A DNA stretch of 64,000 bases from NCBI GenBank assembly GCA_026388315.1, contig JAPLKA010000110.1, forward strand, positions 86,545 through 150,544. Direction: 5' to 3'. The notes below the pieces were generated by a model. That model did no database searches. It was given only the letters and a program-made list of their open reading frames with translations, and was not told the origin of the DNA. Every line of letters starts with the position of its first letter. Position 1 is the stretch's first letter. Positions 1-64,000 of this stretch are shown piece after piece. The stretch is from Pseudomonadota bacterium. GTDB taxonomy: Bacteria > Desulfobacterota > Syntrophorhabdia > Syntrophorhabdales > Syntrophorhabdaceae. The translations under genes were made by a program, and so were the position numbers.

Positions 1-915
1 GCCATGGTCCTCTATGAGCTTGGAATGGAAAATCCTTTCCTTCTCATAGCATATGCCGCAGAGATAAGGGAGCATTTCAAAGGGATAAATGTGAACCTCT
101 GCGGGATCGTCAATGCAAAGTCAGGTATATGTCCTGAAAACTGTAAATTTTGTGCACAATCATCACATTATTGCACCGATGCCCCTGTTTACCCTCTTTT
201 AGGAAGTGATGTGATGATAGAGAAGGCACGGGAGGCAAAGGGATTCGGCGCCCATATGTTCGGAATTATAACGAGCGGGACTCGCATTGCCGATGAATCG
301 GAGTGGAAGCAGATTTACGAAGCCATAAAAGGTATAACTGAGTTGGGGATAAGACCCTGCGTTTCTCTGGGCATGCTTGATGCAGACAGAGCCCGGAAGC
401 TTAAGGAGGCCGGTCTCTTCCGGTATCACCACAACCTTGAAACAGCGAGAAGTTTCTTCGATCATATCTGCACCACCCATGCATATGAAGAGGATATTGA
501 CACTGTAAAGACTGCAAAAGCAGCCGGCTTGTCCATATGCTCAGGAGGAATCATCGGGCTCGGAGAGACCATGGAACAGCGGATCGAAATGGCAGTAACA
601 TTGAAGGAGCTTGATGTGGATTGTGTTCCGGTAAATATCCTTAATCCGCGACCGGGCACACCCCTTGAGTCTGCTCCGCAGCTATCGCCGATTGAAATCC
701 TTATCACAATAGCCATATACAGGTTTATCCTTTCCGATAAAGACATAAAGCTCTGCGGCGGCAAGGAGAGGAACTTGAGACAGCTCCTGCCCCTCGGAAT
801 TGTTGCGGGTTGTAATTCCCTCATGACCGGAGATTATTTAACCACTCAGGGGAGGGATCCTGAACTTGACAGGGAGATGATCAGGGATCTGGGGCTCAAT
901 GCGGTTTTCGAATAA
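1..915 (+). CDS. bioB: biotin synthase BioB, 5' end outside window
   Basis: Radical SAM enzyme that inserts sulfur into dethiobiotin. The first internal ATG is at base 4, but codon 1-3 is in frame and open, and the family normally has 20-40 more residues before the NLC..LNAKSG-type strand, so the true start is probably upstream of the window. The cluster motif CPENCKFCAQS (CxxxCxxC) is about 40 residues in. The conserved NxLNPRPGTPLE-like stretch and a C-terminal GxNSLMTGDYLTT follow. A 5'-truncated near-copy of the same gene lies at 15317-15880 on the other strand. Product identity is secure; the start is not. Confidence 0.9.
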   Translation, partial: AMVLYELGMENPFLLIAYAAEIREHFKGINVNLCGIVNAKSGICPENCKFCAQSSHYCTDAPVYPLLGSDVMIEKAREAKGFGAHMFGIITSGTRIADESEWKQIYEAIKGITELGIRPCVSLGMLDADRARKLKEAGLFRYHHNLETARSFFDHICTTHAYEEDIDTVKTAKAAGLSICSGGIIGLGETMEQRIEMAVTLKELDVDCVPVNILNPRPGTPLESAPQLSPIEILITIAIYRFILSDKDIKLCGGKERNLRQLLPLGIVAGCNSLMTGDYLTTQGRDPELDREMIRDLGLNAVFE

Positions 916-1060
916 ATTACCACTTCAATCCCATTTCCCTGTTTTGCAACTTAGACTGCCACCGACCTTCCGTAGTCAGTATGTCATCTATTGTCGCAGA
1001 TGTTCCTGCAATGCCCAGAATACCTGATCAAGGACGGTGATCTGTCATTGAGACATACAA

Positions 1061-1075
1061 CCCTTTTATAAAGGG
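1061..1075 (+). terminator. weak hairpin after bioB
   Basis: CCCTTT-TAT-AAAGGG is a perfect 6-bp inverted repeat about 145 bases after the bioB stop. It lacks a good U-run, so it may be only a weak or partial terminator. Confidence 0.25.
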
Positions 1076-1118
1076 CAGATTCTTCACTTTTCTTCTTCTA
1101 TAAATTTAAATAAAGTAC

Positions 1119-1147
1119 TTGACAGTATCCTACAATTATTGTAGTAT
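1119..1147 (+). promoter_or_regulatory. promoter and palindromic operator of the marR-hgcAB operon
   Basis: A consensus -35 TTGACA (1119-1124) is separated by 17 bases from a -10 TAGTAT (1142-1147). A perfect palindrome CTACAAT-T-ATTGTAG (1130-1144) fills the spacer and overlaps the -10, where a repressor would block RNA polymerase. MarR proteins bind such dyads and are commonly autoregulated, so this is the likely operator of the regulator encoded directly downstream. No other promoter is seen before hgcA, which overlaps the marR end. Confidence 0.75.
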
Positions 1148-1191
1148 ACAGTTAATGTATAACTCAATTATATTGACTGGAGGAAACAAGC

Positions 1192-1701
1192 ATGGATCTG
1201 GAAATGATCAGGAATTTTCGGGAAAAATTACGAAAGTTGGAAAGAGAAATCGGGTGGCAGCTTAAAAGTGATACCGAATGCTGTGGGGTTACCCTTGCTC
1301 AATGCCACATTATCGTGGAGATCGGCAATACCGGTGAAACTTCCGTAATCGACCTTGCCACTGTCCTTGGGCTCGATACCAGCACGTTGAGCAGACATAT
1401 CAATGGAATGGTTGATGTCGGCTTGGTAAACAGGGTCCTGAACCCGAAAGACCGGCGTTATGTGTCGATAACTCTGACCGAACAGGGACAAAAGGTCTAC
1501 CAATCCATTGAGGACATATGCAACTCAAAATACACAAAGGTCTTCGAATTTATCCCGCAGGAAAAGCACCAACAGGTCTTGGAATGTTTCAACCTGCTTG
1601 TTCATGCTGTTACTGAGGCAAGAAAAGCAGTGGGTGCCCTTGACTGCTGTCAGGCCAGCCTTTTCGAGAAAGGCGAGGAGGTTATTCCCCATGTCCGTTG
1701 A
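1192..1701 (+). CDS. MarR-family transcriptional regulator upstream of hgcAB
   Basis: A 169-residue winged-helix protein. The recognition segment (about residues 50-90: DLATVLGLDTSTLSRHINGM, then the wing NPKDRRYVSITLTEQG) is typical of MarR. It has a CC pair near residue 28 and a second pair (DCC) near residue 151 in the C-terminal dimerisation helix, so a thiol- or metal-sensing role is possible but unproven. The start has a good RBS (ggagg) 8 bases upstream. Its last 11 bases overlap hgcA, implying co-transcription and translational coupling. Regulators described near hgcAB are, as I recall, often ArsR-like, so a MarR here is of interest. Confidence 0.88.
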   Translation: MDLEMIRNFREKLRKLEREIGWQLKSDTECCGVTLAQCHIIVEIGNTGETSVIDLATVLGLDTSTLSRHINGMVDVGLVNRVLNPKDRRYVSITLTEQGQKVYQSIEDICNSKYTKVFEFIPQEKHQQVLECFNLLVHAVTEARKAVGALDCCQASLFEKGEEVIPHVR

Positions 1702-2878
1702 AAATAAGTCAAGTCCGTGCTGCGGCGGGCAACCGTCTACGGTTTTTAAGATACTGCCATGTTGTGACCAGCAAAAGACCGGCAACGCGGAACTTTCATC
1801 ATCCTGCGCGGCTCCGGAATCTGAGCAGGTTAATTCAGGACAGACTTTATCATCTTTCCGTTCCCGACCTTATTGGATCAAGGGATTTGTTGATACAGCG
1901 GCAGGTAAAATTCCGCTGATTGACACATCTTTGGTATTCCGGGATATTTCGGGTGCCTGGAAAGCCCGGTGGGGGATCAATCGCATGAACTATAATATCT
2001 CTCCCGGACTTTACGGTGTTGGAAATCCCGATGACACGTCCCCGGTTCTGGTTACTGCCAATTACAAAATGAGTTTTGACAGTCTTAGAAAAGAACTATC
2101 CGGCCTTGATGCCTGGGTCATGGTCATCGACACCAATGGAATTAATGTCTGGTGCGCGGCAGGCAAAGGGACTTTCGGCACTGAAGAAATTGTAAAACGT
2201 ATCAATGTGGTTTGCCTCTCCCGGATCGTTTCTCACCGTACGATCATAGTTCCTCAACTGGGGGCGCCCGGGGTGGCTGCCCATGAAGTGCGAAAGCAAT
2301 CAGGTTTTAAGGTGGTCTACGGACCTGTAAAGGCCTGTGACATTAAGGAATTCCTTGATGCCGATATGAAGACCACCAGGGAAATGAGGGTCGTTGAATT
2401 CGGTTTCTTTGATCGGCTTTTCTTAACACCTATCGAGGTAGTCGGCACCTTGAAGCCACTTGCGATGATCACTGCTGCGCTTTTTATTGCCCACATAGCG
2501 GGACTGATCACAGTTACTTTCTCCGGTCTGTACCCGTTCATCGGCGCGATCCTGATCGGTGTGGTCATAAGCCCGGCATTGTTGCCATGGATACCGGGGC
2601 ATGCCTTTTCATTGAAAGGTTGGCTTATGGGCCTTCTCTGGGCTTTAGTGGTCCTTTATTTGAAAGGTGGTTTTTTTCAACATGACGGGGTATTCAACGG
2701 TTTGACCCTGCTTCTCCTTTTGCCGGCAATATCGGCTTTTCTGGCTTTGAACTTTACCGGGGCTTCCACCTATACATCCCTTTCCGGTGTTAAAAGTGAA
2801 ATGCGATTCGCTATACCGGCCATAATCACTTCTGCATCGGTAGGCATAGTGTTATGGCTGGCCGGACGTTTTATATAA
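1691..2878 (+). CDS. hgcA: HgcA, corrinoid protein of mercury methylation
   Basis: 395 residues from the ATG at 1691, chosen because gaggaggtt (1675-1683) precedes it. HgcA transfers a methyl group from a corrinoid cofactor to Hg(II). The diagnostic cap-helix motif NVWCAAGK is at residues 152-159, with Cys155 the expected cobalt ligand. The cobalamin-binding domain covers about residues 60-235; about five membrane helices follow (roughly 255-275, 278-297, 310-326, 336-354, 373-392). The N-terminal 60 residues are an extension rich in Cys (C10, C11, C24, C25, C39), which moves the cap-helix Cys well beyond position 93 of the Desulfovibrio ND132 protein. Followed after 20 bases by hgcB. Motif, topology and partner together make the call firm. 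Confidence 0.96.
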   Translation: MSVENKSSPCCGGQPSTVFKILPCCDQQKTGNAELSSSCAAPESEQVNSGQTLSSFRSRPYWIKGFVDTAAGKIPLIDTSLVFRDISGAWKARWGINRMNYNISPGLYGVGNPDDTSPVLVTANYKMSFDSLRKELSGLDAWVMVIDTNGINVWCAAGKGTFGTEEIVKRINVVCLSRIVSHRTIIVPQLGAPGVAAHEVRKQSGFKVVYGPVKACDIKEFLDADMKTTREMRVVEFGFFDRLFLTPIEVVGTLKPLAMITAALFIAHIAGLITVTFSGLYPFIGAILIGVVISPALLPWIPGHAFSLKGWLMGLLWALVVLYLKGGFFQHDGVFNGLTLLLLLPAISAFLALNFTGASTYTSLSGVKSEMRFAIPAIITSASVGIVLWLAGRFI

Positions 2879-2898
2879 CATTAATCAGGAGGGCTTAC

Positions 2899-3204
2899 AT
2901 GAAACACCATTATCTGAAAAACGTGGTTACCCTTCATTTGGACGAAGATAAATGCACTGGTTGTGGAATGTGCATCGAGGTATGTCCTCATGAAGTGCTG
3001 GAGCTGTCCGGGAAAAAAGTTCAGATGCGCGACAGGGATGCATGCATGGAATGCGGTGCCTGCGCTAAAAATTGTTCCTTCTCCGCCATAAGCGTTAACG
3101 CCGGGGTTGGGTGTGCTTATGCGTTGATCCGGGGCGCGCTGACCAACAGCCAGCCCAGTTGCGATTGCTCTTCAACCGGAAGAAACGAAAGCTCCTGCTG
3201 CTAA
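2899..3204 (+). CDS. hgcB: HgcB, 2[4Fe-4S] ferredoxin of mercury methylation
   Basis: 101 residues from ATG 2899, preceded by caggaggg. Electron donor that reduces the HgcA corrinoid. Two cluster motifs: C19-C22-C25-C29 (CTGCGMCIEVCP) and C49-C52-C55-C59 (CMECGACAKNCS). The proline usual after the last Cys of the second cluster is replaced by Ser. The family-specific extra Cys in GVGCAYALIRGA is C72, and the protein ends with a vicinal C100-C101 pair, both hallmarks of HgcB. C88 and C90 are additional. Its position directly after hgcA confirms the call. Confidence 0.95.
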   Translation: MKHHYLKNVVTLHLDEDKCTGCGMCIEVCPHEVLELSGKKVQMRDRDACMECGACAKNCSFSAISVNAGVGCAYALIRGALTNSQPSCDCSSTGRNESSCC

Positions 3205-3380
3205 AAGGATTGTAAGCTGCAAAAAAAAAGACTGTATCCGGTAACGTTGTATGACCGCAAAGAGCCGTGTATTTTGTTTAAAGAAAATATTCAGAGGGAT
3301 ATAATTTGAGAAATTGCAGCTTCCAGCAGAATTATTGTTATGCCACAAACGAATAATAGCCAATAAAGAAAGGAAAAGAT

Positions 3381-4088
3381 ATGGAAGATAAACAACAAGT
3401 AGATAGAACCTTCCACTATATAATGGAAACATTTATCGAAAGAGGCAGTGCGCCCCATTACACAGAAATAGCAAATACATTTGGCGTCAAACCGGATGAA
3501 GGCAAGAGATTTCTCCATGATCTGATCAACACACATGTAATGCCCATGTGGCTATACCCCGGTACGGACTTAATGGTGTCGTTTGCGCCGTTCAATAATC
3601 TGCCGACGCAATACCGCATTATGGTTGAAGGGCACCAAAAATGGTTTGCACAATGAGGTCTTGAAGCCCTGGCGGTCTGCTGGGTATTTCCGGGAAAGGC
3701 AGTCCAGATCGATGCGCCGTGCCTGGATTGCGGTGAGTCCATGCAAGTTGTTGTGCGTGATGGCGTCATACAAAATAAAACCCCTGTCGGCATCTGTGGA
3801 TATACCGATATACCCTTGAGTCAATGGGCAGAAAACTGGCCTTTCACATGAAGCCGTATCCATCTCTTCCGGTCGGAAGATCATGTGAGAAACTGGTCAG
3901 GATTTTGTTCAGGAACAGAGGAGGCAATTCTCCCTCTCTCGGATATGATGGCTATTATGAGTACACCCCGTCACAGGGCAAAACCAAGTGGTCATTACGT
4001 TTCCTCTGCGCCGGAATATGCGCCGATATTCTTTCAGAGACTAAAGGAAGTAACTCGAAATTCAGCATTCTGGAGCCCAAAGGTTTAA
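3381..4088 (+). CDS. organomercurial lyase (MerB)-like selenoprotein with two in-frame UGA codons
   Basis: Conventional translation stops at codon 92 (UGA, 3654-3656), but the frame continues with family-like sequence through a second UGA at codon 157 (3849-3851) to TAA at 4086, giving 235 residues. Aligned by eye to E. coli R831b MerB (catalytic C96, D99, C159; structural C117), Sec92 falls on C96 (KWFAQ-U-GLEAL against YAWCALDTL), Glu95 on D99, Cys113 on C117 with the same 21-residue spacing, and Sec157 on C159 (U-SRIHLFRS against CCHVHFFAS). Residues 1-60 resemble the N-terminal helical domain. Each UGA has a downstream hairpin with GGUC in the loop. A weak RBS (aagaaagg) precedes the ATG, and TATAAT at 3300-3305 could be a -10. 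MerB splits C-Hg bonds, so the hgcAB neighbourhood fits. The substrate is unproven; the alternative is a pseudogene. Confidence 0.85.
3657..3685 (+). promoter_or_regulatory. putative SECIS for Sec92 of the MerB-like gene
   Basis: GGTC (3674-3677) starts 18 nt after the UGA and lies in the loop of a short imperfect stem (cccTg 3667-3671 with cTggg 3680-3684, one mismatch). E. coli fdhF has a GGUC loop at nearly the same distance. This is the weakest stem of the four in the window. Confidence 0.55.
3852..3880 (+). promoter_or_regulatory. putative SECIS for Sec157 of the MerB-like gene
   Basis: Perfect 6-bp stem TCTTCC (3865-3870) / GGAAGA (3875-3880) enclosing a GGTC tetraloop (3871-3874), which starts 20 nt after the UGA at 3849-3851. 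This fits the bacterial SECIS layout. Confidence 0.7.
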
Positions 4089-4314
4089 ATGGAAGTGTCT
4101 GATGTTTATTGTAGGATAGAGAAGATTTGGCATAACCACGCGATCAACCGAACGCGCAAGGATACGTGGGGCGTTTCTTGAGATCCTTGGTCGCCGCGCC
4201 ACCACGGTGGTTAGTGAATTTACAACCACGGACGTATGACATGGTGTTGGTGTGTCAGCGCACCAGCAAGGGCAGGTGCTACTTTTAACTATAGTTCAAA
4301 GAAAGGAGAAAACA
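4089..4314 (+). other. intergenic gap between the two selenoprotein genes
   Basis: No gene is recognised. The composition is more GC-rich and less coding-like than either neighbour. Short dyads such as CCACGGTGG occur near 4202. TATAGT at about 4291 could be a -10 for the following gene, but no good -35 was found. Confidence 0.3.
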
Positions 4315-4716
4315 ATGGCATCTATCAAGATGGTTCCCGAAGAAGAAGCCACAGGCAAGGTCAAAGATGTTTACGATGACATCAAGTCCCGCCTCGGAAT
4401 TGATTTTGTTCCTAATCTTTACAAGGTCATGGCTTCTAAGCCAGGCTACTTGGAAGCCAATTGGAACAAAGTCAAGGCGGTGATGATTGAACCAGGCAAG
4501 CTCGACCGTTTGACGAAAGAGATTATTGCGGTTGCTGTGTCAGCGGTCCTTGGCTGTGAATATTGACTCGCTGTTCACACTTCTGCGGTGCAGAAGTTAG
4601 GGTTAGATGATGAAGCCGTGCTCGAACTCATGGCAGTTGTGGATTTGTTCAGTGGTTTCAACAAGCTGATGGATGGGTTACGAGTCGAAGCAGACGAGAA
4701 ACCCTGGTATGGCTGA
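4315..4716 (+). CDS. AhpD-like (carboxymuconolactone decarboxylase fold) selenoprotein, CxxU
   Basis: Starts at ATG 4315 behind aaggag. Conventional translation ends after 83 residues at UGA 4564-4566, exactly where AhpD-family proteins carry the second Cys of CxxC: GCEY-U-LAVH. The frame then continues to a normal stop at 4714 (133 residues, Sec84, His88 four residues later as in the AhpD active site). A perfect 8-bp hairpin with a GGT loop follows the UGA. AhpD-like proteins are peroxidase or thiol-redox partners, and Sec forms of this family are, to my knowledge, already described. Whether it serves the mercury genes is inference. Confidence 0.9.
4567..4597 (+). promoter_or_regulatory. putative SECIS of the AhpD-like selenoprotein
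   Basis: ACTTCTGC (4579-4586) pairs perfectly with GCAGAAGT (4590-4597) around a GGT triloop (4587-4589). The loop begins 21 nt after the UGA. This is one of the two clearest SECIS-like hairpins of the window. Confidence 0.82.
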
Positions 4717-5059
4717 GGATAAAAAACTTGAATGCCGTGAGCATTCACGCTACTAATAGCGGCCTAACCTTGCATGCAACCGACGTTGTGACCGTTGCGC
4801 TCCAGCGAAGGTTCAAGTGGTGGTATTCGATCGATTGGGGTCGTACCAAGCCAAGTTTTATAAGCAGTGTTAAGTTTTGAGTTGAAAAAACCCAAATAAT
4901 ATTGGCTTAAAGTGCTGTTTTTGGGGCAATTTGTAACTTAAATTCCGTGATTCGTGATTTATATCGCCTATTGCCCATCACCTGTTTGTTTCGCTTTTCC
5001 CCTTCAGCCTCCAGCCTGCCCCTTTTCCTTTCCCCTCTCTGATCTCCGCTCATCCTTCC
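4717..5059 (+). other. intergenic region, no gene
   Basis: No coding frame of recognisable family. Around 4980-5040 it holds a pyrimidine-rich stretch made of repeated cagcctccag/cccctttt-type units that also occur, in purine orientation, near 36300, 38500 and 49030. Nothing else is identified. Confidence 0.3.
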
Positions 5060-5372
5060 ATGGATCAGGCCAAAGGAATATTGGCATATATTCAGGCAAG
5101 ACATCCCGATAAGGGGTATGATGTGGGTGGGGTGATGAGTGAGCTGATAAACTACAAACTGAGACCTGACGATCCATCGAACCAATTATTACACCAACAG
5201 TTGGTGTAATAATTGAGATCACCGGAAAGTCAATAACTACGCTGTTTAACGGACTTTCACTTTTAAAACTACCTCCTGAGATTCGGACGGCAGTTTCAGA
5301 TGGGAGACTGCCCGTTTCCCAGGGATATCTCTTTGCAGCTAACCTTGACTGCCCGGATCTTAGAAACAGTGA
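5060..5372 (+). pseudogene. parB-like relic with internal palindrome
   Basis: The first frame (from ATG 5060) reads MDQAKGILAYIQARHPDKGY, nearly identical to the intact ParB-like protein at 39656-40591. After the palindrome at 5183-5215 the homology resumes in another frame (GKSITTLFNGLSLLKLPPEI, then LPVSQGYLFAANLDCPD) and stops in a heptamer repeat. Both ends and the partition-protein N-domain are missing, so this is a frameshifted fragment. Confidence 0.85.
5183..5215 (+). repeat. perfect 16-bp palindrome in parB relic
   Basis: CAATTATTACACCAAC (5183-5198) and its exact reverse complement (5200-5215), separated by a single A. It sits at the position where each parB copy in this window carries a different palindrome. 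Confidence 0.85.
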
Positions 5373-5397
5373 ATAGTGAATGGTGAATAGTTGATAG
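5367..5397 (+). repeat. heptanucleotide array (AGTGAAT family)
   Basis: Successive 7-base units agtgaat/agtgaat/ggtgaat/agttgat end the parB relic. The same array recurs at seven other places in the window. Confidence 0.8.
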
Positions 5398-5831
5398 TTG
5401 AGCCCCCACATAATAATACTAACCATCTCAAGTCAGCATAAGTGATTTTGTCTGTTTTTAACTTAAAACTTGGAACTTGGAACTTAAAACTTCCTTAAGA
5501 TGGGCACCTGGCAATAGACAAAACCCGACCTTGAGATACTCATTGACGAGCTTCGGACTTTTTTGGCTTTAGCAGCGGAGCCAAGCAGGAGATAGGGATG
5601 AATGGTTACTCCAAAAAAGACTGAATGTGGCGGATGATCATATGCTATATTTACAAGAAGAAGGTACTGTGAAAAAGAGAGAAAAACAGACAAAAGGAAA
5701 ACAGGGTGTAAGTAACTAATATTAAGAGAGAAAGTAGGTTTTGTTACGTATAGCTTCCTGTAATCCGCAGAAGCAATTATTAATAGAATATTGTATATTG
5801 TTATTGGTAATCAATGCTATTAGAGGTATTT
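5398..5831 (+). other. intergenic region with AACTTGG repeats
   Basis: No gene is recognised. Near 5460-5495 there is a short array of acttaaa/acttgga units (period 7). Frames at 5530-5700 are interrupted by stops and resemble nothing I know. AT-rich sequence before the PAS gene may hold its promoter, but no clear -35/-10 pair was found. Confidence 0.3.
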
Positions 5832-7300
5832 ATGATGGAAGATAAGGATGAGAGCAAAGAGCAACTCCTCGGTGAACTTTCAGAAATGCGCCAGCGAATT
5901 ACTGAACTGGAAAGGTTAGAAGCCGAACACAAACTGGCGGAGGAAGATTTGCGGGAGAGTCAGGAATACACAAAAAGCTTGTTTACTGCCTCGCATATTC
6001 CCCTGATCGTTATGGATGCAGAAACCGGCATATACATAGACTGTAATACAGCCGCGGTGCAGATATACGGGTATGCGACCCGCGAGGAGGTCCTCGGCAA
6101 AACGCCCCTGGACGTGTCTGCACCGATTCAGTATGACGGCTCAAACTCAGCGACTGAAGCTAAAAAACACATCCAAGCCGGTTGTAAAAATGGTTCTCAC
6201 GTATTTGAATGGCGGCACCAGAGATCCAATGGGCAAATATGGGATGCGGATGTTCATCTGATGTTCTTACAACACCGGGGAAAGTCCCTCATCCAGTTCA
6301 TGCTTCAGGATATCACCGAGCGCAAGAAAGCCGAAGAGGCAATTAAGGAGAGTGAAGAGACGCTGAGGTCTTTAATCAATGCTACAAGCGAAACCTTGTT
6401 GTTGACTGACCCAGAAGGGACAATACTTATAGCGAATGAAACAGTGGCTCAGAGACTGGATAAAAGTGTCCAGGAGCTTATCGGTGCTTGCCTGTATGAT
6501 CTCTTTCCCCCGGATGTTGCAAAAAACAGAAAAGAGCAGTTCGACAAGGTTGTTTGTACAGGGGGGCCAGTTCATTTTGAAGACAACAGAGAGGGAAGAA
6601 CCTATGGAATATCTGCATTTCCTGTTTCTGATGAGGGGGGCAAGGTATCCAAAATAGCTATTTTTGCCACCGATGTTACGAACGTAAACACATGGAAAAA
6701 GCACTGCGCGAGTCAGAAGGCAAATTCAGAGGCCTGGCTGAGAAATCGATTGTCGGTATCTACCTTTTACAAGATGGGGTATTCAAATACGTCAATGAAA
6801 AGTTGGCCGAGATGCTTGGCTACACAATTGAGGAAATGCTCTATAAAATGGGACCAGAATATATAGTTTTTCCAGAAGATTTTCCCATGTTAGAGGAAAA
6901 TATTCGCAGAAGGATATCCGGAGAGATCAAATCGCTCCATTCTGAATTTAGGATAATTACAAAAAACAAAGATATAAGAAACGTTGAAGTCTATAGCTCC
7001 CACACCATATATAACGGCAAACCATCAATTATAGGAACATTCCTGGATATCACCGAGCGCAAACTGGCGGAGGAGGAACGGGAGAGGCTCATTCTTGAAT
7101 TACAGGAAGCGCTTTCTCAAGTCAAGACTTTACATGGATTGCTCCCCATTTGCGCTTCCTGTAAGAAAATAAAAAATGATAAAGGATACTGGGAGCAAAT
7201 GGAGATCTACATAAGTGACCATTCGGAAGCTGATTTTTCCCACGGTATCTGCCCGGAGTGTGCAGAAAAATTGTATCCGGAATATTATAAAAAGAAGTGA
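5832..7300 (+). CDS. PAS-domain sensor protein, interrupted by an apparent -1 frameshift
   Basis: Read as 5832-6701 and then, one base back, 6701-7300: 489 residues. The start MMEDKDESKE is preceded by gagg (5823-5826). Order: coiled coil (about 10-45), three PAS modules (about 50-170, 180-295, 300-410), each closed by a D-I/V-T-type end, a short coil, and a C-terminal Cys domain (CASCKK...HGICPECAEKLYP) often found at the end of such PAS proteins. No kinase or cyclase domain is present. The frames join at tgg-aaa-aag (6693-6701), where a -1 slip gives WKKALRESEGKF without gap. The cause may be an extra A in the A5 run, a sequencing error, or real frameshifting. Signal and partner are unknown. 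Confidence 0.75.
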
Positions 7301-7696
7301 ACCATATTTATGCTATTTGCTGATTTCAATCCGTAATTCACAACCACAAAATAAAGGCCATATGCTTGCTTTGTAGGTAGGTGAAAGAAAGAGAGTCGTC
7401 CTGTTGGCATTGAAAGTACGCAAGAACCGGATGAACCACCTTATTGTTTCTTAGGTTTTCATAGGCAAAACAGCACTTTAATCCCTAAAATTGACCATTT
7501 TGAATACATAAAACGCCTTATTTCAATGGGTTAGCTTGGTCCGACCCCGATCTCATGAAGGCAGTGAATAGTGAATGGTGAATAGTGGATAGTTGAAACC
7601 CCACGACGGCCCGTTGAACTTTGAACAGCTTTTAGAATAGGGAGGCAGGGTCAGGTCATTTACAGAGGAAAATTCAGGTACGGTATTGGGAGACTT
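7301..7696 (+). other. intergenic region
   Basis: Nearly 400 bases between convergent genes. No coding frame or RNA was recognised apart from the heptanucleotide array at 7562-7595. Confidence 0.4.
7562..7595 (+). repeat. heptanucleotide array (AGTGAAT family)
   Basis: agtgaat/agtgaat/ggtgaat/agtggat units, almost identical to the array at 5367-5397, including the following ttga and cccca bases. Confidence 0.8.
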
Positions 7697-8272
7697 CTAA
7701 GGTTTAATGATATTTGAAGCTTCAATAAGGGAGGAAACAATTTCGAACATATTGCTGATCCTTCCTACCCCTATTTTCTCTTTTATTCGAAAATAATCGA
7801 TACATGTGCCGCAGGAAATAATTTCAACTCCGGTATTTTCTAAATCCTTTAGTATATTGATCATGGGAGAATCTTCGGAAACAAGCCTTACCCCTGTGTT
7901 GATAAAGATGATTCTCCATGGCGCCGGTGTAATTTCATTTAAGGTATAAAGGAATGACTTCATGAGAACGGTCCCAAGCTCGTCATTGCCCCTGCCCATT
8001 GTTTCGCCGTCAATGAAAGCCAAGACTTTCCTGCCTGCCTCGGGGCTCTTGATCTCACTTGAACCTTTTTGCCCATGAATAAGATATTCATCATTAATCT
8101 CTTTGCAATGTACAGCAAAACCACACGATGTTAAAAATCTTTGTACGTTTTCAGACGAGGTCGTATTATCAACGAGAATCTCGATCTCCTCGACCGGTCT
8201 TGAATCGATAAGTCGTTTTGTCTCAACAACCGGAATTGGACAGGTTTTTCCTCGCAGATCAATACGTTCCAT
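7697..8272 (-). CDS. yedF: YedF, selenium-metabolism sulfurtransferase-like protein
   Basis: 191 residues: an N-terminal TusA-like domain (residues 1-70) with the CPxP signature in RGKTCPIPV, fused to a DsrE-like domain (about 80-190) with a SCGTC pair near residue 156. This fusion is the protein family that co-occurs with selD and is linked to selenium metabolism (YedF, selenium type). It fits the four candidate selenocysteine codons in the window. The exact biochemical role of the family is not established. No selA, selB, selC or selD is visible here. Confidence 0.88.
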   Translation of the reverse strand: MERIDLRGKTCPIPVVETKRLIDSRPVEEIEILVDNTTSSENVQRFLTSCGFAVHCKEINDEYLIHGQKGSSEIKSPEAGRKVLAFIDGETMGRGNDELGTVLMKSFLYTLNEITPAPWRIIFINTGVRLVSEDSPMINILKDLENTGVEIISCGTCIDYFRIKEKIGVGRISNMFEIVSSLIEASNIIKP

Positions 8273-8399
8273 ATGTTCATTTTAAACAGACACCCTATTT
8301 AAAGCAATAAAAAAACGAGTTGAACGGAAACATCGCAGGATCAAAGTGGAGGATAAGGGTGCTGGACAGCAGAAAACAGAGCGTGCGCAGCTTCTGTCG

Positions 8400-9449
8400 T
8401 CACTGGTTGATAATATTCCGCCAGTCCGTCGCCACGGGATCATAACCCCTGTGTATCAGCATGGATTTTATTTCCGCAAGACTGCGCGGGTCATGAACCT
8501 GGAACTGCCCGTCCTGATATTCCCTTGTTGTGTCGATGTATCCGCCCACCCTTGTTGAGGAGCCGGCAGACATTTTCGTGATGCCGAACTCGATGATTTG
8601 GTCCCTGAATTCCCCATTCTCCCGTGTGGAAAGATTGATCCCTACTCTGGGAAAGCAGAGTCTCGCTGCACAGATGATCTTTACCATGTCCCGGTCGGAA
8701 ACCTCGAAATAGCGTCGATCGTCCTTTGATATACGGCGTAAACGGGGAAAGGAGAGGCCGTACTCCACTCCCGGATATTTTTTCTCCAGATAACGGACAT
8801 GTTTAAAGAGCTTAAGAATATCCTCGCGCCAGTCCGTAAGTCCGAGGAGTGCTCCCATGGAGATATGCCTGAAACCCGCCATAGCTATTCTCTCCGGGGC
8901 CTGGAAACGGTAGTCGTAGTTTTTCTTCGGACCTGCCAGGTGCAGCTCATCATACCGCCCCCGGTCGTAGGTTTCCTGATAGAGGGTTACGCCGTCGGCT
9001 CCGGCAAGGTAGAGTTCCCGGTATTCATCTGTTTCCAGAGGATATACCTCAAGGGCGATATTGGGGAAATGTCTGCCGGCGATGGTAATTGCCTCTCTGA
9101 TGTACGAGGGAGGTGAATGATACCGCGACTCCCCTGTCAGGAGAAGGCAACTGCGGATGCCCGTTGCAGCCAGTGCTTTACATTCCCTGTCTATTTCATC
9201 AAGGGTGAGTTTTCTTCTCTCGATGCCGGTATCCGCCTGGAAGCCGCAGTAAACGCATTGATTCTGGCAGTAATTGGATATGTACAGAGGGGCATAAAGA
9301 CCCATAGTCCGGCCGAAGTATTGCCTTGTAATATCCCGTGCGGCCTGTGCCAACTCTTCCAGGAGTCCCCTGTCATCGGAAAGAAAGATGGAATGGAGAT
9401 CCTCAATGTGAATCTTTGCGGGATTGACGTTAAGACAAATTTTACTCAT
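8400..9449 (-). CDS. thiH: 2-iminoacetate synthase ThiH (tyrosine lyase)
   Basis: 349-residue radical SAM enzyme that cleaves tyrosine to dehydroglycine and p-cresol for the thiazole ring of thiamine. The cluster motif [10 protein letters not shown] is at about residues 60-70. The C-terminal region has conserved [12 protein letters not shown]. It overlaps thiG by 8 bases and ends the thiESGH run. HydG is a close relative, but the thi neighbours and the length favour ThiH. Confidence 0.92.
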
Positions 9450-10221
9450 CGTAGAGGAACCCCGTTAATGGTGAAGAGGCGCTTGCTGTTGTCCGCTCAT
9501 GTCCTGCCTTTGCGAGATAAGCCATTCTTCCTGCTTCTACGCCCCTGGCAAAGGCAATGGCCATCAGTACAGGGTTTTCTGCAGCGGCAACAGCCGTATT
9601 GACAAGCACGGCATCGGCACCGATCTCCATGGCCTCTGAAGCATGAGAGGGTCGCCCGATACCGGCATCGACGATTATGGGTACTTCCTCTATCTCCTCG
9701 ATAAGCACTTCGATAAGTGTCCTCATTTTAAGCCCCTGGTTGGAACCGATAAGCGAGCCCAGAGGCATGATTGCGGCTGCACCGGCTTTTACCAGGTCTT
9801 TTGCAGCGTAGAGGTCGGGGTGCATATAGGGAAGAACCACAAAACCCTCTGCAGAGAGGATCTCCGTGGCCTTAATCGTTTCATAATTATCCGGAAGAAG
9901 ATACCTGCTGTCATTGATTACCTCAATCTTTACCCAGTTTCCGTAGCCTGCTTCTCTGGCGATACAGGCGATGCGAACGGCCTCTTTTGCGTTTCTTGCC
10001 CCGGAGGTGTTGACCATGAGGATTATCTCTTTCGGAACAAAGGATAGGATGTTTTCCTCCGTTTGCTCAAGATCGATGCGCCGCAGGGCCACAGTTACCA
10101 CCTCTGTGCCTGATTGGACAATAGCCTGCCGCATTGTCTCCTTGCTTTCAAATTTGCCTGTCCCCAGAAAGAACCGGCTCTTTAACTCTCTACCACCTAT
10201 TATTAAATTATCTTTCATCAT
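9442..10221 (-). CDS. thiG: thiazole synthase ThiG
   Basis: 259 residues, TIM-barrel enzyme forming thiazole phosphate from deoxyxylulose phosphate, dehydroglycine and ThiS thiocarboxylate. [19 protein letters not shown] at the N-terminus, VKIEVI (Schiff-base Lys) mid-protein, and C-terminal phosphate loops [18 protein letters not shown] are typical. The start ATG touches the stop of thiS. Confidence 0.95.
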
Positions 10222-10421
10222 TACCCGCCTCCCACAAATGTCACCAGCTCTATGCGGTCACCTTCCATGAGCACTGTCTCTGTCCATATATTTCTCCTTA
10301 TCACTCTTTCATTCAACTCGATAATAACTGTTTCAGGTTTTATTTTACATAAAAGGATGAACCCCCACAGGCTTGTGTTCTCCGCCACTTCCATGGTTTT
10401 TCCGTTCACCGTCACTCTCAT
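10221..10421 (-). CDS. thiS: sulfur carrier protein ThiS
   Basis: 66-residue ubiquitin-fold protein ending in FVGGG. The C-terminal Gly-Gly is the adenylated and thiocarboxylated end. It overlaps thiE by 4 bases and thiG by 1. No thiF lies in this operon; the nearest E1-like gene is the rhodanese-MoeB/ThiF fusion at 31333. Confidence 0.93.
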
Positions 10422-11008
10422 CCTTTTTTCCCCCTGATTCTCATCAGCAATTCTGTGGTGTCGGTATAAGCACGCACTACACCCACAGTCTTTGCTCCTG
10501 CTGCAAGAACATCATCGATATTGGAGAGATCTATACCGCCGATAGCAACGGATGGTATGTCGAGGTTTTCTGCTACTTCTCTTACATAGGCGAGCCCCAC
10601 AGCCGGCCTTCCCGGTTTCGTGGGCGTTGCAAACACGGGACCTGCAGATATATAATCTGCACCGTCCCGAACGGCTTGTCTTCCTTGTTTCAGGTTGTGA
10701 GTGGTCTTGCCGAGAATCATCTTGTCCCCCACGATCTTTCTGGCTGCTTCTGTGGTTATATCCTGCCCCACATGAACACCATCTGCTCCAACCTTGACGG
10801 CAAGGATGGGATCATCATTCAGGATAAAGACGAAGTTTTTTACCTTTTTGTAAGCAATGATCTCCTGTGCCTTCTCGATGATAACCGATTCCTCTCCTGA
10901 TTTATCACGGAGCTGTACGATAGCTGCACCGTCATTAATAGCCTTCTTCAATACAGTGACCGAATCGGAGATGACATAAAGATCGTTGATGAAAGGTTTT
11001 TTCTTCAT
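10418..11008 (-). CDS. thiE: thiamine phosphate synthase ThiE
   Basis: 196 residues, TIM barrel that joins HMP-PP to thiazole phosphate. VQLRDKSG, LNDDPILAVKVGADGVHVGQ and the phosphate loop AIGGIDLSNIDDVLAAGA are characteristic. First of the four thi genes; 80 bases separate it from the gene upstream. No TPP riboswitch elements (CUGAGA, ACCUGAUC) were found in that gap. Confidence 0.95.
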   Translation of the reverse strand: MKKKPFINDLYVISDSVTVLKKAINDGAAIVQLRDKSGEESVIIEKAQEIIAYKKVKNFVFILNDDPILAVKVGADGVHVGQDITTEAARKIVGDKMILGKTTHNLKQGRQAVRDGADYISAGPVFATPTKPGRPAVGLAYVREVAENLDIPSVAIGGIDLSNIDDVLAAGAKTVGVVRAYTDTTELLMRIRGKKG

Positions 11009-11088
11009 AGCTTTGCATCCCTCAAATGTTACATCCCTTGATATATATCACAAAAACGGGAAACCAGATAAACAAAAAAACAGGCTTC

Positions 11089-12237
11089 TCATCGTTTCAT
11101 TGCCTGCCGCAGATCGTCGCAGAGGTCTTTCGGGTCTTCGAGGCCCACGGAGAGACGGAGCAGTCCGTCGGTGATGCCCCTCGCATACCGTTCTTCCCGC
11201 GGCATAGAGGCGTGTGACATGGTGGCGGGATAGGAAAGGATACTCTCCACTCCGCCGAGACTCACTGCCATCAAGGGAAGCTTTATCCTTCGCAAAACCT
11301 CTTTTGCAATCTCTCCATTCTCAAGCTCAAAGGAGACGACAGCGCCTCCTCCTGATGACTGTTTGAGGTGGATTTCACGTCCCCTGTGAGAGGGAAGGGT
11401 GGGGTAGTATACCTTTTTAATTTCCTGCTGTTCTGCGAGCCATTGGGCAACTATTTCGGCGCTTTTCTGCTGGACATCCATCCGTGCGGATAATGTTTTA
11501 ATGCCCCGCAGGAGGAGCCAGGAATCCTGTGGTCCCAGGATTGCCCCGAAATGGACCTGAATAGTCTTTAAGCGGTTGCCCCATACCGCATCTTTTGTCA
11601 CAGCAAGACCGGCAATAACATCGCTGTGACCGCCGATGAACTTTGTCGCGCTGTGGATGACAATATCGAAGCCGAACTCAATCGGCCTTTGGAGATAGGG
11701 GCTCATAAAGGTATTGTCAATGATAGTAAGGAGCTCCTTTTTCTTTGCAATCTCGACGACAGCAGCAAGGTCGGTAATCTTCAGAAGAGGATTGGAAGGG
11801 GTTTCCGCAAAGATTGCCTTTGTCTCCGGCAGAATCGCAGCTTCAATTTTTCCGGGGTCCGTCATGTCAACAAAGGTATGATTGAGCCCCCAACGCTGGA
11901 ATATGGTCGTCAGCACACGGTAGGTACCGCCGTAAACATCTTCTGCTACTACGATATGGTCGCCGGGTTTGAAAAGGAGCAGCACCGACGATATGGCAGC
12001 CATGCCGGAGGCAAAGGCATAGCCATTCGTCCCGCCCTCAAGCAAGGCTATCGTGTGTTCAAGAGCTTCCCTTGTCGGGTTCGTTCCCCTGCCGTATTCA
12101 TAGGGGCCGAATTCAACAGGATCACTCTGTGCAAAGGTAGAGACCTGATAGATGGGGATACTTGAAGCCCCCGTATAGGGGTCCCTGTCCTTTCCTGTAT
12201 GTAGTATTTTCGTTTTATAGTCCATGTTTGGCTCCAT
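11089..12237 (-). CDS. cystathionine gamma-synthase/lyase family PLP enzyme
   Basis: 382 residues of the Cys/Met metabolism PLP family. The cofactor Lys is in SATKFIGGHSD, and the region YEYGRGTNPTREALE near residue 50 and SLGGVESILSYPA near residue 330 are conserved. It lies directly after cysE, so it may use O-acetylserine or O-acetylhomoserine, or run reverse transsulfuration. Sequence alone does not separate synthase from lyase. Confidence 0.88.
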   Translation of the reverse strand: MEPNMDYKTKILHTGKDRDPYTGASSIPIYQVSTFAQSDPVEFGPYEYGRGTNPTREALEHTIALLEGGTNGYAFASGMAAISSVLLLFKPGDHIVVAEDVYGGTYRVLTTIFQRWGLNHTFVDMTDPGKIEAAILPETKAIFAETPSNPLLKITDLAAVVEIAKKKELLTIIDNTFMSPYLQRPIEFGFDIVIHSATKFIGGHSDVIAGLAVTKDAVWGNRLKTIQVHFGAILGPQDSWLLLRGIKTLSARMDVQQKSAEIVAQWLAEQQEIKKVYYPTLPSHRGREIHLKQSSGGGAVVSFELENGEIAKEVLRRIKLPLMAVSLGGVESILSYPATMSHASMPREERYARGITDGLLRLSVGLEDPKDLCDDLRQAMKR

Positions 12238-12246
12238 GTTTTTTCA

Positions 12247-13221
12247 TTACCCATATTTCATCTTTCGGTGGCCCTTATTCTTCATTACCAGCTCGGGCTT
12301 TTTCAGAAACACCTCTGTATCCGGCGGGATCGATTCGGTGAGCCACACGTTGCCGCCGATGACGGAACGGGCGCCGATGACCGTGTGTCCACCGAGAATG
12401 GTGGCATTGGCATAGATAATGACGTCGTCCTCAATGTCAGGGTGACGTTTTTTGTTTCTCAATGACTCACACTCTTCTTTGGTCAGGGACAGGGCGCCTA
12501 GGGTAACCCCCTGGTAGATGCGGACACGATTCCCGATTGTCGTTGTCTCTCCGATAACAACACCTGTGCCGTGATCGATAAAAAAACTTTCACCGATGAC
12601 AACGCCGGGGTGGATGTCGATACCGGTGCGGCTGTGGGCGTATTCTGTCATAATCCGGGGAACGAGGGGGACTCCCTGTGTATAGAGAAAGTGGGCAATC
12701 CGATAGACGGTGATTGCGAACAGCCCTGGATAGCAAAAGATGATCTCATCAAAATGACGGGAGGCCGGATCTCCTTCATAGGCGGCACGAACGTCTTTTG
12801 ACAGTGTCTCCTGCAGGTCCGGGATTGCCTCGACAAATTTCAGGGCGACCTCCTGGCTTCGTTCTTCGCAGCGGATACAGGGCTGGTTAAAACGTATGCA
12901 GTCATGACGTATGGCATAGGCGATCTGCCCCGAGAGGACATCGAAGAGTTCTGTCACTTCTTCACCCAGGTAGTAGTGTACGTTCACATCATCCAGGCGC
13001 TTGTGTGAGAAGTATCCCGGATAGAGAACGGGGAATGTTTTGTAAATAATGTCAATGATGGCGTGTCTTGAAGGAATCGGCTCGGGACCGATATGATGAA
13101 AGCGGCCGTCTTGATTATACCGTGAGACAATCCGCTGAATGAGCGAGGGGATCTTCGCGCGAATGTCATGGGTTGCCGTAATTTCTTCCTTGCATTTATC
13201 CTGCATGTTTATGCCTTCCAT
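12247..13221 (-). CDS. cysE: serine O-acetyltransferase CysE
   Basis: 324 residues from ATG 13221, with ggagg about 10 bases upstream (a GTG at 13227 is possible). Forms O-acetylserine for cysteine synthesis. The N-terminal helical domain is followed by left-handed beta-helix hexapeptide repeats (about 195-300) with the active-site segment [20 protein letters not shown]. It sits 14 bases after nifS, giving the cysteine desulfurase its substrate supply. Confidence 0.92.
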
Positions 13222-13235
13222 GTTCACTGTTCCTC

Positions 13236-14417
13236 CTATGAATTTGCGCAGACGCCCTGGGTCATTGTCCAGTATGGCGAGATACTTCTGAGTCTTTCGA
13301 TAATGGGCGGCAGCTTATTGATGACGAAATCAATCTCATCTGCGGCATTGTACACGCTGAGGCTGAACCGTATCGAGCCATGGGCCATGGTGTAGGGCAC
13401 TCCCATGGCGCGAAGCACATGAGACGGCTGGAGTGAACCCGATGTGCATGCAGACCCGGAAGACGCGCAGATGCCATACTGGTCCATCAGAAGGAGGATG
13501 CTTTCGCCTTCGACGAACTCGAAGCTTATGTTTGTCGTGTTGGGGAGGCGTTCCTGTTTGTTGCCATTGACACGGCTCTGGGGGATCGCCTTCAGCAGCT
13601 CATTCTCCAATCTGTCCCGGAGGGACCTGACAAAGGTATTTTCCTTGTCAATGTTCTGCAGGGCGAGCTCACAGGCCATTCCGAGACCAATAATTGACGG
13701 TACGTTCTCTGTTCCTCCCCGGCGCCCCTTTTCCTGATGACCACCGATGAGAAAGGGCGAGAACTTCGTCCCTTTCCTGACATAGAGGACTCCGATCCCT
13801 TTTGGTGCATGGAGTTTGTGCCCTGAAAAGGACAGCATATCTATCCGGTTTTTCTTCATCTGTATGGGCATTTTCCCTGCAGCCTGTACCGCATCAGTAT
13901 GAAAAAGTATTCCCTTCTCTCTGGCGAGTACTGCCGCTTCCTTGACAGGAAATATAACGCCTGTCTCATTATTGGCCCACATGATACTTACAATCGCCGT
14001 ATCGGGGGTGAGGCTCTTTTCGTATTCCTCCATATCGAGCCTTCCCTCACTGTCGACGGCAAGCTCCGTAATGCGGTATCCCTTAGCGGCAAGATGTTCG
14101 CAGAGGACTTTCACGGCCGGATGTTCAACCCTCGTTGTGACGATGTGGTTTTTGTCGGGATGTATGCCGAGGGCAGAGAGGATTGCCGTATTGTCGCTTT
14201 CGGTACCGCAGCTCGTGAATACGATTTCTTCAGTCTCAGCCCCGAGGAGAGCAGCCACTTTTTCCCGTGCTTCAACGATTGCCTTCGCTACCTGGCCGCC
14301 AAAAGAATGCATACTTGAAGGGTTCCCATAATAGTCGTGAAAATATGGGAGCATGGCATCGAGGACTTGCCTGTCCACCATCGTCGTAGCATTGTTATCG
14401 AGATAGATGGTCTTCAT
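13236..14417 (-). CDS. nifS: cysteine desulfurase NifS
   Basis: 393-residue class V PLP enzyme releasing sulfur from cysteine as persulfide. YLDNNATT at the N-terminus, PLP Lys in [12 protein letters not shown], and the catalytic Cys loop [17 protein letters not shown] are all present. The long loop is of the NifS/IscS type. Start overlaps the nifU stop by 4 bases. Confidence 0.96.
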
Positions 14418-15247
14418 GAAACCACCTCCTCCACAACGAGTTCAGGAGAAACAAGCTCTTTCAGCTTCCACTCCACAAACCCCTTCAAGGTTGCCTGCGA
14501 TGCCTGGCAGGTCGAACAGGCACCCCTTGTTGCCACGAGCACCCTGTTTCCCACGACATCAACAAGATCGATATCGCCGCCGTCATGCTTAAGCGATGGT
14601 CTGATCTCCCGTTCGATCGTCTCTTCGATCATCCTGATCTTCTGGATATTGGAAAGCCTCGGTCTCTCAACGGGCCGTTCCTCTTTTTTTGCGGCATGAA
14701 CCCTGTCTATTAAAGTCTGTATCTTTTCATGGCAATTCGTGCAGCCGCCGCCTGCCTTGGTGTAGTTTGTTACTTCCTCAACGGTGGTAAGATGATTCTG
14801 TCTGACAGCGCGCTCAATCTCTCCGTCGGTGACACCAAAGCAAACGCAGACGATCTCTTCTTCCGGCTTCTTATGGGATATACCGCGGTAATTCTCGATA
14901 GCCTTCTCAAGGGCCTCCTGCCCGAGAACAGAACAGTGCATCTTTTCCGGCGGCAGCCCGCCCAGATAGTCGGCAATATCCTGGTTTGTTATTGCAGTTG
15001 CCTCCTCTATAGTCTTACCCTTCAGCATCTCGGTGAGAGCCGACGCAGAGGCAATAGCGCTGGCACACCCGAAGGTCTTGAATCTCACATCCTTAATACG
15101 CTTGTTTTCGTCGAGCTTGAACGTGAGCTTCAGTGCGTCGCCGCATGCAATGGAACCAACTTCAGCCACCCCGTCGGGGTCTTCGATCTCACCGACGTTT
15201 CTCGGATTCAGGAAATGCTCCCTTACCTTATCTGTATATTCCCACAT
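14414..15247 (-). CDS. nifU: Fe-S scaffold NifU
   Basis: 277 residues with the three NifU modules: IscU-like domain (1-130; Cys in SIACGD, FGCASAIA and MHCSVLG), BFD-like [2Fe-2S] domain (about 135-185; CVCFGVTD, GGGCTNCH), and a C-terminal Nfu domain (about 205-277) with RGACSTCQAS. It leads the nifU-nifS-cysE run. No nif structural genes are nearby, so a general or specialised Fe-S assembly role is more likely than nitrogen fixation. Confidence 0.96.
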   Translation of the reverse strand: MWEYTDKVREHFLNPRNVGEIEDPDGVAEVGSIACGDALKLTFKLDENKRIKDVRFKTFGCASAIASASALTEMLKGKTIEEATAITNQDIADYLGGLPPEKMHCSVLGQEALEKAIENYRGISHKKPEEEIVCVCFGVTDGEIERAVRQNHLTTVEEVTNYTKAGGGCTNCHEKIQTLIDRVHAAKKEERPVERPRLSNIQKIRMIEETIEREIRPSLKHDGGDIDLVDVVGNRVLVATRGACSTCQASQATLKGFVEWKLKELVSPELVVEEVVS

Positions 15248-15316
15248 GGCTTAACAACCCCTTATTAATATTTTCCCCACATAATGATACACGAAATATA
15301 GACATCGCTCAATTCA

Positions 15317-15880
15317 TTATTTGAAGACCGCATTAAGCCCGAGGTCTTTTATCATTTCTTTATCAAGCTCCTGGTCTCTTCCCCGGGTGGTTAAATAATC
15401 ACCGATCATGAGGGAATTGCAACCTGCCATAATTCCGAGGGGCAGGAGTTGTCTTAAGTTTCTTTCCTTGCCGCCGCAGAGCTTTATATCCTTATCGGAA
15501 AGGATAAACCTGTATATTGCTATTGTGATCAGAATTTCAATCGGGGAAAGCTGCGGAATATTCTCAAGGGGTGTGCCGGGTCTCGGGTTCAGGATATTCA
15601 CCGGAACACAGTCCACATCGAGTTCTTTCAATGTCATTGCCAGTTCTATCCGCTGTTCCATGGTTTCCCCAAGACCTATGATTCCCTCGGAGCATGTGGA
15701 CAGGCCCGCCTCTTTTGCGGCTTTTACCGTATTTATATTCTCTTCATATTTGTGGGTGGAACAGATATTATCGAAAAAGCTTCTTGCTGTCTCAAGGTTA
15801 TGGTGGTAACGGAGCAGACCTGTGTTTTTCAATTTAAATGCCCTTTCTTTAAGCCTTTCAACGATATTATCAATGCACAT
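15317..15880 (-). pseudogene. C-terminal bioB fragment (paralogue of the gene at 1-915)
   Basis: 187 residues, about 90 percent identical by eye to the last two thirds of the BioB at 1-915 (shared LRYHHNLETARSFFD, SPIEILITIAIYRFILSDKD). The radical SAM CxxxCxxC segment is absent, so it cannot act as a biotin synthase. Only 24 bases separate its start from the next gene, so the 5' part was deleted. The frame is still open, pointing to a recent event or residual constraint. Confidence 0.85.
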
Positions 15881-15904
15881 TATTATATCCTTATTATATC
15901 CTTT

Positions 15905-16897
15905 CTATATCATAAGCATTTCTTTGTCTATATGAGTCTTGTTTATTGTGTGTCTGTTAACAAAACCATTATTTGATTCTATGGTAACAGGGAAGGAATC
16001 AACTTTCCCATAAAACGCCATAAGATTCCCTGCTGTTTGCATAACGTCATAATCTAATACTCCGAATAAGAGCCCCTGGGGTCCCTTGAATTCCAGGGGT
16101 GCAAGAAAAGTACATCCATCTGATGCCGCTGCCTGAAGCCGTTTGTTTTCATCCTCGTTCCTGCCGAGAATCAGTTTTGTATCCTCATTCAGCCTGAAGT
16201 GCCTGCCGATCTTCAGGAGGGCCACATCTTTCATGGTATATGAATTTGAGTAAGCAAAGAGGTCCTTCAGTTTTTGTGCAAAGATCGGGTCTGTAAGGAG
16301 ACATCCGCCGCCGGGGCAACTGAACTCTTTGAGCTGGTAGCTGTCTGCAAGATTATACTGGGGTTTTCTTGTCCGTCCGGTGATATCCAGCAGTTTCTCT
16401 CTATCTAATATGCCTTCCTTTTCAGGTAATGTCGGTTCAAAATGCTTTGCCGAAAGAGGCCTCACAATCAAGCCTTCAAGACCGCTTTCTTTTTCAATCA
16501 ACCGCATGGCGTCCCTTCGCTGGGACATGGGTCTCTGGCCTAAAACTTCTCCGGTGACGACAAAGCTTGCACCGACCTCATCCATTATTTTACCGGTTTC
16601 CTTTAGCATGAATATCCTGCAATCAATGCAGGGGTTCATATTTTTCCCGTAACCGTGTTTCGGCATCTTTACGATCTCCAGATACTCCAGACCTTTGACC
16701 TTCACTGTCACCTTAATGTTGAGCTCACTGGCAGTCCTCACAGCCTGAAGACCACACCCCTTGTTACCTTTAGTACAGTTGCAAAAAGGAGAGGTAAAGT
16801 GGAGCGCTGCCATTTCAATCCCCTGATCCATGATCAACTTTGTTGCAAGAAGGCTATCCAGTCCCCCGGAGAGTAAAGATATGGCCTTTTTATTCAT
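15905..16897 (-). CDS. PP-loop sulfurtransferase (tRNA 2-/4-thiouridylase-like)
   Basis: 330 residues from the ATG preceded by ggagg. The N-terminal PP-loop SLLSGGLDSLLA binds ATP. Cys-rich motifs FCNCTKGNKGC, NPCIDCRIF and FSCPGGGCL follow; the last region resembles the C-terminal extension of MnmA/ThiI-like proteins in anaerobes. Presumably it adenylates and thiolates tRNA or a related substrate using sulfur from NifS. The exact substrate is not clear. Confidence 0.75.
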   Translation of the reverse strand: MNKKAISLLSGGLDSLLATKLIMDQGIEMAALHFTSPFCNCTKGNKGCGLQAVRTASELNIKVTVKVKGLEYLEIVKMPKHGYGKNMNPCIDCRIFMLKETGKIMDEVGASFVVTGEVLGQRPMSQRRDAMRLIEKESGLEGLIVRPLSAKHFEPTLPEKEGILDREKLLDITGRTRKPQYNLADSYQLKEFSCPGGGCLLTDPIFAQKLKDLFAYSNSYTMKDVALLKIGRHFRLNEDTKLILGRNEDENKRLQAAASDGCTFLAPLEFKGPQGLLFGVLDYDVMQTAGNLMAFYGKVDSFPVTIESNNGFVNRHTINKTHIDKEMLMI

Positions 16898-16966
16898 TTT
16901 ATCCTCCATCGGAATGCATCATGAAACAGGGTAAATTCCAGCAATTCAATCTCCTGGTAAAACATT

Positions 16967-18061
16967 TTATGCATGTAAGGTTTTCCTCAATGAGGTCGTT
17001 TTATTCGCTGACAACTTCATTGAATGACCCGGCCCTTTCCCCACATCCCTCCCAAGGGATTCGATCCTCATAAGCACGCAACCGGCACAGTGATCGGCGC
17101 CCTCATCAATACAGGGCTTACCGGGGTAGAGAAGATAGTCCTTTCTGTGCTTGACCGGCGTATCGTTCGGCATGAATACATTTGCGCCCCTTTGAAGGGC
17201 AAGATTTCTTCCCTCACCGGGGAAGACAGCATCATAGGCCGTTGTTGCAGGTATGTGGGCATCAGGATTGAAAATACGGAGAACGGCCAGGGCCTTGAAA
17301 AATATCTCCCCATCCCCTTCATATGCATTCTTTTCTTTTCCGAGAGGCGTATCCGGATGAGGTATGAAAGGGCCGATCCCTATCATGTCGAGGTCAAGTT
17401 CCCGGCAGAGGAGGATATTCCTTGCCAGGATGCCATGCGTTTCACCCGGGAGCCCTATCATGAAACCGCTTCCGGTCTGTACGCCCAGTTCTTTTAGTGC
17501 ATAAAGGCACGCCAGTCTTTCTTCGAGCGTGCAATCGGGATGGAGCCTGCGGAATAATTCGGGGTCACTTGTTTCAAATCTGAGCAGATACCGGTCCATG
17601 CCGCAGTCCTTCCAGTAACGATAGGTTTCATAAGGTCTGTTCCCCACAGAAACTGTAACAGCCAGAGGGGTTTCCTCCTTGATCCTCAATATGATATTCC
17701 CGATTTCCCTGTCATTTATTCCTGGTGTTTCTCCTGATTGAAGGACAACGGTAGTCTGCTGTCTGAAGATCATGGCGCGGGCAGTGGTGAGTATCTCTTC
17801 GGAGGTCATGGTATAACGGTTCACTGCATGATTCGACGCCCTGATCCCGCAGTAAAGACAATCGTTAGCACAGTTGTTCGAAAATTCGATAATGCCCCGG
17901 ATATATATTTCATTACCCATAAGAATTTGCCTTATCCGGTCAGCCTCTTTGTAGAGTTTTTCCAGTTCCTCTCCTTTACAACCAAAAAGGGTCATAATTC
18001 TCTCAAAGGAATAATCCAACTCTGCGAAACCATATTGTTTATCTAATCTTTTTCTTTCCAT
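16967..18061 (-). CDS. hydE: radical SAM protein HydE ([FeFe]-hydrogenase maturase)
   Basis: 364 residues from ATG 18061. EFSNNCANDCLYCGIRASN carries the CxxxCxxC motif in the HydE form. A C-terminal region with CIDEGADHC and CAGC suggests a second Fe-S site as seen in many HydE. Makes the dithiomethylamine or related part of the H-cluster with HydG and HydF, neither of which is in the window. PylB is a relative but less likely. Confidence 0.85.
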   Translation of the reverse strand: MERKRLDKQYGFAELDYSFERIMTLFGCKGEELEKLYKEADRIRQILMGNEIYIRGIIEFSNNCANDCLYCGIRASNHAVNRYTMTSEEILTTARAMIFRQQTTVVLQSGETPGINDREIGNIILRIKEETPLAVTVSVGNRPYETYRYWKDCGMDRYLLRFETSDPELFRRLHPDCTLEERLACLYALKELGVQTGSGFMIGLPGETHGILARNILLCRELDLDMIGIGPFIPHPDTPLGKEKNAYEGDGEIFFKALAVLRIFNPDAHIPATTAYDAVFPGEGRNLALQRGANVFMPNDTPVKHRKDYLLYPGKPCIDEGADHCAGCVLMRIESLGRDVGKGPGHSMKLSANKTTSLRKTLHA

Positions 18062-18178
18062 GAGCACAGTATACACTAAAACCCTATAAATATGATAGGA
18101 TTAGTTTAGTATTGTTCCGTCCTGATAAATTCATGGATAGCTGTCGCTGACCTGCGGAGGTCCCAAGCTTGTTCTGTT

Positions 18179-19807
18179 TCAGAGCATTTCCTCGGGTGCG
18201 AACCAGGAAAGAATATTCAAACCTATCCTTTGCCACCAGCGTGTCATGGGCTCATTATAATAACGTACCTCTTTACCATCCTCCTCCGTAATCCAGGTAA
18301 GCTTTCCATCCTGCGGGCGCGAAAAGTCTTCCCCCGGCAGTTTCGCCTCGAAGGTGACCCGGTATGCATTTTCCGGAGAAGTGGCTGTCTCAAAAAGACG
18401 TGCCACTTGCCTGGCTATCTCCGGACTCCTCACCACGATACCGTTCTGCGTATCAAACCATGCCGAGCGAGGATCAAGATTGAAGGAACTCACGAAGAGT
18501 ACGTTACGATCAAGAACAAGAGTTTTTGCATGCAGGGCTCCCTGCGAGGAACTGCCAATGTCTCGTCGGTACTCTGCGAGACTCTCACCGGAGGTTGGCT
18601 TCATTTCATACAGGTCAACGCCAAGCCGGAGCAATGCCTTGCGGTATCTTGCGTATCCTGCGTGGACTACCTTAGCATCATTGGAGGCCAGGGAATTAGT
18701 CAGGATTTTCACCTTGGCTCCTCTTTCACGCAGACCCTCAAACAACTGCATCCCGGCCTTACCCGGCACAAAATAGGGCGATATCAAAAGCGCTTCGGTC
18801 TGAGTCTCATCAATGAGACTGTTAATATGGGGCGCCATGTAGAACGTAGGTTCATTCTCCCGCGAAGAAGCGACCTTTCCAGGCCGGTCCCAATGATATT
18901 CGCCCTCCGTCCAGACTACGGGCAGGTTGCCATATTTGAAATGCTCCAAATGTTGGTTTTCCCGGAGTTGCTCTGCATACACCGTATCCTTCATTTTCTC
19001 CTTATGGGTTTGCAGCACTGCCCGACACTCCTCAAGGTTTTCAACGCTTGGAGGCGACCGCACAAAGGCATCTATGGGAATGGCAAATTCACTGTTCCAA
19101 TACTCGTCAAAAGCAGACGATATCTTCTCCGTAATAGGCCCCAGGGTCAAAATGTCGAGATCGGAGAAGTTCACGTCCGTCCGCGCGCCGAAATACTCAT
19201 CGCCAATATTACGACCTCCGACTATAGCTGCCGTGTTGTCGGCGATAAAGACCTTATTGTGCATCCTTCGCTTCAGCCTCTTGGGTCCATAGCCGTACTG
19301 AAGCATCCTTGAAAGTATTAATGAACGGTGGCCTGAAAAAGGGTTAAAAGTGCGAACCTGTATGTTGGGATGGGCCGCTATCATCGCGAAGCTGAAGTCC
19401 TTGCCCGTGATGTTCCAATCGTCAACAAGGAGACGTATCCTGACCCCCCGGTCAGCCGCCGCAACCATACGCTCAAGGAGAAGCCTGCCCGTTACATCAT
19501 CATAAAAAATATAGTATTGCAGATCGAGGCTGTGATCGGATCTATCAATCAGATACGCACGGGCCAGAAAAGAATCTATGCCTGAAGAAAGGAGACAGAA
19601 GCCTGACTCTCGTGGATGCTGTTCCATCTGAGCCCCGAATTCTCTTCCCAGGCGTGTCTCATTTGATGACGGAATGGCTGAAGAGCGGGTTCGCTGGTAG
19701 CTGTCGAGGGAAAGACTTGCACACCCACTGAAAGACATGCATATCAGAACGAATAATAACGGAAGAGTATGCCATATCGCTCTACGCTGCTTCATTCTGT
19801 TTTCCAT
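18179..19807 (-). CDS. phospholipase D-family lipoprotein (cardiolipin synthase-like)
   Basis: 542 residues from ATG 19807 (ggaggg upstream). The N-terminus is a lipoprotein signal with lipobox around FSGC. Two HKD motifs: HNKVFIADNTAAIVGGRN (about residue 180) and HAKTLVLDRNVLFVSSFNLD (about 430). These form one PLD active site. Likely a membrane-attached phosphatidyl transferase or phospholipase. It stands alone. Confidence 0.88.
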   Translation of the reverse strand: MENRMKQRRAIWHTLPLLFVLICMSFSGCASLSLDSYQRTRSSAIPSSNETRLGREFGAQMEQHPRESGFCLLSSGIDSFLARAYLIDRSDHSLDLQYYIFYDDVTGRLLLERMVAAADRGVRIRLLVDDWNITGKDFSFAMIAAHPNIQVRTFNPFSGHRSLILSRMLQYGYGPKRLKRRMHNKVFIADNTAAIVGGRNIGDEYFGARTDVNFSDLDILTLGPITEKISSAFDEYWNSEFAIPIDAFVRSPPSVENLEECRAVLQTHKEKMKDTVYAEQLRENQHLEHFKYGNLPVVWTEGEYHWDRPGKVASSRENEPTFYMAPHINSLIDETQTEALLISPYFVPGKAGMQLFEGLRERGAKVKILTNSLASNDAKVVHAGYARYRKALLRLGVDLYEMKPTSGESLAEYRRDIGSSSQGALHAKTLVLDRNVLFVSSFNLDPRSAWFDTQNGIVVRSPEIARQVARLFETATSPENAYRVTFEAKLPGEDFSRPQDGKLTWITEEDGKEVRYYNEPMTRWWQRIGLNILSWFAPEEML

Positions 19808-19925
19808 GCATACCGTCCCTCCACAATTGACTCCCACAATAGATAGAGCCTTCATACACGTACTGCCAAATAGTCAATTCAGGCCATAGCCGATTACAAT
19901 CGCGACAAAATTGTTGATTTCCGGA

Positions 19926-22900
19926 TTACTTGTTTAACTCTGTCTTTTTGAATTCTCTCCCCTTCCAGATCATATAGATGGTAGGGTAGATGACCAGTTC
20001 CAGTATCATTGAAGTGATTACACCGCCAACCATGGGGGCTGCGATCCGCTTCATCACATCGGCCCCAGTTCCGTGACTGAACATGATAGGTATGAGACCG
20101 GCAAGGATGACGCTCACCGTCATGATCTTGGGGCGGATTCTCTTGACGGCGCCGTGCATAATGGCGTCTTTGAGATCGCTTAAACTCTTCAACCTCCCTT
20201 CCTTTTTCCACTGATCGTGGGCAAGCTCAAGATAGAGGAGCATGACGACCCCGGTCTCCGCATCAAGTCCCGCAAGGGCGATCAAGCCAACCCATACGGC
20301 TATGCTCATGTTGTAGCCGAGGAGGTAGAGAAGCCAGAATGAACCTACAAGGGAGAAGGGAACAGCGAGGAGGACGATAATAGTCTTCATCACCGACTTT
20401 GTATTAAAGTATATAAGAATGAAGATGATGAGGGCGGTAAGGGGTATAACGAGCTTCAGCCTCTCGTGTGTTTTTACGAGGTACTCATACTCGCCGCTCC
20501 ACTCGAGGCGGTAGCCCTCAGGTATTTTTAAGGTAGCAACGCTCTTTTTCGCCTCGTCTACATATCCTCCTACATCCCTGCCTGAAAAATCAATATAGAC
20601 ATAGGATGTAAGGAGGCCTTCTTCGCTCTTTATTGCCGTTGGGCCTTTTGTGATCTTTATATCTGCAAGTTCACCGAGGGGGATCTGGACAGATTGCGGT
20701 TTTAGAGATGCGAATTGGATTCCTGACCCCTGGCCCCTGACCCCTGACCCCATCGTTTCATTTGCTTGGCTGCTCCCCATCCCGCTTGTTGGCACGAGAA
20801 CCCTTTTCAATTTATCCACATTATCCCGCAATTCCCTTGCGTAGCGGATATTCACAGGATAACGCTGCCTCCCTTCCACGGTAGTCGTTACATTCATTCC
20901 GCCGATGGCGGCCTGTATCACATCCTGGACATCTTCCACGGCCAGACCGTACCGGGCAATCTCGTCACGTTTTATTTCAAAATCCAAAAAGTAGCCTGTT
21001 GTTACCCGCTCCGCATAGGCGCTCCGCGTACCCGGGATGTTTTTTACATGGTGTTCTATTTCAAGGCCGATCCGTTCGATCTCGTTAATATCGGGGCCAA
21101 GCACCTTAATCCCAACCGGGGTCCTGATCCCCGTAGAAAGCATATCCATACGGGCCTTAATGGGCATGGTAAAGGAATTGGCAACACCGGGAATGGTGAG
21201 GGCGTCGTTCATATCATTTTTCAGTTTTTCAACGGTCATGCCTTTTCGCCATTCCGATTCAGGCTTCAGGTTGATAATGGTTTCGAACATCTCAAGAGGC
21301 GCAGGGTCGGTGGCAGTCTCTGCTCGCCCCGCCTTCCCGAAGACCTGCGAGACTTCAGGCATCTTCTTCAATATTTTGTCCTGAAGCTGCAGAAGATCTG
21401 TTACGACGGAAATGGATGGCGCAGGCGCCGTGACAGGCATGAAGAAGAGTGTGCCTTCATAGAGAGGCGGCATGAATTCTGAGCCGAGTTTCATGAATGG
21501 ATAGGCAGTCATAAGGAGGATAATAAGGGCAGATATAAGCACAGTTTTCTTGAACCGGAGGGCGAACTCTGCGACCGGTGTATAGAGTTTGTGGAGGATG
21601 ATGCTGACGGGATTTTTTTCTTCAGGCCGTATCTTCCCCCGGATAAAGAGTGTCATGAGGACCGGCGTCAGTGTCACCGCAAGGAAGGCAGAAAAGAGCA
21701 TGGCAAAGGTCTTGGTATAGGCAAGTGGTCTGAAAAGTCTTCCTGCCTGTGCCTGAAGGGTAAATACGGGAAGAAATCCCACGGTAATAACAAGAAGTGC
21801 AAAGAAGAGCGATGGCCCCACCTCTTTGCATGCTTCGATAATAACATCAACCCGGCTACGGTGGTGTTCGGCGTCTTCTGACCCCTGACCCCCGATAGAC
21901 TCATTCGAGGGCAGGCCCCTGACCGCTGACCGCTGACTTTCCCATTCTTCCAGCTTCTTGTGGGCATTTTCCACCATAATAATGGAAGCATCAACCATGG
22001 CGCCGATGGCAATGGCAATACCGCTCAAGCTCATGATGTTCGAAGTGACCCCAAGGTAGTACATAGATATGAAAGACATAATGATTGCCATAGGTAATGT
22101 GAGTATGACGACAAGGGCGCTCGGCAGATGGAAGAGAAACACAATGCAGACCACGCTCACCGCAATGGAGAGCTTAACTATTTCTTCTTTGAGGGTGGCA
22201 ATGGAGCGGTGTATCAGGTCAGATCGGTCGTAAGTCACGACAATCTTTACCCCTTCAGGAAGGCCCGGCTCAATAGTCTTTTTAAGCTTTTCCTTTACCC
22301 TTTCAATGACATTGAGGACATTTTCGCCGAACCTTATTACGACAATACCTCCCGCCACTTCTCCCCTGCCGTCAAGCTCTGCAATGCCCCTTCTTATCTC
22401 AGGGCCGAGCTGCACCCGGGCTATATCTTTCAGGTAGATCGGTGTTCCGGCGGTATTTGCGCCAACAGAAATCTGTTCAATATCCTTTACGCCTTTTATG
22501 TACCCCTTTCCCCGCAGCATGTATTCAAAGCCTGAAAGTTCCAGAACCCTTCCCTCAACATCGAGGTTGCTCCTTCTCACGGCCTCCATGACCTTTGTTA
22601 TGGGGATATTGTACGCGGAGAGCCTGCTTGGGTCTACGGTGACCTGGTACTGACGTACATAGCCGCCGATACTGGCAACCTGGGAAACTCCGGGAACGCT
22701 CTCGATGGCGAGCTTCAGGTTCCAGTCCTGAATGGAACGCAATTGGGCAAGGTCATGCTTCCCCGTCTCATCGACAACGGCATAGGAGAATCCCCAGCCG
22801 ACGCTCGTTGCGTCAGGGCCGAGGACAGGATTGACATCGGCGGGGAGTTTGTTTTTTACTGCCTGGAGGTACTCCAGGACCCTGCTTCGCGCCCAGTAGA

Positions 22901-23207
22901 TATCGGTACCCTCCTGAAAAATGATGTAGATGAAAGAGCTGCCGAGAAAAGAAAAACCGCGTACCGCCTGCACCTTAGGCGCCGCAAGAAGCGTGGAAGA
23001 AATGGGGTAGGTAATCTGGTCTTCCACGAGGTCGGGGCTTCTCCCGGTCCATTCGGTATATATAATAACCTGCGTATCGCTGAGATCGGGTATGGCATCG
23101 AGGGGAGTATTCTTTAATGCCCAGTACCCCCAGGCTGCCAGGGCGAACACCATCAGGAAGACGATGAATTTATTCCGTGCACTGTATTCTATAATTTTTG
23201 CTATCAT
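19926..23207 (-). CDS. cusA: CusA-type heavy-metal RND efflux pump
   Basis: 1093 residues from ATG 23207 (MIAKIIEYSARN; the frame runs on upstream into a heptamer array). Twelve-helix RND protein with two periplasmic loops; PLDAIPDLSDTQVII, MVDASIIMVENAHK, the GSEFMPPLYEGTL and RMDMLSTGIRTPVG segments are those of the Cu(I)/Ag(I) CusA branch, with Met candidates for the metal path. Two insertions are unusual: after KKLEEWESQRSA and at VPTSGMGSSQAN there are Gly/Ser-rich stretches encoded by TCAGGGG heptamer arrays at 21878-21940 and 20722-20752. It follows the CusB- and CusC-like genes. Confidence 0.9.
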   Translation of the reverse strand: MIAKIIEYSARNKFIVFLMVFALAAWGYWALKNTPLDAIPDLSDTQVIIYTEWTGRSPDLVEDQITYPISSTLLAAPKVQAVRGFSFLGSSFIYIIFQEGTDIYWARSRVLEYLQAVKNKLPADVNPVLGPDATSVGWGFSYAVVDETGKHDLAQLRSIQDWNLKLAIESVPGVSQVASIGGYVRQYQVTVDPSRLSAYNIPITKVMEAVRRSNLDVEGRVLELSGFEYMLRGKGYIKGVKDIEQISVGANTAGTPIYLKDIARVQLGPEIRRGIAELDGRGEVAGGIVVIRFGENVLNVIERVKEKLKKTIEPGLPEGVKIVVTYDRSDLIHRSIATLKEEIVKLSIAVSVVCIVFLFHLPSALVVILTLPMAIIMSFISMYYLGVTSNIMSLSGIAIAIGAMVDASIIMVENAHKKLEEWESQRSAVRGLPSNESIGGQGSEDAEHHRSRVDVIIEACKEVGPSLFFALLVITVGFLPVFTLQAQAGRLFRPLAYTKTFAMLFSAFLAVTLTPVLMTLFIRGKIRPEEKNPVSIILHKLYTPVAEFALRFKKTVLISALIILLMTAYPFMKLGSEFMPPLYEGTLFFMPVTAPAPSISVVTDLLQLQDKILKKMPEVSQVFGKAGRAETATDPAPLEMFETIINLKPESEWRKGMTVEKLKNDMNDALTIPGVANSFTMPIKARMDMLSTGIRTPVGIKVLGPDINEIERIGLEIEHHVKNIPGTRSAYAERVTTGYFLDFEIKRDEIARYGLAVEDVQDVIQAAIGGMNVTTTVEGRQRYPVNIRYARELRDNVDKLKRVLVPTSGMGSSQANETMGSGVRGQGSGIQFASLKPQSVQIPLGELADIKITKGPTAIKSEEGLLTSYVYIDFSGRDVGGYVDEAKKSVATLKIPEGYRLEWSGEYEYLVKTHERLKLVIPLTALIIFILIYFNTKSVMKTIIVLLAVPFSLVGSFWLLYLLGYNMSIAVWVGLIALAGLDAETGVVMLLYLELAHDQWKKEGRLKSLSDLKDAIMHGAVKRIRPKIMTVSVILAGLIPIMFSHGTGADVMKRIAAPMVGGVITSMILELVIYPTIYMIWKGREFKKTELNK
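20722..20752 (+). repeat. in-frame heptamer array (TCAGGGG family) inside cusA
   Basis: cctgacccctggcccctgac-type units with period 7. On the coding strand four runs of four G separated by 3 bases can form a G-quadruplex. Translated as part of GSGVRGQGSGIQ. Confidence 0.8.
21878..21940 (+). repeat. second in-frame TCAGGGG array inside cusA
   Basis: Several tgaccccc/tgaccgc units flank a short unrelated core, adding about 20 residues between the fourth-helix region and VDVIIEACKEVGPSLFF. Reading frame is preserved. Confidence 0.75.
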
Positions 23208-23215
23208 ATTAAAAT

Positions 23216-23246
23216 CAGTGAATAGTCGATAGTGAATAGTGAATAA
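23216..23246 (+). repeat. heptanucleotide array upstream of cusA
   Basis: agtgaat/agtcgat/agtgaat/agtgaat units immediately before the cusA start. They keep the reading frame open 16 codons upstream of the chosen ATG. Confidence 0.78.
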
Positions 23247-23352
23247 CAAAAGCAATTTCTGTTAAATATCCACATAATGCACTCCACTGCCTCCTTTCAA
23301 TTTAAAATCAGTAAACAGTATTAATGAAGAGTGATTTTGGCTTTTCTTGCTC

Positions 23353-23390
23353 CAACTATTCACTATTCACTAACAACTATTCACTATATT
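23353..23390 (-). repeat. heptanucleotide array between cusB and cusA
   Basis: Complementary orientation of the AGTGAAT family (actattc units), directly after the cusB stop codon. Confidence 0.78.
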
Positions 23391-24611
23391 TCAATGTTTA
23401 TGCCCTCCTGCGGGCGGCGTGCTCCCCGGTTTTGTCTTTGATTCGGCGCCGAGGGGTACAATGCCCTTCAGCTTTGCCTCGGAATCGATAAGGAAGTTGG
23501 CCGACGTTGCGATCTTTTCTCCAGCCTTCAGACCTCCTGTAATTTCCACCAGCCCCTCTGCCCGCAGTCCGGTTCTCACCTCTCTCGGCTCAAAATAGCC
23601 GTTTCCCTTATCCACATATACCACTTGCCGTATTCCTGTATCTATGACAGCGTCATCCGGTATGGCAAGCTTCTTTCCAAGTCCAATCTTTATTTCCACA
23701 TTGGTGTACATCTGGGGCTTGAGCTGTCCACCAGGATTCGGAATTGAGAATCTTACCTTTGCAGTTCTTGTTTCACCCGATAGCGCCGGGTACACATAGT
23801 CGATCTTCGATGAAAAAACCTTGCCGGGGAAGTAGCTCAAGGTAATGTTGGCTATCTGCCCGACCTTAATAAGGGGCAATTCATACTCGTAAATATCCGA
23901 GATAACCCAGACATTAGAGAGATCGGCAATGTCAAAAAGTTTTTCTCCAGGCATGGTGCGCATCCCCTGTACCGCCGTTTTTTGCATAATATACCCGCTA
24001 ACAGGGCTGTAGATGGTTAAAGTACGGATCGGCTTTCCTGTTGCTGCGATATTTTCAATCTGATCGTCTGTTATATCCCATAATTTCAGCCGTTGCCGCG
24101 CTGCCTGGAGGATGGCACCCGCGTCTTTTGAGAGCATCAATCCCATATCATCACTCTTTCTGGATTTGCTCCAGTTGAGAAGATTCAGAAATTCCTGCTG
24201 GGTTGCGTAGAGCTCAGGACTGTATATCTCTGCCAGCGGATCGCCCTTCTTTACGTATCTGCCAACATAGTCGGCATGGAGCTTCTCAATATAACCTTCA
24301 TACTTGGTGTTTATTGTTGTGAATTTTCGCTCGTCATATTCGATGCGACCCACAGTCCTGATAATCTTCTCAAGGGGTCTTGCAGAGACCTGGGCGGTTT
24401 TTACGCCGATAAGCTGCTGTTTCTCGAGGGGGATCTCAACGGTTGGGGTTTCCTGTTTTGCAGCCTCTTCGCTCTTTGCTATGGGTTTTTCCTTCACCTT
24501 GGTTGGAGCTGGTTTAGCGTGCTGAGAATAATCTGCCTGGGTCAGCGCCAGTACAGGGTAAAGCAGCAATACTAACACAACAACTGCAATTGGTATACCT
24601 TTTCCTTTCAT
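23391..24611 (-). CDS. cusB: CusB-type periplasmic adaptor (membrane fusion protein)
   Basis: 406 residues: signal peptide/anchor (1-25), Pro/Lys-rich linker, then the barrel-sandwich and helical hairpin domains (EYDERKFTTINTKYEGYIEK, LAEIYSPELYATQQEFL), beta-barrel and a C-terminal His tail (GGHKH) that could bind metal. Links the RND pump to the TolC-like channel. Start ATG overlaps the stop of the upstream gene by 4 bases. Confidence 0.9.
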   Translation of the reverse strand: MKGKGIPIAVVVLVLLLYPVLALTQADYSQHAKPAPTKVKEKPIAKSEEAAKQETPTVEIPLEKQQLIGVKTAQVSARPLEKIIRTVGRIEYDERKFTTINTKYEGYIEKLHADYVGRYVKKGDPLAEIYSPELYATQQEFLNLLNWSKSRKSDDMGLMLSKDAGAILQAARQRLKLWDITDDQIENIAATGKPIRTLTIYSPVSGYIMQKTAVQGMRTMPGEKLFDIADLSNVWVISDIYEYELPLIKVGQIANITLSYFPGKVFSSKIDYVYPALSGETRTAKVRFSIPNPGGQLKPQMYTNVEIKIGLGKKLAIPDDAVIDTGIRQVVYVDKGNGYFEPREVRTGLRAEGLVEITGGLKAGEKIATSANFLIDSEAKLKGIVPLGAESKTKPGSTPPAGGHKH

Positions 24612-26047
24612 TTTATGCCCCCTTCCGGCCCCTGACCCCTGACCTCTAATCCCTGGTTCCCGGCCCCTGATCCCTGACTCGCGCCCCCCGTTATCGCTTC
24701 AAGCCGTGCGATCGCCTTCTCTCTCTCCACAAACTGCCCCCAGTAAAGGGTCTCATAGTCAAGGACGGTTTTTAGTCTCGTAATTACAGTAATTGCTTCT
24801 GTTTTGCCATTTACATACCCGGCAAGGGAAAGTTCAAAGTCCTGATAGATCTTCGGGATTAAGCCATCCTTATACAGCTTCATGAGATTATCTGACGTAT
24901 TGACCATTGAGTAGTTCTCTCGTATGCTCGAAGAGAGCATATAATGAGTTGCCCTGAGGTCTCTCTTTGCTTCAACGAGTGAAGAATTGGCCTCATTTAC
25001 AGCCTGACTCTGTTTTGTCTTATTATAGATCGGGAGATTGACAGTTGCGGTAAGGCTCCACATATCCAGGAAACCCTGGGTTCTCGGGAAGTAACCTGCG
25101 CCGATGGTTACGTCAGGATAATATTCCTTATGGGCCATTTTTACCTTTGCTTCTGCCCCCTGTATCATCTTTTCCTTCGATTTTATCTCAGGTGAATTAT
25201 CTTTTACCAGTTGCAGGAGGTCTTCGATTCTGTATGCATAAGGAGGAGAATGAGGCGATTCGACAGGGCGGCCAAGGGGTGCATTCACCTCTTTCCCGAT
25301 GGCGGCGTTGATCATGCCTTCCAGGGCCTGCATCTTCTGCTTCAGCATCTCTTCTTTCTCAAGGGACATATACTTTTCCGTCTGCGCCATTACCACCTCC
25401 TGCTGAGAACCCATGCCCGATGAATAGCGAGCAAGCGCTGCACTTTCTACCCTTGAGAAAAGCTTGTTTCTCTCTTCCAGGATGTCAATGTTTTTATAGG
25501 CAAGGAAGAGGTCATAATAGAGTTCCTTGATTTTAGCGACAACCTTTAATCGGGCAGCATGGTACGTGGAGGTAATGCCCTCCGCCTCCTTTGTTGCCAT
25601 CTCGCCCTTCAGGGCGCGCTTTCCGGGGAAGAGAAACATCTGGGATATACCGAACATCCCCTGGGCATTCGGTTCTTCTCCGATAGTGAATTTTTGGAAC
25701 CCTTCATTCTGATACCCGAACATGAACATCGGATCGGGAAGGCTCTTCGCCTGAGGTATCCGGTATCCCGCAGCCTGTGCCCTTGCTTCAATCATTTGTA
25801 TCTCGGGGTTATTCTTAAGTCCCTCGCTGATCAGGTCGTTCAGGCTCAGATTGCCGGAAGTATCGGCAAAGAGGGGGGAGCAGAGAGCGAAGAGGGAGAA
25901 GAAAACAGTGAATAGTGAATGGTGAATAGTGAATAGTGAAAAGCAACCGCCACCCCCCGGTCCCCGACCGCTGACCCCTGCTTCCTGACCCCTGACCCCT
26001 GTATTCCTACTTCGCATCGATGGTAAATTTCGCTGAAATTGTTTCAT
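24608..26047 (-). CDS. TolC/CusC-type outer-membrane efflux protein
   Basis: 479 residues with the outer-membrane-factor helical repeat (NPEIQMIEARAQAAGYRI; NSPEIKSKEKMIQGAEAKVK). The first 60 residues are odd: RGQEAGVSGRGPGGGG comes from a TCAGGGG array, and the hydrophobic signal FSLFTIHHSLFTVFFSLFA is largely an AGTGAAT-family array read in frame, followed by native-like SLFALCSPLFA. The last residues (GLEVRGQGPEGG) are again heptamer-encoded. The start could be 26047 or 26017. It overlaps the upstream small gene by 41 bases. Confidence 0.85.
   Translation of the reverse strand: MKQFQRNLPSMRSRNTGVRGQEAGVSGRGPGGGGCFSLFTIHHSLFTVFFSLFALCSPLFADTSGNLSLNDLISEGLKNNPEIQMIEARAQAAGYRIPQAKSLPDPMFMFGYQNEGFQKFTIGEEPNAQGMFGISQMFLFPGKRALKGEMATKEAEGITSTYHAARLKVVAKIKELYYDLFLAYKNIDILEERNKLFSRVESAALARYSSGMGSQQEVVMAQTEKYMSLEKEEMLKQKMQALEGMINAAIGKEVNAPLGRPVESPHSPPYAYRIEDLLQLVKDNSPEIKSKEKMIQGAEAKVKMAHKEYYPDVTIGAGYFPRTQGFLDMWSLTATVNLPIYNKTKQSQAVNEANSSLVEAKRDLRATHYMLSSSIRENYSMVNTSDNLMKLYKDGLIPKIYQDFELSLAGYVNGKTEAITVITRLKTVLDYETLYWGQFVEREKAIARLEAITGGASQGSGAGNQGLEVRGQGPEGGIK
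24618..24685 (-). repeat. TCAGGGG heptamer array at the 3' end of the tolC-like gene
   Basis: cccctgacccctgacc-type units, period 7, encode the Gly-rich C-terminus and cover the stop. Confidence 0.78.
25906..26004 (-). repeat. two adjoining heptamer arrays in the signal-peptide region of the tolC-like gene
   Basis: 25906-25941 belongs to the AGTGAAT family and 25955-26004 to the TCAGGGG family. Both lie within the open frame. Confidence 0.78.
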
Positions 26048-26393
26048 GATGTGTTATCCTCACTTCGACATTCCATGAACCTGCCATGGAGAAATTTATC
26101 TTAGCCTTATAGGAGTTGCCCTTCACCTGAGTATCGGCCTTGTAGTTTATTGCAGGCATACCGGGCATTGCAGGCATAGAGTAATTGACAACCACTTTTG
26201 CACCGGTAACGTATTTGGCGGCAGCATCTTTTATTGTTATCTCCATGTTATTGTTTCCTACAGCAGGAGAGTTCCTGTCAATTTTGACAATGACATCGTA
26301 TCCACCCGCCTTTTTCTGTACCTCGTAATCCTTTGCCGATACGATGGTCGCCACCATTAATACCATAAAAAGAATAATTGCCAGTTTTTTCAT
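26007..26393 (-). CDS. periplasmic YtkA/FixH-like protein, Met-rich
   Basis: 128 residues from ATG 26393 (gaggaggtaat upstream). Signal peptide (1-21), then an immunoglobulin-like YtkA domain with the motif SMPAMPGMPA, whose methionines could bind copper, and WNVEVRITHHE. Small proteins of this kind accompany Cus-type pumps. The function is inferred from position and the Met motif. Confidence 0.75.
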   Translation of the reverse strand: MKKLAIILFMVLMVATIVSAKDYEVQKKAGGYDVIVKIDRNSPAVGNNNMEITIKDAAAKYVTGAKVVVNYSMPAMPGMPAINYKADTQVKGNSYKAKINFSMAGSWNVEVRITHHETISAKFTIDAK

Positions 26394-26418
26394 TATTACC
26401 TCCTCTGTTTTTATACTA

Positions 26419-27615
26419 TTAAGTAATAGCAAGTTTTTCTTGCTTTGCAAGTACCTTATTGATGAGCCCGCTCTTTAAACACCTCATGAATGCATCCGCC
26501 ACATCTTCCTTCCATTGTTTACCTTTATTGGCTTCAATCTCCGCCGACACTGCATCCATATCCATTTCCATCCTGTAAGGCCTCGTGCTTATCATCGCAT
26601 CGTAGGAATCTGCCACTGCAAGTATCTGTGCGTACAAAGGAATTTCAAGACCTGCCTTTCCTTCGGGATACCCTTTTCCGTCATACCGTTCATGATGGTA
26701 TAGTACCCACGGTATAATTTCCTTGAGGGATTCGAGTTCCCCTAAAATCTTCGCTGTAGCAACCGGGTGTTTTTTCATCTCCTTCCATTCGTCATCGGTA
26801 AGCCTTCCTGTTTTTCTCAGAATGGCGTCAGGGACGGCAATCTTTCCTATGTCATGCATCAAGCCGGCCATATAGAGGTGTTCGAGCATATTTTTGTCAA
26901 TGTTCATTTCTTTTCCCAGCACCACCACATAATCGGCAACCCGCGAAGAGTGCCCCTTTGTATATGGATCGCGGGCGTCAAGGGCGGAAACGAGAACCTT
27001 CATTGCCGAGAGCCTCTCCTGTTCGCGCTCCCTCAACCTATGCATCTGAACTTCACGGTAAGATACAATGCACCCCATTAACAACAAAACTATTGCAATA
27101 GCCCTTATGCTCAGCGCAGATCTTCCTATACCGGTTTTTGCGTCATACAGCTCGGTATCATGTATTTTCACATGTTCAGTGGCCTGTTTATTGAGTTGCC
27201 TTATATGAGACTGAACCTCTTTTTTCGATATCCCCTCCTTTGAAATCTTTGAAAGAAAATTTTCTGCTGTGAGAATCATTCCTTCTATGTGTTTCCGATA
27301 ATCGGGATCCCAGTTCATTGATACGCTTTTGAGGTTTTTTGTCGATTCCTCAAGCATCATGAGCGAGCTCCTATCAGGATACCCTTTGCTGTCGATGTCC
27401 ATATCCACATGTTTTACGGCCTCTTCAAAGGACTTTACGGAATGGATCGTCGGTGCATAAAAATCAGTTACTCTTTTGCTGAAGACCGTAACCTGATAAA
27501 CGAGGATCATTATCAGTCCTGCAACAGCGATAGATAGACCAAAAGTAATTACAAATACGGACGATTTCATTACTTTGACAATATTCATCCAGTCTGCGCT
27601 CCTGTGGTTGCTCAT
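26419..27615 (-). CDS. membrane HD-GYP c-di-GMP phosphodiesterase-like protein
   Basis: 398 residues: helix (about 17-38), periplasmic segment, second helix (about 170-188), then an HD-GYP domain (about 205-380). HSSRVADYV, LMHDIGKIAVPD (HD pair) and HHERYDGKGYPEG (GYP) are intact, so c-di-GMP hydrolysis is expected. It begins 2 bases after the ABC ATPase gene, so metal export and c-di-GMP signalling may be co-regulated. Confidence 0.9.
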   Translation of the reverse strand: MSNHRSADWMNIVKVMKSSVFVITFGLSIAVAGLIMILVYQVTVFSKRVTDFYAPTIHSVKSFEEAVKHVDMDIDSKGYPDRSSLMMLEESTKNLKSVSMNWDPDYRKHIEGMILTAENFLSKISKEGISKKEVQSHIRQLNKQATEHVKIHDTELYDAKTGIGRSALSIRAIAIVLLLMGCIVSYREVQMHRLREREQERLSAMKVLVSALDARDPYTKGHSSRVADYVVVLGKEMNIDKNMLEHLYMAGLMHDIGKIAVPDAILRKTGRLTDDEWKEMKKHPVATAKILGELESLKEIIPWVLYHHERYDGKGYPEGKAGLEIPLYAQILAVADSYDAMISTRPYRMEMDMDAVSAEIEANKGKQWKEDVADAFMRCLKSGLINKVLAKQEKLAIT

Positions 27616-27617
27616 TG

Positions 27618-28283
27618 TTATGTGAGTACCCCGTCCGACACCAGAAGCACCCTGTGTGCATATGCCGCATAGTCCATATTGTGTGTCACCATGATAATCG
27701 TCATAACGTCGTCGTTCAGAGTTTTAAGGAGCCCCATAATCTCCCTCCCGGTTTTTGAGTCGAGATTGCCTGTAGGTTCATCGGCGAGTAGTATTGGCGG
27801 GCGGTTGACAATGGCGCGGGCAATGGCAACCCGTTCCTGCTCTCCACCGGAAACCTGACTCGGAAGGCGTTCCGCCTTTTCCAAAAGGTTAACCTGTTTC
27901 AGGGCTTCAAGAGCCATGGCACGCTTCTTAGCTTTTTTTTCTTTTACGGTGGCCAGGGGGAGCATCACGTTCTCTGCGAGAGTCAGATAGGGGATGAGGT
28001 GAAAATTCTGGAAGACAAAGCCTATAGATTTCTGCCTGAAGTCGGCTCTTTCGTCCTGTCCGAGAGCATATACATCAACACTGTCTACCATGAGTTTTCC
28101 TGAAGTGGGGGTATTCAAGGCGCCCACTATGGAGAGTATGGTCGATTTTCCTGAACCCGATTCACCCATAACTGCCACAAATTCACCTGCGTCGATAGCA
28201 AAACTTGCTTCCCTTACAGCAGTCACCATCGCCTCTCCTTTCCCATACTGTTTTACTATTTGATCTGCTTGTATCAGCTTCAT
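27618..28283 (-). CDS. ABC transporter ATPase (LolD/MacB type)
   Basis: 221 residues. Walker [10 protein letters not shown] (about 40-48), signature [14 protein letters not shown], Walker [14 protein letters not shown]. Pairs with the FtsX-like permease 24 bases upstream. Likely an exporter or lipoprotein/metal-complex extrusion unit. Confidence 0.93.
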
Positions 28284-28307
28284 TATTTATCCTCCTGATA
28301 GTCTATT

Positions 28308-29465
28308 CTAAAGCGCCCGAAGCGCCTCATTAGGGTCAAGACGAGCCGCCATGAGCGCCGGATAAGTGCTTGACGTAAGTCCAACAAAAATTGCCAGCAT
28401 AAATGCCCCTACAGCGAGGACAGGGCTAAACGGGACTACAGCGCCATGACCTTCAGTGAAAAACGGAATCAGCATCTTTGTTGCGAAAAAACCGGCAAAA
28501 TACCCGAGGATACCTGCCGCCCCGGAGATGATGGCAGCCTCAAGGAGAATGATCCGTATGATATGGCTCCTCCGGAAACCCATGGCCCGGAATATGCCGA
28601 TTTCGACTGTACGCTCCCTTACGCTCCCCATCATTGTTACGAGTACCATGAGGCTCCCCACAAGCAAGACCAGGGCTGAAACCCCATAGGAAAATTTCTC
28701 GAACTGATTGAGTGTTTCCATGCGGCCCTTCACTACCTGTTGAATGGCCATGACATTAGCGCCCGGGAGAACGTCGGAAATCTGCTGTACCATTTCGGGG
28801 ATAGGGCAGCCCGTGCAGAGGGCAGCAACTTCGGCCATGGAGATACGTCCTTTTTTGCCAAGGAGCTCCTGGGCCATGGGTAAAGGCGTGAAGATGAGGC
28901 CGTCATCCTGTGATCCCGTTGTTTCAATCACACCTGTTACCTGAATTGTCTTGTTGCTCATCTTGAATGTGTCACCCGTTGTAAGCCCTGATACACGGGC
29001 TGCCTCTGCGCCTAAAACCGCTCCATCTTCGTCAGGTGTTTTGCCTTTAACGTTCCACCATGGTCTCAGCATCTGAAAGGCCTGAAAATCGACACCTGCC
29101 ATAAGTATACGCTGACCGTTGATTGTAACGGGGCCAAGGATCATCGGTCCGACGGCGGCAACGTTCCCGGCGTTTTTTATATTTTTGATATTATCCAGTT
29201 CTTCTTCCCTGATCTCCTGCATCTCAAAGGAGACCCCACCGAGCGAGAGCCCCCCATAGGTGAGCGAGAGGTTTTCAGTCTTGGGAACAATGAGGATATT
29301 GGCTCCATACATCTCCAGCTTGTGGTTGATATTCTGTTTCATTGCCTCCACAAGGCTGAGCAGAACAACTACCGTGCAAACCCCGGTAAAGATCCCTGCC
29401 AGGACAAAAAGGGCTTTAGTTTTCCTCCGTCTCAGGTTGCTCACAGCGATATCTTTGAGTGTCAT
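28308..29465 (-). CDS. FtsX/MacB-like ABC permease
   Basis: 385 residues: N-terminal helix (about 17-40), a large periplasmic MacB-PCD domain with a Cys pair (ALCTGC), and three C-terminal helices (about 260-380) ending in ARLDPNEALRAL. Followed by its ATPase; preceded with a 4-base overlap by the DUF2318 protein. The combination DUF2318 + FtsX permease + LolD ATPase is known from iron-related operons, so iron or copper handling is plausible. Confidence 0.88.
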   Translation of the reverse strand: MTLKDIAVSNLRRRKTKALFVLAGIFTGVCTVVVLLSLVEAMKQNINHKLEMYGANILIVPKTENLSLTYGGLSLGGVSFEMQEIREEELDNIKNIKNAGNVAAVGPMILGPVTINGQRILMAGVDFQAFQMLRPWWNVKGKTPDEDGAVLGAEAARVSGLTTGDTFKMSNKTIQVTGVIETTGSQDDGLIFTPLPMAQELLGKKGRISMAEVAALCTGCPIPEMVQQISDVLPGANVMAIQQVVKGRMETLNQFEKFSYGVSALVLLVGSLMVLVTMMGSVRERTVEIGIFRAMGFRRSHIIRIILLEAAIISGAAGILGYFAGFFATKMLIPFFTEGHGAVVPFSPVLAVGAFMLAIFVGLTSSTYPALMAARLDPNEALRAL

Positions 29466-30040
29466 CCTCTACCCCCTTTTACAGGGAAAAACTGTTTCCC
29501 CCTGAGGATATCTTCCGGCTGTATCACAACATTATTGTTTTCAATCTTCCGGACAAGTGGCGCCGGGTTGCATCCGCCTGTCACTTCATTTACTTTCGTC
29601 GAGAGAAAACGTCTTCCGCAGTTTCGGCAGACCATGAAGTCGTCTTTCTGATAATATCCACGTCCTGATTGAAAACAGACATCACAGGCATCAAAAGCGG
29701 CCCGGATAACCCCATCAGAGCTTTTTATAATAAAATACCTGATTGTATAGCCGTCATTTGTTTTGTGTTGAAAATACCGGGCTTTGCCGTCAGAGAAAGA
29801 GCTTACAGGGTGGGTAATTTCGCTTGCCCATGCAACCGGCGTAATACTTATGCCCGCCTGGCCGCTATCATTGTTATCCTTGGATCCTGTTTTTATCTGG
29901 AACAGAAAAACGACTGCAGCGAACAACGCGATGCAAGTAGTAAGGATGATCCAACGGAATGGACTCTTCTTTTCTTTTCCATCTCCGGGCTTTCTTGTTT
30001 TGTCCTGATGGTCTCCACCGCAACAATTCATTTTAAACAT
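29462..30040 (-). CDS. DUF2318 membrane-anchored protein
   Basis: 192 residues: cytoplasmic Cys/Lys-rich start (CCGGDHQDK), one helix (about 29-50), and a periplasmic DUF2318 domain with two CxxC pairs (CDVC, CRNC) that probably bind a metal or heme-like site. The family is found with iron/copper permeases. No enzymatic motif is seen. Confidence 0.8.
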   Translation of the reverse strand: MFKMNCCGGDHQDKTRKPGDGKEKKSPFRWIILTTCIALFAAVVFLFQIKTGSKDNNDSGQAGISITPVAWASEITHPVSSFSDGKARYFQHKTNDGYTIRYFIIKSSDGVIRAAFDACDVCFQSGRGYYQKDDFMVCRNCGRRFLSTKVNEVTGGCNPAPLVRKIENNNVVIQPEDILRGKQFFPVKGGRG

Positions 30041-30149
30041 TTAAAACCTCCTCTACTGTATAGATTTTACACCATTAATAATGTAATGGAGTTTTTGAGG
30101 AGCCGGAATCCTGAAATAATCTGTTCAGGGTCGGCAGGTGGCTTTTGGG

Positions 30150-30536
30150 TTAACAGATGATGTTGAGGTTGGACAGGTAGATAAGAGTGGTCGGGCCTCT
30201 GGCAAGCAGCCAATAGAATACATGGCCCTTTATTTCAGGAGCATTGTGTGTAGTATCTGTATCTTCATAAGGTATTGGCGAATCCGTTGTACTTGTTGTT
30301 ATATTTCTGAATAAAAACAAGGGATCGCCGGGTACTCCCTGTTTCAACTCACATGTACAGGCCTTGGACTCTGCAGAACAGCAACCCGACTTGCCAGTCA
30401 TATTTTGGCTTTTGGACGACATCGGGCATGATGTTTCTGCGAACAAAGCAGTAGCAGCCATCGTTTGAGTCATAAATAGGCAGATAATGAAAATCGCACA
30501 GCACATGAAGCGGAATAGTTTTGATGAGGTCTTCAT
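30150..30536 (-). CDS. small secreted Cys-rich protein, unknown
   Basis: 128 residues with a signal peptide (1-27, TMAATALFAE) and a Cys cluster CPMSS...GCCSAESKACTCE, followed by a region ending YWLLARGP and a C-terminal Cys. I do not recognise a family. Its place at the head of the metal-export cluster and the thiol cluster suggest metal binding. The start has no strong RBS. Confidence 0.5.
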   Translation of the reverse strand: MKTSSKLFRFMCCAIFIICLFMTQTMAATALFAETSCPMSSKSQNMTGKSGCCSAESKACTCELKQGVPGDPLFLFRNITTSTTDSPIPYEDTDTTHNAPEIKGHVFYWLLARGPTTLIYLSNLNIIC

Positions 30537-30615
30537 ATCATAGTACCCATATAGGAATTGTATAGTTTAAATAGTACTTAATTTTTTGTCAATACTTTTT
30601 TATAAAAAGATTAAC

Positions 30616-30664
30616 TTGACATTTGCAAGAATAAAAGTATACCTTTCCCTACTAAATTAGTAGG
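30616..30664 (+). promoter_or_regulatory. promoter and dyad operator of the rrf2 gene
   Basis: -35 TTGACA (30616-30621), 16-base spacer, -10 TATACC (30638-30643), then a perfect dyad CCTACTAA-A-TTAGTAGG (30648-30664) around the expected transcription start. Rrf2 proteins bind such dyads, so autoregulation is likely. The region also separates the divergent metal-export cluster. Confidence 0.7.
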
Positions 30665-30672
30665 AGATAAAA

Positions 30673-31119
30673 ATGAAGATATCCACAAAAGGCAGGTACG
30701 GGTTACGGGCTATGATCGACCTTGCAGAATCCTCGAAAAACGGTGCGCCTGTTTACTTATCGGATATCGCAAAGAGACAGGGCGTTTCGGAAAAATACCT
30801 GGAACACATTTTTGCGACCCTCCACAAGGCAGGCCTCGTGAAGGCACAACGGGGCAGAAATGGAGGATATGTCATCAACAGGGACCCGGATGGCATAACT
30901 TTGAACGAGATCATCACGGCACTGGAAGGGCCATGCAGCCTCGTTGACTGTGTTGATGATGTCAAAGCCTGCCCGAAGGTCGAAACCTGTGTTACACGGG
31001 ACATCTGGATGATACTGGGCAATAAGATTGAAGAGGTCCTGAACGGGTACACCCTCTCGTCTCTTGTGCGGATGCAGAGTGAAAAAAGCCGGATAAATAC
31101 CCCCATGTACTATATCTGA
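30673..31119 (+). CDS. Rrf2-family regulator (IscR/CymR-like)
   Basis: 148 residues. Winged helix STKGRYGLRAMIDLAESS... with VSEKYLEHIFATLHKAGLV. Three cysteines in CSLVDCVDDVKACPKVETC match the Fe-S ligand region of IscR-type proteins (with one more Cys than usual), so it may sense Fe-S status or redox. Downstream lies the sulfur-relay selenoprotein gene. Confidence 0.9.
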   Translation: MKISTKGRYGLRAMIDLAESSKNGAPVYLSDIAKRQGVSEKYLEHIFATLHKAGLVKAQRGRNGGYVINRDPDGITLNEIITALEGPCSLVDCVDDVKACPKVETCVTRDIWMILGNKIEEVLNGYTLSSLVRMQSEKSRINTPMYYI

Positions 31120-31192
31120 GAGCTCCAGGGCTGGCTCTATCGCCAGGCATTTCAGCCGCCATTCATTAAAAAATGATAAGGAGATAAAGACT

Positions 31193-31330
31193 GTGTCAGC
31201 AGGGAAGAAATTTATTAACATTGAAATCAAGAAGGCATTTTCCCTTAATAAGGGCAAGAAGATAAATATTTTTTCGAGCATTTTTGCGCAGGTGGGAATA
31301 TTTCATTTGAATGGAAACAGTAAAGGATAA
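31193..31330 (+). CDS. possible 45-residue peptide
   Basis: GTG start 9 bases after aaggag, 45 codons, ending 2 bases before the next ATG. Basic (many Lys) and without recognisable family. It may be a small protein or an open leader that couples translation. Confidence 0.3.
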   Translation: MSAGKKFINIEIKKAFSLNKGKKINIFSSIFAQVGIFHLNGNSKG

Positions 31331-31332
31331 AT

Positions 31333-32448
31333 ATGGACATGCATGATATAACAGCGCAGATAACTGTTGAAGAGGCAAAATGGCTTATAGATACCAACGA
31401 CAAGACGCTTTTGGTGGATGTTCGCGAAGACAGGGAAATGGCCGTTGGATATATCAGGGATACCCGTTTTATCCTCGTCCACCTTCTCGGTGATGAGATC
31501 GAAAGGTTGTCTGTAGAAAAAGACTCTCCTGTAATCATTTATTGCAGTTCGGGTGGCAATTCTGCCCTCGCCGCTTTAATATTGAGGGATATTGGGTACA
31601 AGAATGCCTATTCTCTTGAAGGTGGTTTCAATGCCTGGATGGAGGCCGGATATGAAGTTGTTTCTCAAGGCCACTTGACCACTGATCAGCTTAGGCGCTA
31701 CAGCAGGCATCTTCTCCTTAATGAGATCGGAGAAGAGGGTCAAGCAAGACTGCTCTTGTCTAAGGTCCTCATTGTAGGGGCGGGCGGGCTTGGGTCACCT
31801 GCGGGGCTATATCTTGCAGCCTGCGGGGTGGGCACGCTGGGCATTGCTGATTTTGACAGGGTGGCTACGTCTAACCTGAACCGTCAGATATTTCACGGCA
31901 CTCCGGATGTCAGGCGGTACAAGATAGATTCCGCCAAGGATGCAATAGAGAGGATTAACCCGGATGTCAGGGTTAATCTATACCGAGAACGTGTAACAGC
32001 CAGCAACGTAATGGGTATTATTGATGAATTTGATATTGTCATCGATGCCGCCGATAACGTAGAGACAAAGTTTCTCCTCAACGATGCCTGCTTTTTTGCT
32101 GGGAAACCGTACATCTACGGTGGAGCAGTACAGTTTGACGGACAGATGGGGGTATTTCATCCGAAGAAAGAAGGCCCCTGCCTGCGGTGTATGTTTCCTA
32201 AGCCTCCGCCGCAAGAACAGGTGCCAACTTGAAGTCAGGCAGGTGTCCTGGGGGTCGTCCCGGGGTTGATTGGTGTTTTGCAGGCTACAGAAACGCTGAA
32301 ACTCCTTATTGGAATCGGCAGATCCCCTGTGGGGAGATATTTTATCTATAATGCATTTAAAGGGCAGTCCCATCAAATTGCGGTGGACAAGAATCCTGAC
32401 TGCCCCCTGTGTAGTGAAAGACCAAGTATAGTAAGGTTGTGTGAATAA
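31333..32448 (+). CDS. rhodanese-MoeB/ThiF (E1-like) fusion selenoprotein
   Basis: 371 residues with Sec300 encoded by UGA 32230-32232. Residues 1-112: rhodanese domain with active-site Cys71 (CSSGGNS). Residues 115-371: adenylating E1-like domain with GAGGLGSP (149-156), zinc pairs C283/C286 (CLRC) and C357/C360 (CPLC). UGA replaces the conserved E1 cysteine: VPT-U-SQAGVLGVVPGLIG, where MoeB/ThiF/MOCS3 have a Cys before ..AGVLG. The frame after the UGA is fully family-like, and a 7-bp GGTC hairpin follows. It likely activates a ThiS/MoaD-like carrier, perhaps ThiS at 10221 since no thiF is present. Sec in MoeB-like proteins has been reported from marine metagenomes, as I recall. Confidence 0.9.
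32233..32265 (+). promoter_or_regulatory. putative SECIS of the MoeB-like selenoprotein
   Basis: TCCTGGG (32246-32252) pairs with CCCGGGG (32259-32265, two G-U pairs) around the loop GGTCGT (32253-32258). The loop begins 21 nt after the UGA. Confidence 0.8.
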
Positions 32449-32528
32449 ACATAGCATGGTCGATTTCTGCAATTCCTGAATTACAGGCTCTGAACACTGA
32501 GCTTTATTCTTTTTAAGGAGGATTTGAA

Positions 32529-32978
32529 GTGGCAAATATTTCGTGCAGTTTACACCAGTGTCCGTTTACCCGCAAGGCATGCACAGATTGTTCTGTTTAC
32601 CGGGGAAGACATCATTTTATCGCCTCTTTTAGACAGGGCGACGGGCATAACAACGGACAAAAAGAACAACTGGCTGCGTATTTCCAGGCAGTGGAGAAAC
32701 AACTGAACCCATGGGACGATAGTGAAAGTATTACAAAAGATGCGCCTACTATCAGGCTGGAGGTAGTTGATGCAGAAAGCAGTAAGGCCAGATATTGCGT
32801 GACCGATGAGGCTAAAACCTGGGATTGGGGTGATCCTGGAACGATGAGGATTATCGGCGACCGACAAGTGACAAGCTTTAAACACCTTATTGATATCCTT
32901 CGATACAAGGAGTCACAGGGAGATCAGGAAGTCAAGTTGTACGAATTTCCTCGTTTCATGTTCCTTGCCGGTGGGTAA
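32529..32978 (+). CDS. conserved-looking hypothetical protein
   Basis: 149 residues from GTG 32529 behind aaggagg. The N-terminus has a Cys group SCSLHQCPFTRKACTDC that could hold a metal; the rest is mixed alpha/beta with no motif I know. It lies 80 bases after the Sec MoeB-like gene and may share its transcript. Confidence 0.6.
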   Translation: MANISCSLHQCPFTRKACTDCSVYRGRHHFIASFRQGDGHNNGQKEQLAAYFQAVEKQLNPWDDSESITKDAPTIRLEVVDAESSKARYCVTDEAKTWDWGDPGTMRIIGDRQVTSFKHLIDILRYKESQGDQEVKLYEFPRFMFLAGG

Positions 32979-33212
32979 AAAAATACAGACTTTTGCATAG
33001 GGTTGATTGTGTGTGGACTCTTGATTTTCCTGCAAAAGGAGGATTTTTATTTAGGATTAATTGAGGGTAAATGCATTATTTGGGTTACCTTACATGTTCA
33101 AATAGCCAAAGAAGGAGGGATAAGTTTTTAGAAGATTGATGAAACAAAAACGTCCCTCAAAGAACTTGGTTTGGACGAAAAAGTGATAGCTGAATAGAGT
33201 GGGTGAGGGGTT

Positions 33213-35810
33213 CTAATCGTGGGATTCAGCCCAGCTTTTCCCCATCCCCAGAGAAACCTTCAGAGGCACAGACAGCATGATCACATTTTCCATCTCGGTT
33301 TTCACGATGTCTTTAGCGATTTCTGCCTCTTCATCTTTTACCTCGAGAACCAGCTCATCGTGAATTTGCATGATCAGCCTTGATGAAAGGCCTTTTTCCT
33401 TCATCTTTCTGTGGATATTTACCATGGCCATCTTGATAATATCCGCTGCAGTACCCTGAATAGGGGCGTTCATTGCCGCCCTTTCACCCAGTTGCCGGAT
33501 TGTGTTGTCATGATTGTTGATCTCCGGTATATGCCTGATCCTGCCGAAAATTGTTTTCACGTATCCTGTTGAGCGGGCGATCTCCAGGACGCTTTCCATG
33601 TAGGCTTTAACGCCTTTATGCTTTATGAAATACGTGTCAATGTAATATTGAGCCTCTCTAAAAGAAACGCCGAGCTCCTTTGCAAGGCCATAACCGCTCA
33701 TGCCGTATATGATGCCGAAATTTATTACCTTTGCGGTCCTCCGCATGTCCTGAGTTACATTGTTCGCGTCTACTCCGAATACCTCCCGGGCAACTATTGT
33801 GTGAATATCTTCGCCCTTCATGAAAGAATCCACCAGAAGGGCATCCCCTGAGATGTGCGCAAGGACGCGGAGCTCTATCTGTGAATAGTCTGAGGAGAGC
33901 AGAAGAAAGCCATCCGCAGGGACAAACGCCTCCCGTATCTTTTTTCCTTCTTCGCCACGAATGGGGATGTTCTGGAGATTAGGGTCGCTGCTGCTCAATC
34001 TCCCCGTGGCCACAACCATCTGGTTGAAGGATGCATGGATTCGCCCTGTATGGGGGTTGATGAGGTTTGGGAGCACATCGATATAGGTGCTTTTTAACTT
34101 GGTGAGCGTCCTGTAGGCAAGGATTTGCTGTGGAAGAGGATGGAATGCAGAGAGTGTTTCAAGCACTTCTGTATCTGTTGAGAAACCGGTCTTGGTTTTC
34201 TTGACTGTGGGGAGCTGCAATTTGTCGAAGAGGATATGTGACAATTGCTGAGGAGAATTAATGTTAAAGAGTTCTCCCGCCAAAGAATGGATTTCCTTTA
34301 TAATGGTATTGAGCCTCTTATCGAAGTCCCTTGAGAGGCCCATGAGGGCATGCCTGTCAACCTTTACACCGGTGTATTCGATATTTGCAAGGACCTCTAT
34401 GAGGGGCATTTCGATATTGAAAAAGAGGTCTGTGAGTCCGAGTTTCTTCATTTTTTCAATCAGGAAATCCTTCAATTCAAAGAGCGAGGATGTGCTTTCA
34501 ATGAGCTTATCCTTTAAATCAGAAGACGTTATCCCGACATCAAGAAATTCTTCCAATATTGCATTGATACTGTAATCCTTTCGCAGGGGATTGATAAGAT
34601 AGGTGGCGAGCATGGTGTCGAAGAACTGTGAGGAGTCGAGGGGTTGAACCCCTGAACCCTGCTGTTTTAAAAGAAGGATTAAAAGCGGTTTGAGGTTGTG
34701 GGTGATGAGTTCGCCGGTATGAGTCATAACATGAAAAAGATCGTTTTCGCTCTGAGAGAAGAACACGCCATTGCCGTCGAAGGCTGCAAAACCCTCTAAT
34801 TGCATCTCATAGGTGTTCTTCCCGAGAAACCTGGCAAATACTGCCACTTTTTCCATATTCAGACCGGAAAGTTCTACTTCGGGCCATCCTTTTATATTGG
34901 TTCTTGCGGTCTTTATTTCTCTGTAAAGGGCTGTAAATTCAAGGTCCATGAATATCTTACGGAGGGCCTCTGTATCGGGCTCTTTCTGCCTCAGGTTATC
35001 GATATGGATGTCTATCGGTACATCGAGTCTGATTGTGGCAAGTTCCCTACTCATAAGAACGAGGTCTTTGCCTTCTATAAGCTTATTTTTTACTGATGCC
35101 TTTTTAATCTCATCGATATGATTGTAAATCTCATCAATTGCCCCGAAGTTTACGACAAGCTCTCTGGCGGTTTTGTCACCGATACCCGGGGCGCCCGGGA
35201 TATTATCAGACGTATCACCGCATAAGGCTAAATAATCCGTTATAAGTGTTGGTTTTACGCCGAACTTTTCGGCTACTTCTTTTTCGCCTATTAGGAGGTT
35301 CTTCATTTTATCAAAGACGAAGACCCTGTTAGAGACGAGCTGGGTCATATCTTTGTCGCTTGTAACGATATATATGGTTGTATCTTCTTTTTTTAATTTT
35401 TCTGTTATAGTGCCAATAATGTCATCCGCCTCAAAGCCTTCTTTCTCAAGGATCGGAAGCCCCATCGCCTGAAGGACCATCTTTACATAAGGAATCTGGG
35501 CAGACAGGTTATCCGGCATTGGTTGCCTTTGGGCCTTATACTCCTTGCAAATCTCCTCCCGGAACGATGGTGCCTTTGAGTCAAAAACAATTATCAGGAT
35601 ATCGGGCTTTTCCTCGTTCAGGAGTTTTTTGATCATACTAAGGAATGCATACGTAGCGTTCGTTGGAATACCCCTGGAGTTTGAGAGGTAGGGTGTTGCA
35701 TAGAAAGCCCTGTATAGGTAAGAATGACCATCTACCAGAAAAACTCGTTCCGGAGCATGGAGCATGGAGCGTGGAGCATTGAGTTGAGAATCTTTTAATT
35801 CATCATTCAT
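33213..35810 (-). CDS. polA: DNA polymerase I
   Basis: 865 residues: 5'-3' exonuclease (about 20-310, FLVDGHSYLYRAFYA, KDMTQLV), a degenerate 3'-5' exonuclease region (about 320-480) and the polymerase (about 500-865) with motif A DYSQIELRVLAHISGD, motif B RRTAKVINFGIIYGMSG and motif C IHDELVLE. The first 20 residues (LNAPRSMLHAPER) are encoded by GGAGCAT heptamers (35753-35783), so the true start may be the Met before LHAPERVF. Confidence 0.96.
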   Translation of the reverse strand: MNDELKDSQLNAPRSMLHAPERVFLVDGHSYLYRAFYATPYLSNSRGIPTNATYAFLSMIKKLLNEEKPDILIIVFDSKAPSFREEICKEYKAQRQPMPDNLSAQIPYVKMVLQAMGLPILEKEGFEADDIIGTITEKLKKEDTTIYIVTSDKDMTQLVSNRVFVFDKMKNLLIGEKEVAEKFGVKPTLITDYLALCGDTSDNIPGAPGIGDKTARELVVNFGAIDEIYNHIDEIKKASVKNKLIEGKDLVLMSRELATIRLDVPIDIHIDNLRQKEPDTEALRKIFMDLEFTALYREIKTARTNIKGWPEVELSGLNMEKVAVFARFLGKNTYEMQLEGFAAFDGNGVFFSQSENDLFHVMTHTGELITHNLKPLLILLLKQQGSGVQPLDSSQFFDTMLATYLINPLRKDYSINAILEEFLDVGITSSDLKDKLIESTSSLFELKDFLIEKMKKLGLTDLFFNIEMPLIEVLANIEYTGVKVDRHALMGLSRDFDKRLNTIIKEIHSLAGELFNINSPQQLSHILFDKLQLPTVKKTKTGFSTDTEVLETLSAFHPLPQQILAYRTLTKLKSTYIDVLPNLINPHTGRIHASFNQMVVATGRLSSSDPNLQNIPIRGEEGKKIREAFVPADGFLLLSSDYSQIELRVLAHISGDALLVDSFMKGEDIHTIVAREVFGVDANNVTQDMRRTAKVINFGIIYGMSGYGLAKELGVSFREAQYYIDTYFIKHKGVKAYMESVLEIARSTGYVKTIFGRIRHIPEINNHDNTIRQLGERAAMNAPIQGTAADIIKMAMVNIHRKMKEKGLSSRLIMQIHDELVLEVKDEEAEIAKDIVKTEMENVIMLSVPLKVSLGMGKSWAESHD
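35753..35783 (-). repeat. heptamer array (GGAGCAT family) in the polA 5' end
   Basis: ggagcat/ggagcat/ggagcgt/ggagcat units (period 7), read in frame as part of the polymerase N-terminus. Confidence 0.75.
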
Positions 35811-35824
35811 AGTGTATAATCCTT

Positions 35825-36277
35825 TTACAACGGGAAATACGTTTTAATTTTAAAGACCTTCTTTTCAGGAAACCTGTAAATTATTAATGAATATTTTTCT
35901 TCAAGCCCGGCAAGATACCCCTGAATGTCTTCCATGCTTCTCGCTGTTATGGTGAACCAGAGGTTCAATTCGCCGTCCCTCTCGTAATTGTGGGTAACGC
36001 CGTTGTGCCTGTTCAGTTCATTAACAAAGGTCAGCATAATATCTTCGTCTACCTTTACGCCACAGAGAGTGCTGACATATCTGAGTTTTTTCCGTTCAAG
36101 GATCGGCCCTATCCGGCGGATATACCCATCGTTTTTCAACCGCCTTACCCTTTCAAGGACCTCTTTTTCCTCAAGCTGAAGCGCCTTTCCAATCTCTGCG
36201 AAAGGTCTCCTGGCAAGAGGAAACTCTTCCTGAATGGTGTTTAGTATCTTTTTGTCTATTTCGTCCACGATAACCAC
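35825..36277 (-). CDS. Lrp/AsnC-like siroheme decarboxylase subunit (AhbA/AhbB type)
   Basis: 150 residues. N-terminal HTH (DEIDKKILNTIQEEFPLARRP), C-terminal ligand domain with THNYERDGELNLWFT, the NLWFT signature of AhbA/AhbB and NirD/L/G/H. These remove acetate carboxyls from siroheme in the alternative heme route used by sulfate reducers. The partner subunit is not adjacent, so a plain Lrp regulator is not fully excluded. Confidence 0.75.
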   Translation of the reverse strand: MVIVDEIDKKILNTIQEEFPLARRPFAEIGKALQLEEKEVLERVRRLKNDGYIRRIGPILERKKLRYVSTLCGVKVDEDIMLTFVNELNRHNGVTHNYERDGELNLWFTITARSMEDIQGYLAGLEEKYSLIIYRFPEKKVFKIKTYFPL

Positions 36278-36436
36278 ATTATTATATCAGTAAAAAGTAA
36301 AAGGGGAAAGGTGAAAAAAGGAAGGCTGAAGGTAAGGAAGGCTGAAGACTGAAAGTAAAAGTGGAAGGAAAATAGACATAAAACTGCCGTTTAGTGCTAT
36401 AATGCGACTATATCAAAAGAACTAAGGAGGAAGTAA

Positions 36437-36874
36437 TTGAAAACACAAAGATGGTATGGGATAAAGAAAATGTTTTATGCTTTGTCTGTTTTTGCAATAA
36501 TATTTGCATTTGTTTCCTGTAGTCAGAACGTTGCTTACCTCGATAAATTTGGGGATGTGGATGTCTCAATGGGTAATTATGATGAGGCCATCAAAGACTA
36601 TACAAAGGCGATCAATTACAAACCGACTGACCCTGACGGGTATATCGGCAGGGCTTACGTGTATCAAAAGATGGGCAATCATGAACGTGCAATAGAAGAT
36701 TATTCAAAGGCCATCGCGCTTGTGCCTTATGACTCAAATCTTTATTTAGCAAGGGGCTCTGCTTATGAACTACTGGGCAACAACGATCAGTCTATCAGAG
36801 ACTACCAAAGGGCTGCAGCCCTTGGTAACGATAAAGCGCGGAGTTCCCTTATATCAAAAGGTATTGGATGGTAA
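36437..36874 (+). CDS. TPR lipoprotein
   Basis: 145 residues from TTG 36437 (aaggaggaag upstream). Lipoprotein-type signal with Cys near residue 28 (FAFVSCSQN), then three TPR units (GNYDEAIKDYTKAINYKP, GNHERAIEDYSKAIALVP, GNNDQSIRDYQRAAALG). A scaffold in the envelope; partner unknown. Confidence 0.8.
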   Translation: MKTQRWYGIKKMFYALSVFAIIFAFVSCSQNVAYLDKFGDVDVSMGNYDEAIKDYTKAINYKPTDPDGYIGRAYVYQKMGNHERAIEDYSKAIALVPYDSNLYLARGSAYELLGNNDQSIRDYQRAAALGNDKARSSLISKGIGW

Positions 36875-37752
36875 AAAACCATATTGACCTGCGGGGCTTT
36901 GGCATAATATTACTGCTAACGCTTCTCTGGGGTTTTAATTATCCTGCCATAAAAGTGTCAAATGTGGGATTTTCCCCGATATTTAATGCACTACTAAGAT
37001 CGGTTGTCGCATCCGTTCTCGGGGTTGCCTATTGTATAAGCATAAAACAACCCCTCTTTCACAGGGATATTCGCTTTTTCCACGGTATTGTTGTAGGAAT
37101 GCTCTTTGGTATAGAATTTGTCTGTATATACCTCGGGTTGCTCTATACCAATGCCTCCCGTGCCGCAATACTTGTCAATTTTTCACCCTTTGTTGTTGCA
37201 GTAGGTGCATATCTGTTCCTGAAAGAAAAACTGGGTATCACAAAAATATCGGGTTTGATTCTTGCTTTTTTTGGAGCTTACCTTGTTTTTGAGGGAAAAC
37301 CTTCAACATGGAACATGTCCATGCTCACAGGCGATATTCTTGAGATCGTGGCCGCTTTCCTCTGGGGTGCTACTACAATATATATCAAGAAGTACCTTGC
37401 AGAAACGGTCCATCCCATTAATACCTTCCTCTATCAGCTTGTATTTTCAATCCCCATTATATTTGTTTGTGCCTTGGTTATGGAGCCAAAATGGATACTT
37501 GATGTCAATGGTTCTGCCATTGCTGCACTTGCATACTCTTCCATTATTGTGGCCTTTGCCTCATACCTCGCATGGTTTAAGCTTATACACACCTATCCGG
37601 TATCCCAGCTTGCCGTCTTTACCTTCCTGACCCCTGTATTCGGTGTCGCCTTCGGAGCCATATTTTTGGGTGAACAGCTTACTAAAGGATTAATTTTTGG
37701 ACTTGTCTTTGTAAGCGCAGGGATATATCTGACAAATTATAAAAAGGTCTGA
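36868..37752 (+). CDS. EamA/DMT-family transporter
   Basis: 294 residues with ten predicted helices in two EamA repeats (TLLWGFNYPAIKVS; LTGDILEIVAAFLWGATTIY). Overlaps the TPR gene by 7 bases. Probably exports a small metabolite; the substrate cannot be told. Confidence 0.88.
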   Translation: MVKNHIDLRGFGIILLLTLLWGFNYPAIKVSNVGFSPIFNALLRSVVASVLGVAYCISIKQPLFHRDIRFFHGIVVGMLFGIEFVCIYLGLLYTNASRAAILVNFSPFVVAVGAYLFLKEKLGITKISGLILAFFGAYLVFEGKPSTWNMSMLTGDILEIVAAFLWGATTIYIKKYLAETVHPINTFLYQLVFSIPIIFVCALVMEPKWILDVNGSAIAALAYSSIIVAFASYLAWFKLIHTYPVSQLAVFTFLTPVFGVAFGAIFLGEQLTKGLIFGLVFVSAGIYLTNYKKV

Positions 37753-37873
37753 TACCAAGTCGCCTTCATTCACTCATCTTTGTTATCTCCTCCTCGCACT
37801 CCTCGACGTACGTCTGTGTACGCCTGCGTCGGTTCGTCGTCGCTGCCTCGATGCGCTTTTGAATGCAACTTGG
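37753..37873 (+). repeat. structured element bounded by inverted ATACCAAGT repeats
   Basis: gataccaagtcgccttcattc after the EamA stop is mirrored by gaatgcaacttggtatgac at 37861-37879 (about 14 of 16 bases pair). Between them is a GC-rich stretch with cgacgtacgtc, gtgtacgcctgcgtcgg and cgtcgtcg. It could be a long terminator-like hairpin or a dispersed non-coding element. Confidence 0.55.
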
Positions 37874-37929
37874 TATGACATAGTAATCAGTTATTAGACT
37901 GGAAAATGTCTCTTCCGTTCGCCAGCTCA

Positions 37930-38300
37930 GCATAATCACAGTGGCGGATAATCCCTCAGAAGAAAGTTTTAAAAGTGAAATCGTGCGAAGCAGCGTCCGT
38001 ATTAACTTTCCTGAGATTTTAACAATTGCAGCAACTGTTGCTGCAATTTCCTTGTATAGGTCCTCTGGCCTCCCTTTTGTCTGTCATCGAGAGGACTTTA
38101 GATCGTGGCAATCTCAAAGAATGGGATTCCCGGCGTCAGTGTTGACTTTCCGACGATATTAAGAATCTCCGAAAATGTTTCGGAGAGTTCCGGTTCCTCA
38201 AAAAAAAAGTTTTAAAAGTGAAAGCGTGCAAAACAGCGTAGGTATTAACTTTCCGAAGATTTTGACGATGACGGAAACAGTTTCCGTCATCGTCTCCGGC
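37930..38300 (-). pseudogene. three tandem parB-derived modules, each with its own palindrome
   Basis: On the minus strand three modules follow one another: each has a perfect palindrome, then a sequence encoding GKL/S..TL....SLLKL as in the ParB-like protein (IRTLSRTLSLLKL). Palindromes: 38264-38294 (15-bp arms), 38166-38186 (9-bp arms), 38024-38048 (12-bp arms). No complete frame survives; stops follow each module. Confidence 0.8.
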
Positions 38301-38594
38301 AGATCCTCAATGTAATAAAAAGTGAATATTTCAAATTGCTATAGGGACGGCACGGGGACGTTCCTTAAAAAGTAAGAAACTGCTTGACGTTCCTCCTGGA
38401 AAAACAAAAGGGGTCTTGCAATGACACATTCGGATTGCCAATTTCGGATTCAGCTCTCCGCCCCTCCCCATCTTCCCATCCTCGTAACTTCGCAACTTCG
38501 ACTTTTCAGCCTTCTTAACCTTCAGCCCTCGGCCTGCCTCTTTCACCTTTAACCATTTGCCATTTTCTTGTCGCCTCTCACCTGCCTTTTTCCT

Positions 38595-38783
38595 GGTAAA
38601 GGATATGATTTCGACAGCCTTATGATCGCCCTGGTGAGCTGTACCAGAAGGCCAGAAGGCCTCCAGAGGAAACTGCTTGCACAGTGCAAGCAGTTTCCTA
38701 AACCGTCGTAAAGTCAATATCCACAGCGTTTAGCATGCTATTGCTTTTAAAACTTTCTGAAGGGATTCGGATGGCAATTTGAA
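38595..38783 (+). pseudogene. parB relic, plus strand, with a 16-bp palindrome
   Basis: Reads GKGYDFDSLMIALV, homologous to DKGYDVDSLMSDLV of the intact gene, then a palindrome (38667-38682 / 38684-38699, single A centre), then in another frame KSISTAFSMLLLLKLSEGIR. Frameshift at the palindrome, as in the relic at 5060. Confidence 0.8.
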
Positions 38784-38849
38784 TTACTTCCTATATTTGG
38801 ACATATTATGATATAATGAAATCCCCAACAGAGGAAAGGAGGTCGAAAG

Positions 38850-39059
38850 ATGCAGGCACAGGTCAAGTATAAGGAAGAGATTATTCAAGAATTGCAGAAC
38901 ATGCCTGACGAACAGATGCTTAATCTTCTCAGTCTTATTCGCATTTTCAAAAAAAGCATTATTATGCAGAGGGATTCCGACTTCTATCTCAAAAAAGAAT
39001 TTGATGGGTGGGATGCATTAAGCGATGAGGCGCTAAATAATTTTGAGGCTGCCATCTAA
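38850..39059 (+). CDS. antitoxin-like small protein
   Basis: 69 residues, ATG 38850 after aaaggagg. Helical, with LQNMPDEQMLNLLSLIR; no DNA-binding fold is evident. It overlaps the MazF-like gene by one base, the layout of an antitoxin. Confidence 0.7.
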   Translation: MQAQVKYKEEIIQELQNMPDEQMLNLLSLIRIFKKSIIMQRDSDFYLKKEFDGWDALSDEALNNFEAAI

Positions 39060-39397
39060 TGGACTTCGGTGATATATATCTTGTTGAAATTCCTGGCTCC
39101 GGCGGACACGAACAACAGGGTTTCAGACCCGCAATAATTGTCCAGACTTCTGAAAATATTGATAAAATTCCCACCGTTTTAATTATCCCATTCACGACAC
39201 AAATCAAGGCTGCTAATTTTCCGTTTACATTTGTTATTGATCCCGATTCGACCAACAACCTGTCCTCAAAATCTGTGGCTTTAGTGTTTCAATTACGGGC
39301 AATTGATAAAAAGAGATTAAAGAACAAGCTTGGCAAGCTTAGCGCGAATGATTTTCAAATCTTGAAGCAGTGCTTACATGGAATCTTGAAATTATAA
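39059..39397 (+). CDS. MazF/PemK-family toxin (mRNA interferase)
   Basis: 112 residues. FGDIYLVEIPGSGGHEQQGFRPAIIVQ is the MazF N-terminal barrel with the RP-A-I/V-VQ signature, followed by IPFTTQ and a conserved LS..SVAL strand. Cleaves RNA if active. Forms a toxin-antitoxin pair with the preceding gene in a relic-rich zone. Confidence 0.88.
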   Translation: MDFGDIYLVEIPGSGGHEQQGFRPAIIVQTSENIDKIPTVLIIPFTTQIKAANFPFTFVIDPDSTNNLSSKSVALVFQLRAIDKKRLKNKLGKLSANDFQILKQCLHGILKL

Positions 39398-39655
39398 ATA
39401 CCCTATACGGAGCGGAAGAAGACGTTGGTGTAATCGTTACATTGTGCTTTACATCTCCCCATTTCATTGTCCTTCCTTCGGCAGGATTAAACCATACGGA
39501 TTGCGGATGTTGTTCACCATTCACAACCAAAAAAATGATAACAACGATATAAAGACCGATGCCATGGCCAAGAACTGCAACAGCGCCTTAGCAGGGCAGG
39601 CCTGCGATAGAATTATCGCTGTAATCTTTTCTCTCCATCGCTGTAACCATGTTTC

Positions 39656-40591
39656 TTACACCTGTGGTGGCTTTTTCTTCTCCGGCGCAGGTTCAGGGGC
39701 TATCGGTATCCGCAGTTCCACTAAAGCACAGAAAACATGCAGTTCATCAAGAAGCGTCACAAGATCAGGTCTCGTGTATTTTGCGATACCTATTTCAATG
39801 CGTGACTCTACTGATCGTAAGCTGGCAATCTGCTTCTTCATGGGTATGAGCTTTGTAACACCTGGGACCGGTTTGGCCTTTTTATGTGCTGTAAGCAATT
39901 TCTCAAGTGCGAGATAGGTGACAGGCGTCTTCATAATATCCTGGAATATCTTCGCACGATCCGGGCAATCGAGGTTTGCTGCAAAGAGATACCCTTGCGA
40001 AACGGGGAGATTTCCCTGCCGGATTGCTGCCTGAATCTCAGGATCAAGTTTCAAGAGTGATAACGTGCGAGAGAGCGTCCGTATTGACTTTCCGACTATT
40101 TCAGAAGTTTCAGACAATGTGTCTGAAACTTCCTTTAATAGGTAGTCAGGAGATCGATCGTAGTTCACCAGATCGCTCATAAGGCTATCTACATCATATC
40201 CCTTATCAGGATGTTTTGCCTGAATATACGCCAATATCCCCTTGGCCTGATCCATGGGGTTTAAGTCTTCTCTCTGGAGGTTCTCTGTCAGTTGGAAGGC
40301 AAGTATCTCATCCTTCTGGGTTACTGCATCCACAACCCGCACAGGGATGGATGGAAGTCCCAGCTTCTGCGCAGCCAGATAACGGCGTTCTCCACAGAGG
40401 AGCAGATATTTGCCGTCTTTTCGCGTCACAAGGACAGGCTCTAAGACTCCCCGGTCTTTAATAGACTCCATAAGGGCTTTGAAGGACTCACTCTCCGTAT
40501 CGATCCCTGAGCGAATCTGTTCTTCCACAATAATGTCTTCCAGAGGCAGGTACATAAATTCCTGACTTTCAACTGTTTTCTTTGTTGCCAT
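39656..40591 (-). CDS. ParB/Spo0J-like partition or regulatory protein
   Basis: 311 residues from ATG 40591 (gggggt upstream). N-terminal ParB domain (PLEDIIVEEQIRSG, LLCGERRYLAAQKLG, TENLQREDLNPMDQAKG) then HTH (GKSIRTLSRTLSLLKLDPEIQAAI) and a C-terminal helical part. CTP-binding GERRYLA is intact. No parA is adjacent and relics occur at three sites, so this looks like a multicopy mobile parB-like gene, not the chromosomal parB. The codons for SDTLSET form a 13-bp palindrome (40104-40132). Confidence 0.88.
   Translation of the reverse strand: MATKKTVESQEFMYLPLEDIIVEEQIRSGIDTESESFKALMESIKDRGVLEPVLVTRKDGKYLLLCGERRYLAAQKLGLPSIPVRVVDAVTQKDEILAFQLTENLQREDLNPMDQAKGILAYIQAKHPDKGYDVDSLMSDLVNYDRSPDYLLKEVSDTLSETSEIVGKSIRTLSRTLSLLKLDPEIQAAIRQGNLPVSQGYLFAANLDCPDRAKIFQDIMKTPVTYLALEKLLTAHKKAKPVPGVTKLIPMKKQIASLRSVESRIEIGIAKYTRPDLVTLLDELHVFCALVELRIPIAPEPAPEKKKPPQV
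40104..40132 (-). repeat. palindrome inside the intact parB-like gene
   Basis: GAAGTTTCAGACA (40104-40116), centre ATG, and its exact reverse complement (40120-40132). It occupies the same place as the palindromes of the parB relics but with unrelated sequence. Confidence 0.85.
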
Positions 40592-40648
40592 TTTTTTACC
40601 CCCTTGTTTTTTTAAACACATGATATTCCTCTGAAAGAAAAAATACAA

Positions 40649-41220
40649 ATATAAAGTTGATGTTACCGCCGTTCCTGCCTGCGCATAACCCCCCAGTCTT
40701 GTTTTAACAGTATGATGCCGGAAGAACTTTGCAGCTCATTCTTCGCCGGAAACCGTTGTTGCTCACCGTGTTCGCAATTAAACCGTTACCCGAGTCGCGC
40801 CTTCAAGCTTCTTTGGGGCCACCCGTTGCAATTGTTGATAGTAGTTTTTATTGCCAACAGGACGTAGCCGTTTCCGTGAGCGAGCCTTGCGGGAGCCTCT
40901 CGGGACACCCGTCTTACAAGCGGGAGAAGACTTTAGCACGGGTGAGAGGCGGAGCACCGTGCGAGCGATGGGAACGGTGGAGTCCTGCCGATAAGCGAAT
41001 TTTGCAAGAGTAAGGAAGCGTGACCCACTCACCGGGTGAGTGCCCCGGCGGAGAGGGTAAAGGTTCAACGGCGAAGCCGCAACAGTGTTCCTGCCACACC
41101 TTGATTTTACTCTTGCCTGCAATAGATAGGCTTATGACAGGGGAATATCATTATTCCTTATCGCAGATTGAACGATGAAGAAAAGATTAAGGATTATGCG
41201 GTTATGGGTGCTATCAGCTT
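40649..41220 (+). other. GC-rich structured intergenic region
   Basis: About 570 bases with no recognisable gene. From 40860 to 41095 there are many short dyads: gcgagccttgcgggagc, ctcaccgggtgag (41032 region), gcacggtgcgagc-like pairs, ttcaacggcgaagccgc. It may contain a structured RNA, a degraded intron or repeat elements. No known RNA family could be assigned. Confidence 0.35.
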
Positions 41221-42378
41221 TCAACTTTCAGCTTCTTTTTTTACGGCTATGGCGATTTTTATGAGTACCGTGAGGACGAGGATGCCTACTCCGTAAATCC
41301 CCGCAGTGATGGCAATTTCATGTGTAGTGGGTATGTATCTTGTTATCTCGCCAAGAGGGGAAGGGATAAAGCCGGATACAACGAGACCGAGACCTTTTTC
41401 AATCCATATTGAAATGATAATGGCGATGCATGTTGCCATGAGGATGGTATCATTTTTTCTCGTTTGAGGATTCACCAGAAGGATTGCCGATACCCATCCG
41501 AGAACAACGGAAACCCACATCCATGGGCTCAGTAAAAGATGTCCGTTTATGCCGAAAAGAAGCAATCGAACATACAGACTGTGCTCGGGGATATTACTGT
41601 AGAAAACGGTAAAGATTTCTACAAGGGATAAGAAAATGTTTATAACCATCGCATATGCGATAATCTGTGCTATCTTCCGGATAACTTCACGTCCTGCATC
41701 GAACCGGGCAAATTTTTTCACGATAAAGCACAACAGGATAAGGATTGCAGGCCCTGATGCGAACGCTGATGCAAGGAACCGTGGTGCAAGAATCGCCGTA
41801 AGCCAGAATGGCCGGGCGCTGAGTCCTGAATAAATGAAGGCAGTTACAGTATGAATACTTATTGCCCAAGGGATTGACAGGATTACGAGTGGTTTTATCC
41901 ATGCAGGCTGCGGTTCAGATTTACGCTCAGCATTGAGCGTCTGCCACCCGATGACAAGATTCAGCAGGAGGTAGATATTCAACACAATCATATCCCAGAA
42001 GAGTACTGATTTAGGAGAGGGGTACCGGATGATATTGAGAACGCGGGCTGGCTGACCCAGGTCGACGAATATGAACAGAATAGTCATTACAACTGCTGAT
42101 ACGGCAAGAAATTCTCCGAAAACGGTGATTTTCCCGAATTCTTTATAATTATGGAGATAATAGGGGAGGACTACCATGACTGCTGATGCGGCAACACCTA
42201 CAAAGAAGGTAAAGTTGGAGATATATAATCCCCATGAGACATTTCTTCCCATACCGGTTATGCCTAAACCGAATTTTAACTGAAGAAGATACGATGCGAA
42301 ACCGGCCAGGATGACTGCGCCGAGCAGTATAACCCACATCCAGTATTTTTTACCTCCCGTTAGCGCTTTACCTAACAT
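41221..42378 (-). CDS. dsrP: DsrP, NrfD-like membrane subunit
   Basis: 385 residues with ten predicted helices (WVILLGAVILAGFASYLLQL first), NrfD/PsrC fold that interacts with menaquinol. Last gene of dsrMKJOP. Confidence 0.88.
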   Translation of the reverse strand: MLGKALTGGKKYWMWVILLGAVILAGFASYLLQLKFGLGITGMGRNVSWGLYISNFTFFVGVAASAVMVVLPYYLHNYKEFGKITVFGEFLAVSAVVMTILFIFVDLGQPARVLNIIRYPSPKSVLFWDMIVLNIYLLLNLVIGWQTLNAERKSEPQPAWIKPLVILSIPWAISIHTVTAFIYSGLSARPFWLTAILAPRFLASAFASGPAILILLCFIVKKFARFDAGREVIRKIAQIIAYAMVINIFLSLVEIFTVFYSNIPEHSLYVRLLLFGINGHLLLSPWMWVSVVLGWVSAILLVNPQTRKNDTILMATCIAIIISIWIEKGLGLVVSGFIPSPLGEITRYIPTTHEIAITAGIYGVGILVLTVLIKIAIAVKKEAES

Positions 42379-42384
42379 AATCCC

Positions 42385-43164
42385 TCACAGTATATAAAAC
42401 ACCTTTGGTTCGGTACCAAGATGAGGTTTTCTTACGATGCTGTGCCGCTGCTTCAGTATTTTTCTCACATCCGAATCGATGGCTGCGAGATCACCGAAGA
42501 TGAGGGCATTTTCCTTACATACCTCGACGCAGGCCGGCAAAAGACCTCGTATCAGCCTTTCTTCGCAAAAATTGCATTTTTCTACTACCCCCTTTGTTCT
42601 TGTGGGGAAATCCTGATATACTGTTTTCAAAAATAACCGCGGATCAAACCAGTTGAAACTTCTTGCCCCATAAGGGCAGGCAGCCATACAATATCTGCAT
42701 CCGATACAGCGGTGATAATCCATCATGACAATTCCATCTTCCCTTTTCCATGTGGCCTTTGTAGGGCAAACCTTTACACACGGCGGGTTATCGCAGTGGT
42801 TACATAACACCATGACAGGAAGGTTTTTTATCTCTTCCCTGTTTATTATGTGAATGTGTTCAGGGAAGACCGTTGGATATGGACTTTTCCATATCCATTT
42901 CACTTCTTCCTTGGGGCTGCCCAGGCCCGGAACATTATGAACAATGTTGCACGCATCTATGCAGGCCCTGCAACCGGGTTTTTTTGCGCAGGCATCAAGA
43001 TTTATCGCCATTCCCCATTTTCTGATATAAGATGTTATTTTTTGTTTTGCTGTGTTGGCAAATAATCCCTTAGGCCGGATGTCAAGGGAAGGATCTAATA
43101 TAAAACCAGCGATGGAGAATCCTGCTATTTTAAGAAATTGTCTTCTATCCAAATTTACTCCCAC
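42385..43164 (-). CDS. dsrO: DsrO, periplasmic ferredoxin-like iron-sulfur protein
   Basis: 259 residues with a twin-arginine signal (DRRQFLKIAGFSIAGF). Four Cys groups for [4Fe-4S] clusters: CAKKPGCRACIDACN, CNHCDNPPCVKVCP, CIGCRYCMAACPYG, CNFCEERL...CVEVC. Overlaps dsrJ by 10 bases. Confidence 0.9.
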   Translation of the reverse strand: MGVNLDRRQFLKIAGFSIAGFILDPSLDIRPKGLFANTAKQKITSYIRKWGMAINLDACAKKPGCRACIDACNIVHNVPGLGSPKEEVKWIWKSPYPTVFPEHIHIINREEIKNLPVMVLCNHCDNPPCVKVCPTKATWKREDGIVMMDYHRCIGCRYCMAACPYGARSFNWFDPRLFLKTVYQDFPTRTKGVVEKCNFCEERLIRGLLPACVEVCKENALIFGDLAAIDSDVRKILKQRHSIVRKPHLGTEPKVFYIL

Positions 43165-43550
43165 CTGCCTACTGCATTATTTGGTACGACATGACAATCC
43201 CAGCACTGTGGTTTTGCTCCGGCATAGTCATGACAACGGTCACAGAATTGGGCCTTGCTGGAATGACAGTTCAGGCATGTTCCCGTCAGGCTTATAATGT
43301 ATAACTTCCCATCTCCTGCCTTGTGAACCCTCATCCCCTCTCTCACAACCGACTCTTTCCATTTATTTAGTAAATTAGCATGATTGGATTTCATGTATAA
43401 TGTATTTTCTACACATTGTCTTGCATCTGTTCCAATTTTAAGCTGAGGTATATACGCAGCCTTCCCTGTAAGGCTGTTATACCAGAATGGGGTCAGCATA
43501 ATGATGAGAAATATAATAATTCCCGCTATAATCTTAATCTTATCGTACAT
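43155..43550 (-). CDS. dsrJ: DsrJ, triheme cytochrome c
   Basis: 131 residues from ATG 43550. N-terminal membrane helix (about 5-25) and three CxxCH motifs (CLNCH, CDRCH, CWDCH) in the last 45 residues, as in DsrJ. Periplasmic electron carrier of the Dsr complex. Confidence 0.9.
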   Translation of the reverse strand: MYDKIKIIAGIIIFLIIMLTPFWYNSLTGKAAYIPQLKIGTDARQCVENTLYMKSNHANLLNKWKESVVREGMRVHKAGDGKLYIISLTGTCLNCHSSKAQFCDRCHDYAGAKPQCWDCHVVPNNAVGRWE

Positions 43551-43622
43551 CCTTGCCTCTACTTCCCTTGAACCCTTGAACACTCGACCCCTCTTTTAAT
43601 TCTGCCTTCTGCCGAACTCATT

Positions 43623-45248
43623 TCACACATCTTCCACTGCTTCCTCTTCAATCAGCGGTTCTCCGCGAAGGTTCGTTGTTCTTTCCTTTTCTCCTTCCAT
43701 AATGAGTGCATTGCCCAGGAGTTCGTGGACACCACAGACACCAATGCCCGGTACCCAGTAGTCAAGCAATGGGGGTAAAGCTGCCTTGTCGATGGCGCAT
43801 ATGCAGGCAAGCATATTGACCCCGTATTTTTCATGGACATGTTTTACTGCATTGGCACGTGGAAATCCTCCTCTCAGCCTCATTTCAAGGTTTTCGTCTG
43901 CACCGAGGCCTGCCCCGCTTCCACAGCAGAAAGTCCTTTCTCTTATTGTATTCTCAGGCATTTCATGAAAATGATTGCATGTGTTTTTTATAATGTAACG
44001 TGGCTCTTCAAGAAGTCCCATGCTTCTGGCCGGATTACAGGAATCGTGGAAAGTAATCTTAAATTTGTCATTCCGTGTTTTATCAAGATCCAGCGCATTA
44101 TTATAGATCAGGTCAGAGGTAAACTCGCATATATGAACCATTTTTGTAGATTTAGCATTTTCAAATGGTGTACCTGTAATGGGAGACACCGGTTCTTCCA
44201 GAAAATCGGCAGGACCATTAAGGGTATCCATATACTGATGGATTGTCCTCCACATATGCCCGCATTCTCCACCAAGGATCCATCTTACCCCCAGGCGTTT
44301 TGCTTCTGCATATATTTTTGCATTGAGCCTCTTTGTGAGTTCCGGTGAGTGAAAGAGGCCAAAATTCCCGCCTTCAGACGCATAGGCGCTCCACGTGTAA
44401 TCAAGGCCGATCTCATGGAAGAGCATAAGGTAGCCGAGGAGCGTGAACCAGTGTGGATTGGCGAAATAATCCGCTGATGGAGCCACGAAAAGGATTTCAG
44501 CCCCTTTCCTGTTAATGGGGGCCTCAATGGAAATCCCTGTTATATCTTTCAACTCGCTGAGGGCGAATTCGAGGGTTTCTTTGAAGGCATGGGGAGGGAC
44601 GCCAAGATGGTTTCCTGTCCGGAAACAGTTCGACGCAGGCTCAATAACCCACTGGACATTGCATCCTACAAGGTTGAGAAGTTCCCTGCCCATCATGGTG
44701 ATTTCACAGGTATCGATCCCGTAAGGGCAATAGACAGAGCACCGTCTGCATTCTGTACACTGGTAAAAATAATAAAACCATTCTTTTAAAACATCCTCGT
44801 CGAGGTCTCTGGCGCCGGCGAGCTTTCCGAAGAGCTTCCCGCCGGTTGTGAAATATCTCCTGTAGACTGACCGTAAAAGCTCTGCCCGCAATACGGGCAT
44901 ATTCTTCGGGTCACCCGAGCCCAAAAAGAAATGACATTTATCTGCACAGGCCCCGCATCTTACGCATATATCGAGAAAAAGCCTGAAAGACCGGTGTTTT
45001 TTTAAAAGGTCTGCCATCCCGTTGAGGATGATTTCTTTCCAGTTTTTTGGCAGTTTCCAGTCTATGTCAGTTGGATGCCATTCCCGTGGATTGGGTAGTT
45101 CAAGATATTTCTGATGTTTCAAGGGCGCGCTGTATAGATATGTCCCTTTCAGGAACTCGGCTTTTGTGTTCATCCAATCCTGCCCTTTCGGTTCAAGATT
45201 GACATCATTTAGTATTTCGTCAGGTGTTTTCAGTTTATCCTCAACCAT
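43623..45248 (-). CDS. dsrK: DsrK, HdrD-like iron-sulfur subunit
   Basis: 541 residues. CVRCGACADKCHFFLGSGD and CTECRRCSVYCPYG hold two [4Fe-4S] clusters; C-terminal CCG-type domains (FHDSCNPARS; TFCCGSGAG) resemble the heterodisulfide-reductase catalytic site. Acts on the DsrC trisulfide/disulfide with membrane quinones. Confidence 0.92.
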   Translation of the reverse strand: MVEDKLKTPDEILNDVNLEPKGQDWMNTKAEFLKGTYLYSAPLKHQKYLELPNPREWHPTDIDWKLPKNWKEIILNGMADLLKKHRSFRLFLDICVRCGACADKCHFFLGSGDPKNMPVLRAELLRSVYRRYFTTGGKLFGKLAGARDLDEDVLKEWFYYFYQCTECRRCSVYCPYGIDTCEITMMGRELLNLVGCNVQWVIEPASNCFRTGNHLGVPPHAFKETLEFALSELKDITGISIEAPINRKGAEILFVAPSADYFANPHWFTLLGYLMLFHEIGLDYTWSAYASEGGNFGLFHSPELTKRLNAKIYAEAKRLGVRWILGGECGHMWRTIHQYMDTLNGPADFLEEPVSPITGTPFENAKSTKMVHICEFTSDLIYNNALDLDKTRNDKFKITFHDSCNPARSMGLLEEPRYIIKNTCNHFHEMPENTIRERTFCCGSGAGLGADENLEMRLRGGFPRANAVKHVHEKYGVNMLACICAIDKAALPPLLDYWVPGIGVCGVHELLGNALIMEGEKERTTNLRGEPLIEEEAVEDV

Positions 45249-45265
45249 TCTTAGTCCTTGGAAAA

Positions 45266-45753
45266 TGAACCGGCGTATCGGCGAACCGGCGTATCGGCGA
45301 TTATTTTGATTTTATTAACCATTTAGTTGATTCATCTATCATTTTAACAAGTTGACTCATGATATGTTCATAAAAATCATCCATTTTATCTTTAAAAAGC
45401 TTATCGATAAAACCACACTTATATGCAAATTCAATCCAAACCTGAGTTTCGCAAGCTTCAGATTCAGCGTCATTCAGTTTTGCGATGAATGCAGCTTTAT
45501 ATCTTCTCTTACGCCATGATTCAGCAATGTTTGCACACACCGAACGTGATGAGCGCCTTACTTGGTCGACCATTGAGTATTTTTCTTCAGGTGGGAACCG
45601 TTTTGTAGCTTCGTATAGCTCCATTGCGGCATCCATAGCCTTTTGATAAACACGTAACTCTCTATATGTTTTTATTATTTCTTTCATTCGCCGTCTCGGT
45701 TTTTGCTCATCCGCCGTTTCCCCGTTTCCCCGTTTCCCCGATACGCCGGTTCA
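45266..45753. mobile_element. inserted cassette between dsrM and dsrK with 16-bp inverted ends
   Basis: TGAACCGGCGTATCGG (45266-45281) is exactly inverted at 45738-45753. At the left a second direct copy follows (45283-45299); at the right there are three tandem cgtttccc units. The cassette carries one four-helix-bundle gene and separates dsrM from dsrK, which are adjacent in other sulfate reducers. It looks like a non-autonomous insertion; no transposase is encoded. Confidence 0.6.
45301..45687 (-). CDS. four-helix-bundle protein (23S rRNA intervening-sequence protein family)
   Basis: 128 residues, YRELRVYQKAMDAAMELYEATKRFP and DQVRRSSRSVCANIAESWRK, the signature of the S23/IVP family found in 23S rRNA insertions and as free genes. 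Likely the cargo of the inverted-repeat cassette. Function unknown. Confidence 0.88.
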   Translation of the reverse strand: MKEIIKTYRELRVYQKAMDAAMELYEATKRFPPEEKYSMVDQVRRSSRSVCANIAESWRKRRYKAAFIAKLNDAESEACETQVWIEFAYKCGFIDKLFKDKMDDFYEHIMSQLVKMIDESTKWLIKSK

Positions 45754-45756
45754 TTA

Positions 45757-46752
45757 TCATTTCTTGCGCTCCACCGGCAGTCCTGCCTCTTTCAGCGCCC
45801 CCCTGAATTCATGTTCCCATTCTTCATAGGTATGAACTTTTACAGGATAATTCCAGGGGTTAATATGCCTTTTCATGCGGCTGTCATTCTTTAAATTCCT
45901 CGTGGGGCTTAAAAAGACACCGCCCGTATGCATGAGTTTGCTGAACGGAAAATAGGCAAAAAGGATACACACAAGGAATATATGGATATAAAAGATAAGG
46001 CCAATATCTCCGACTGTTAATGGCTTAAAAGTCAGTATTCCCATGATAATCCTTTTCACCGCATAAATGTCTACTTTATAAAAATGCCTCATCAGGAATC
46101 CTGAAATTGTGATACCAAGGACAAGAAAAAGGACAAAATAATCTGAAAAAAGGGATATAAGCCGTGTCCGGGGAAAGACGATTCTTCTGAAAAGGAGGTA
46201 CGTAAGCGCAATAAAAATAAATATATCTGACATATAAAAAGTGGGCAGCCCTAACTGGAACATACCGTCTATGTTTTGTAAGAATATTATGCATTGTGGG
46301 ACAGGTTCAGTAAAGAGTCTTAAGTGCCTCACAAGTATAATAATAAGCGACCAGTGAAAAGCCAGTCCTCCGAGCCATAATAATTTATTGCTGTCGTATG
46401 TCAGTCTCTGCGTCCCCTTCAGTTCAGCCTTATCGTTTCTGAAAAGGGAGCGGAAAAGCAATATTTCTGATGCCATGCGCCATATAACACCCCATGTTGT
46501 CGATGGACTTTGCGTATTGTTTGATTTTATCCATGGCAGCGATTTTTGTTGCCCGCAGACAGTGGGGATACAGAATGGAACCGGAGAGCGCGCCCATGTA
46601 ATGACTTTATAAATAAAACCTGCCAGAAAAATGATACAAGCAATACAGGGAATGATGGTTCCAAAAAGCGTGTATAACCTTAAGGATTCTACGCCGATTA
46701 TTGCAATGAGAATGAGAATTGAAGTTGCGAACAACGGGTATAAAATTTTCAT
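45757..46752 (-). CDS. dsrM: DsrM, NarI-like cytochrome b subunit
   Basis: 331 residues from ATG 46752 with six or so helices and His residues suited to heme b (FHWSLIIILVRHLR; FYIHIFLVCILFAYFPFSKLMH). First gene of the complex that links quinol oxidation to DsrC-bound sulfur reduction. Confidence 0.88.
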   Translation of the reverse strand: MKILYPLFATSILILIAIIGVESLRLYTLFGTIIPCIACIIFLAGFIYKVITWARSPVPFCIPTVCGQQKSLPWIKSNNTQSPSTTWGVIWRMASEILLFRSLFRNDKAELKGTQRLTYDSNKLLWLGGLAFHWSLIIILVRHLRLFTEPVPQCIIFLQNIDGMFQLGLPTFYMSDIFIFIALTYLLFRRIVFPRTRLISLFSDYFVLFLVLGITISGFLMRHFYKVDIYAVKRIIMGILTFKPLTVGDIGLIFYIHIFLVCILFAYFPFSKLMHTGGVFLSPTRNLKNDSRMKRHINPWNYPVKVHTYEEWEHEFRGALKEAGLPVERKK

Positions 46753-46865
46753 TAACAAATTATATACAAAAAAATTATTTTAGCAAAAAATAATTTTGTA
46801 TTTGAAAAGATATTGCTGCTTGACGATAATCTGCATGTCTGATAGGATTGAATAACATAATCGAC

Positions 46866-46885
46866 CGACAATATAAGTGTATTGT
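46866..46885. promoter_or_regulatory. dyad in the divergent dsrM-cooS promoter region
   Basis: GACAATA (46866-46872), six bases, TATTGTC (46879-46885): a perfect 7-bp dyad between divergent genes. On the minus strand TTGACA overlaps it and could be a -35 of dsrM. A regulator site is plausible; the cognate protein is unknown. Confidence 0.5.
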
Positions 46886-46903
46886 CAAAGGTTACATGAA
46901 AAA

Positions 46904-47049
46904 TAGCTCGCACAGCGAGCGAGAAGGGGAGTCTCCGCGGGCCGCACGAAGAAGAAAAGAACAGTTTTGGCCGGGTACCCGCGACGTCCAGATTGGATAG
47001 CGGAGTAACAAATAAGTCCGCGGGTGGCAAGAGGGGGCGACGCAAGCCC
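46904..47049 (+). repeat. 145-bp GC-rich element before cooS
   Basis: Starts agctcgcacagcgagcgagaagggg, includes gccgggtacccgc, and ends gagggggcgacgcaagcccc. Closely related to 52926-53070 (V-ATPase operon) and to shorter copies at 53344 and 56758. The inner dyads (agctcg.cagcgagc; ggtacc) can fold. Confidence 0.8.
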
Positions 47050-47073
47050 CAGTAAATGAAGGGGAGGCAAACC

Positions 47074-48978
47074 ATGGAAGGTGAAAGAATATCATGTCAT
47101 GAATCGATCCGTAAGGTATACGAGAGAATCAAAAGGGATGGGATGACCAATATCTGGGACCGTTATGAGGCTCAGGGACTCGGAGATAACCCCGATCAGA
47201 GGTGTCCTTTCTGCCAGGGCGGAGTGCGGTGTGACCTCTGTTCGAACGGCCCATGCAGGGCGGATGTTTCAAAAGACAAAAGGGGTGTCTGCGGCATTAC
47301 CGGAGATGGTATGGCAATGCGTATGATGCTGCTAAGGAATGTCATGGGCGCTTCTACATACCATTATCACACAGAGCAGACGATTAAGATGCTCAGGGCG
47401 GCGGCGAACGGTAAATCGCCGTTCACAATCAAGGATCCGGAAAAGTTGAGAACATTCGCAAAGCGGTTCGATATCCCCGAAGCATTCCCTGATGATGAGA
47501 TTGCAATGATGCTCTGCAACCATGTTGAGACAGATTTCAACAGGAAATACGATGAACCGAGCCATATCGTATTGACCCTTGCACCAAAGGAACGGGCAGA
47601 GACGTGGAGGAAGCTCGGCATATTTCCCGGCGGTATCTATGGTGAAATGATGTTTGCTACAAGTTCATGCCTTACCAATGTGGACGGGTATTATGTGAGC
47701 CTGGCATTAAAGGCCATGAGACTCTCCATCGCCACGGCATACCAGAGTCAGATCGTGAATGAGTACTGTCAGGACATTCTTTTCGGTACGCCACGACCGC
47801 ACAAAATGCGGGTTGACCTTGGTGTGCTTGATCCTGATTATGTAAATGTGCTTCCCAACGGGCATGAACCTTTCCTCGGTTTTGCCATGGTGCAGATTGC
47901 CAGAAAACCGGAATGGCAGGAGAAGGCAAAGGCTGTTGGCGCTAAAGGCCTCAGGATCATTGCAAATATCGAAACCGGCCAGGAGATGATCCAGCGCTGG
48001 GAGATGGATGATGTATTTTATGGATTTACCGGCAACTGGATTATGCAAGAGGCGGTAATGGCGAGCGGGTGCATAGACCTTTTCGCCTGCGATATGAACT
48101 GTTCCATGCCTATTGATCCCTTCTATGCAGAGAAGTATAAATTTAAGCTTATTCCTGTAAGCCAGCTCGTAGCCTTTGAGGGAGTCAGAGAGAGAATTGA
48201 CTATGATCCTGTGGAGGCCGAAGGGCAGGCTGCCCGGCTCCTTCAGATGGCCATCGATAATTTTAAGGAACGGAGGGCAACGATTGAGCCTGTGACAGGA
48301 CTATCCATGAGAGAGGCTATAGTTGGTTTTTCGACTGAGAGTATCATTGAAGCCCTGGGAGGATCGCCCGAGCCGTTACTTAAGGCAATAACGAGCGGGG
48401 CACTGCGCGGCGTGGCTGGGCTTGTGTCCTGTACATCCCTTCGCGATTCGGGACAGGACGTACACAGTGTTCGAATAGCAAAAGAACTGATTAAGCGTGA
48501 CATCCTCGTACTGTCTATGGGGTGTGGAAACGCCGCCATGCAGGTTGCCGGTCTGTGCAGCCTCGAAGCAAAAGAGCTGGCAGGGAATGGCCTTAAGGCG
48601 GTTTGCGAACTGCTCAAAATACCGCCGGTCCTCAGCTACGGTACATGCACCGATACTGGCCGTATCGCTGATTTTCTTGCTGCACTGTCGTATTCTTTGG
48701 GAGGCATCTCTGTTTCTGACCTTCCCGTGGCGGCAGTCGCTCCGGAATATATGGAGCAGAAGGCCACCATTGATGCGGTATTTGCACTCGCATTCGGTCT
48801 TTATACGTATGTCAATCCTGTTCCGACTGTAACGGGCGGACCGAACCTTGTGAAGCTCCTTACTGAGGACTGCAAGGAGATCACCGGTGGCGTATTAAAC
48901 GTTGAAAAAGACCCTATTAAGGCTGTTGACGGCATTTTGGCGCATATTGAGGAGAAGAGGGCGAAACTGGGGATTTAG
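47074..48978 (+). CDS. cooS: anaerobic CO dehydrogenase CooS
   Basis: 634 residues from ATG 47074 (gggagg upstream). Ni-Fe-S homodimer oxidising CO or reducing CO2. N-terminal CPFCQGGVRCDLCSNGPCR supplies D- and B-cluster ligands; His-rich YHYHTEQT, GCxNAAMQ and the C-cluster region follow. No acsB, cooC or cooF is adjacent. The MFS transporter downstream is separated by a repeat. Confidence 0.96.
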   Translation: MEGERISCHESIRKVYERIKRDGMTNIWDRYEAQGLGDNPDQRCPFCQGGVRCDLCSNGPCRADVSKDKRGVCGITGDGMAMRMMLLRNVMGASTYHYHTEQTIKMLRAAANGKSPFTIKDPEKLRTFAKRFDIPEAFPDDEIAMMLCNHVETDFNRKYDEPSHIVLTLAPKERAETWRKLGIFPGGIYGEMMFATSSCLTNVDGYYVSLALKAMRLSIATAYQSQIVNEYCQDILFGTPRPHKMRVDLGVLDPDYVNVLPNGHEPFLGFAMVQIARKPEWQEKAKAVGAKGLRIIANIETGQEMIQRWEMDDVFYGFTGNWIMQEAVMASGCIDLFACDMNCSMPIDPFYAEKYKFKLIPVSQLVAFEGVRERIDYDPVEAEGQAARLLQMAIDNFKERRATIEPVTGLSMREAIVGFSTESIIEALGGSPEPLLKAITSGALRGVAGLVSCTSLRDSGQDVHSVRIAKELIKRDILVLSMGCGNAAMQVAGLCSLEAKELAGNGLKAVCELLKIPPVLSYGTCTDTGRIADFLAALSYSLGGISVSDLPVAAVAPEYMEQKATIDAVFALAFGLYTYVNPVPTVTGGPNLVKLLTEDCKEITGGVLNVEKDPIKAVDGILAHIEEKRAKLGI

Positions 48979-49021
48979 AGTGAATAGTGAATAGTGAAAC
49001 GGTGAAAGGTGAAAGGTGAAA
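48979..49021 (+). repeat. heptanucleotide array after cooS
   Basis: agtgaat/agtgaat/agtgaaa units merging into ggtgaaa/ggtgaaa, then purine-rich ggctgaagg units up to 49075. Confidence 0.78.
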
Positions 49022-49155
49022 GAGGCAGGCTCAAGGTAAGGAAAGCTGAAGGCTGAAGGGGAAAGGAGCGGAGAGCGAAATACGAAATCGATACATTCCG
49101 CAATCCGAAATTAAAAGCACCGTTTCGCCGGTGGTTGTAGCTAAAAAAGGGGGAT

Positions 49156-50418
49156 ATGGATATGGCTAATGGAGAGAAATCTGCAAGCAACGGTCTCCAC
49201 TGGGCGTGGATAATCCTTGCTGTATGTTTTGTAGACCTCTATATCAGCTACGGGATACGTCTTGGTTATAGCGTTTTGTTGCCGGAGATGATACGGACAA
49301 TGGGGTTTACAAGAAGGCAGGGGGGCGACATATTCAATTCCTATTTTATTGTATATGTCATTTTCTCGCTCTTCACCGGTTATCTTACAGACCGTCTCGG
49401 TGCGAGAAGGGTAATATCATTCTTCTGCATCATCCTCGGGGTAGGTACTATTCTGATGGGCACAGCACAAAGTTTCTGGCAGGCATGCATTTTTTACGGG
49501 ATTGTCGGCATGGGTGGAGCGGCCATGTGGACGCCAATTATAACGCTTGTCCAGAAGTGGTTTGCTATCAAAAAGAAAGGGATGGCGCTCGGCATACTCT
49601 CTACCGGATTCGGGCTTGGTTTTGCTACAATGGGAAAGTTTTACCCCGTTGTGGTAGCGCAATGGAGCTGGAGATACTGCTGGTATTTGTTAGGCATAGC
49701 AGCGCTTCTTGTGGTCGTGATAAATGCATTGCTTTTGAGGAGCAAGCCTGAGGATAAAGGACTTTCTCCATGGGGGCAGTTGCCTGACGATGGGGTAACT
49801 GCTCAGGGCGCCCCTTCTGCACAGGTACAAAAAATAAGGTTTTCAGAGATCCTTACGCTGCCGCGCTTCTGGTTCATAGGTTCCTCCTATTTTCTGATTG
49901 CCGCCGCCCTCTATCTTATCCTTACCTTTATGGTTGACTATGCAAGATATGAACTGGGATTCTCATACGGCAAGGCTTCCATGCTTGCAACCATTCACGG
50001 CATAGGACAGATTGTCGGAGTGCTCACAATCCCGATGGCGTCCGATTATATCGGCAGGCGAATGACGATTTTACTTACAAATGCCTGTATTGCTTTGAGC
50101 ATATTGAGTATTATCCTTGCAGGGGGGAATGAACCCTGGTTGTTTATAAGTATTGGTTTTATCGGGGCGTTTTTCGGGGCAACTTTCCCGATGTATGGCG
50201 CCTGCGGCGGGGATTATTTCAAGAAAGAGATGATGGGGACGGTTATAGGGGCGCTGACGTTGTTCTATGGCTCAGGTGCTATCATTGCAAACAGGATGGG
50301 TGGCCAGATAAGGGATGCTACTGGGTCCTTTTATATCCCCTTTGGCATTGCAGCGCTTGCTGCTATATTCTCTGCGCTGCTGATGTTTTTCGTGAAACAT
50401 CAAGGGAAAAGGACATGA
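49156..50418 (+). CDS. MFS transporter (OFA-like)
   Basis: 420 residues with twelve helices, MFS loop motif TDRLGARRV, and a second SDYIGRRMT. Resembles the oxalate:formate antiporter/monocarboxylate branch. Substrate unknown; a monocarboxylate such as formate would suit cooS, but that is inference. Confidence 0.85.
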   Translation: MDMANGEKSASNGLHWAWIILAVCFVDLYISYGIRLGYSVLLPEMIRTMGFTRRQGGDIFNSYFIVYVIFSLFTGYLTDRLGARRVISFFCIILGVGTILMGTAQSFWQACIFYGIVGMGGAAMWTPIITLVQKWFAIKKKGMALGILSTGFGLGFATMGKFYPVVVAQWSWRYCWYLLGIAALLVVVINALLLRSKPEDKGLSPWGQLPDDGVTAQGAPSAQVQKIRFSEILTLPRFWFIGSSYFLIAAALYLILTFMVDYARYELGFSYGKASMLATIHGIGQIVGVLTIPMASDYIGRRMTILLTNACIALSILSIILAGGNEPWLFISIGFIGAFFGATFPMYGACGGDYFKKEMMGTVIGALTLFYGSGAIIANRMGGQIRDATGSFYIPFGIAALAAIFSALLMFFVKHQGKRT

Positions 50419-50447
50419 ATTTACAAAAATCGCCTCAAAAAAATGTG

Positions 50448-50476
50448 TTGACAAACTTTTAACGGTGGGATATACG
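50448..50476 (+). promoter_or_regulatory. sigma-70-type promoter of the V-ATPase operon
   Basis: TTGACA (50448-50453), 17-base spacer, TATACG (50471-50476). It is 167 bases before the first gene, leaving a long untranslated leader with no recognised RNA. Confidence 0.65.
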
Positions 50477-50642
50477 TAAAATGTAGAGAAAGTCTTAGTG
50501 GTACAGGAAGGAACCGGTAAGATATTTTTTTGAGGGTTCCGTAGACGCATGACCGGAAATACACCATTCCCCGCGACTGTTACGAAATGAGTTCACAAGT
50601 GGGTGGACAACTGGAGCACTGAAGGAATAGGAGGACCGAGAC

Positions 50643-51386
50643 ATGTGGGAGAACATCAGCTCTGAAAAAAGTGAGTCTTTCATAGAGCTCCACTTTGGCC
50701 CGAAGGGCAAAGATACTTCGGAAACTTCGACAAAACCAGCAATAACAATTTCACGGGCAGAGGGGGCGGGCGGGCTTACAGTCGCTTCAAATCTGGCAGA
50801 CTATCTGCAAATACACACTCCTTCTCATGAGGTGTGGACCGTTTTCTCTCAGCATCTCGTGGCAAAAGTGTTGGAGGAGCACCACCTCCACAAGCGCATT
50901 GGCAATTTCATGAAGGAAGGCCACAAGGGTACGCTGACCGATGCATTTGAGGAGTTCCTGGGTTTGCACCCCTCCACATGGACGCTCGTGGAGAAGACTA
51001 ACGCAACCATATTACGCCTTGCGCAAATAGGGAATGTTATTCTGGTGGGCCGAGGGGCCAACGTCGTTACCAGCGAGATGCAGACCGTTTTTCATGTGCG
51101 CCTGGTCGGGTCGTTTGAAAAGAGGATCGAGCAGGCGCAGAAGGTCTTCGGTCTCGATCGAAAATCAGCCATCAATTATATCAAGAAAAAGGATGAGGGA
51201 CGCAGGCGCTATCTGAAGGATAACTTCGACAAAAATATTGACGATCCATTGCTCTACCACATCACCATCAATACGGATCTGGTGCAGTACGACGAAGCCG
51301 CACGGTTGATCGGCGATGAAGTGATCAGGCGTTTCAAACTGGGCAGTCCCTTGAAAGCGAAGGGAAGTGGGAGCCGTTTAACTTAA
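50643..51386 (+). CDS. cytidylate kinase-like protein
   Basis: 247 residues. ITISRAEGAGG.TVASNLAD is a P-loop variant of the cytidylate-kinase-like family, with RGAN and RYLKDNFDKNIDDPLLY further on. Precedes the V-ATPase subunit genes by 34 bases. Such proteins often sit in anaerobe operons; the substrate is not known. Confidence 0.75.
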   Translation: MWENISSEKSESFIELHFGPKGKDTSETSTKPAITISRAEGAGGLTVASNLADYLQIHTPSHEVWTVFSQHLVAKVLEEHHLHKRIGNFMKEGHKGTLTDAFEEFLGLHPSTWTLVEKTNATILRLAQIGNVILVGRGANVVTSEMQTVFHVRLVGSFEKRIEQAQKVFGLDRKSAINYIKKKDEGRRRYLKDNFDKNIDDPLLYHITINTDLVQYDEAARLIGDEVIRRFKLGSPLKAKGSGSRLT

Positions 51387-51419
51387 CAGTGTGAGTTCAT
51401 TTTCAGGGGAGGCTCTGCT

Positions 51420-51734
51420 ATGCGCGAGATAATCCAAAAGATCATCACGACAGAGAGTGAGGCGAAGCTTACAGTCGAAGTGGCCAGGGCTGAAGCGGAT
51501 CGTATCTCATCAGACGCTCAGAAGAAGGGGCATGATATTGTTGAGTTGGCCCGTCAGGAAGCGCTTATCGAGGCCGGGAGAATCGTGGAGGTTGCAGTAG
51601 AAGCAGCAGAGCGGGAAAAACAGTACCGTTTGACTGATGCTGCCGCTGAAATCGAAAGTCAGATCCAGCTTGAGCCAGCCAGCAGGAAAAAGGCCGCTGA
51701 AGGGGTCGTCCGGTGCGTGTGCAAACAACCATAG
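51420..51734 (+). CDS. V/A-type ATPase peripheral-stalk subunit H/G-like
   Basis: 104 residues, almost all coiled coil (VEVARAEADRISSDAQKKG, ARQEALIEAGRIVEVAVEAAE), typical of AhaH/NtpF-like stalk subunits. The end (CVCKQP) overlaps the C-subunit start by 22 bases. Confidence 0.78.
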   Translation: MREIIQKIITTESEAKLTVEVARAEADRISSDAQKKGHDIVELARQEALIEAGRIVEVAVEAAEREKQYRLTDAAAEIESQIQLEPASRKKAAEGVVRCVCKQP

Positions 51735-52825
51735 CTGACTCCGGCACTACTTTGGTCATTGCTTCGAAGCAATGGATAGCGAATGACCTGGATTATCTCG
51801 CGGCCCGTCTCCATGCCCGCCGCAGCCGCATGGCCGAGGCGGAGCGACTCGATGGTCTGTGCCACATTCGGAGTCTTCCAGAATTTTATCACACAATCTT
51901 TCCGGAGTCTGAGTTTAAGGGAGTCCTTGATTTCCAGCGCCTGTTGGTCTATGAACTGATCGACGAGTTATCCGGCTTCCGTGCCCATATGTCCGGCCCG
52001 GGAGCCGATCTGATCGATTGGACGCTGGTTCGGTTCCAAGTGGAAAATTTGAAGGTATTGATCCGGGCATGTTTAACAAAGGCCCCCGTCGAAGAGCTAT
52101 ACGGGCATCTTGTCTCCCTCCCCGGGGAGTTAGCCTTGAATACCCAAGGGTTGGCTGCAGTGGAATCTCCGGAAGATTTTGTCCGGCTGGTCCCAAAGGG
52201 ACTCCTTCGGGAGAACCTGGAGAAGGCTCTCAAGAACTATCGTGATTATCCCCGACCGTTCTTCTTTGAGGCAGCGCTGGACCGCGGCTATTTTCAGGGG
52301 TTGGTTGCCAGGACGGAAGGGCTCTCGCGGGAAGACCGGGAAATCATCAAACCAATGGTTTATCAAGAAGTGGACATCTTCCACCTGATGCTGGTTGTCC
52401 GGGGAAAATTCCACTATAGCTTGACGCCTGAGATGTTGCGGCCGTTACATGTCGCAGGGACACGTATCTCTCGTGCGCTTTTTGCTGATATGCTCAATGA
52501 CCCGGATCTCTATACGTCGGTGGACCGTGTTGCGGAGCGCGTGCTCGATGCAGCGCCTTTCAAACACGGACTGAATGATGGATCAATGGCTGTTGATGCT
52601 TCAGCCTTAGAGGGTTTTGCATGGAAGCGATTCTTTCGTTTGGCCAACATGGCCTTTCGTCAAAGCCACATGGGGTTGGGGGCAATTATGGGTTACGTGG
52701 GCCTCCGTCGTGTGGAAGTGGCCAACCTCATCACGATTTCCGAGGGGATTCGCAACGGTATGGCTGCTGAGACAATCCGTGGACGTTTGATCCCACGGAC
52801 TTTGTTCGTGGAGGGGGCGACGTGA
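51713..52825 (+). CDS. V/A-type ATPase subunit C (d-like)
   Basis: 370 residues from GTG. Helical protein that joins the rotor ring to the central stalk. The C-terminus LFVEGAT is encoded by the start of a dispersed GC-rich repeat (52801-52830). Confidence 0.85.
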   Translation: MRVQTTIADSGTTLVIASKQWIANDLDYLAARLHARRSRMAEAERLDGLCHIRSLPEFYHTIFPESEFKGVLDFQRLLVYELIDELSGFRAHMSGPGADLIDWTLVRFQVENLKVLIRACLTKAPVEELYGHLVSLPGELALNTQGLAAVESPEDFVRLVPKGLLRENLEKALKNYRDYPRPFFFEAALDRGYFQGLVARTEGLSREDREIIKPMVYQEVDIFHLMLVVRGKFHYSLTPEMLRPLHVAGTRISRALFADMLNDPDLYTSVDRVAERVLDAAPFKHGLNDGSMAVDASALEGFAWKRFFRLANMAFRQSHMGLGAIMGYVGLRRVEVANLITISEGIRNGMAAETIRGRLIPRTLFVEGAT

Positions 52826-52835
52826 GCCCCAGAAA

Positions 52836-53070
52836 ACAGTGAACAGCATAAAAGCAGTGAATAGTCGATGGTGAATAGTGAATAGTAAAAAACATAGAGA
52901 CAGTGAAAACAAAAAATTACCCTTTAGCTCATTCTTGAGCGAGAAGGGGAGGCTCGCACGGCCAAAAAAAGATGAAAATTGCTGTTTTAGCCGGGTGCCC
53001 GCGTTCTCCAAATCGGACAACGGAGTAGTAAGCAATCCCGCGGGCGGCAAGAGGGGGCGACGTGAGCCCC
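52836..53070 (+). repeat. heptamer array plus 145-bp GC-rich element
   Basis: 52836-52889 holds AGTGAAT-family units; 52926-53070 is the second full copy of the element seen at 46904 (agctcattcttgagcgagaagggg ... gggcggcaagagggggcgacg, then tgagcccc). Confidence 0.8.
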
Positions 53071-53088
53071 TCGAAATTGAGGGGGCCT

Positions 53089-55158
53089 ATGTTTAGGGCG
53101 GTGCCCATGATGCGGCTGCACGCGGTCGTGCTCGCTCAGGACGAGCGTGCCGTGCTCAAGGGCTTGGGCCGGTTGGGAGCAGTGCACCTGACGCGTACGC
53201 TGTCCGGGCCCGACACGGCACCTCTGGCCCCTATTGACCGCACCGGAGAACTGGCGCGATATGATCGTATCCGGGCTCGCGTTCAGGAACTTCGCAAATC
53301 ATGGGAAATCCCTCCTTCATCCAAAAAAATAGCTAAACTGGATAGCTCGTACAGCGAGCGAGAAGGGGAGGCCGGGTACCCGCTTGCGGGTGGAGCTTTG
53401 CTCGTGGAGGGGGCGACGATAGCCCCTTTGATAGAAATGACCTTGAATCAGGCCGAAGAGACCCTCCGCCCCATGGAACAACAGAGCGGAGACCTATTGG
53501 GGCATCGCCAGCGTCTCATGCAACGCCAGAAGGAGTTGGCCGCCACTTGCGAACGGGTATCGAGTTATCGCGGGCACGAGATTCCTTTGGACGGGTTCGA
53601 CCAATTTTCGTTCCTCCATTTTGTCACAGGGAGTTTACCGGCGCAGAACCTTGAGAGTCTTGGAAAAGAAGTCGGCGATAACGTGGCCCTCCTTCCCTTA
53701 GCCCAACAGAAAGGGCAACAGTCGCTTCTCGCGATCACCAACCGCCAGGGCCGACCCGCCCTGGAAAGGGCGTTGCAACAGGCGGGCTTTCAGCGCGAGA
53801 TGCTTCCTGTAGTCGAAGGCGCGACAGTGGACAGACTATCCGAAGAAGGAGAGAGAGAACAAGAACAGTTAGCGGTGGAATTGGAGCAATTGAACGGTAA
53901 GCTCAAGACGATTGCAGCCGGGTTCGCGCTACCCCTGGCAGAGATTGAAGGGTTTGCAGATATGGAGTGTCAACTCCTGGACGCAAGCCAGAAGTTCCCA
54001 CGCACGGAGGCTGCGGTTCTGATCACGGGATGGGTCCCCACGCGCGATGTAGCGGCTTTAGAGCAGCATATGGGAGAAATCACCGGCGGCCGGTATGCCA
54101 TTGAGACTGCTCTTCCGGACAATTCAACAGAGGAAGAGATCCCTGTCCTGCTGAGGCACTCGCGGTTGCTGCGTCCCTTCGAGATGCTGGTTTCAACCTA
54201 TGGTCTCCCGAACTATCGGGAGTTGGAGCCTACGCTGTTTGTGGCCCTGAGTTATCTCGTGATGTTCGGCATGATGTTCGGCGATGTGGGACATGGAGCT
54301 GTCCTCGCCGCGTGCGGTTTGATCGCTCTGCTTGCCGGCCGCTCCGAAAAGGCTCGGGATGTTGGTCTGCTCCTTCTTTTCGGGGGCTCGTCCAGCATCG
54401 TTTTTGGCGTGGTGTATGGCAGCTACTTCGGTATCGAAGTATTCAAGAAGTACGCCCTTTGGCATGATCCTCTGGAGGGTGACCCTATGAGTCTCATGTA
54501 CGGCGCTATTGGGATTGGCATCGCCATGATCAGCCTCGGTATCATATTGAATGTCATCAATCGTTTTCGACGGGGCGACGTGATCGGCGCTATCCTCGAT
54601 AAGTTCGGTCTCATCGGCCTTCTGTTCTACTGGGGAGTGTTGGCCCTGTTGATGAATGGGGCGGCTATCCGGTCGTGGGGACTCATGGGCGTATCAGTCG
54701 TTCTGTTTCTCGTAGTGCCCATCGTTGGTTGGTCCCTCAAGGAGCCCATAGAACATTTATTGAGCCACGCCGGCGGCGGACACAATGGGGCGAACGGCGG
54801 GCTGGCCGGCGCCATTATAGAATCGTGCGTCGGGGCTTTTGAGGCGGTTCTCAGCTACCTTGCGAACACCATAAGTTTTGTCCGTCTTGCGGCCTATGCC
54901 ATGAGTCACGCAGCGTTGCTTTTTGCCGCTTTTATGCTGGCTGCGGAGGTTAGAAATTTTCCTGTCGGGGGCAGTCTGTGGAGTCTGTTGGTCATCATCA
55001 TCGGCAATCTCATTGCAATTGTCCTGGAAGGGGTTATCGCTTCAGTGCAGGCGTTGCGTCTTGAATATTATGAGTTCTTCGGGAAGTTTTTTTCCGGCAG
55101 CGGCCAACCCTTTGAGCCGTTTCGTTTGGCCCGGAATGATAAGACTTCAGTGCCATGA
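53089..55158 (+). CDS. V/A-type ATPase membrane subunit I (a-like)
   Basis: 689 residues from ATG 53089 (gaggggg upstream). Soluble N-half (1-370) and seven or eight helices in the C-half, including FVRLAAYAMSHAALLF with the conserved Arg for proton/sodium transfer. Residues about 85-115 (SSYSEREGEAGYPLAGG, LLVEGAT) come from an in-frame copy of the GC-rich repeat (53344-53426). Confidence 0.9.
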   Translation: MFRAVPMMRLHAVVLAQDERAVLKGLGRLGAVHLTRTLSGPDTAPLAPIDRTGELARYDRIRARVQELRKSWEIPPSSKKIAKLDSSYSEREGEAGYPLAGGALLVEGATIAPLIEMTLNQAEETLRPMEQQSGDLLGHRQRLMQRQKELAATCERVSSYRGHEIPLDGFDQFSFLHFVTGSLPAQNLESLGKEVGDNVALLPLAQQKGQQSLLAITNRQGRPALERALQQAGFQREMLPVVEGATVDRLSEEGEREQEQLAVELEQLNGKLKTIAAGFALPLAEIEGFADMECQLLDASQKFPRTEAAVLITGWVPTRDVAALEQHMGEITGGRYAIETALPDNSTEEEIPVLLRHSRLLRPFEMLVSTYGLPNYRELEPTLFVALSYLVMFGMMFGDVGHGAVLAACGLIALLAGRSEKARDVGLLLLFGGSSSIVFGVVYGSYFGIEVFKKYALWHDPLEGDPMSLMYGAIGIGIAMISLGIILNVINRFRRGDVIGAILDKFGLIGLLFYWGVLALLMNGAAIRSWGLMGVSVVLFLVVPIVGWSLKEPIEHLLSHAGGGHNGANGGLAGAIIESCVGAFEAVLSYLANTISFVRLAAYAMSHAALLFAAFMLAAEVRNFPVGGSLWSLLVIIIGNLIAIVLEGVIASVQALRLEYYEFFGKFFSGSGQPFEPFRLARNDKTSVP
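53344..53426 (+). repeat. GC-rich element read in frame inside the subunit I gene
   Basis: agctcgtacagcgagcgagaagggg ... gagggggcgacgatagcccc is a shortened copy of the element at 46904 and 52926, inserted without breaking the frame. Confidence 0.78.
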
Positions 55159-55361
55159 GCATAAGGGAAGGCCTGAAGCTGGTTGTGCCGTAGGACGTAG
55201 GACGTACAGTCGCTGCGCTCCTTCGGACGTAGGACAAGAAAGGCCTTTACGTCCAAGCGAAGCGGACGTCCAAGCAAACTCAGGTGAGCGGACATCCCAC
55301 GTTCATACGGGAATCAAAAGAGGGGACAAGCGTGAGTCCCAGAAAAAATCGGAGGTGTCAC
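55159..55361 (+). repeat. intergenic GGACGTA repeats before subunit K
   Basis: gtaggacgtaggacgtac and cggacgtaggac (period-7 GGACGTA units) with inverted tacgtcc copies, then a partial gcgtgagtccc element. Confidence 0.65.
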
Positions 55362-55706
55362 ATGATGAAGTTGTCATACTTGCGAATCGGATCAATCGGA
55401 GCGGTTCTCGTGGGTATAATCCTGCCCACTGCGGTAGCAATGGCACAGGAAACCGCGCGCGCGGGTGCACCGGCAGATATGGTATCGGCGTACAAAACCA
55501 TCGGCTTAGGTCTGGCAGCCGCTTTTGCCATCGCCATGAGCGTGCTCGGCGCAGGCCATGCTGTGGGGCGGATCGGGTCGGCAGCGCTCGGTGCAGCAGC
55601 GGAGAAACCTGAGTTGCTGACCCGCAGTATCCTGTTCGTGGCATTGGCAGAGGGGCTTGCCGTGCTTGGCTTCGCTATCGCCATGATGCTGATACAAAAA
55701 ATATAG
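55362..55706 (+). CDS. V/A-type ATPase proteolipid subunit K
   Basis: 114 residues from ATG 55362 (ggaggtgtc upstream). Signal-like helix (8-25, LPTAVAMAQ), then two helices with ALGAAAEKPE in the loop and the ion-binding Glu in FVALAEGLAVLG. A single hairpin, not the doubled 16-kDa form. Confidence 0.9.
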   Translation: MMKLSYLRIGSIGAVLVGIILPTAVAMAQETARAGAPADMVSAYKTIGLGLAAAFAIAMSVLGAGHAVGRIGSAALGAAAEKPELLTRSILFVALAEGLAVLGFAIAMMLIQKI

Positions 55707-55717
55707 GGAGTCAATCA

Positions 55718-56026
55718 GTGAAGTTTTATTGCATTGCCGACGAAGACACAGTGCGCGGGTTCCGGTTGGCAGGCATCGGTGCGCAGGTTGCAGCAACGGC
55801 GGAAGAAGCCCGGACTGCCATCGATGACGTTGCAGCCCGACCCGACTGTGGAGTCATTATCATCACCGAAAAGGTGGCAGCCTGGATTCGGCCACAAATA
55901 GAGATGATGCGACTGGAGCGGGACCGCCTGCTGATTGTCGAGATACCCGGGCCGGAAGGACCGCTGTCAGGGCGTAAGAGCCTGCGAGAATTCGTACAGG
56001 AAGCTGTGGGTGTGAGTGTTGGCTAA
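55718..56026 (+). CDS. V/A-type ATPase subunit F
   Basis: 102 residues, Rossmann-like: FYCIADEDTVRGFRLAGI at the start and VIIITEKVAAWIRPQIE in the middle. Central-stalk regulator subunit. Confidence 0.88.
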   Translation: MKFYCIADEDTVRGFRLAGIGAQVAATAEEARTAIDDVAARPDCGVIIITEKVAAWIRPQIEMMRLERDRLLIVEIPGPEGPLSGRKSLREFVQEAVGVSVG

Positions 56027-56038
56027 GGGGGTATGTGG

Positions 56039-56701
56039 ATGATAATGGATCAAAACTCTACAGAAGTATTGCGCGAAGAAATCCTCGCAGACGCCCGGAG
56101 AGAGGGCGAGGAAATTGTCATTCGCGCGAGGCGGGACGCAGAAGTTTTTTTAACCGGTGCCGTGGCCGAAGCTGACCGGGTACGACAGGAGCGGCTTGAC
56201 CAGGCCCGTGCAGAGGCCGCTCGCCAGAGTGCATTAATTCTGGCTACGGTTCCCGTCGAAACGGGCCGGCTGCGGGCGGCACGCATCGAAGCGCTGCTTG
56301 AGTCTGTGTACTGGGAAGTGCACCAACGATTGCTGGCCCGCGAAGGCTTTGAATATCGCGAAACCGTGATCGCCCTTGCTTCTCATGCCATAATTCAGAT
56401 GGCAGGCGTTGACTTTGTCGTGAAGCTTTCGGAGGAGGATCATACTATTCTGGGCGACGGCCTGGCCGGAGAAATTGCGCACCGCGTCGGCCGGCCGGTG
56501 AGTATTGTTGTTTTGCAGGAACCTGGCATTATGGGCGGCGGTGTTGTTGTTGAGGATGCGGAGGCTCGCCAGGTGTGGGATAACCGCCTTGCGAAGAGGC
56601 TGGAACGACTGTGGCCGGAACTGAGGCGACAGATAGCCGTGCAGGCATCTTTCGTCCCGGCACACATAAACGTCGACGTGAGCCCCGGAAACAGTGAATA
56701 G
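56039..56701 (+). CDS. V/A-type ATPase peripheral-stalk subunit E
   Basis: 220 residues; N-terminal coiled coil (LREEILADARREGEEIVIRA) and C-terminal globular part. The start could be 56033, 56039 or 56045; 56039 has the best distance to ggggg. The end NVDVSPGNSE is encoded by a GC-rich repeat plus heptamers. Confidence 0.82.
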   Translation: MIMDQNSTEVLREEILADARREGEEIVIRARRDAEVFLTGAVAEADRVRQERLDQARAEAARQSALILATVPVETGRLRAARIEALLESVYWEVHQRLLAREGFEYRETVIALASHAIIQMAGVDFVVKLSEEDHTILGDGLAGEIAHRVGRPVSIVVLQEPGIMGGGVVVEDAEARQVWDNRLAKRLERLWPELRRQIAVQASFVPAHINVDVSPGNSE

Positions 56702-56824
56702 TGAATGGTATACAGTGAATAGTAAAGACAGAAAGATTGAATATAACACCACCCTTTAGCTCATTCTTGAGCGAGAGGGGAAGGCTCCGGCAGCTTTGCT
56801 GCTGGAGGGGGCGACGTGAGCCCC
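56691..56824 (+). repeat. heptamers plus short GC-rich element before subunit A
   Basis: 56691-56724: AGTGAAT units spanning the subunit E stop. 56758-56824: agctcattcttgagcgag ... gagggggcgacgtgagcccc, a shorter copy of the 145-bp element. Confidence 0.78.
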
Positions 56825-56845
56825 AGAAAAAGGAGGAGATGGCCC

Positions 56846-58657
56846 ATGACTACCGTTACCAGGAATGCTGAACCGGTGGTTACCCGCATCAGCGGTCCCA
56901 TCGTAACCGCTGTGGGTATGTACGCAGCGCAGATGTACGAAGTCGTGCAGGTAGGCAGTCTGGGCCTGGTGGGAGAAGTCGTGCGGCTGGTTGGCGATCA
57001 TGCCACCATCCAAGTCTATGAGGACACCACTATGTTGAAGCCCGGAGCGCCGATCCGGTGCACGGGCGCGCCCTTGTCCGTGTGGCTTGGCCCCGGACTG
57101 GTCGGCAGCATTTACGACGGCATTCAGCGTCCGTTGCCAGGCATTCAAGCTCGTAGCGGCGCCTGGATCCGTCGCGGTGAAAAAGTGGACCCTCTGGACA
57201 CCAAGAAGCTCTGGACCTTTGAGCCACTGGTTAGCTCCGGTGAGATGGTGAGCGCCGGTCAGGCCATAGGCCGGGTCGTGGAGACACCGCTGGTCAATCA
57301 TCTGATTATGTCGCCTCCGGATGTGAGCGGCACCGTGTGGTCCATAGTCGACAAAGGGGATTACAGACTCCTCGATACCCTTGCCATTATCGAGACTGAA
57401 ACGGGCTCCCGTGACGTCACTATGCTTCAGCGGTGGCCTGTGCGGGTACCGCGTCCCATTCGCGAACGATTACGTATCACCGAACCGCTGATTACAGGAC
57501 AACGCATCATTGACACCTTTTTCCCCATCGGCAAGGGTGGCGCCGCGGCCATTCCGGGCGGATTCGGCACTGGAAAGACGATCACCCAGCACCAGCTCGC
57601 AAAATGGTCAGACGCCGAAATCATTGTCTTCATCGGTTGCGGGGAGCGGGGCAATGAAATGACTGATGTGCTCCGTGAGTTTCCGGAGCTTAAAGACCCC
57701 CGTTCCGGTCGGCCTCTGATGGAACGGACCATCCTCATCGCCAACACCTCGAATATGCCTGTGGCGGCGCGGGAAGTATCCATCTATACCGGCATTACCC
57801 TGGCCGAGTATTACAGGGACATGGGCTTCAGCGTGGCGGTCTTTGCCGACTCGACCAGCCGCTGGGCAGAGGCCCTGCGCGAACTGGCCGCGCGGTTGGA
57901 AGAGATGCCCGCGGAAGAAGGCTTCCCGGCGTCGTTGCCCACCCGGCTTGCGCAGTTTTATGAGCGCGGTGGCGCCGTAACTACGCTTGCGGGCGAGCAG
58001 GCTTCCGTGAGCATCGTGGGCGCCGTCAGCCCACCCGGCGGCGACTTTTCCGAACCCGTCACTCAGCATACACGCCGCTTTATCCGTTGTTTTTGGGCCC
58101 TCGATACGGAACTGGCCAATGCGCGACATTATCCTTCAATCCACTGGCTGCACTCGTATTCGGAGTATGTGGAGGATGTAGCTTCCTGGTGGAAGAAAGA
58201 GGCTCCCGACTGGATCGATCTGCGCACGGAGGCCCTGACTCTCCTCCAACGGGAGGATCGTCTCCAGCAAATCGTTAAGCTGGTGGGACCCGATGTCCTG
58301 CCCGACGGGCAACGCTTGATCCTTTTTATCGCCGAGATTATTAAAGACGGTTTTCTCGCCCAAAGTGCTTTTGACGAAAACGACATGTATTGCACACCTG
58401 AACGGCAGGTTATGCTCCTGCGCATTATTCTTACCCTCTATCGCAGGGGCCGGGACTTAATTCAAGGGGGTGTTCCGTTGGCGCGAATCCGCTCTTTAGG
58501 CTGTGTGCCCCACTTACTGCGGGCAAAGACGGCTTTTGGTAACAGAGAACTTGGAAAGCTTACGGAGCTGGAACGGAGGATCATGGAGGAGACAGAAACA
58601 CTGGCAAAAGAGTATACCAAGGAGGCTACCCTAATATGCACGCCACTTTTGACGTAG
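56846..58657 (+). CDS. V/A-type ATPase catalytic subunit A
   Basis: 603 residues from ATG 56846 (ggaggag upstream). P-loop GGFGTGKT (about residues 237-244), followed by [16 protein letters not shown], and catalytic-domain [14 protein letters not shown]. The bulge domain typical of A subunits is present (about 115-190). Confidence 0.95.
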
Positions 58658-60075
58658 AAGATCGGGGATTGCAGTACGTCGGTGCCTCGCGCATCGATGG
58701 ACCGTTGGTTGTGGTGGAACGGATTTGTGATGTAGGCTACGATGAAATTGTTGAGATTCTCGATTACGCCGGTCGTCCCCGTCTTGGCCGCGTCCTTGAT
58801 ATTTCTGAAACCCAGGCCGTGGTGCAGGTTCTCGAAGGAACAACAGGCCTCTCGAACCAATCCTTGCACGCCCGCTTCCTGGGGGAAAGTTTTCGCCTGC
58901 CCGTTTCACGGCAGATGTTAGGCCGCGTATTCGATGGCCTCGGCCGTCCGGCCGACGGTGGTCCGGCTGCGTTATCCGCGGAGCGGCGCGATGTGAATGG
59001 AATGCCCATAAACCCTTATGCCCGGCGTTATCCGCGGGAATTCATACAGACGGGTGTGTCGGCTATCGATGGGATGAATGCATTGGTCCGCGGCCAGAAG
59101 CTGCCAGTCTTTTCCGGAAACGGCCTGCCTCATGACCGCGTGTCCGCTCAGATCGTACGGCAGGCGCGCCTGCTGGAAGAAAAGGTCGAGTTCTCGATTG
59201 TCTTTGCCGCCATGGGCGTGAAGCATGATGTGGCCGAGTTTTTCATCCGTAACTTCCGGGATTCCGGCGCCCTTGCTCGCGCCGTCATGTTCTTTTCCCT
59301 GGCCGATGCGCCGAGTGTGGAGCGCCTTCTCACCCCGCGGGTCGCCCTGACCCTGGCGGAACACCTGGCCTTTGATTGCGGCCAGCACGTACTGGTGCTG
59401 CTGACGGATATGACAAATTACTGCGAAAGTCTGCGCGAAGTGGGCACAGCCCGGGGCGAAATCCCGGGCCGCAAAGGTTATCCGGGCTATCTCTACTCGG
59501 ATCTTGCCAGCATCTACGAGCGTGCCGGTCGCATCGAAGGCTCGCCGGGCTCGATCACTCAAATACCCATTCTGACCATGCCCTCGGACGATATCAGCCA
59601 TCCTGTACCCGATCTCACCGGCTACATCACCGAAGGGCAGATAGTGTTGGATCGCGATCTGTTTCAGCGTGGTGTTTACCCGCCCATTGCCGGCCTTCCA
59701 AGCCTGTCGCGTCTGATGAAGGATGGTGTGGGCAAAGGCTACACCCGGGAAGATCATCCGATTCTCGCAAGCCAGTTATTCGCGTGCTATGCCTACGTCA
59801 AGCGGGTGCGGGGGCTGGCCGATGTCATCGGCGAAGAGGAGTTGAGTACACTCGACAAGCAATACCTGAAGTTCGGCGAAGCCTTTGAAATGCGTTTCCT
59901 GAACCAGGGCGAATACGAGAATCGGTCTATCGAGACTACGCTCGAACTCGGCTGGGACGTGCTGTCAACATTGCCTAAGGATGAGTTACACCGCGTGAGC
60001 GACGCCCTGTTGAAGAAATACTACCATGAGAAAGAGGAGATTCCTGTCTGTGCGACCCCGCTTCAGGGGGCGTAA
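58636..60075 (+). CDS. V/A-type ATPase regulatory subunit B
   Basis: 479 residues. [20 protein letters not shown] with a degenerate P-loop (no GK[ST]), then [15 protein letters not shown] and arginine-finger region [15 protein letters not shown]. Overlaps subunit A by 22 bases. Confidence 0.95.
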
Positions 60076-60092
60076 CCGGGTAGAATGGTTCT

Positions 60093-60731
60093 ATGGGAAA
60101 GCTGAACATCGCACCGACCAAATCTAATTTGCTCGTGCTGAAACGACAGCTTGCCTTCGCCGAAGAGGGCTACGACCTCCTCGAGCAAAAACGACAAATC
60201 CTTATCTTTGAAATGATGAGCCGCCTGAATCGTGCCCGTGATGCCGAACAGAACGCTGCTGAAGCCCTTCGCCGTGCCTTTGCAGCCCTCCGTGAGGCCC
60301 GGTTGGATGGAGGATCCGAAGCCCTCGACCGGGCTGCTCTCGCTGTGAGGATGGATCACCGGGTGGATGTCTCGGACCAGCACTTGATGGGTATCAAGAT
60401 TCCCCACGTGACGGTGCGAACGGAGCCGGTCAGCGTCCAGTTTGGTGTGGGTGGAACTTCGGCGAATACTGATGATGCCATGAGCCGTTTCGTTGAAGTG
60501 CTTCCCCTTCTTGCGGAATTGGCGGAGCTGGAAAATGCCGTAATGCGGCTGGCTCAGGAGCTTCGCAAGACCCAACGGCGTTGCAACGCACTCTCCAAGA
60601 TCTTTATGCCAGACTACCGGGAAACGATCGGCTATATCACGGGTTCACTGGAGGAACGGGAACGCGAGTCCTTCGTTATCCTGAAAATGATTCGAGATCG
60701 CCTTGCGCAGTCACCCTCCGAGAACGCCTAA
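60093..60731 (+). CDS. V/A-type ATPase central-stalk subunit D
   Basis: 212 residues, long antiparallel coiled coil: KLNIAPTKSNLLVLKRQLAF at the N-terminus and RRCNALSKIFMPDYRETIGY at the C-terminus, as in all D subunits. Last gene of the operon. Confidence 0.94.
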   Translation: MGKLNIAPTKSNLLVLKRQLAFAEEGYDLLEQKRQILIFEMMSRLNRARDAEQNAAEALRRAFAALREARLDGGSEALDRAALAVRMDHRVDVSDQHLMGIKIPHVTVRTEPVSVQFGVGGTSANTDDAMSRFVEVLPLLAELAELENAVMRLAQELRKTQRRCNALSKIFMPDYRETIGYITGSLEERERESFVILKMIRDRLAQSPSENA

Positions 60732-60831
60732 GTGTCCTTCCGGTAAGCCTGCGTGAATTTATTCCCCCACATGCAGTAGCAGGCAAAGACTTGCAAACTT
60801 CTGTTTCCCTGTTCTATCCTTTTTGTGAAGT

Positions 60832-60865
60832 TTGACATTGACAATATCCCAATTTTATATATAGT
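60832..60865 (+). promoter_or_regulatory. promoter(s) of the livJ-like gene
   Basis: Two overlapping TTGACA boxes (60832-60837, 60838-60843). The first has TATATA (60856-60861) at 18 bases; the second has TATAGT (60860-60865) at 16. Confidence 0.6.
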
Positions 60866-60917
60866 TGATTTATATGCAGTTAAATTACACAAAACGTAAC
60901 GTTATAAGGATAATAGA

Positions 60918-62036
60918 ATGATAAAAGTACTTATAACAGTTCTCTGCGCCACTCTATTCTTTGCAGGAACCATCGATGCAGCAGATAAAAATGTACTCAA
61001 GATCGGTTTTGTCGGTGGTCTGACAGGGAAAAGCTCCGACCTTGGAATCCAGGGACGAAACGGCGTCACATTGGCCGTTGAAGAGATTAACCGGCAGGGA
61101 GGCATCAACGGCAGACCATTGCAACTGATTACAAAGGACGACAAACAGGACCCGCAGACAGCCCTAAGGGTGGATCGGGAACTGATTGTCGAAGAGGTTG
61201 TTGTCATCATAGGCCATATGATCAGCGCCATGTCTGAGGTTGTGCTGCCCCTTATTAATGAGAAAAAAGTCCTCATGATCAGCCCTACGACAAGCATGAA
61301 CAAACTGGCAGGGATCGACGACTACTTTCTGAGGGTGATGAATCCCAGCATACATTTAACCAACCTTAAGGCGGACTATGCCTACCGGAATCTGAAACTG
61401 CGCAGGATGGCTGCTGTCTACGACCTCTCCAACCGCGCCTATTCAGAGGACTACGCAACGAACTTCAAGTCGGAGTTTGAGCGCCTGGGAGGCAAGATTA
61501 TCACTGTGGACACTTTCAAGGCAGGATATGATGTCAGCTTCAAGGACCTTGCGAAAAACATTCTCAGGGCAAGACCGGACGGACTGCTCATTGCCGCCGG
61601 TGCGGTGGATACGGCGATGATCTGTCAGCACATCCGCATGACAGGATCGAAGATACCTATCCTTATCAGCGGCTGGGCGCAGACGCCGGATTTGCTGAGA
61701 CACGGCGGCCCTGCCGTGGAAGGGATTATCGCCACCGAGTATGTGGACTACGATAGTACTGCGAAATCCTATGTAGAGTTCAGGGAAAGATACCGGGCCC
61801 GTTTCGGCGATGTTGAGCCCACATTTGCCGTGGTAATGGGGTATGAAGCCGTCATGGTGGTAAAAGATGCCCTTTCCAGAAACCCCGATCCGAAACAACT
61901 GAAGGAAACGATCCTGAAACAGAAGATCTTTAATGGGCTGCAGGGGGCTTTTGAGATCGACTCCTATGGCGATGCAAAGCGAACGGCCTATATCGTGACG
62001 GTCCGCAAGAACAGATTTACGATCGTAAATAAATGA
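60918..62036 (+). CDS. periplasmic branched-chain-amino-acid-type binding protein (LivJ family)
   Basis: 372 residues, signal peptide (1-21, FAGTIDAADK), type I periplasmic fold: KIGFVGGLTGKSSDLG, GVTLAVEEINRQGGINGR, ALRVDRELIVEE. No permease genes follow; its stop overlaps a sensor-kinase start by ATGA, so it may act as the ligand-binding partner of that kinase. Confidence 0.88.
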   Translation: MIKVLITVLCATLFFAGTIDAADKNVLKIGFVGGLTGKSSDLGIQGRNGVTLAVEEINRQGGINGRPLQLITKDDKQDPQTALRVDRELIVEEVVVIIGHMISAMSEVVLPLINEKKVLMISPTTSMNKLAGIDDYFLRVMNPSIHLTNLKADYAYRNLKLRRMAAVYDLSNRAYSEDYATNFKSEFERLGGKIITVDTFKAGYDVSFKDLAKNILRARPDGLLIAAGAVDTAMICQHIRMTGSKIPILISGWAQTPDLLRHGGPAVEGIIATEYVDYDSTAKSYVEFRERYRARFGDVEPTFAVVMGYEAVMVVKDALSRNPDPKQLKETILKQKIFNGLQGAFEIDSYGDAKRTAYIVTVRKNRFTIVNK

Positions 62037-64000
62037 AGAAATTTACCTTCAGCCTCAGGAACATCCTCATCTTCTCCTTTATTCTCCTTGGAGGACTGCC
62101 CATCCTTGTGATGGGATTTATTGCGATCAGGCTCATCAGTGCGGATATCGACCGGGAGGTTCGAGCGAAGAATCTGCTTATAGCCCAATCGCTTTCCTCA
62201 GGGGTGCAGGCCTTTCTCGACGATTCACTTTTCACCCTCAGACTGATTGAAGGTACCATCATAAAGAAGCAATACATTAAGAAGAATGAGATCAACAGCT
62301 ATCTGGACGATATCCTGATAGTCCACCTCGAATTTGACTCCGTCGCGATTCTGGACGAAAAAGGGACCGTAAAGTTTATGGCCCCTTATAACCAGGATGT
62401 TATAGGCATGAATCTTTCGGGTCAGGCGTTCTTCTCTCGTGTCCGTCAGTACGGGCTACCATACTGGTCTTCGACCTTCATCTCCCTGCAGACAGGGAGG
62501 CCGACACTCACACTTGCCATTCCTGTAGAAGGAGGCATAATTGTCGGGTATCTCAACCTCGCAACGCTCAATGCCATCACCGACAAGGTGTGGGCGGGAA
62601 GGTTGACATATGCCCTCATAATAGACCAGGAAGGAACCATAATTGCTCACCCTGATCGCAACAAAGTCTCGGAAAGACAGAACCTGAGACATCTGAAATT
62701 CGTCGGACAAGAGAGACAAACATTGCAAGGGAATTTCACATACAGGGAAGATGGCAGGAGCTATTTGGCAAGCCTGTCCAATGTGCTTCAAACGCAATGG
62801 ACAGTAATTGTTACAGTACCCGCTGACGAGGCGTTTGCGGCCGCTATCCGCGTGAGAAACCTTTTTGCCGCGGGAGCGGCCATAGTTATTCTTCTTGCTT
62901 CTGCAATTGTTTTTCTCAGTGTGCGAAAGGTTTCAAATCCTCTTTCGCAGCTCGTCCGGGATGCCCGCCGGATTGCGGACGGACACTATATTGTTGAAGA
63001 GAAACCCTCGGCTTACAAGGAGATTGATGAACTCGCAGACAATTTCCACCGGATGGCAGGGGCTATTGAGAGCCGGGAGAAGGCGCTCAAGGAAAGCACG
63101 GTGACGCTCCATGCATTTTTTGATGCCGTGCATGAAAGCATGGTGCTTATTGACACAGAGGGCATAATTCTATTATCAAATATGGTGGGTGCCCAAAGAT
63201 TAGGCAAGGACGTTCACGAATTTGTCGGCACCTGTCTTTATGACCATTTTCCTCCGGACGTTGCAGGATACAGAAAGGAACAATGCGATAAAGTTATTGC
63301 TACAGGCGAACCGGTTTATTTTCAAGACAAGAGGGCAGGGAGATTTTTTGAACAGCATTGTTTCCCTGTTTTTGATGGGCAAGGAAAAGTGTCAGGGGTA
63401 GCGATCTTCGCAGAAGAGATCACCGACCGCAAGCAGGCTGAGGAGGCGCTGCGCAAAGAAAGAGACTTCAACTCCAGCCTTATTGAATCCTCTCCGGTGT
63501 TTTTTGTCGCCATAAACAATGACGGTACAACGAAGATGATGAACGAATTTATGCTTCATGCCCTTGGTTATACCCTTGAAGAGGTAATTGGCAAGGATTA
63601 CCTCGAAACCTTTGCCCCCGATACAGATAGAGAAATGATCAAAGAGATTTTTTCCATACTGGTTAATCAAGCTCGGCCAACAGTAAACGAAAACAGGGTG
63701 CTGACAAAGGACGGTAGAGAGTTGCTGGTGGAGTGGCACGGCCGCCCAATAATGAAACCTGATGGCGGTTTTGATTTTTTCTTTGGCGCAGGCGTGGACA
63801 TCACCGACCGGAAACGCCTTGAGGCACAGCTTATCCAGGCACAGAAGCTGGAATCCATCGGCATCCTTGCCGGAGGCATTGCCCATGATTTCAACAACCT
63901 CATGACGGTTGTCCTGGGGAATGTTCAACTGGCAATGATGGGGCTGCCGGCGGATCATACATCATACCCCCTCCTCCGGGCCGCTTTGCAATCTGCCGAA
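62033..64000 (+). CDS. PAS sensor histidine kinase, 3' end outside window
   Basis: At least 656 residues, frame open to the window end. Helix (9-30), dCache-like periplasmic domain (about 35-270), second helix (about 275-300), HAMP (VSNPLSQLVRDARRIADG), two PAS domains (about 360-470, 480-600) and a dimerisation box with phospho-acceptor His in GGIAHDFNNLM. The ATP-binding domain lies beyond the edge. Its second PAS end and the first PAS protein at 5832 share near-identical stretches (CLYDxFPPDVA). Confidence 0.92.
   Translation, partial: MKKFTFSLRNILIFSFILLGGLPILVMGFIAIRLISADIDREVRAKNLLIAQSLSSGVQAFLDDSLFTLRLIEGTIIKKQYIKKNEINSYLDDILIVHLEFDSVAILDEKGTVKFMAPYNQDVIGMNLSGQAFFSRVRQYGLPYWSSTFISLQTGRPTLTLAIPVEGGIIVGYLNLATLNAITDKVWAGRLTYALIIDQEGTIIAHPDRNKVSERQNLRHLKFVGQERQTLQGNFTYREDGRSYLASLSNVLQTQWTVIVTVPADEAFAAAIRVRNLFAAGAAIVILLASAIVFLSVRKVSNPLSQLVRDARRIADGHYIVEEKPSAYKEIDELADNFHRMAGAIESREKALKESTVTLHAFFDAVHESMVLIDTEGIILLSNMVGAQRLGKDVHEFVGTCLYDHFPPDVAGYRKEQCDKVIATGEPVYFQDKRAGRFFEQHCFPVFDGQGKVSGVAIFAEEITDRKQAEEALRKERDFNSSLIESSPVFFVAINNDGTTKMMNEFMLHALGYTLEEVIGKDYLETFAPDTDREMIKEIFSILVNQARPTVNENRVLTKDGRELLVEWHGRPIMKPDGGFDFFFGAGVDITDRKRLEAQLIQAQKLESIGILAGGIAHDFNNLMTVVLGNVQLAMMGLPADHTSYPLLRAALQSAE

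What the first reader, a model, noticed from the sequence alone, without database searches (positions are those of the whole stretch)
3381..4088. MerB-like protein with selenocysteine at both catalytic cysteine positions, next to hgcAB
Two in-frame UGAs (codons 92 and 157) fall exactly on C96 and C159 of organomercurial lyase. Cys113 keeps the 21-residue spacing of C96-C117, Glu95 replaces Asp99, and the frame continues family-like to a normal stop. Both UGAs have GGUC hairpins downstream. A double-Sec C-Hg lyase beside the mercury-methylation pair would be, to my knowledge, undescribed. Selenium binds mercury much more tightly than sulfur.
Basis: partly seen in the sequence, partly recalled or inferred. 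Interest (0 to 1): 0.97.

Follow-up and report, generated by a model that had tools for sequence, protein, structure and literature searches.

The report
Double-selenocysteine MerB-like lyase beside hgcAB
Next to a bacterium's mercury-methylation genes lies a gene for a MerB-family protein in which UGA codons sit at both positions of MerB's mercury-gripping cysteines; these are likely read as selenocysteine, so the protein would be a selenium-based enzyme predicted to break carbon-mercury bonds, one of a widespread family whose genes are often cut short in databases.

Summary
Window 3381-4088 (+) encodes a 235-residue MerB-family protein with UGA at codons 92 and 157, which align with MerB Cys96 and Cys159. 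It is not a one-off. All 80 named relatives kept have UGA at codon 157; 68 also have UGA at codon 92 and 12 have TGC (Cys) there; none has TGG. Two Cys/Cys homologues are known. GGU-loop hairpins follow both UGAs far more often than synonymous shuffles allow, and at codon 92 they stand in only 3 of 13 Cys loci. All three segments are under purifying selection in close relatives. The own genome has selA, selB, selC and selD. The predicted fold (pLDDT 96.6) is MerB's. UGA = selenocysteine is near certain as an inference; no protein has been seen. The hgcAB link is not general: 0 of 80 named relatives' flanks. HgcA co-occurs in 17 of 23 carriers of the phylum sample, but within families the excess is weak. 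Most likely function: a selenolate-based organomercury lyase; the substrate is untested. Known relatives: MerB (Cys) and SaoL (MerB-like, listed with one Sec). No paper found describes Sec at both catalytic positions, but two key papers are not held. Graded a new variant of a known kind.

The parts
3381..4088 (+). MerB-like gene with two in-frame UGA codons (235 residues)
   Evidence: UGA157 in 80 of 80 and UGA92 in 68 of 80 named relatives
3654..3656 (+). UGA codon 92, aligned with MerB Cys96; predicted selenocysteine
   Evidence: TGA in 68 and TGC in 12 of 80 named relatives
3669..3683 (+). predicted SECIS hairpin for codon 92: 5-pair stem, loop GGUCU (3674-3678)
   Evidence: hairpin in 56 of 73 TGA92 loci against 3 of 13 Cys92 loci; the window's own copy folds no better than shuffles
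3849..3851 (+). UGA codon 157, aligned with MerB Cys159; predicted selenocysteine
   Evidence: TGA in 80 of 80 named relatives
3865..3880 (+). predicted SECIS hairpin for codon 157: 6-pair stem, loop GGUC (3871-3874)
   Evidence: 79 of 84 loci, paired changes in the stem; the window's own copy folds no better than shuffles
1691..2878 (+). hgcA, mercury methylation corrinoid protein, with a Cys-rich N-terminal extension
   Evidence: NF040863, 466.3 bits, cut-off 275
2899..3204 (+). hgcB, mercury methylation ferredoxin
   Evidence: NF040864, 128.6 bits, cut-off 99
1192..1701 (+). MarR-family regulator upstream of hgcA
   Evidence: PF01047; a 31% identical regulator lies just upstream of the MerB-like gene in L011
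4315..4716 (+). AhpD/CMD-like gene with in-frame UGA at 4564-4566 (C-E-Y-U) and an 8-pair GGU hairpin at 4579-4597; predicted second selenoprotein

Best explanation
The gene encodes a MerB-family protein with UGA at both positions of MerB's catalytic cysteines, which is likely translated with selenocysteine at both and predicted to act as an organomercury (methylmercury) lyase. Shown here: the two UGAs, their alignment with Cys96 and Cys159, their conservation, the recurrent hairpins, purifying selection on both sides of each UGA in close relatives, and a complete set of sel genes. Inferred: that SelB delivers selenocysteine at both UGAs. Also inferred: that the two selenolates grip R-Hg+ as the two thiolates of MerB do, that Glu95 takes the place of Asp99 and protonates the carbon so that the hydrocarbon leaves, and that Hg(II) stays on the pair until passed on. 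In this genome that could detoxify methylmercury made by the adjacent HgcAB or coming from outside; no MerA reaches its model's cut-off here, so the mercury acceptor would have to be something else.
Against: No protein or activity is shown. The substrate is inferred from fold and residues only. In 80 named relatives the gene has no conserved partner and none has hgcA in its flanks. 24 of 49 carrier genomes searched lack an HgcA over cut-off. Within families the HgcA association is weak (stratified p = 0.07). No MerA over cut-off in the own genome. The window's own two hairpins fold no better than shuffles (z 0.85 and -0.25), and 17 of 73 TGA92 loci lack a GGU-loop hairpin. In two of ten further gene pairs the last segment is less constrained (pN/pS 0.195/0.287 and 0.317/0.497). 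8 of 49 carriers show no SelB over cut-off; for four of these the best matches are fragments or ambiguous.
Confidence: 0.6

Rival explanations
1. Same double-selenocysteine MerB-fold enzyme, but the physiological substrate is another organometal or organometalloid (for example organotin, organoarsenic or a natural organometal as proposed for the SAO system), and the hgcAB neighbourhood is coincidental.
For: hgcAB adjacency only here, 0 of 80 named relatives' flanks; 24 of 49 carrier genomes lack HgcA over cut-off; the best NCBIfam match is SaoL, named an organometallic lyase (42.4 bits, below its 140 cut-off).
Against: Both Hg-binding columns of MerB are kept, with an acid at the Asp99 column, and the fold match is to MerB itself.
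Confidence: 0.25
2. The protein is a mercury or methylmercury trap, carrier or sensor: the two selenolates bind the metal tightly but do not cleave the C-Hg bond.
Against: The acid residue is nearly invariant (E95 in 120 of 121 rows), which a mere trap would not need; the fold match to MerB spans that N-terminal part too.
Confidence: 0.1
3. The UGAs are real stops: the locus is a pseudogene or a set of short ORFs.
For: Standard reading gives in-frame pieces of 91 (3381-3656) and 67 residues (3885-4088) here.
Against: Same two UGAs in 68 of 80 named relatives; in the aligned part the only other in-frame stops are two near the start of L082; purifying selection downstream of each UGA in close relatives; hairpins and sel genes.
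Confidence: 0.02
4. UGA is read as tryptophan or another residue by a changed code.
For: 28 of 120 database homologues carry Trp at both columns.
Against: 0 TGG at either codon in the 86 loci read; TGC or TGT (Cys) is the only other codon found there; the neighbouring AhpD-like gene apparently ends in TGA (4714-4716); SECIS-like hairpins.
Confidence: 0.01

Closest known systems
MerB organomercurial lyase (PF03243; NF009710; PDB 3f0o, 3f2f, 5c17)
   Different: UGA at both catalytic columns; Glu for Asp99; 20-22% identity to the four MerB proteins aligned; below the NCBIfam MerB cut-off (21.9 against 193 bits); no mer gene among the neighbouring ORFs scanned.
SaoL, MerB-like organometallic lyase of the SAO system (NF040728)
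   Same: MerB-like, listed as a selenoprotein in PMC13188914 (passages seen); best NCBIfam match here (42.4 bits).
   Different: Listed with one Sec in a CU motif; here two UGAs, in Q-U-G and T-U-S contexts; far below the SaoL cut-off of 140; none of the listed matches of the five neighbouring ORFs scanned is a sao model. Residue-level comparison with SaoL was not possible (its source paper is not held).
Selenoprotein forms of HgcA and HgcB (NF040863, NF040864)
   Same: Selenium linked to mercury-methylation proteins; listed in PMC13188914.
   Different: In this window hgcA and hgcB are open without in-frame UGA; the UGA pair is in the MerB-like gene.
Bacterial SECIS element (E. coli fdhF type)
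   Same: Short stem with GGUC apical loop close behind the UGA; meets the published bSECIS constraints on loop G and distance (16-37 nt; PMC13188914 passage).
   Different: Two such elements in one short gene; the fdhF comparison itself is recalled.

Membership tests
MerB family (Pfam PF03243) | Sequence match over Pfam's gathering score | tested here: met
   56.7 bits against 27, with Cys put for UGA
MerB family (Pfam PF03243) | MerB fold | tested here: met
MerB organomercurial lyase (equivalog NF009710) | NCBIfam equivalog cut-off | tested here: not met
   21.9 bits against 193
MerB organomercurial lyase (equivalog NF009710) | Two Hg-binding catalytic Cys (96, 159) plus Asp99 | tested here: inconclusive
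   Columns hold UGA, UGA and Glu; the residue at UGA is inferred
MerB organomercurial lyase (equivalog NF009710) | Cleaves C-Hg bonds | not testable with these tools
   needs an assay
SaoL (NF040728) | NCBIfam equivalog cut-off of 140 bits | tested here: not met
   42.4 bits, residues 12-138
SaoL (NF040728) | Lies in a sao operon | tested here: inconclusive
   Annotated neighbours are BioB, MarR, HgcA, HgcB, AhpD-like; sao models were not searched for separately
Bacterial selenoprotein | In-frame UGA aligned with Cys in homologues | tested here: met
   codon 92: TGA 68, TGC 12 of 80 named loci; Cys/Cys homologues P0078, P0098; distant L094 TGC/TGT
Bacterial selenoprotein | Downstream bSECIS hairpin | tested here: met
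   56 of 73 and 79 of 84 loci against synonymous shuffles, 3 of 13 Cys92 loci; single-sequence folding z-scores not significant
Bacterial selenoprotein | selA, selB, selC, selD in the genome | tested here: met
   all over their cut-offs
Bacterial selenoprotein | Selenocysteine shown in the protein | not testable with these tools
   needs 75Se labelling or mass spectrometry
Mercury methylation gene cluster (hgcAB) | Recurrent linkage to hgcAB | tested here: not met
   0 of 80 named relatives' flanks of up to 6 kb, many cut by contig ends, hold HgcA

The most novel reading that the evidence does not exclude
A share of anaerobic mercury methylators (17 of the 114 HgcA-bearing genomes of the phylum sample) carry their own selenium-armed demethylase: a MerB whose two mercury ligands are both selenocysteine, the apparent original state of a large clade. 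It would break methylmercury without a mer operon and, in this genome, close a methylation-demethylation cycle within one gene cluster.
Probability: 0.3. Interest if true: 0.95.

Novelty: new variant of a known kind. Interest (0 to 1): 0.82.

Why it matters
Methylmercury budgets lean on inventories of hgcAB and merB genes. A MerB-like family whose genes are cut at codon 91 or 156 by software that treats UGA as a stop can be missed or truncated in such inventories (90 of the 120 best database homologues end at residue 156), and 17 of 23 carriers in the phylum sample also have hgcA. If it demethylates, anaerobic methylators would degrade methylmercury by a route not counted so far. For enzymology, natural UGA/UGA, Cys/UGA and Cys/Cys versions of one active site allow a direct test of what selenium does to C-Hg cleavage and Hg(II) release.

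Tried and rejected
hgcAB as a conserved partner: rejected as a rule. The window's HgcA was searched in the 80 named loci (phmmer on ORFs of 50 residues or more; tblastn); only the own locus hit. HgcB hits in L033, L026 and L094 (33-38% identity over 52-60 residues) are taken as generic ferredoxin matches.

A shared operon: clustering of flanking ORFs of 70 residues or more (BLASTP E 1e-8, half coverage) gave no partner in more than 9 of 81 loci apart from pieces and other-frame readings of the gene itself; the acyl-CoA ligase type in 9 loci looks incidental.

Trp at both columns in database proteins as a sign of Trp: rejected, as no TGG occurs at either codon in the 86 loci read. The DNA of the 28 Trp proteins themselves was not available.

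Viral contigs: no relative confirmed. Plasmids: of 24 records with a match at E up to 10, the 15 listed are at 22-31% identity; 14 lie under annotated MerB-type genes and one (H1) under no annotation; no close relative.

HgcA co-occurrence as proof of function: the raw excess is strong (Fisher p 1.3e-5, own genome left out). Stratified by family it is p 0.07 (first computed as 0.08, before one missed genome was added). The strata were tallied by hand from listed genomes only: 18 carriers and 52 others; 4 carriers of one family without listed non-carriers were dropped, and most genomes without any HgcA-model match are unlisted.

Single-sequence hairpin stability: not significant for either MerB-like hairpin; the comparative test carries the claim.

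Literature: seven searches bear on selenoproteins with MerB, mercury or hgcA and three on selenoproteome surveys. Seen as passages: PMC13188914, PMC9312934, PMC2398784, PMC9948709. PMC12013277: term search in its text, no hits. All others: listings only. Haft and Gwadz 2023 and Haft and Tolstoy 2025 are not held (known to me from reference entries in PMC13188914). A 2007 Olavius symbiont selenoproteome paper is recalled and was not seen; one relative (L076) is from an Olavius symbiont, so an earlier unnamed listing cannot be excluded.

Full report
Observation. The frame 3381-4088 (+) runs from ATG to TAA through two UGAs, codons 92 and 157. Read through with Cys, it is a MerB-family protein (PF03243, E 3.1e-15) that misses the cut-offs of both NCBIfam models it matches, SaoL (42.4 of 140 bits) and MerB (21.9 of 193). 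Aligned with four annotated plasmid MerB proteins, codon 92 falls on Cys96, Glu95 on the Asp99 position (Asp in three of the four, Ser in MerB2), Cys114 on Cys117, and codon 157 on Cys159 (MerB residue numbers are recalled).

Conservation at the DNA level. A scan of species genomes with a family alignment found 143 relatives, of which the best 80 were kept. Reading their codons: 80 of 80 have TGA at 157; 68 have TGA and 12 TGC at 92. Of the other six loci read there, own L089 and L091-L093 are TGA/TGA, L094 is a distant protein with TGC/TGT, and L090, not read there, proved TGA/TGA and identical to L062. In the aligned part of 84 loci (L090 and L094 left out) the only other in-frame stops are two near the start of L082, and TGG occurs at neither codon in any of the 86. 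In the 5.8-billion-protein set 300 homologues pass E 1e-3 and the best 120 are listed. Of these, 90 have Cys92 and end exactly at residue 156, 28 have Trp at both columns, and 2 have Cys at both. The 28 Trp rows lie on contigs of at most 2713 bases and are best read as UGA translated by code 4. The length filter excludes proteins cut at codon 91, so these proportions are biased.

Hairpins. A stem with a GGU-containing loop was sought 15-24 nt behind the codon. It stands in 56 of 73 TGA92 loci (starting at +18) and 79 of 84 TGA157 loci (at +20); L085 is too short for the second count, and L090 duplicates L062 in both. In 200 synonymous-codon shuffles the means were 11.7 and 14.7 and the maxima 22 and 24. 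Elsewhere in the same genes it occurs at 292 of 16051 codon starts. At codon 92 only 3 of 13 Cys loci have it. The codon-157 stem shows paired changes (C-G to G-C, C-G to U-A, U-A to G-C). The misses at codon 92 mostly keep the stem but have AGU or CGU loops. Against this, the window's own two hairpins are not unusually stable for their composition (z 0.85 and -0.25). Spacing and loop fit the published bSECIS constraints (PMC13188914, passage).

Selection. Against six close relatives the three segments (1-91, 93-156, 158-235) show similar low pN (0.12-0.21) and high pS (0.46-0.85). In ten further pairs the contrast mostly holds, but in two of them the last segment is looser (0.195/0.287 and 0.317/0.497). 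Coding constraint continues through both UGAs.

Machinery. The own genome (131 contigs, completeness 100, contamination 3.7) has SelA 597.5 bits on the window's own contig, SelB 371.5, tRNA-Sec 72.6 and SelD 366, itself with an in-frame TGA. SelB is over cut-off in 41 of 49 carrier genomes searched and 2 of 14 controls.

History. On a 91-row tree the UGA/UGA state is spread over the whole family and Cys92 needs 7 changes (at least 5 forced by starred branches). Of the two Cys/Cys database rows, P0078 sits in a UGA/UGA clade and P0098 with two Cys/UGA rows from Rokubacteria. This fits repeated replacement of Sec by Cys; the root is for drawing only. Carriers include, by record titles, Deltaproteobacteria in the old sense, Alpha-, Beta- and Lambdaproteobacteria, Nitrospinae, Tectomicrobia, Rokubacteria, Poribacteria, Chloroflexi and Acidimicrobiia. 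The window's gene sits with L009 (75% identity), far from its own family and order members L091-L093, and 0 of 2 same-genus genomes have one: probably acquired horizontally.

Mercury context. Here the order is MarR, hgcA, hgcB, MerB-like, AhpD-like (UGA form). In 80 named relatives no HgcA lies in flanks of up to 6 kb, many cut by contig ends. In the phylum sample 23 of 395 genomes have full-length two-UGA copies (27 places); two more have split copies, one a partial copy, and 15 only weak matches. 17 of the 23 have HgcA over cut-off against 97 of the other 372. Without the own genome Fisher p is 1.3e-5, but stratified by family p is 0.07. In 49 genomes behind the loci, 25 have HgcA over cut-off. 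The own genome has no other MerB match and no MerA over cut-off.

Mechanism. The conserved pair of Hg-ligand columns, the acid residue and the fold make protonolysis of a carbon-metal bond the best guess, with selenolates in place of thiolates. That selenolates bind Hg(II) more tightly, and are deprotonated at neutral pH, is established chemistry (recalled). Substrate, product acceptor and physiological role are inferred.

Known work. PMC13188914 lists SaoL as a MerB-like selenoprotein with one Sec, and Sec forms of HgcA and HgcB; PMC9312934 lists an alkylmercury lyase MerB-like selenoprotein (passages). No held paper found (searches in Tried and rejected) names a MerB-like protein with two Sec. 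The primary Haft papers are not held, so novelty is stated against reviews and NCBIfam release 20.0, not against those texts.

Noticed in passing
window 4315-4716 (+): AhpD/CMD-like gene with in-frame UGA (C81-E-Y-U84) and an 8-pair hairpin with GGU loop; a second predicted selenoprotein beside the first. In L024 a Cys-form relative (48% identity) lies directly upstream of the MerB-like gene.
   Followed up: partly
window 1691-1909: HgcA has a Cys-rich N-terminal extension of about 70 residues (two CC pairs) before the part matched by the HgcA model.
   Followed up: no
window 1192-1701 and L011 5444-5935: Cys-rich MarR-type regulator upstream of hgcA here; a 31% identical one directly upstream of the MerB-like gene in L011. 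It may sense the same metal.
   Followed up: partly
G000:C55:54250-55164 (-): selD of the own genome carries an in-frame TGA, so SelD is probably a selenoprotein itself.
   Followed up: no
proteins, e.g. P0003, P0010, P0116: Public protein sets hold this family as about 155-residue proteins cut at codon 157, or with Trp at the UGA columns; one (P0116) is named organomercurial lyase.
   Followed up: yes
L094; G217, G390, G399, G158, G411: A distant MerB-like group without internal stops (open frames of about 300 residues) in the same phylum; L094 has Cys codons at both positions.
   Followed up: partly
window 5183-5215: Inverted repeat with 16-base arms and a one-base spacer, read by eye.
   Followed up: no
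window 19926-23255 (-); 47056-48978 (+); 53062-60075 (+): CusA/CzcA-type metal efflux pump, anaerobic CO dehydrogenase catalytic subunit, and V/A-type ATP synthase subunits I, A and B.
   Followed up: no
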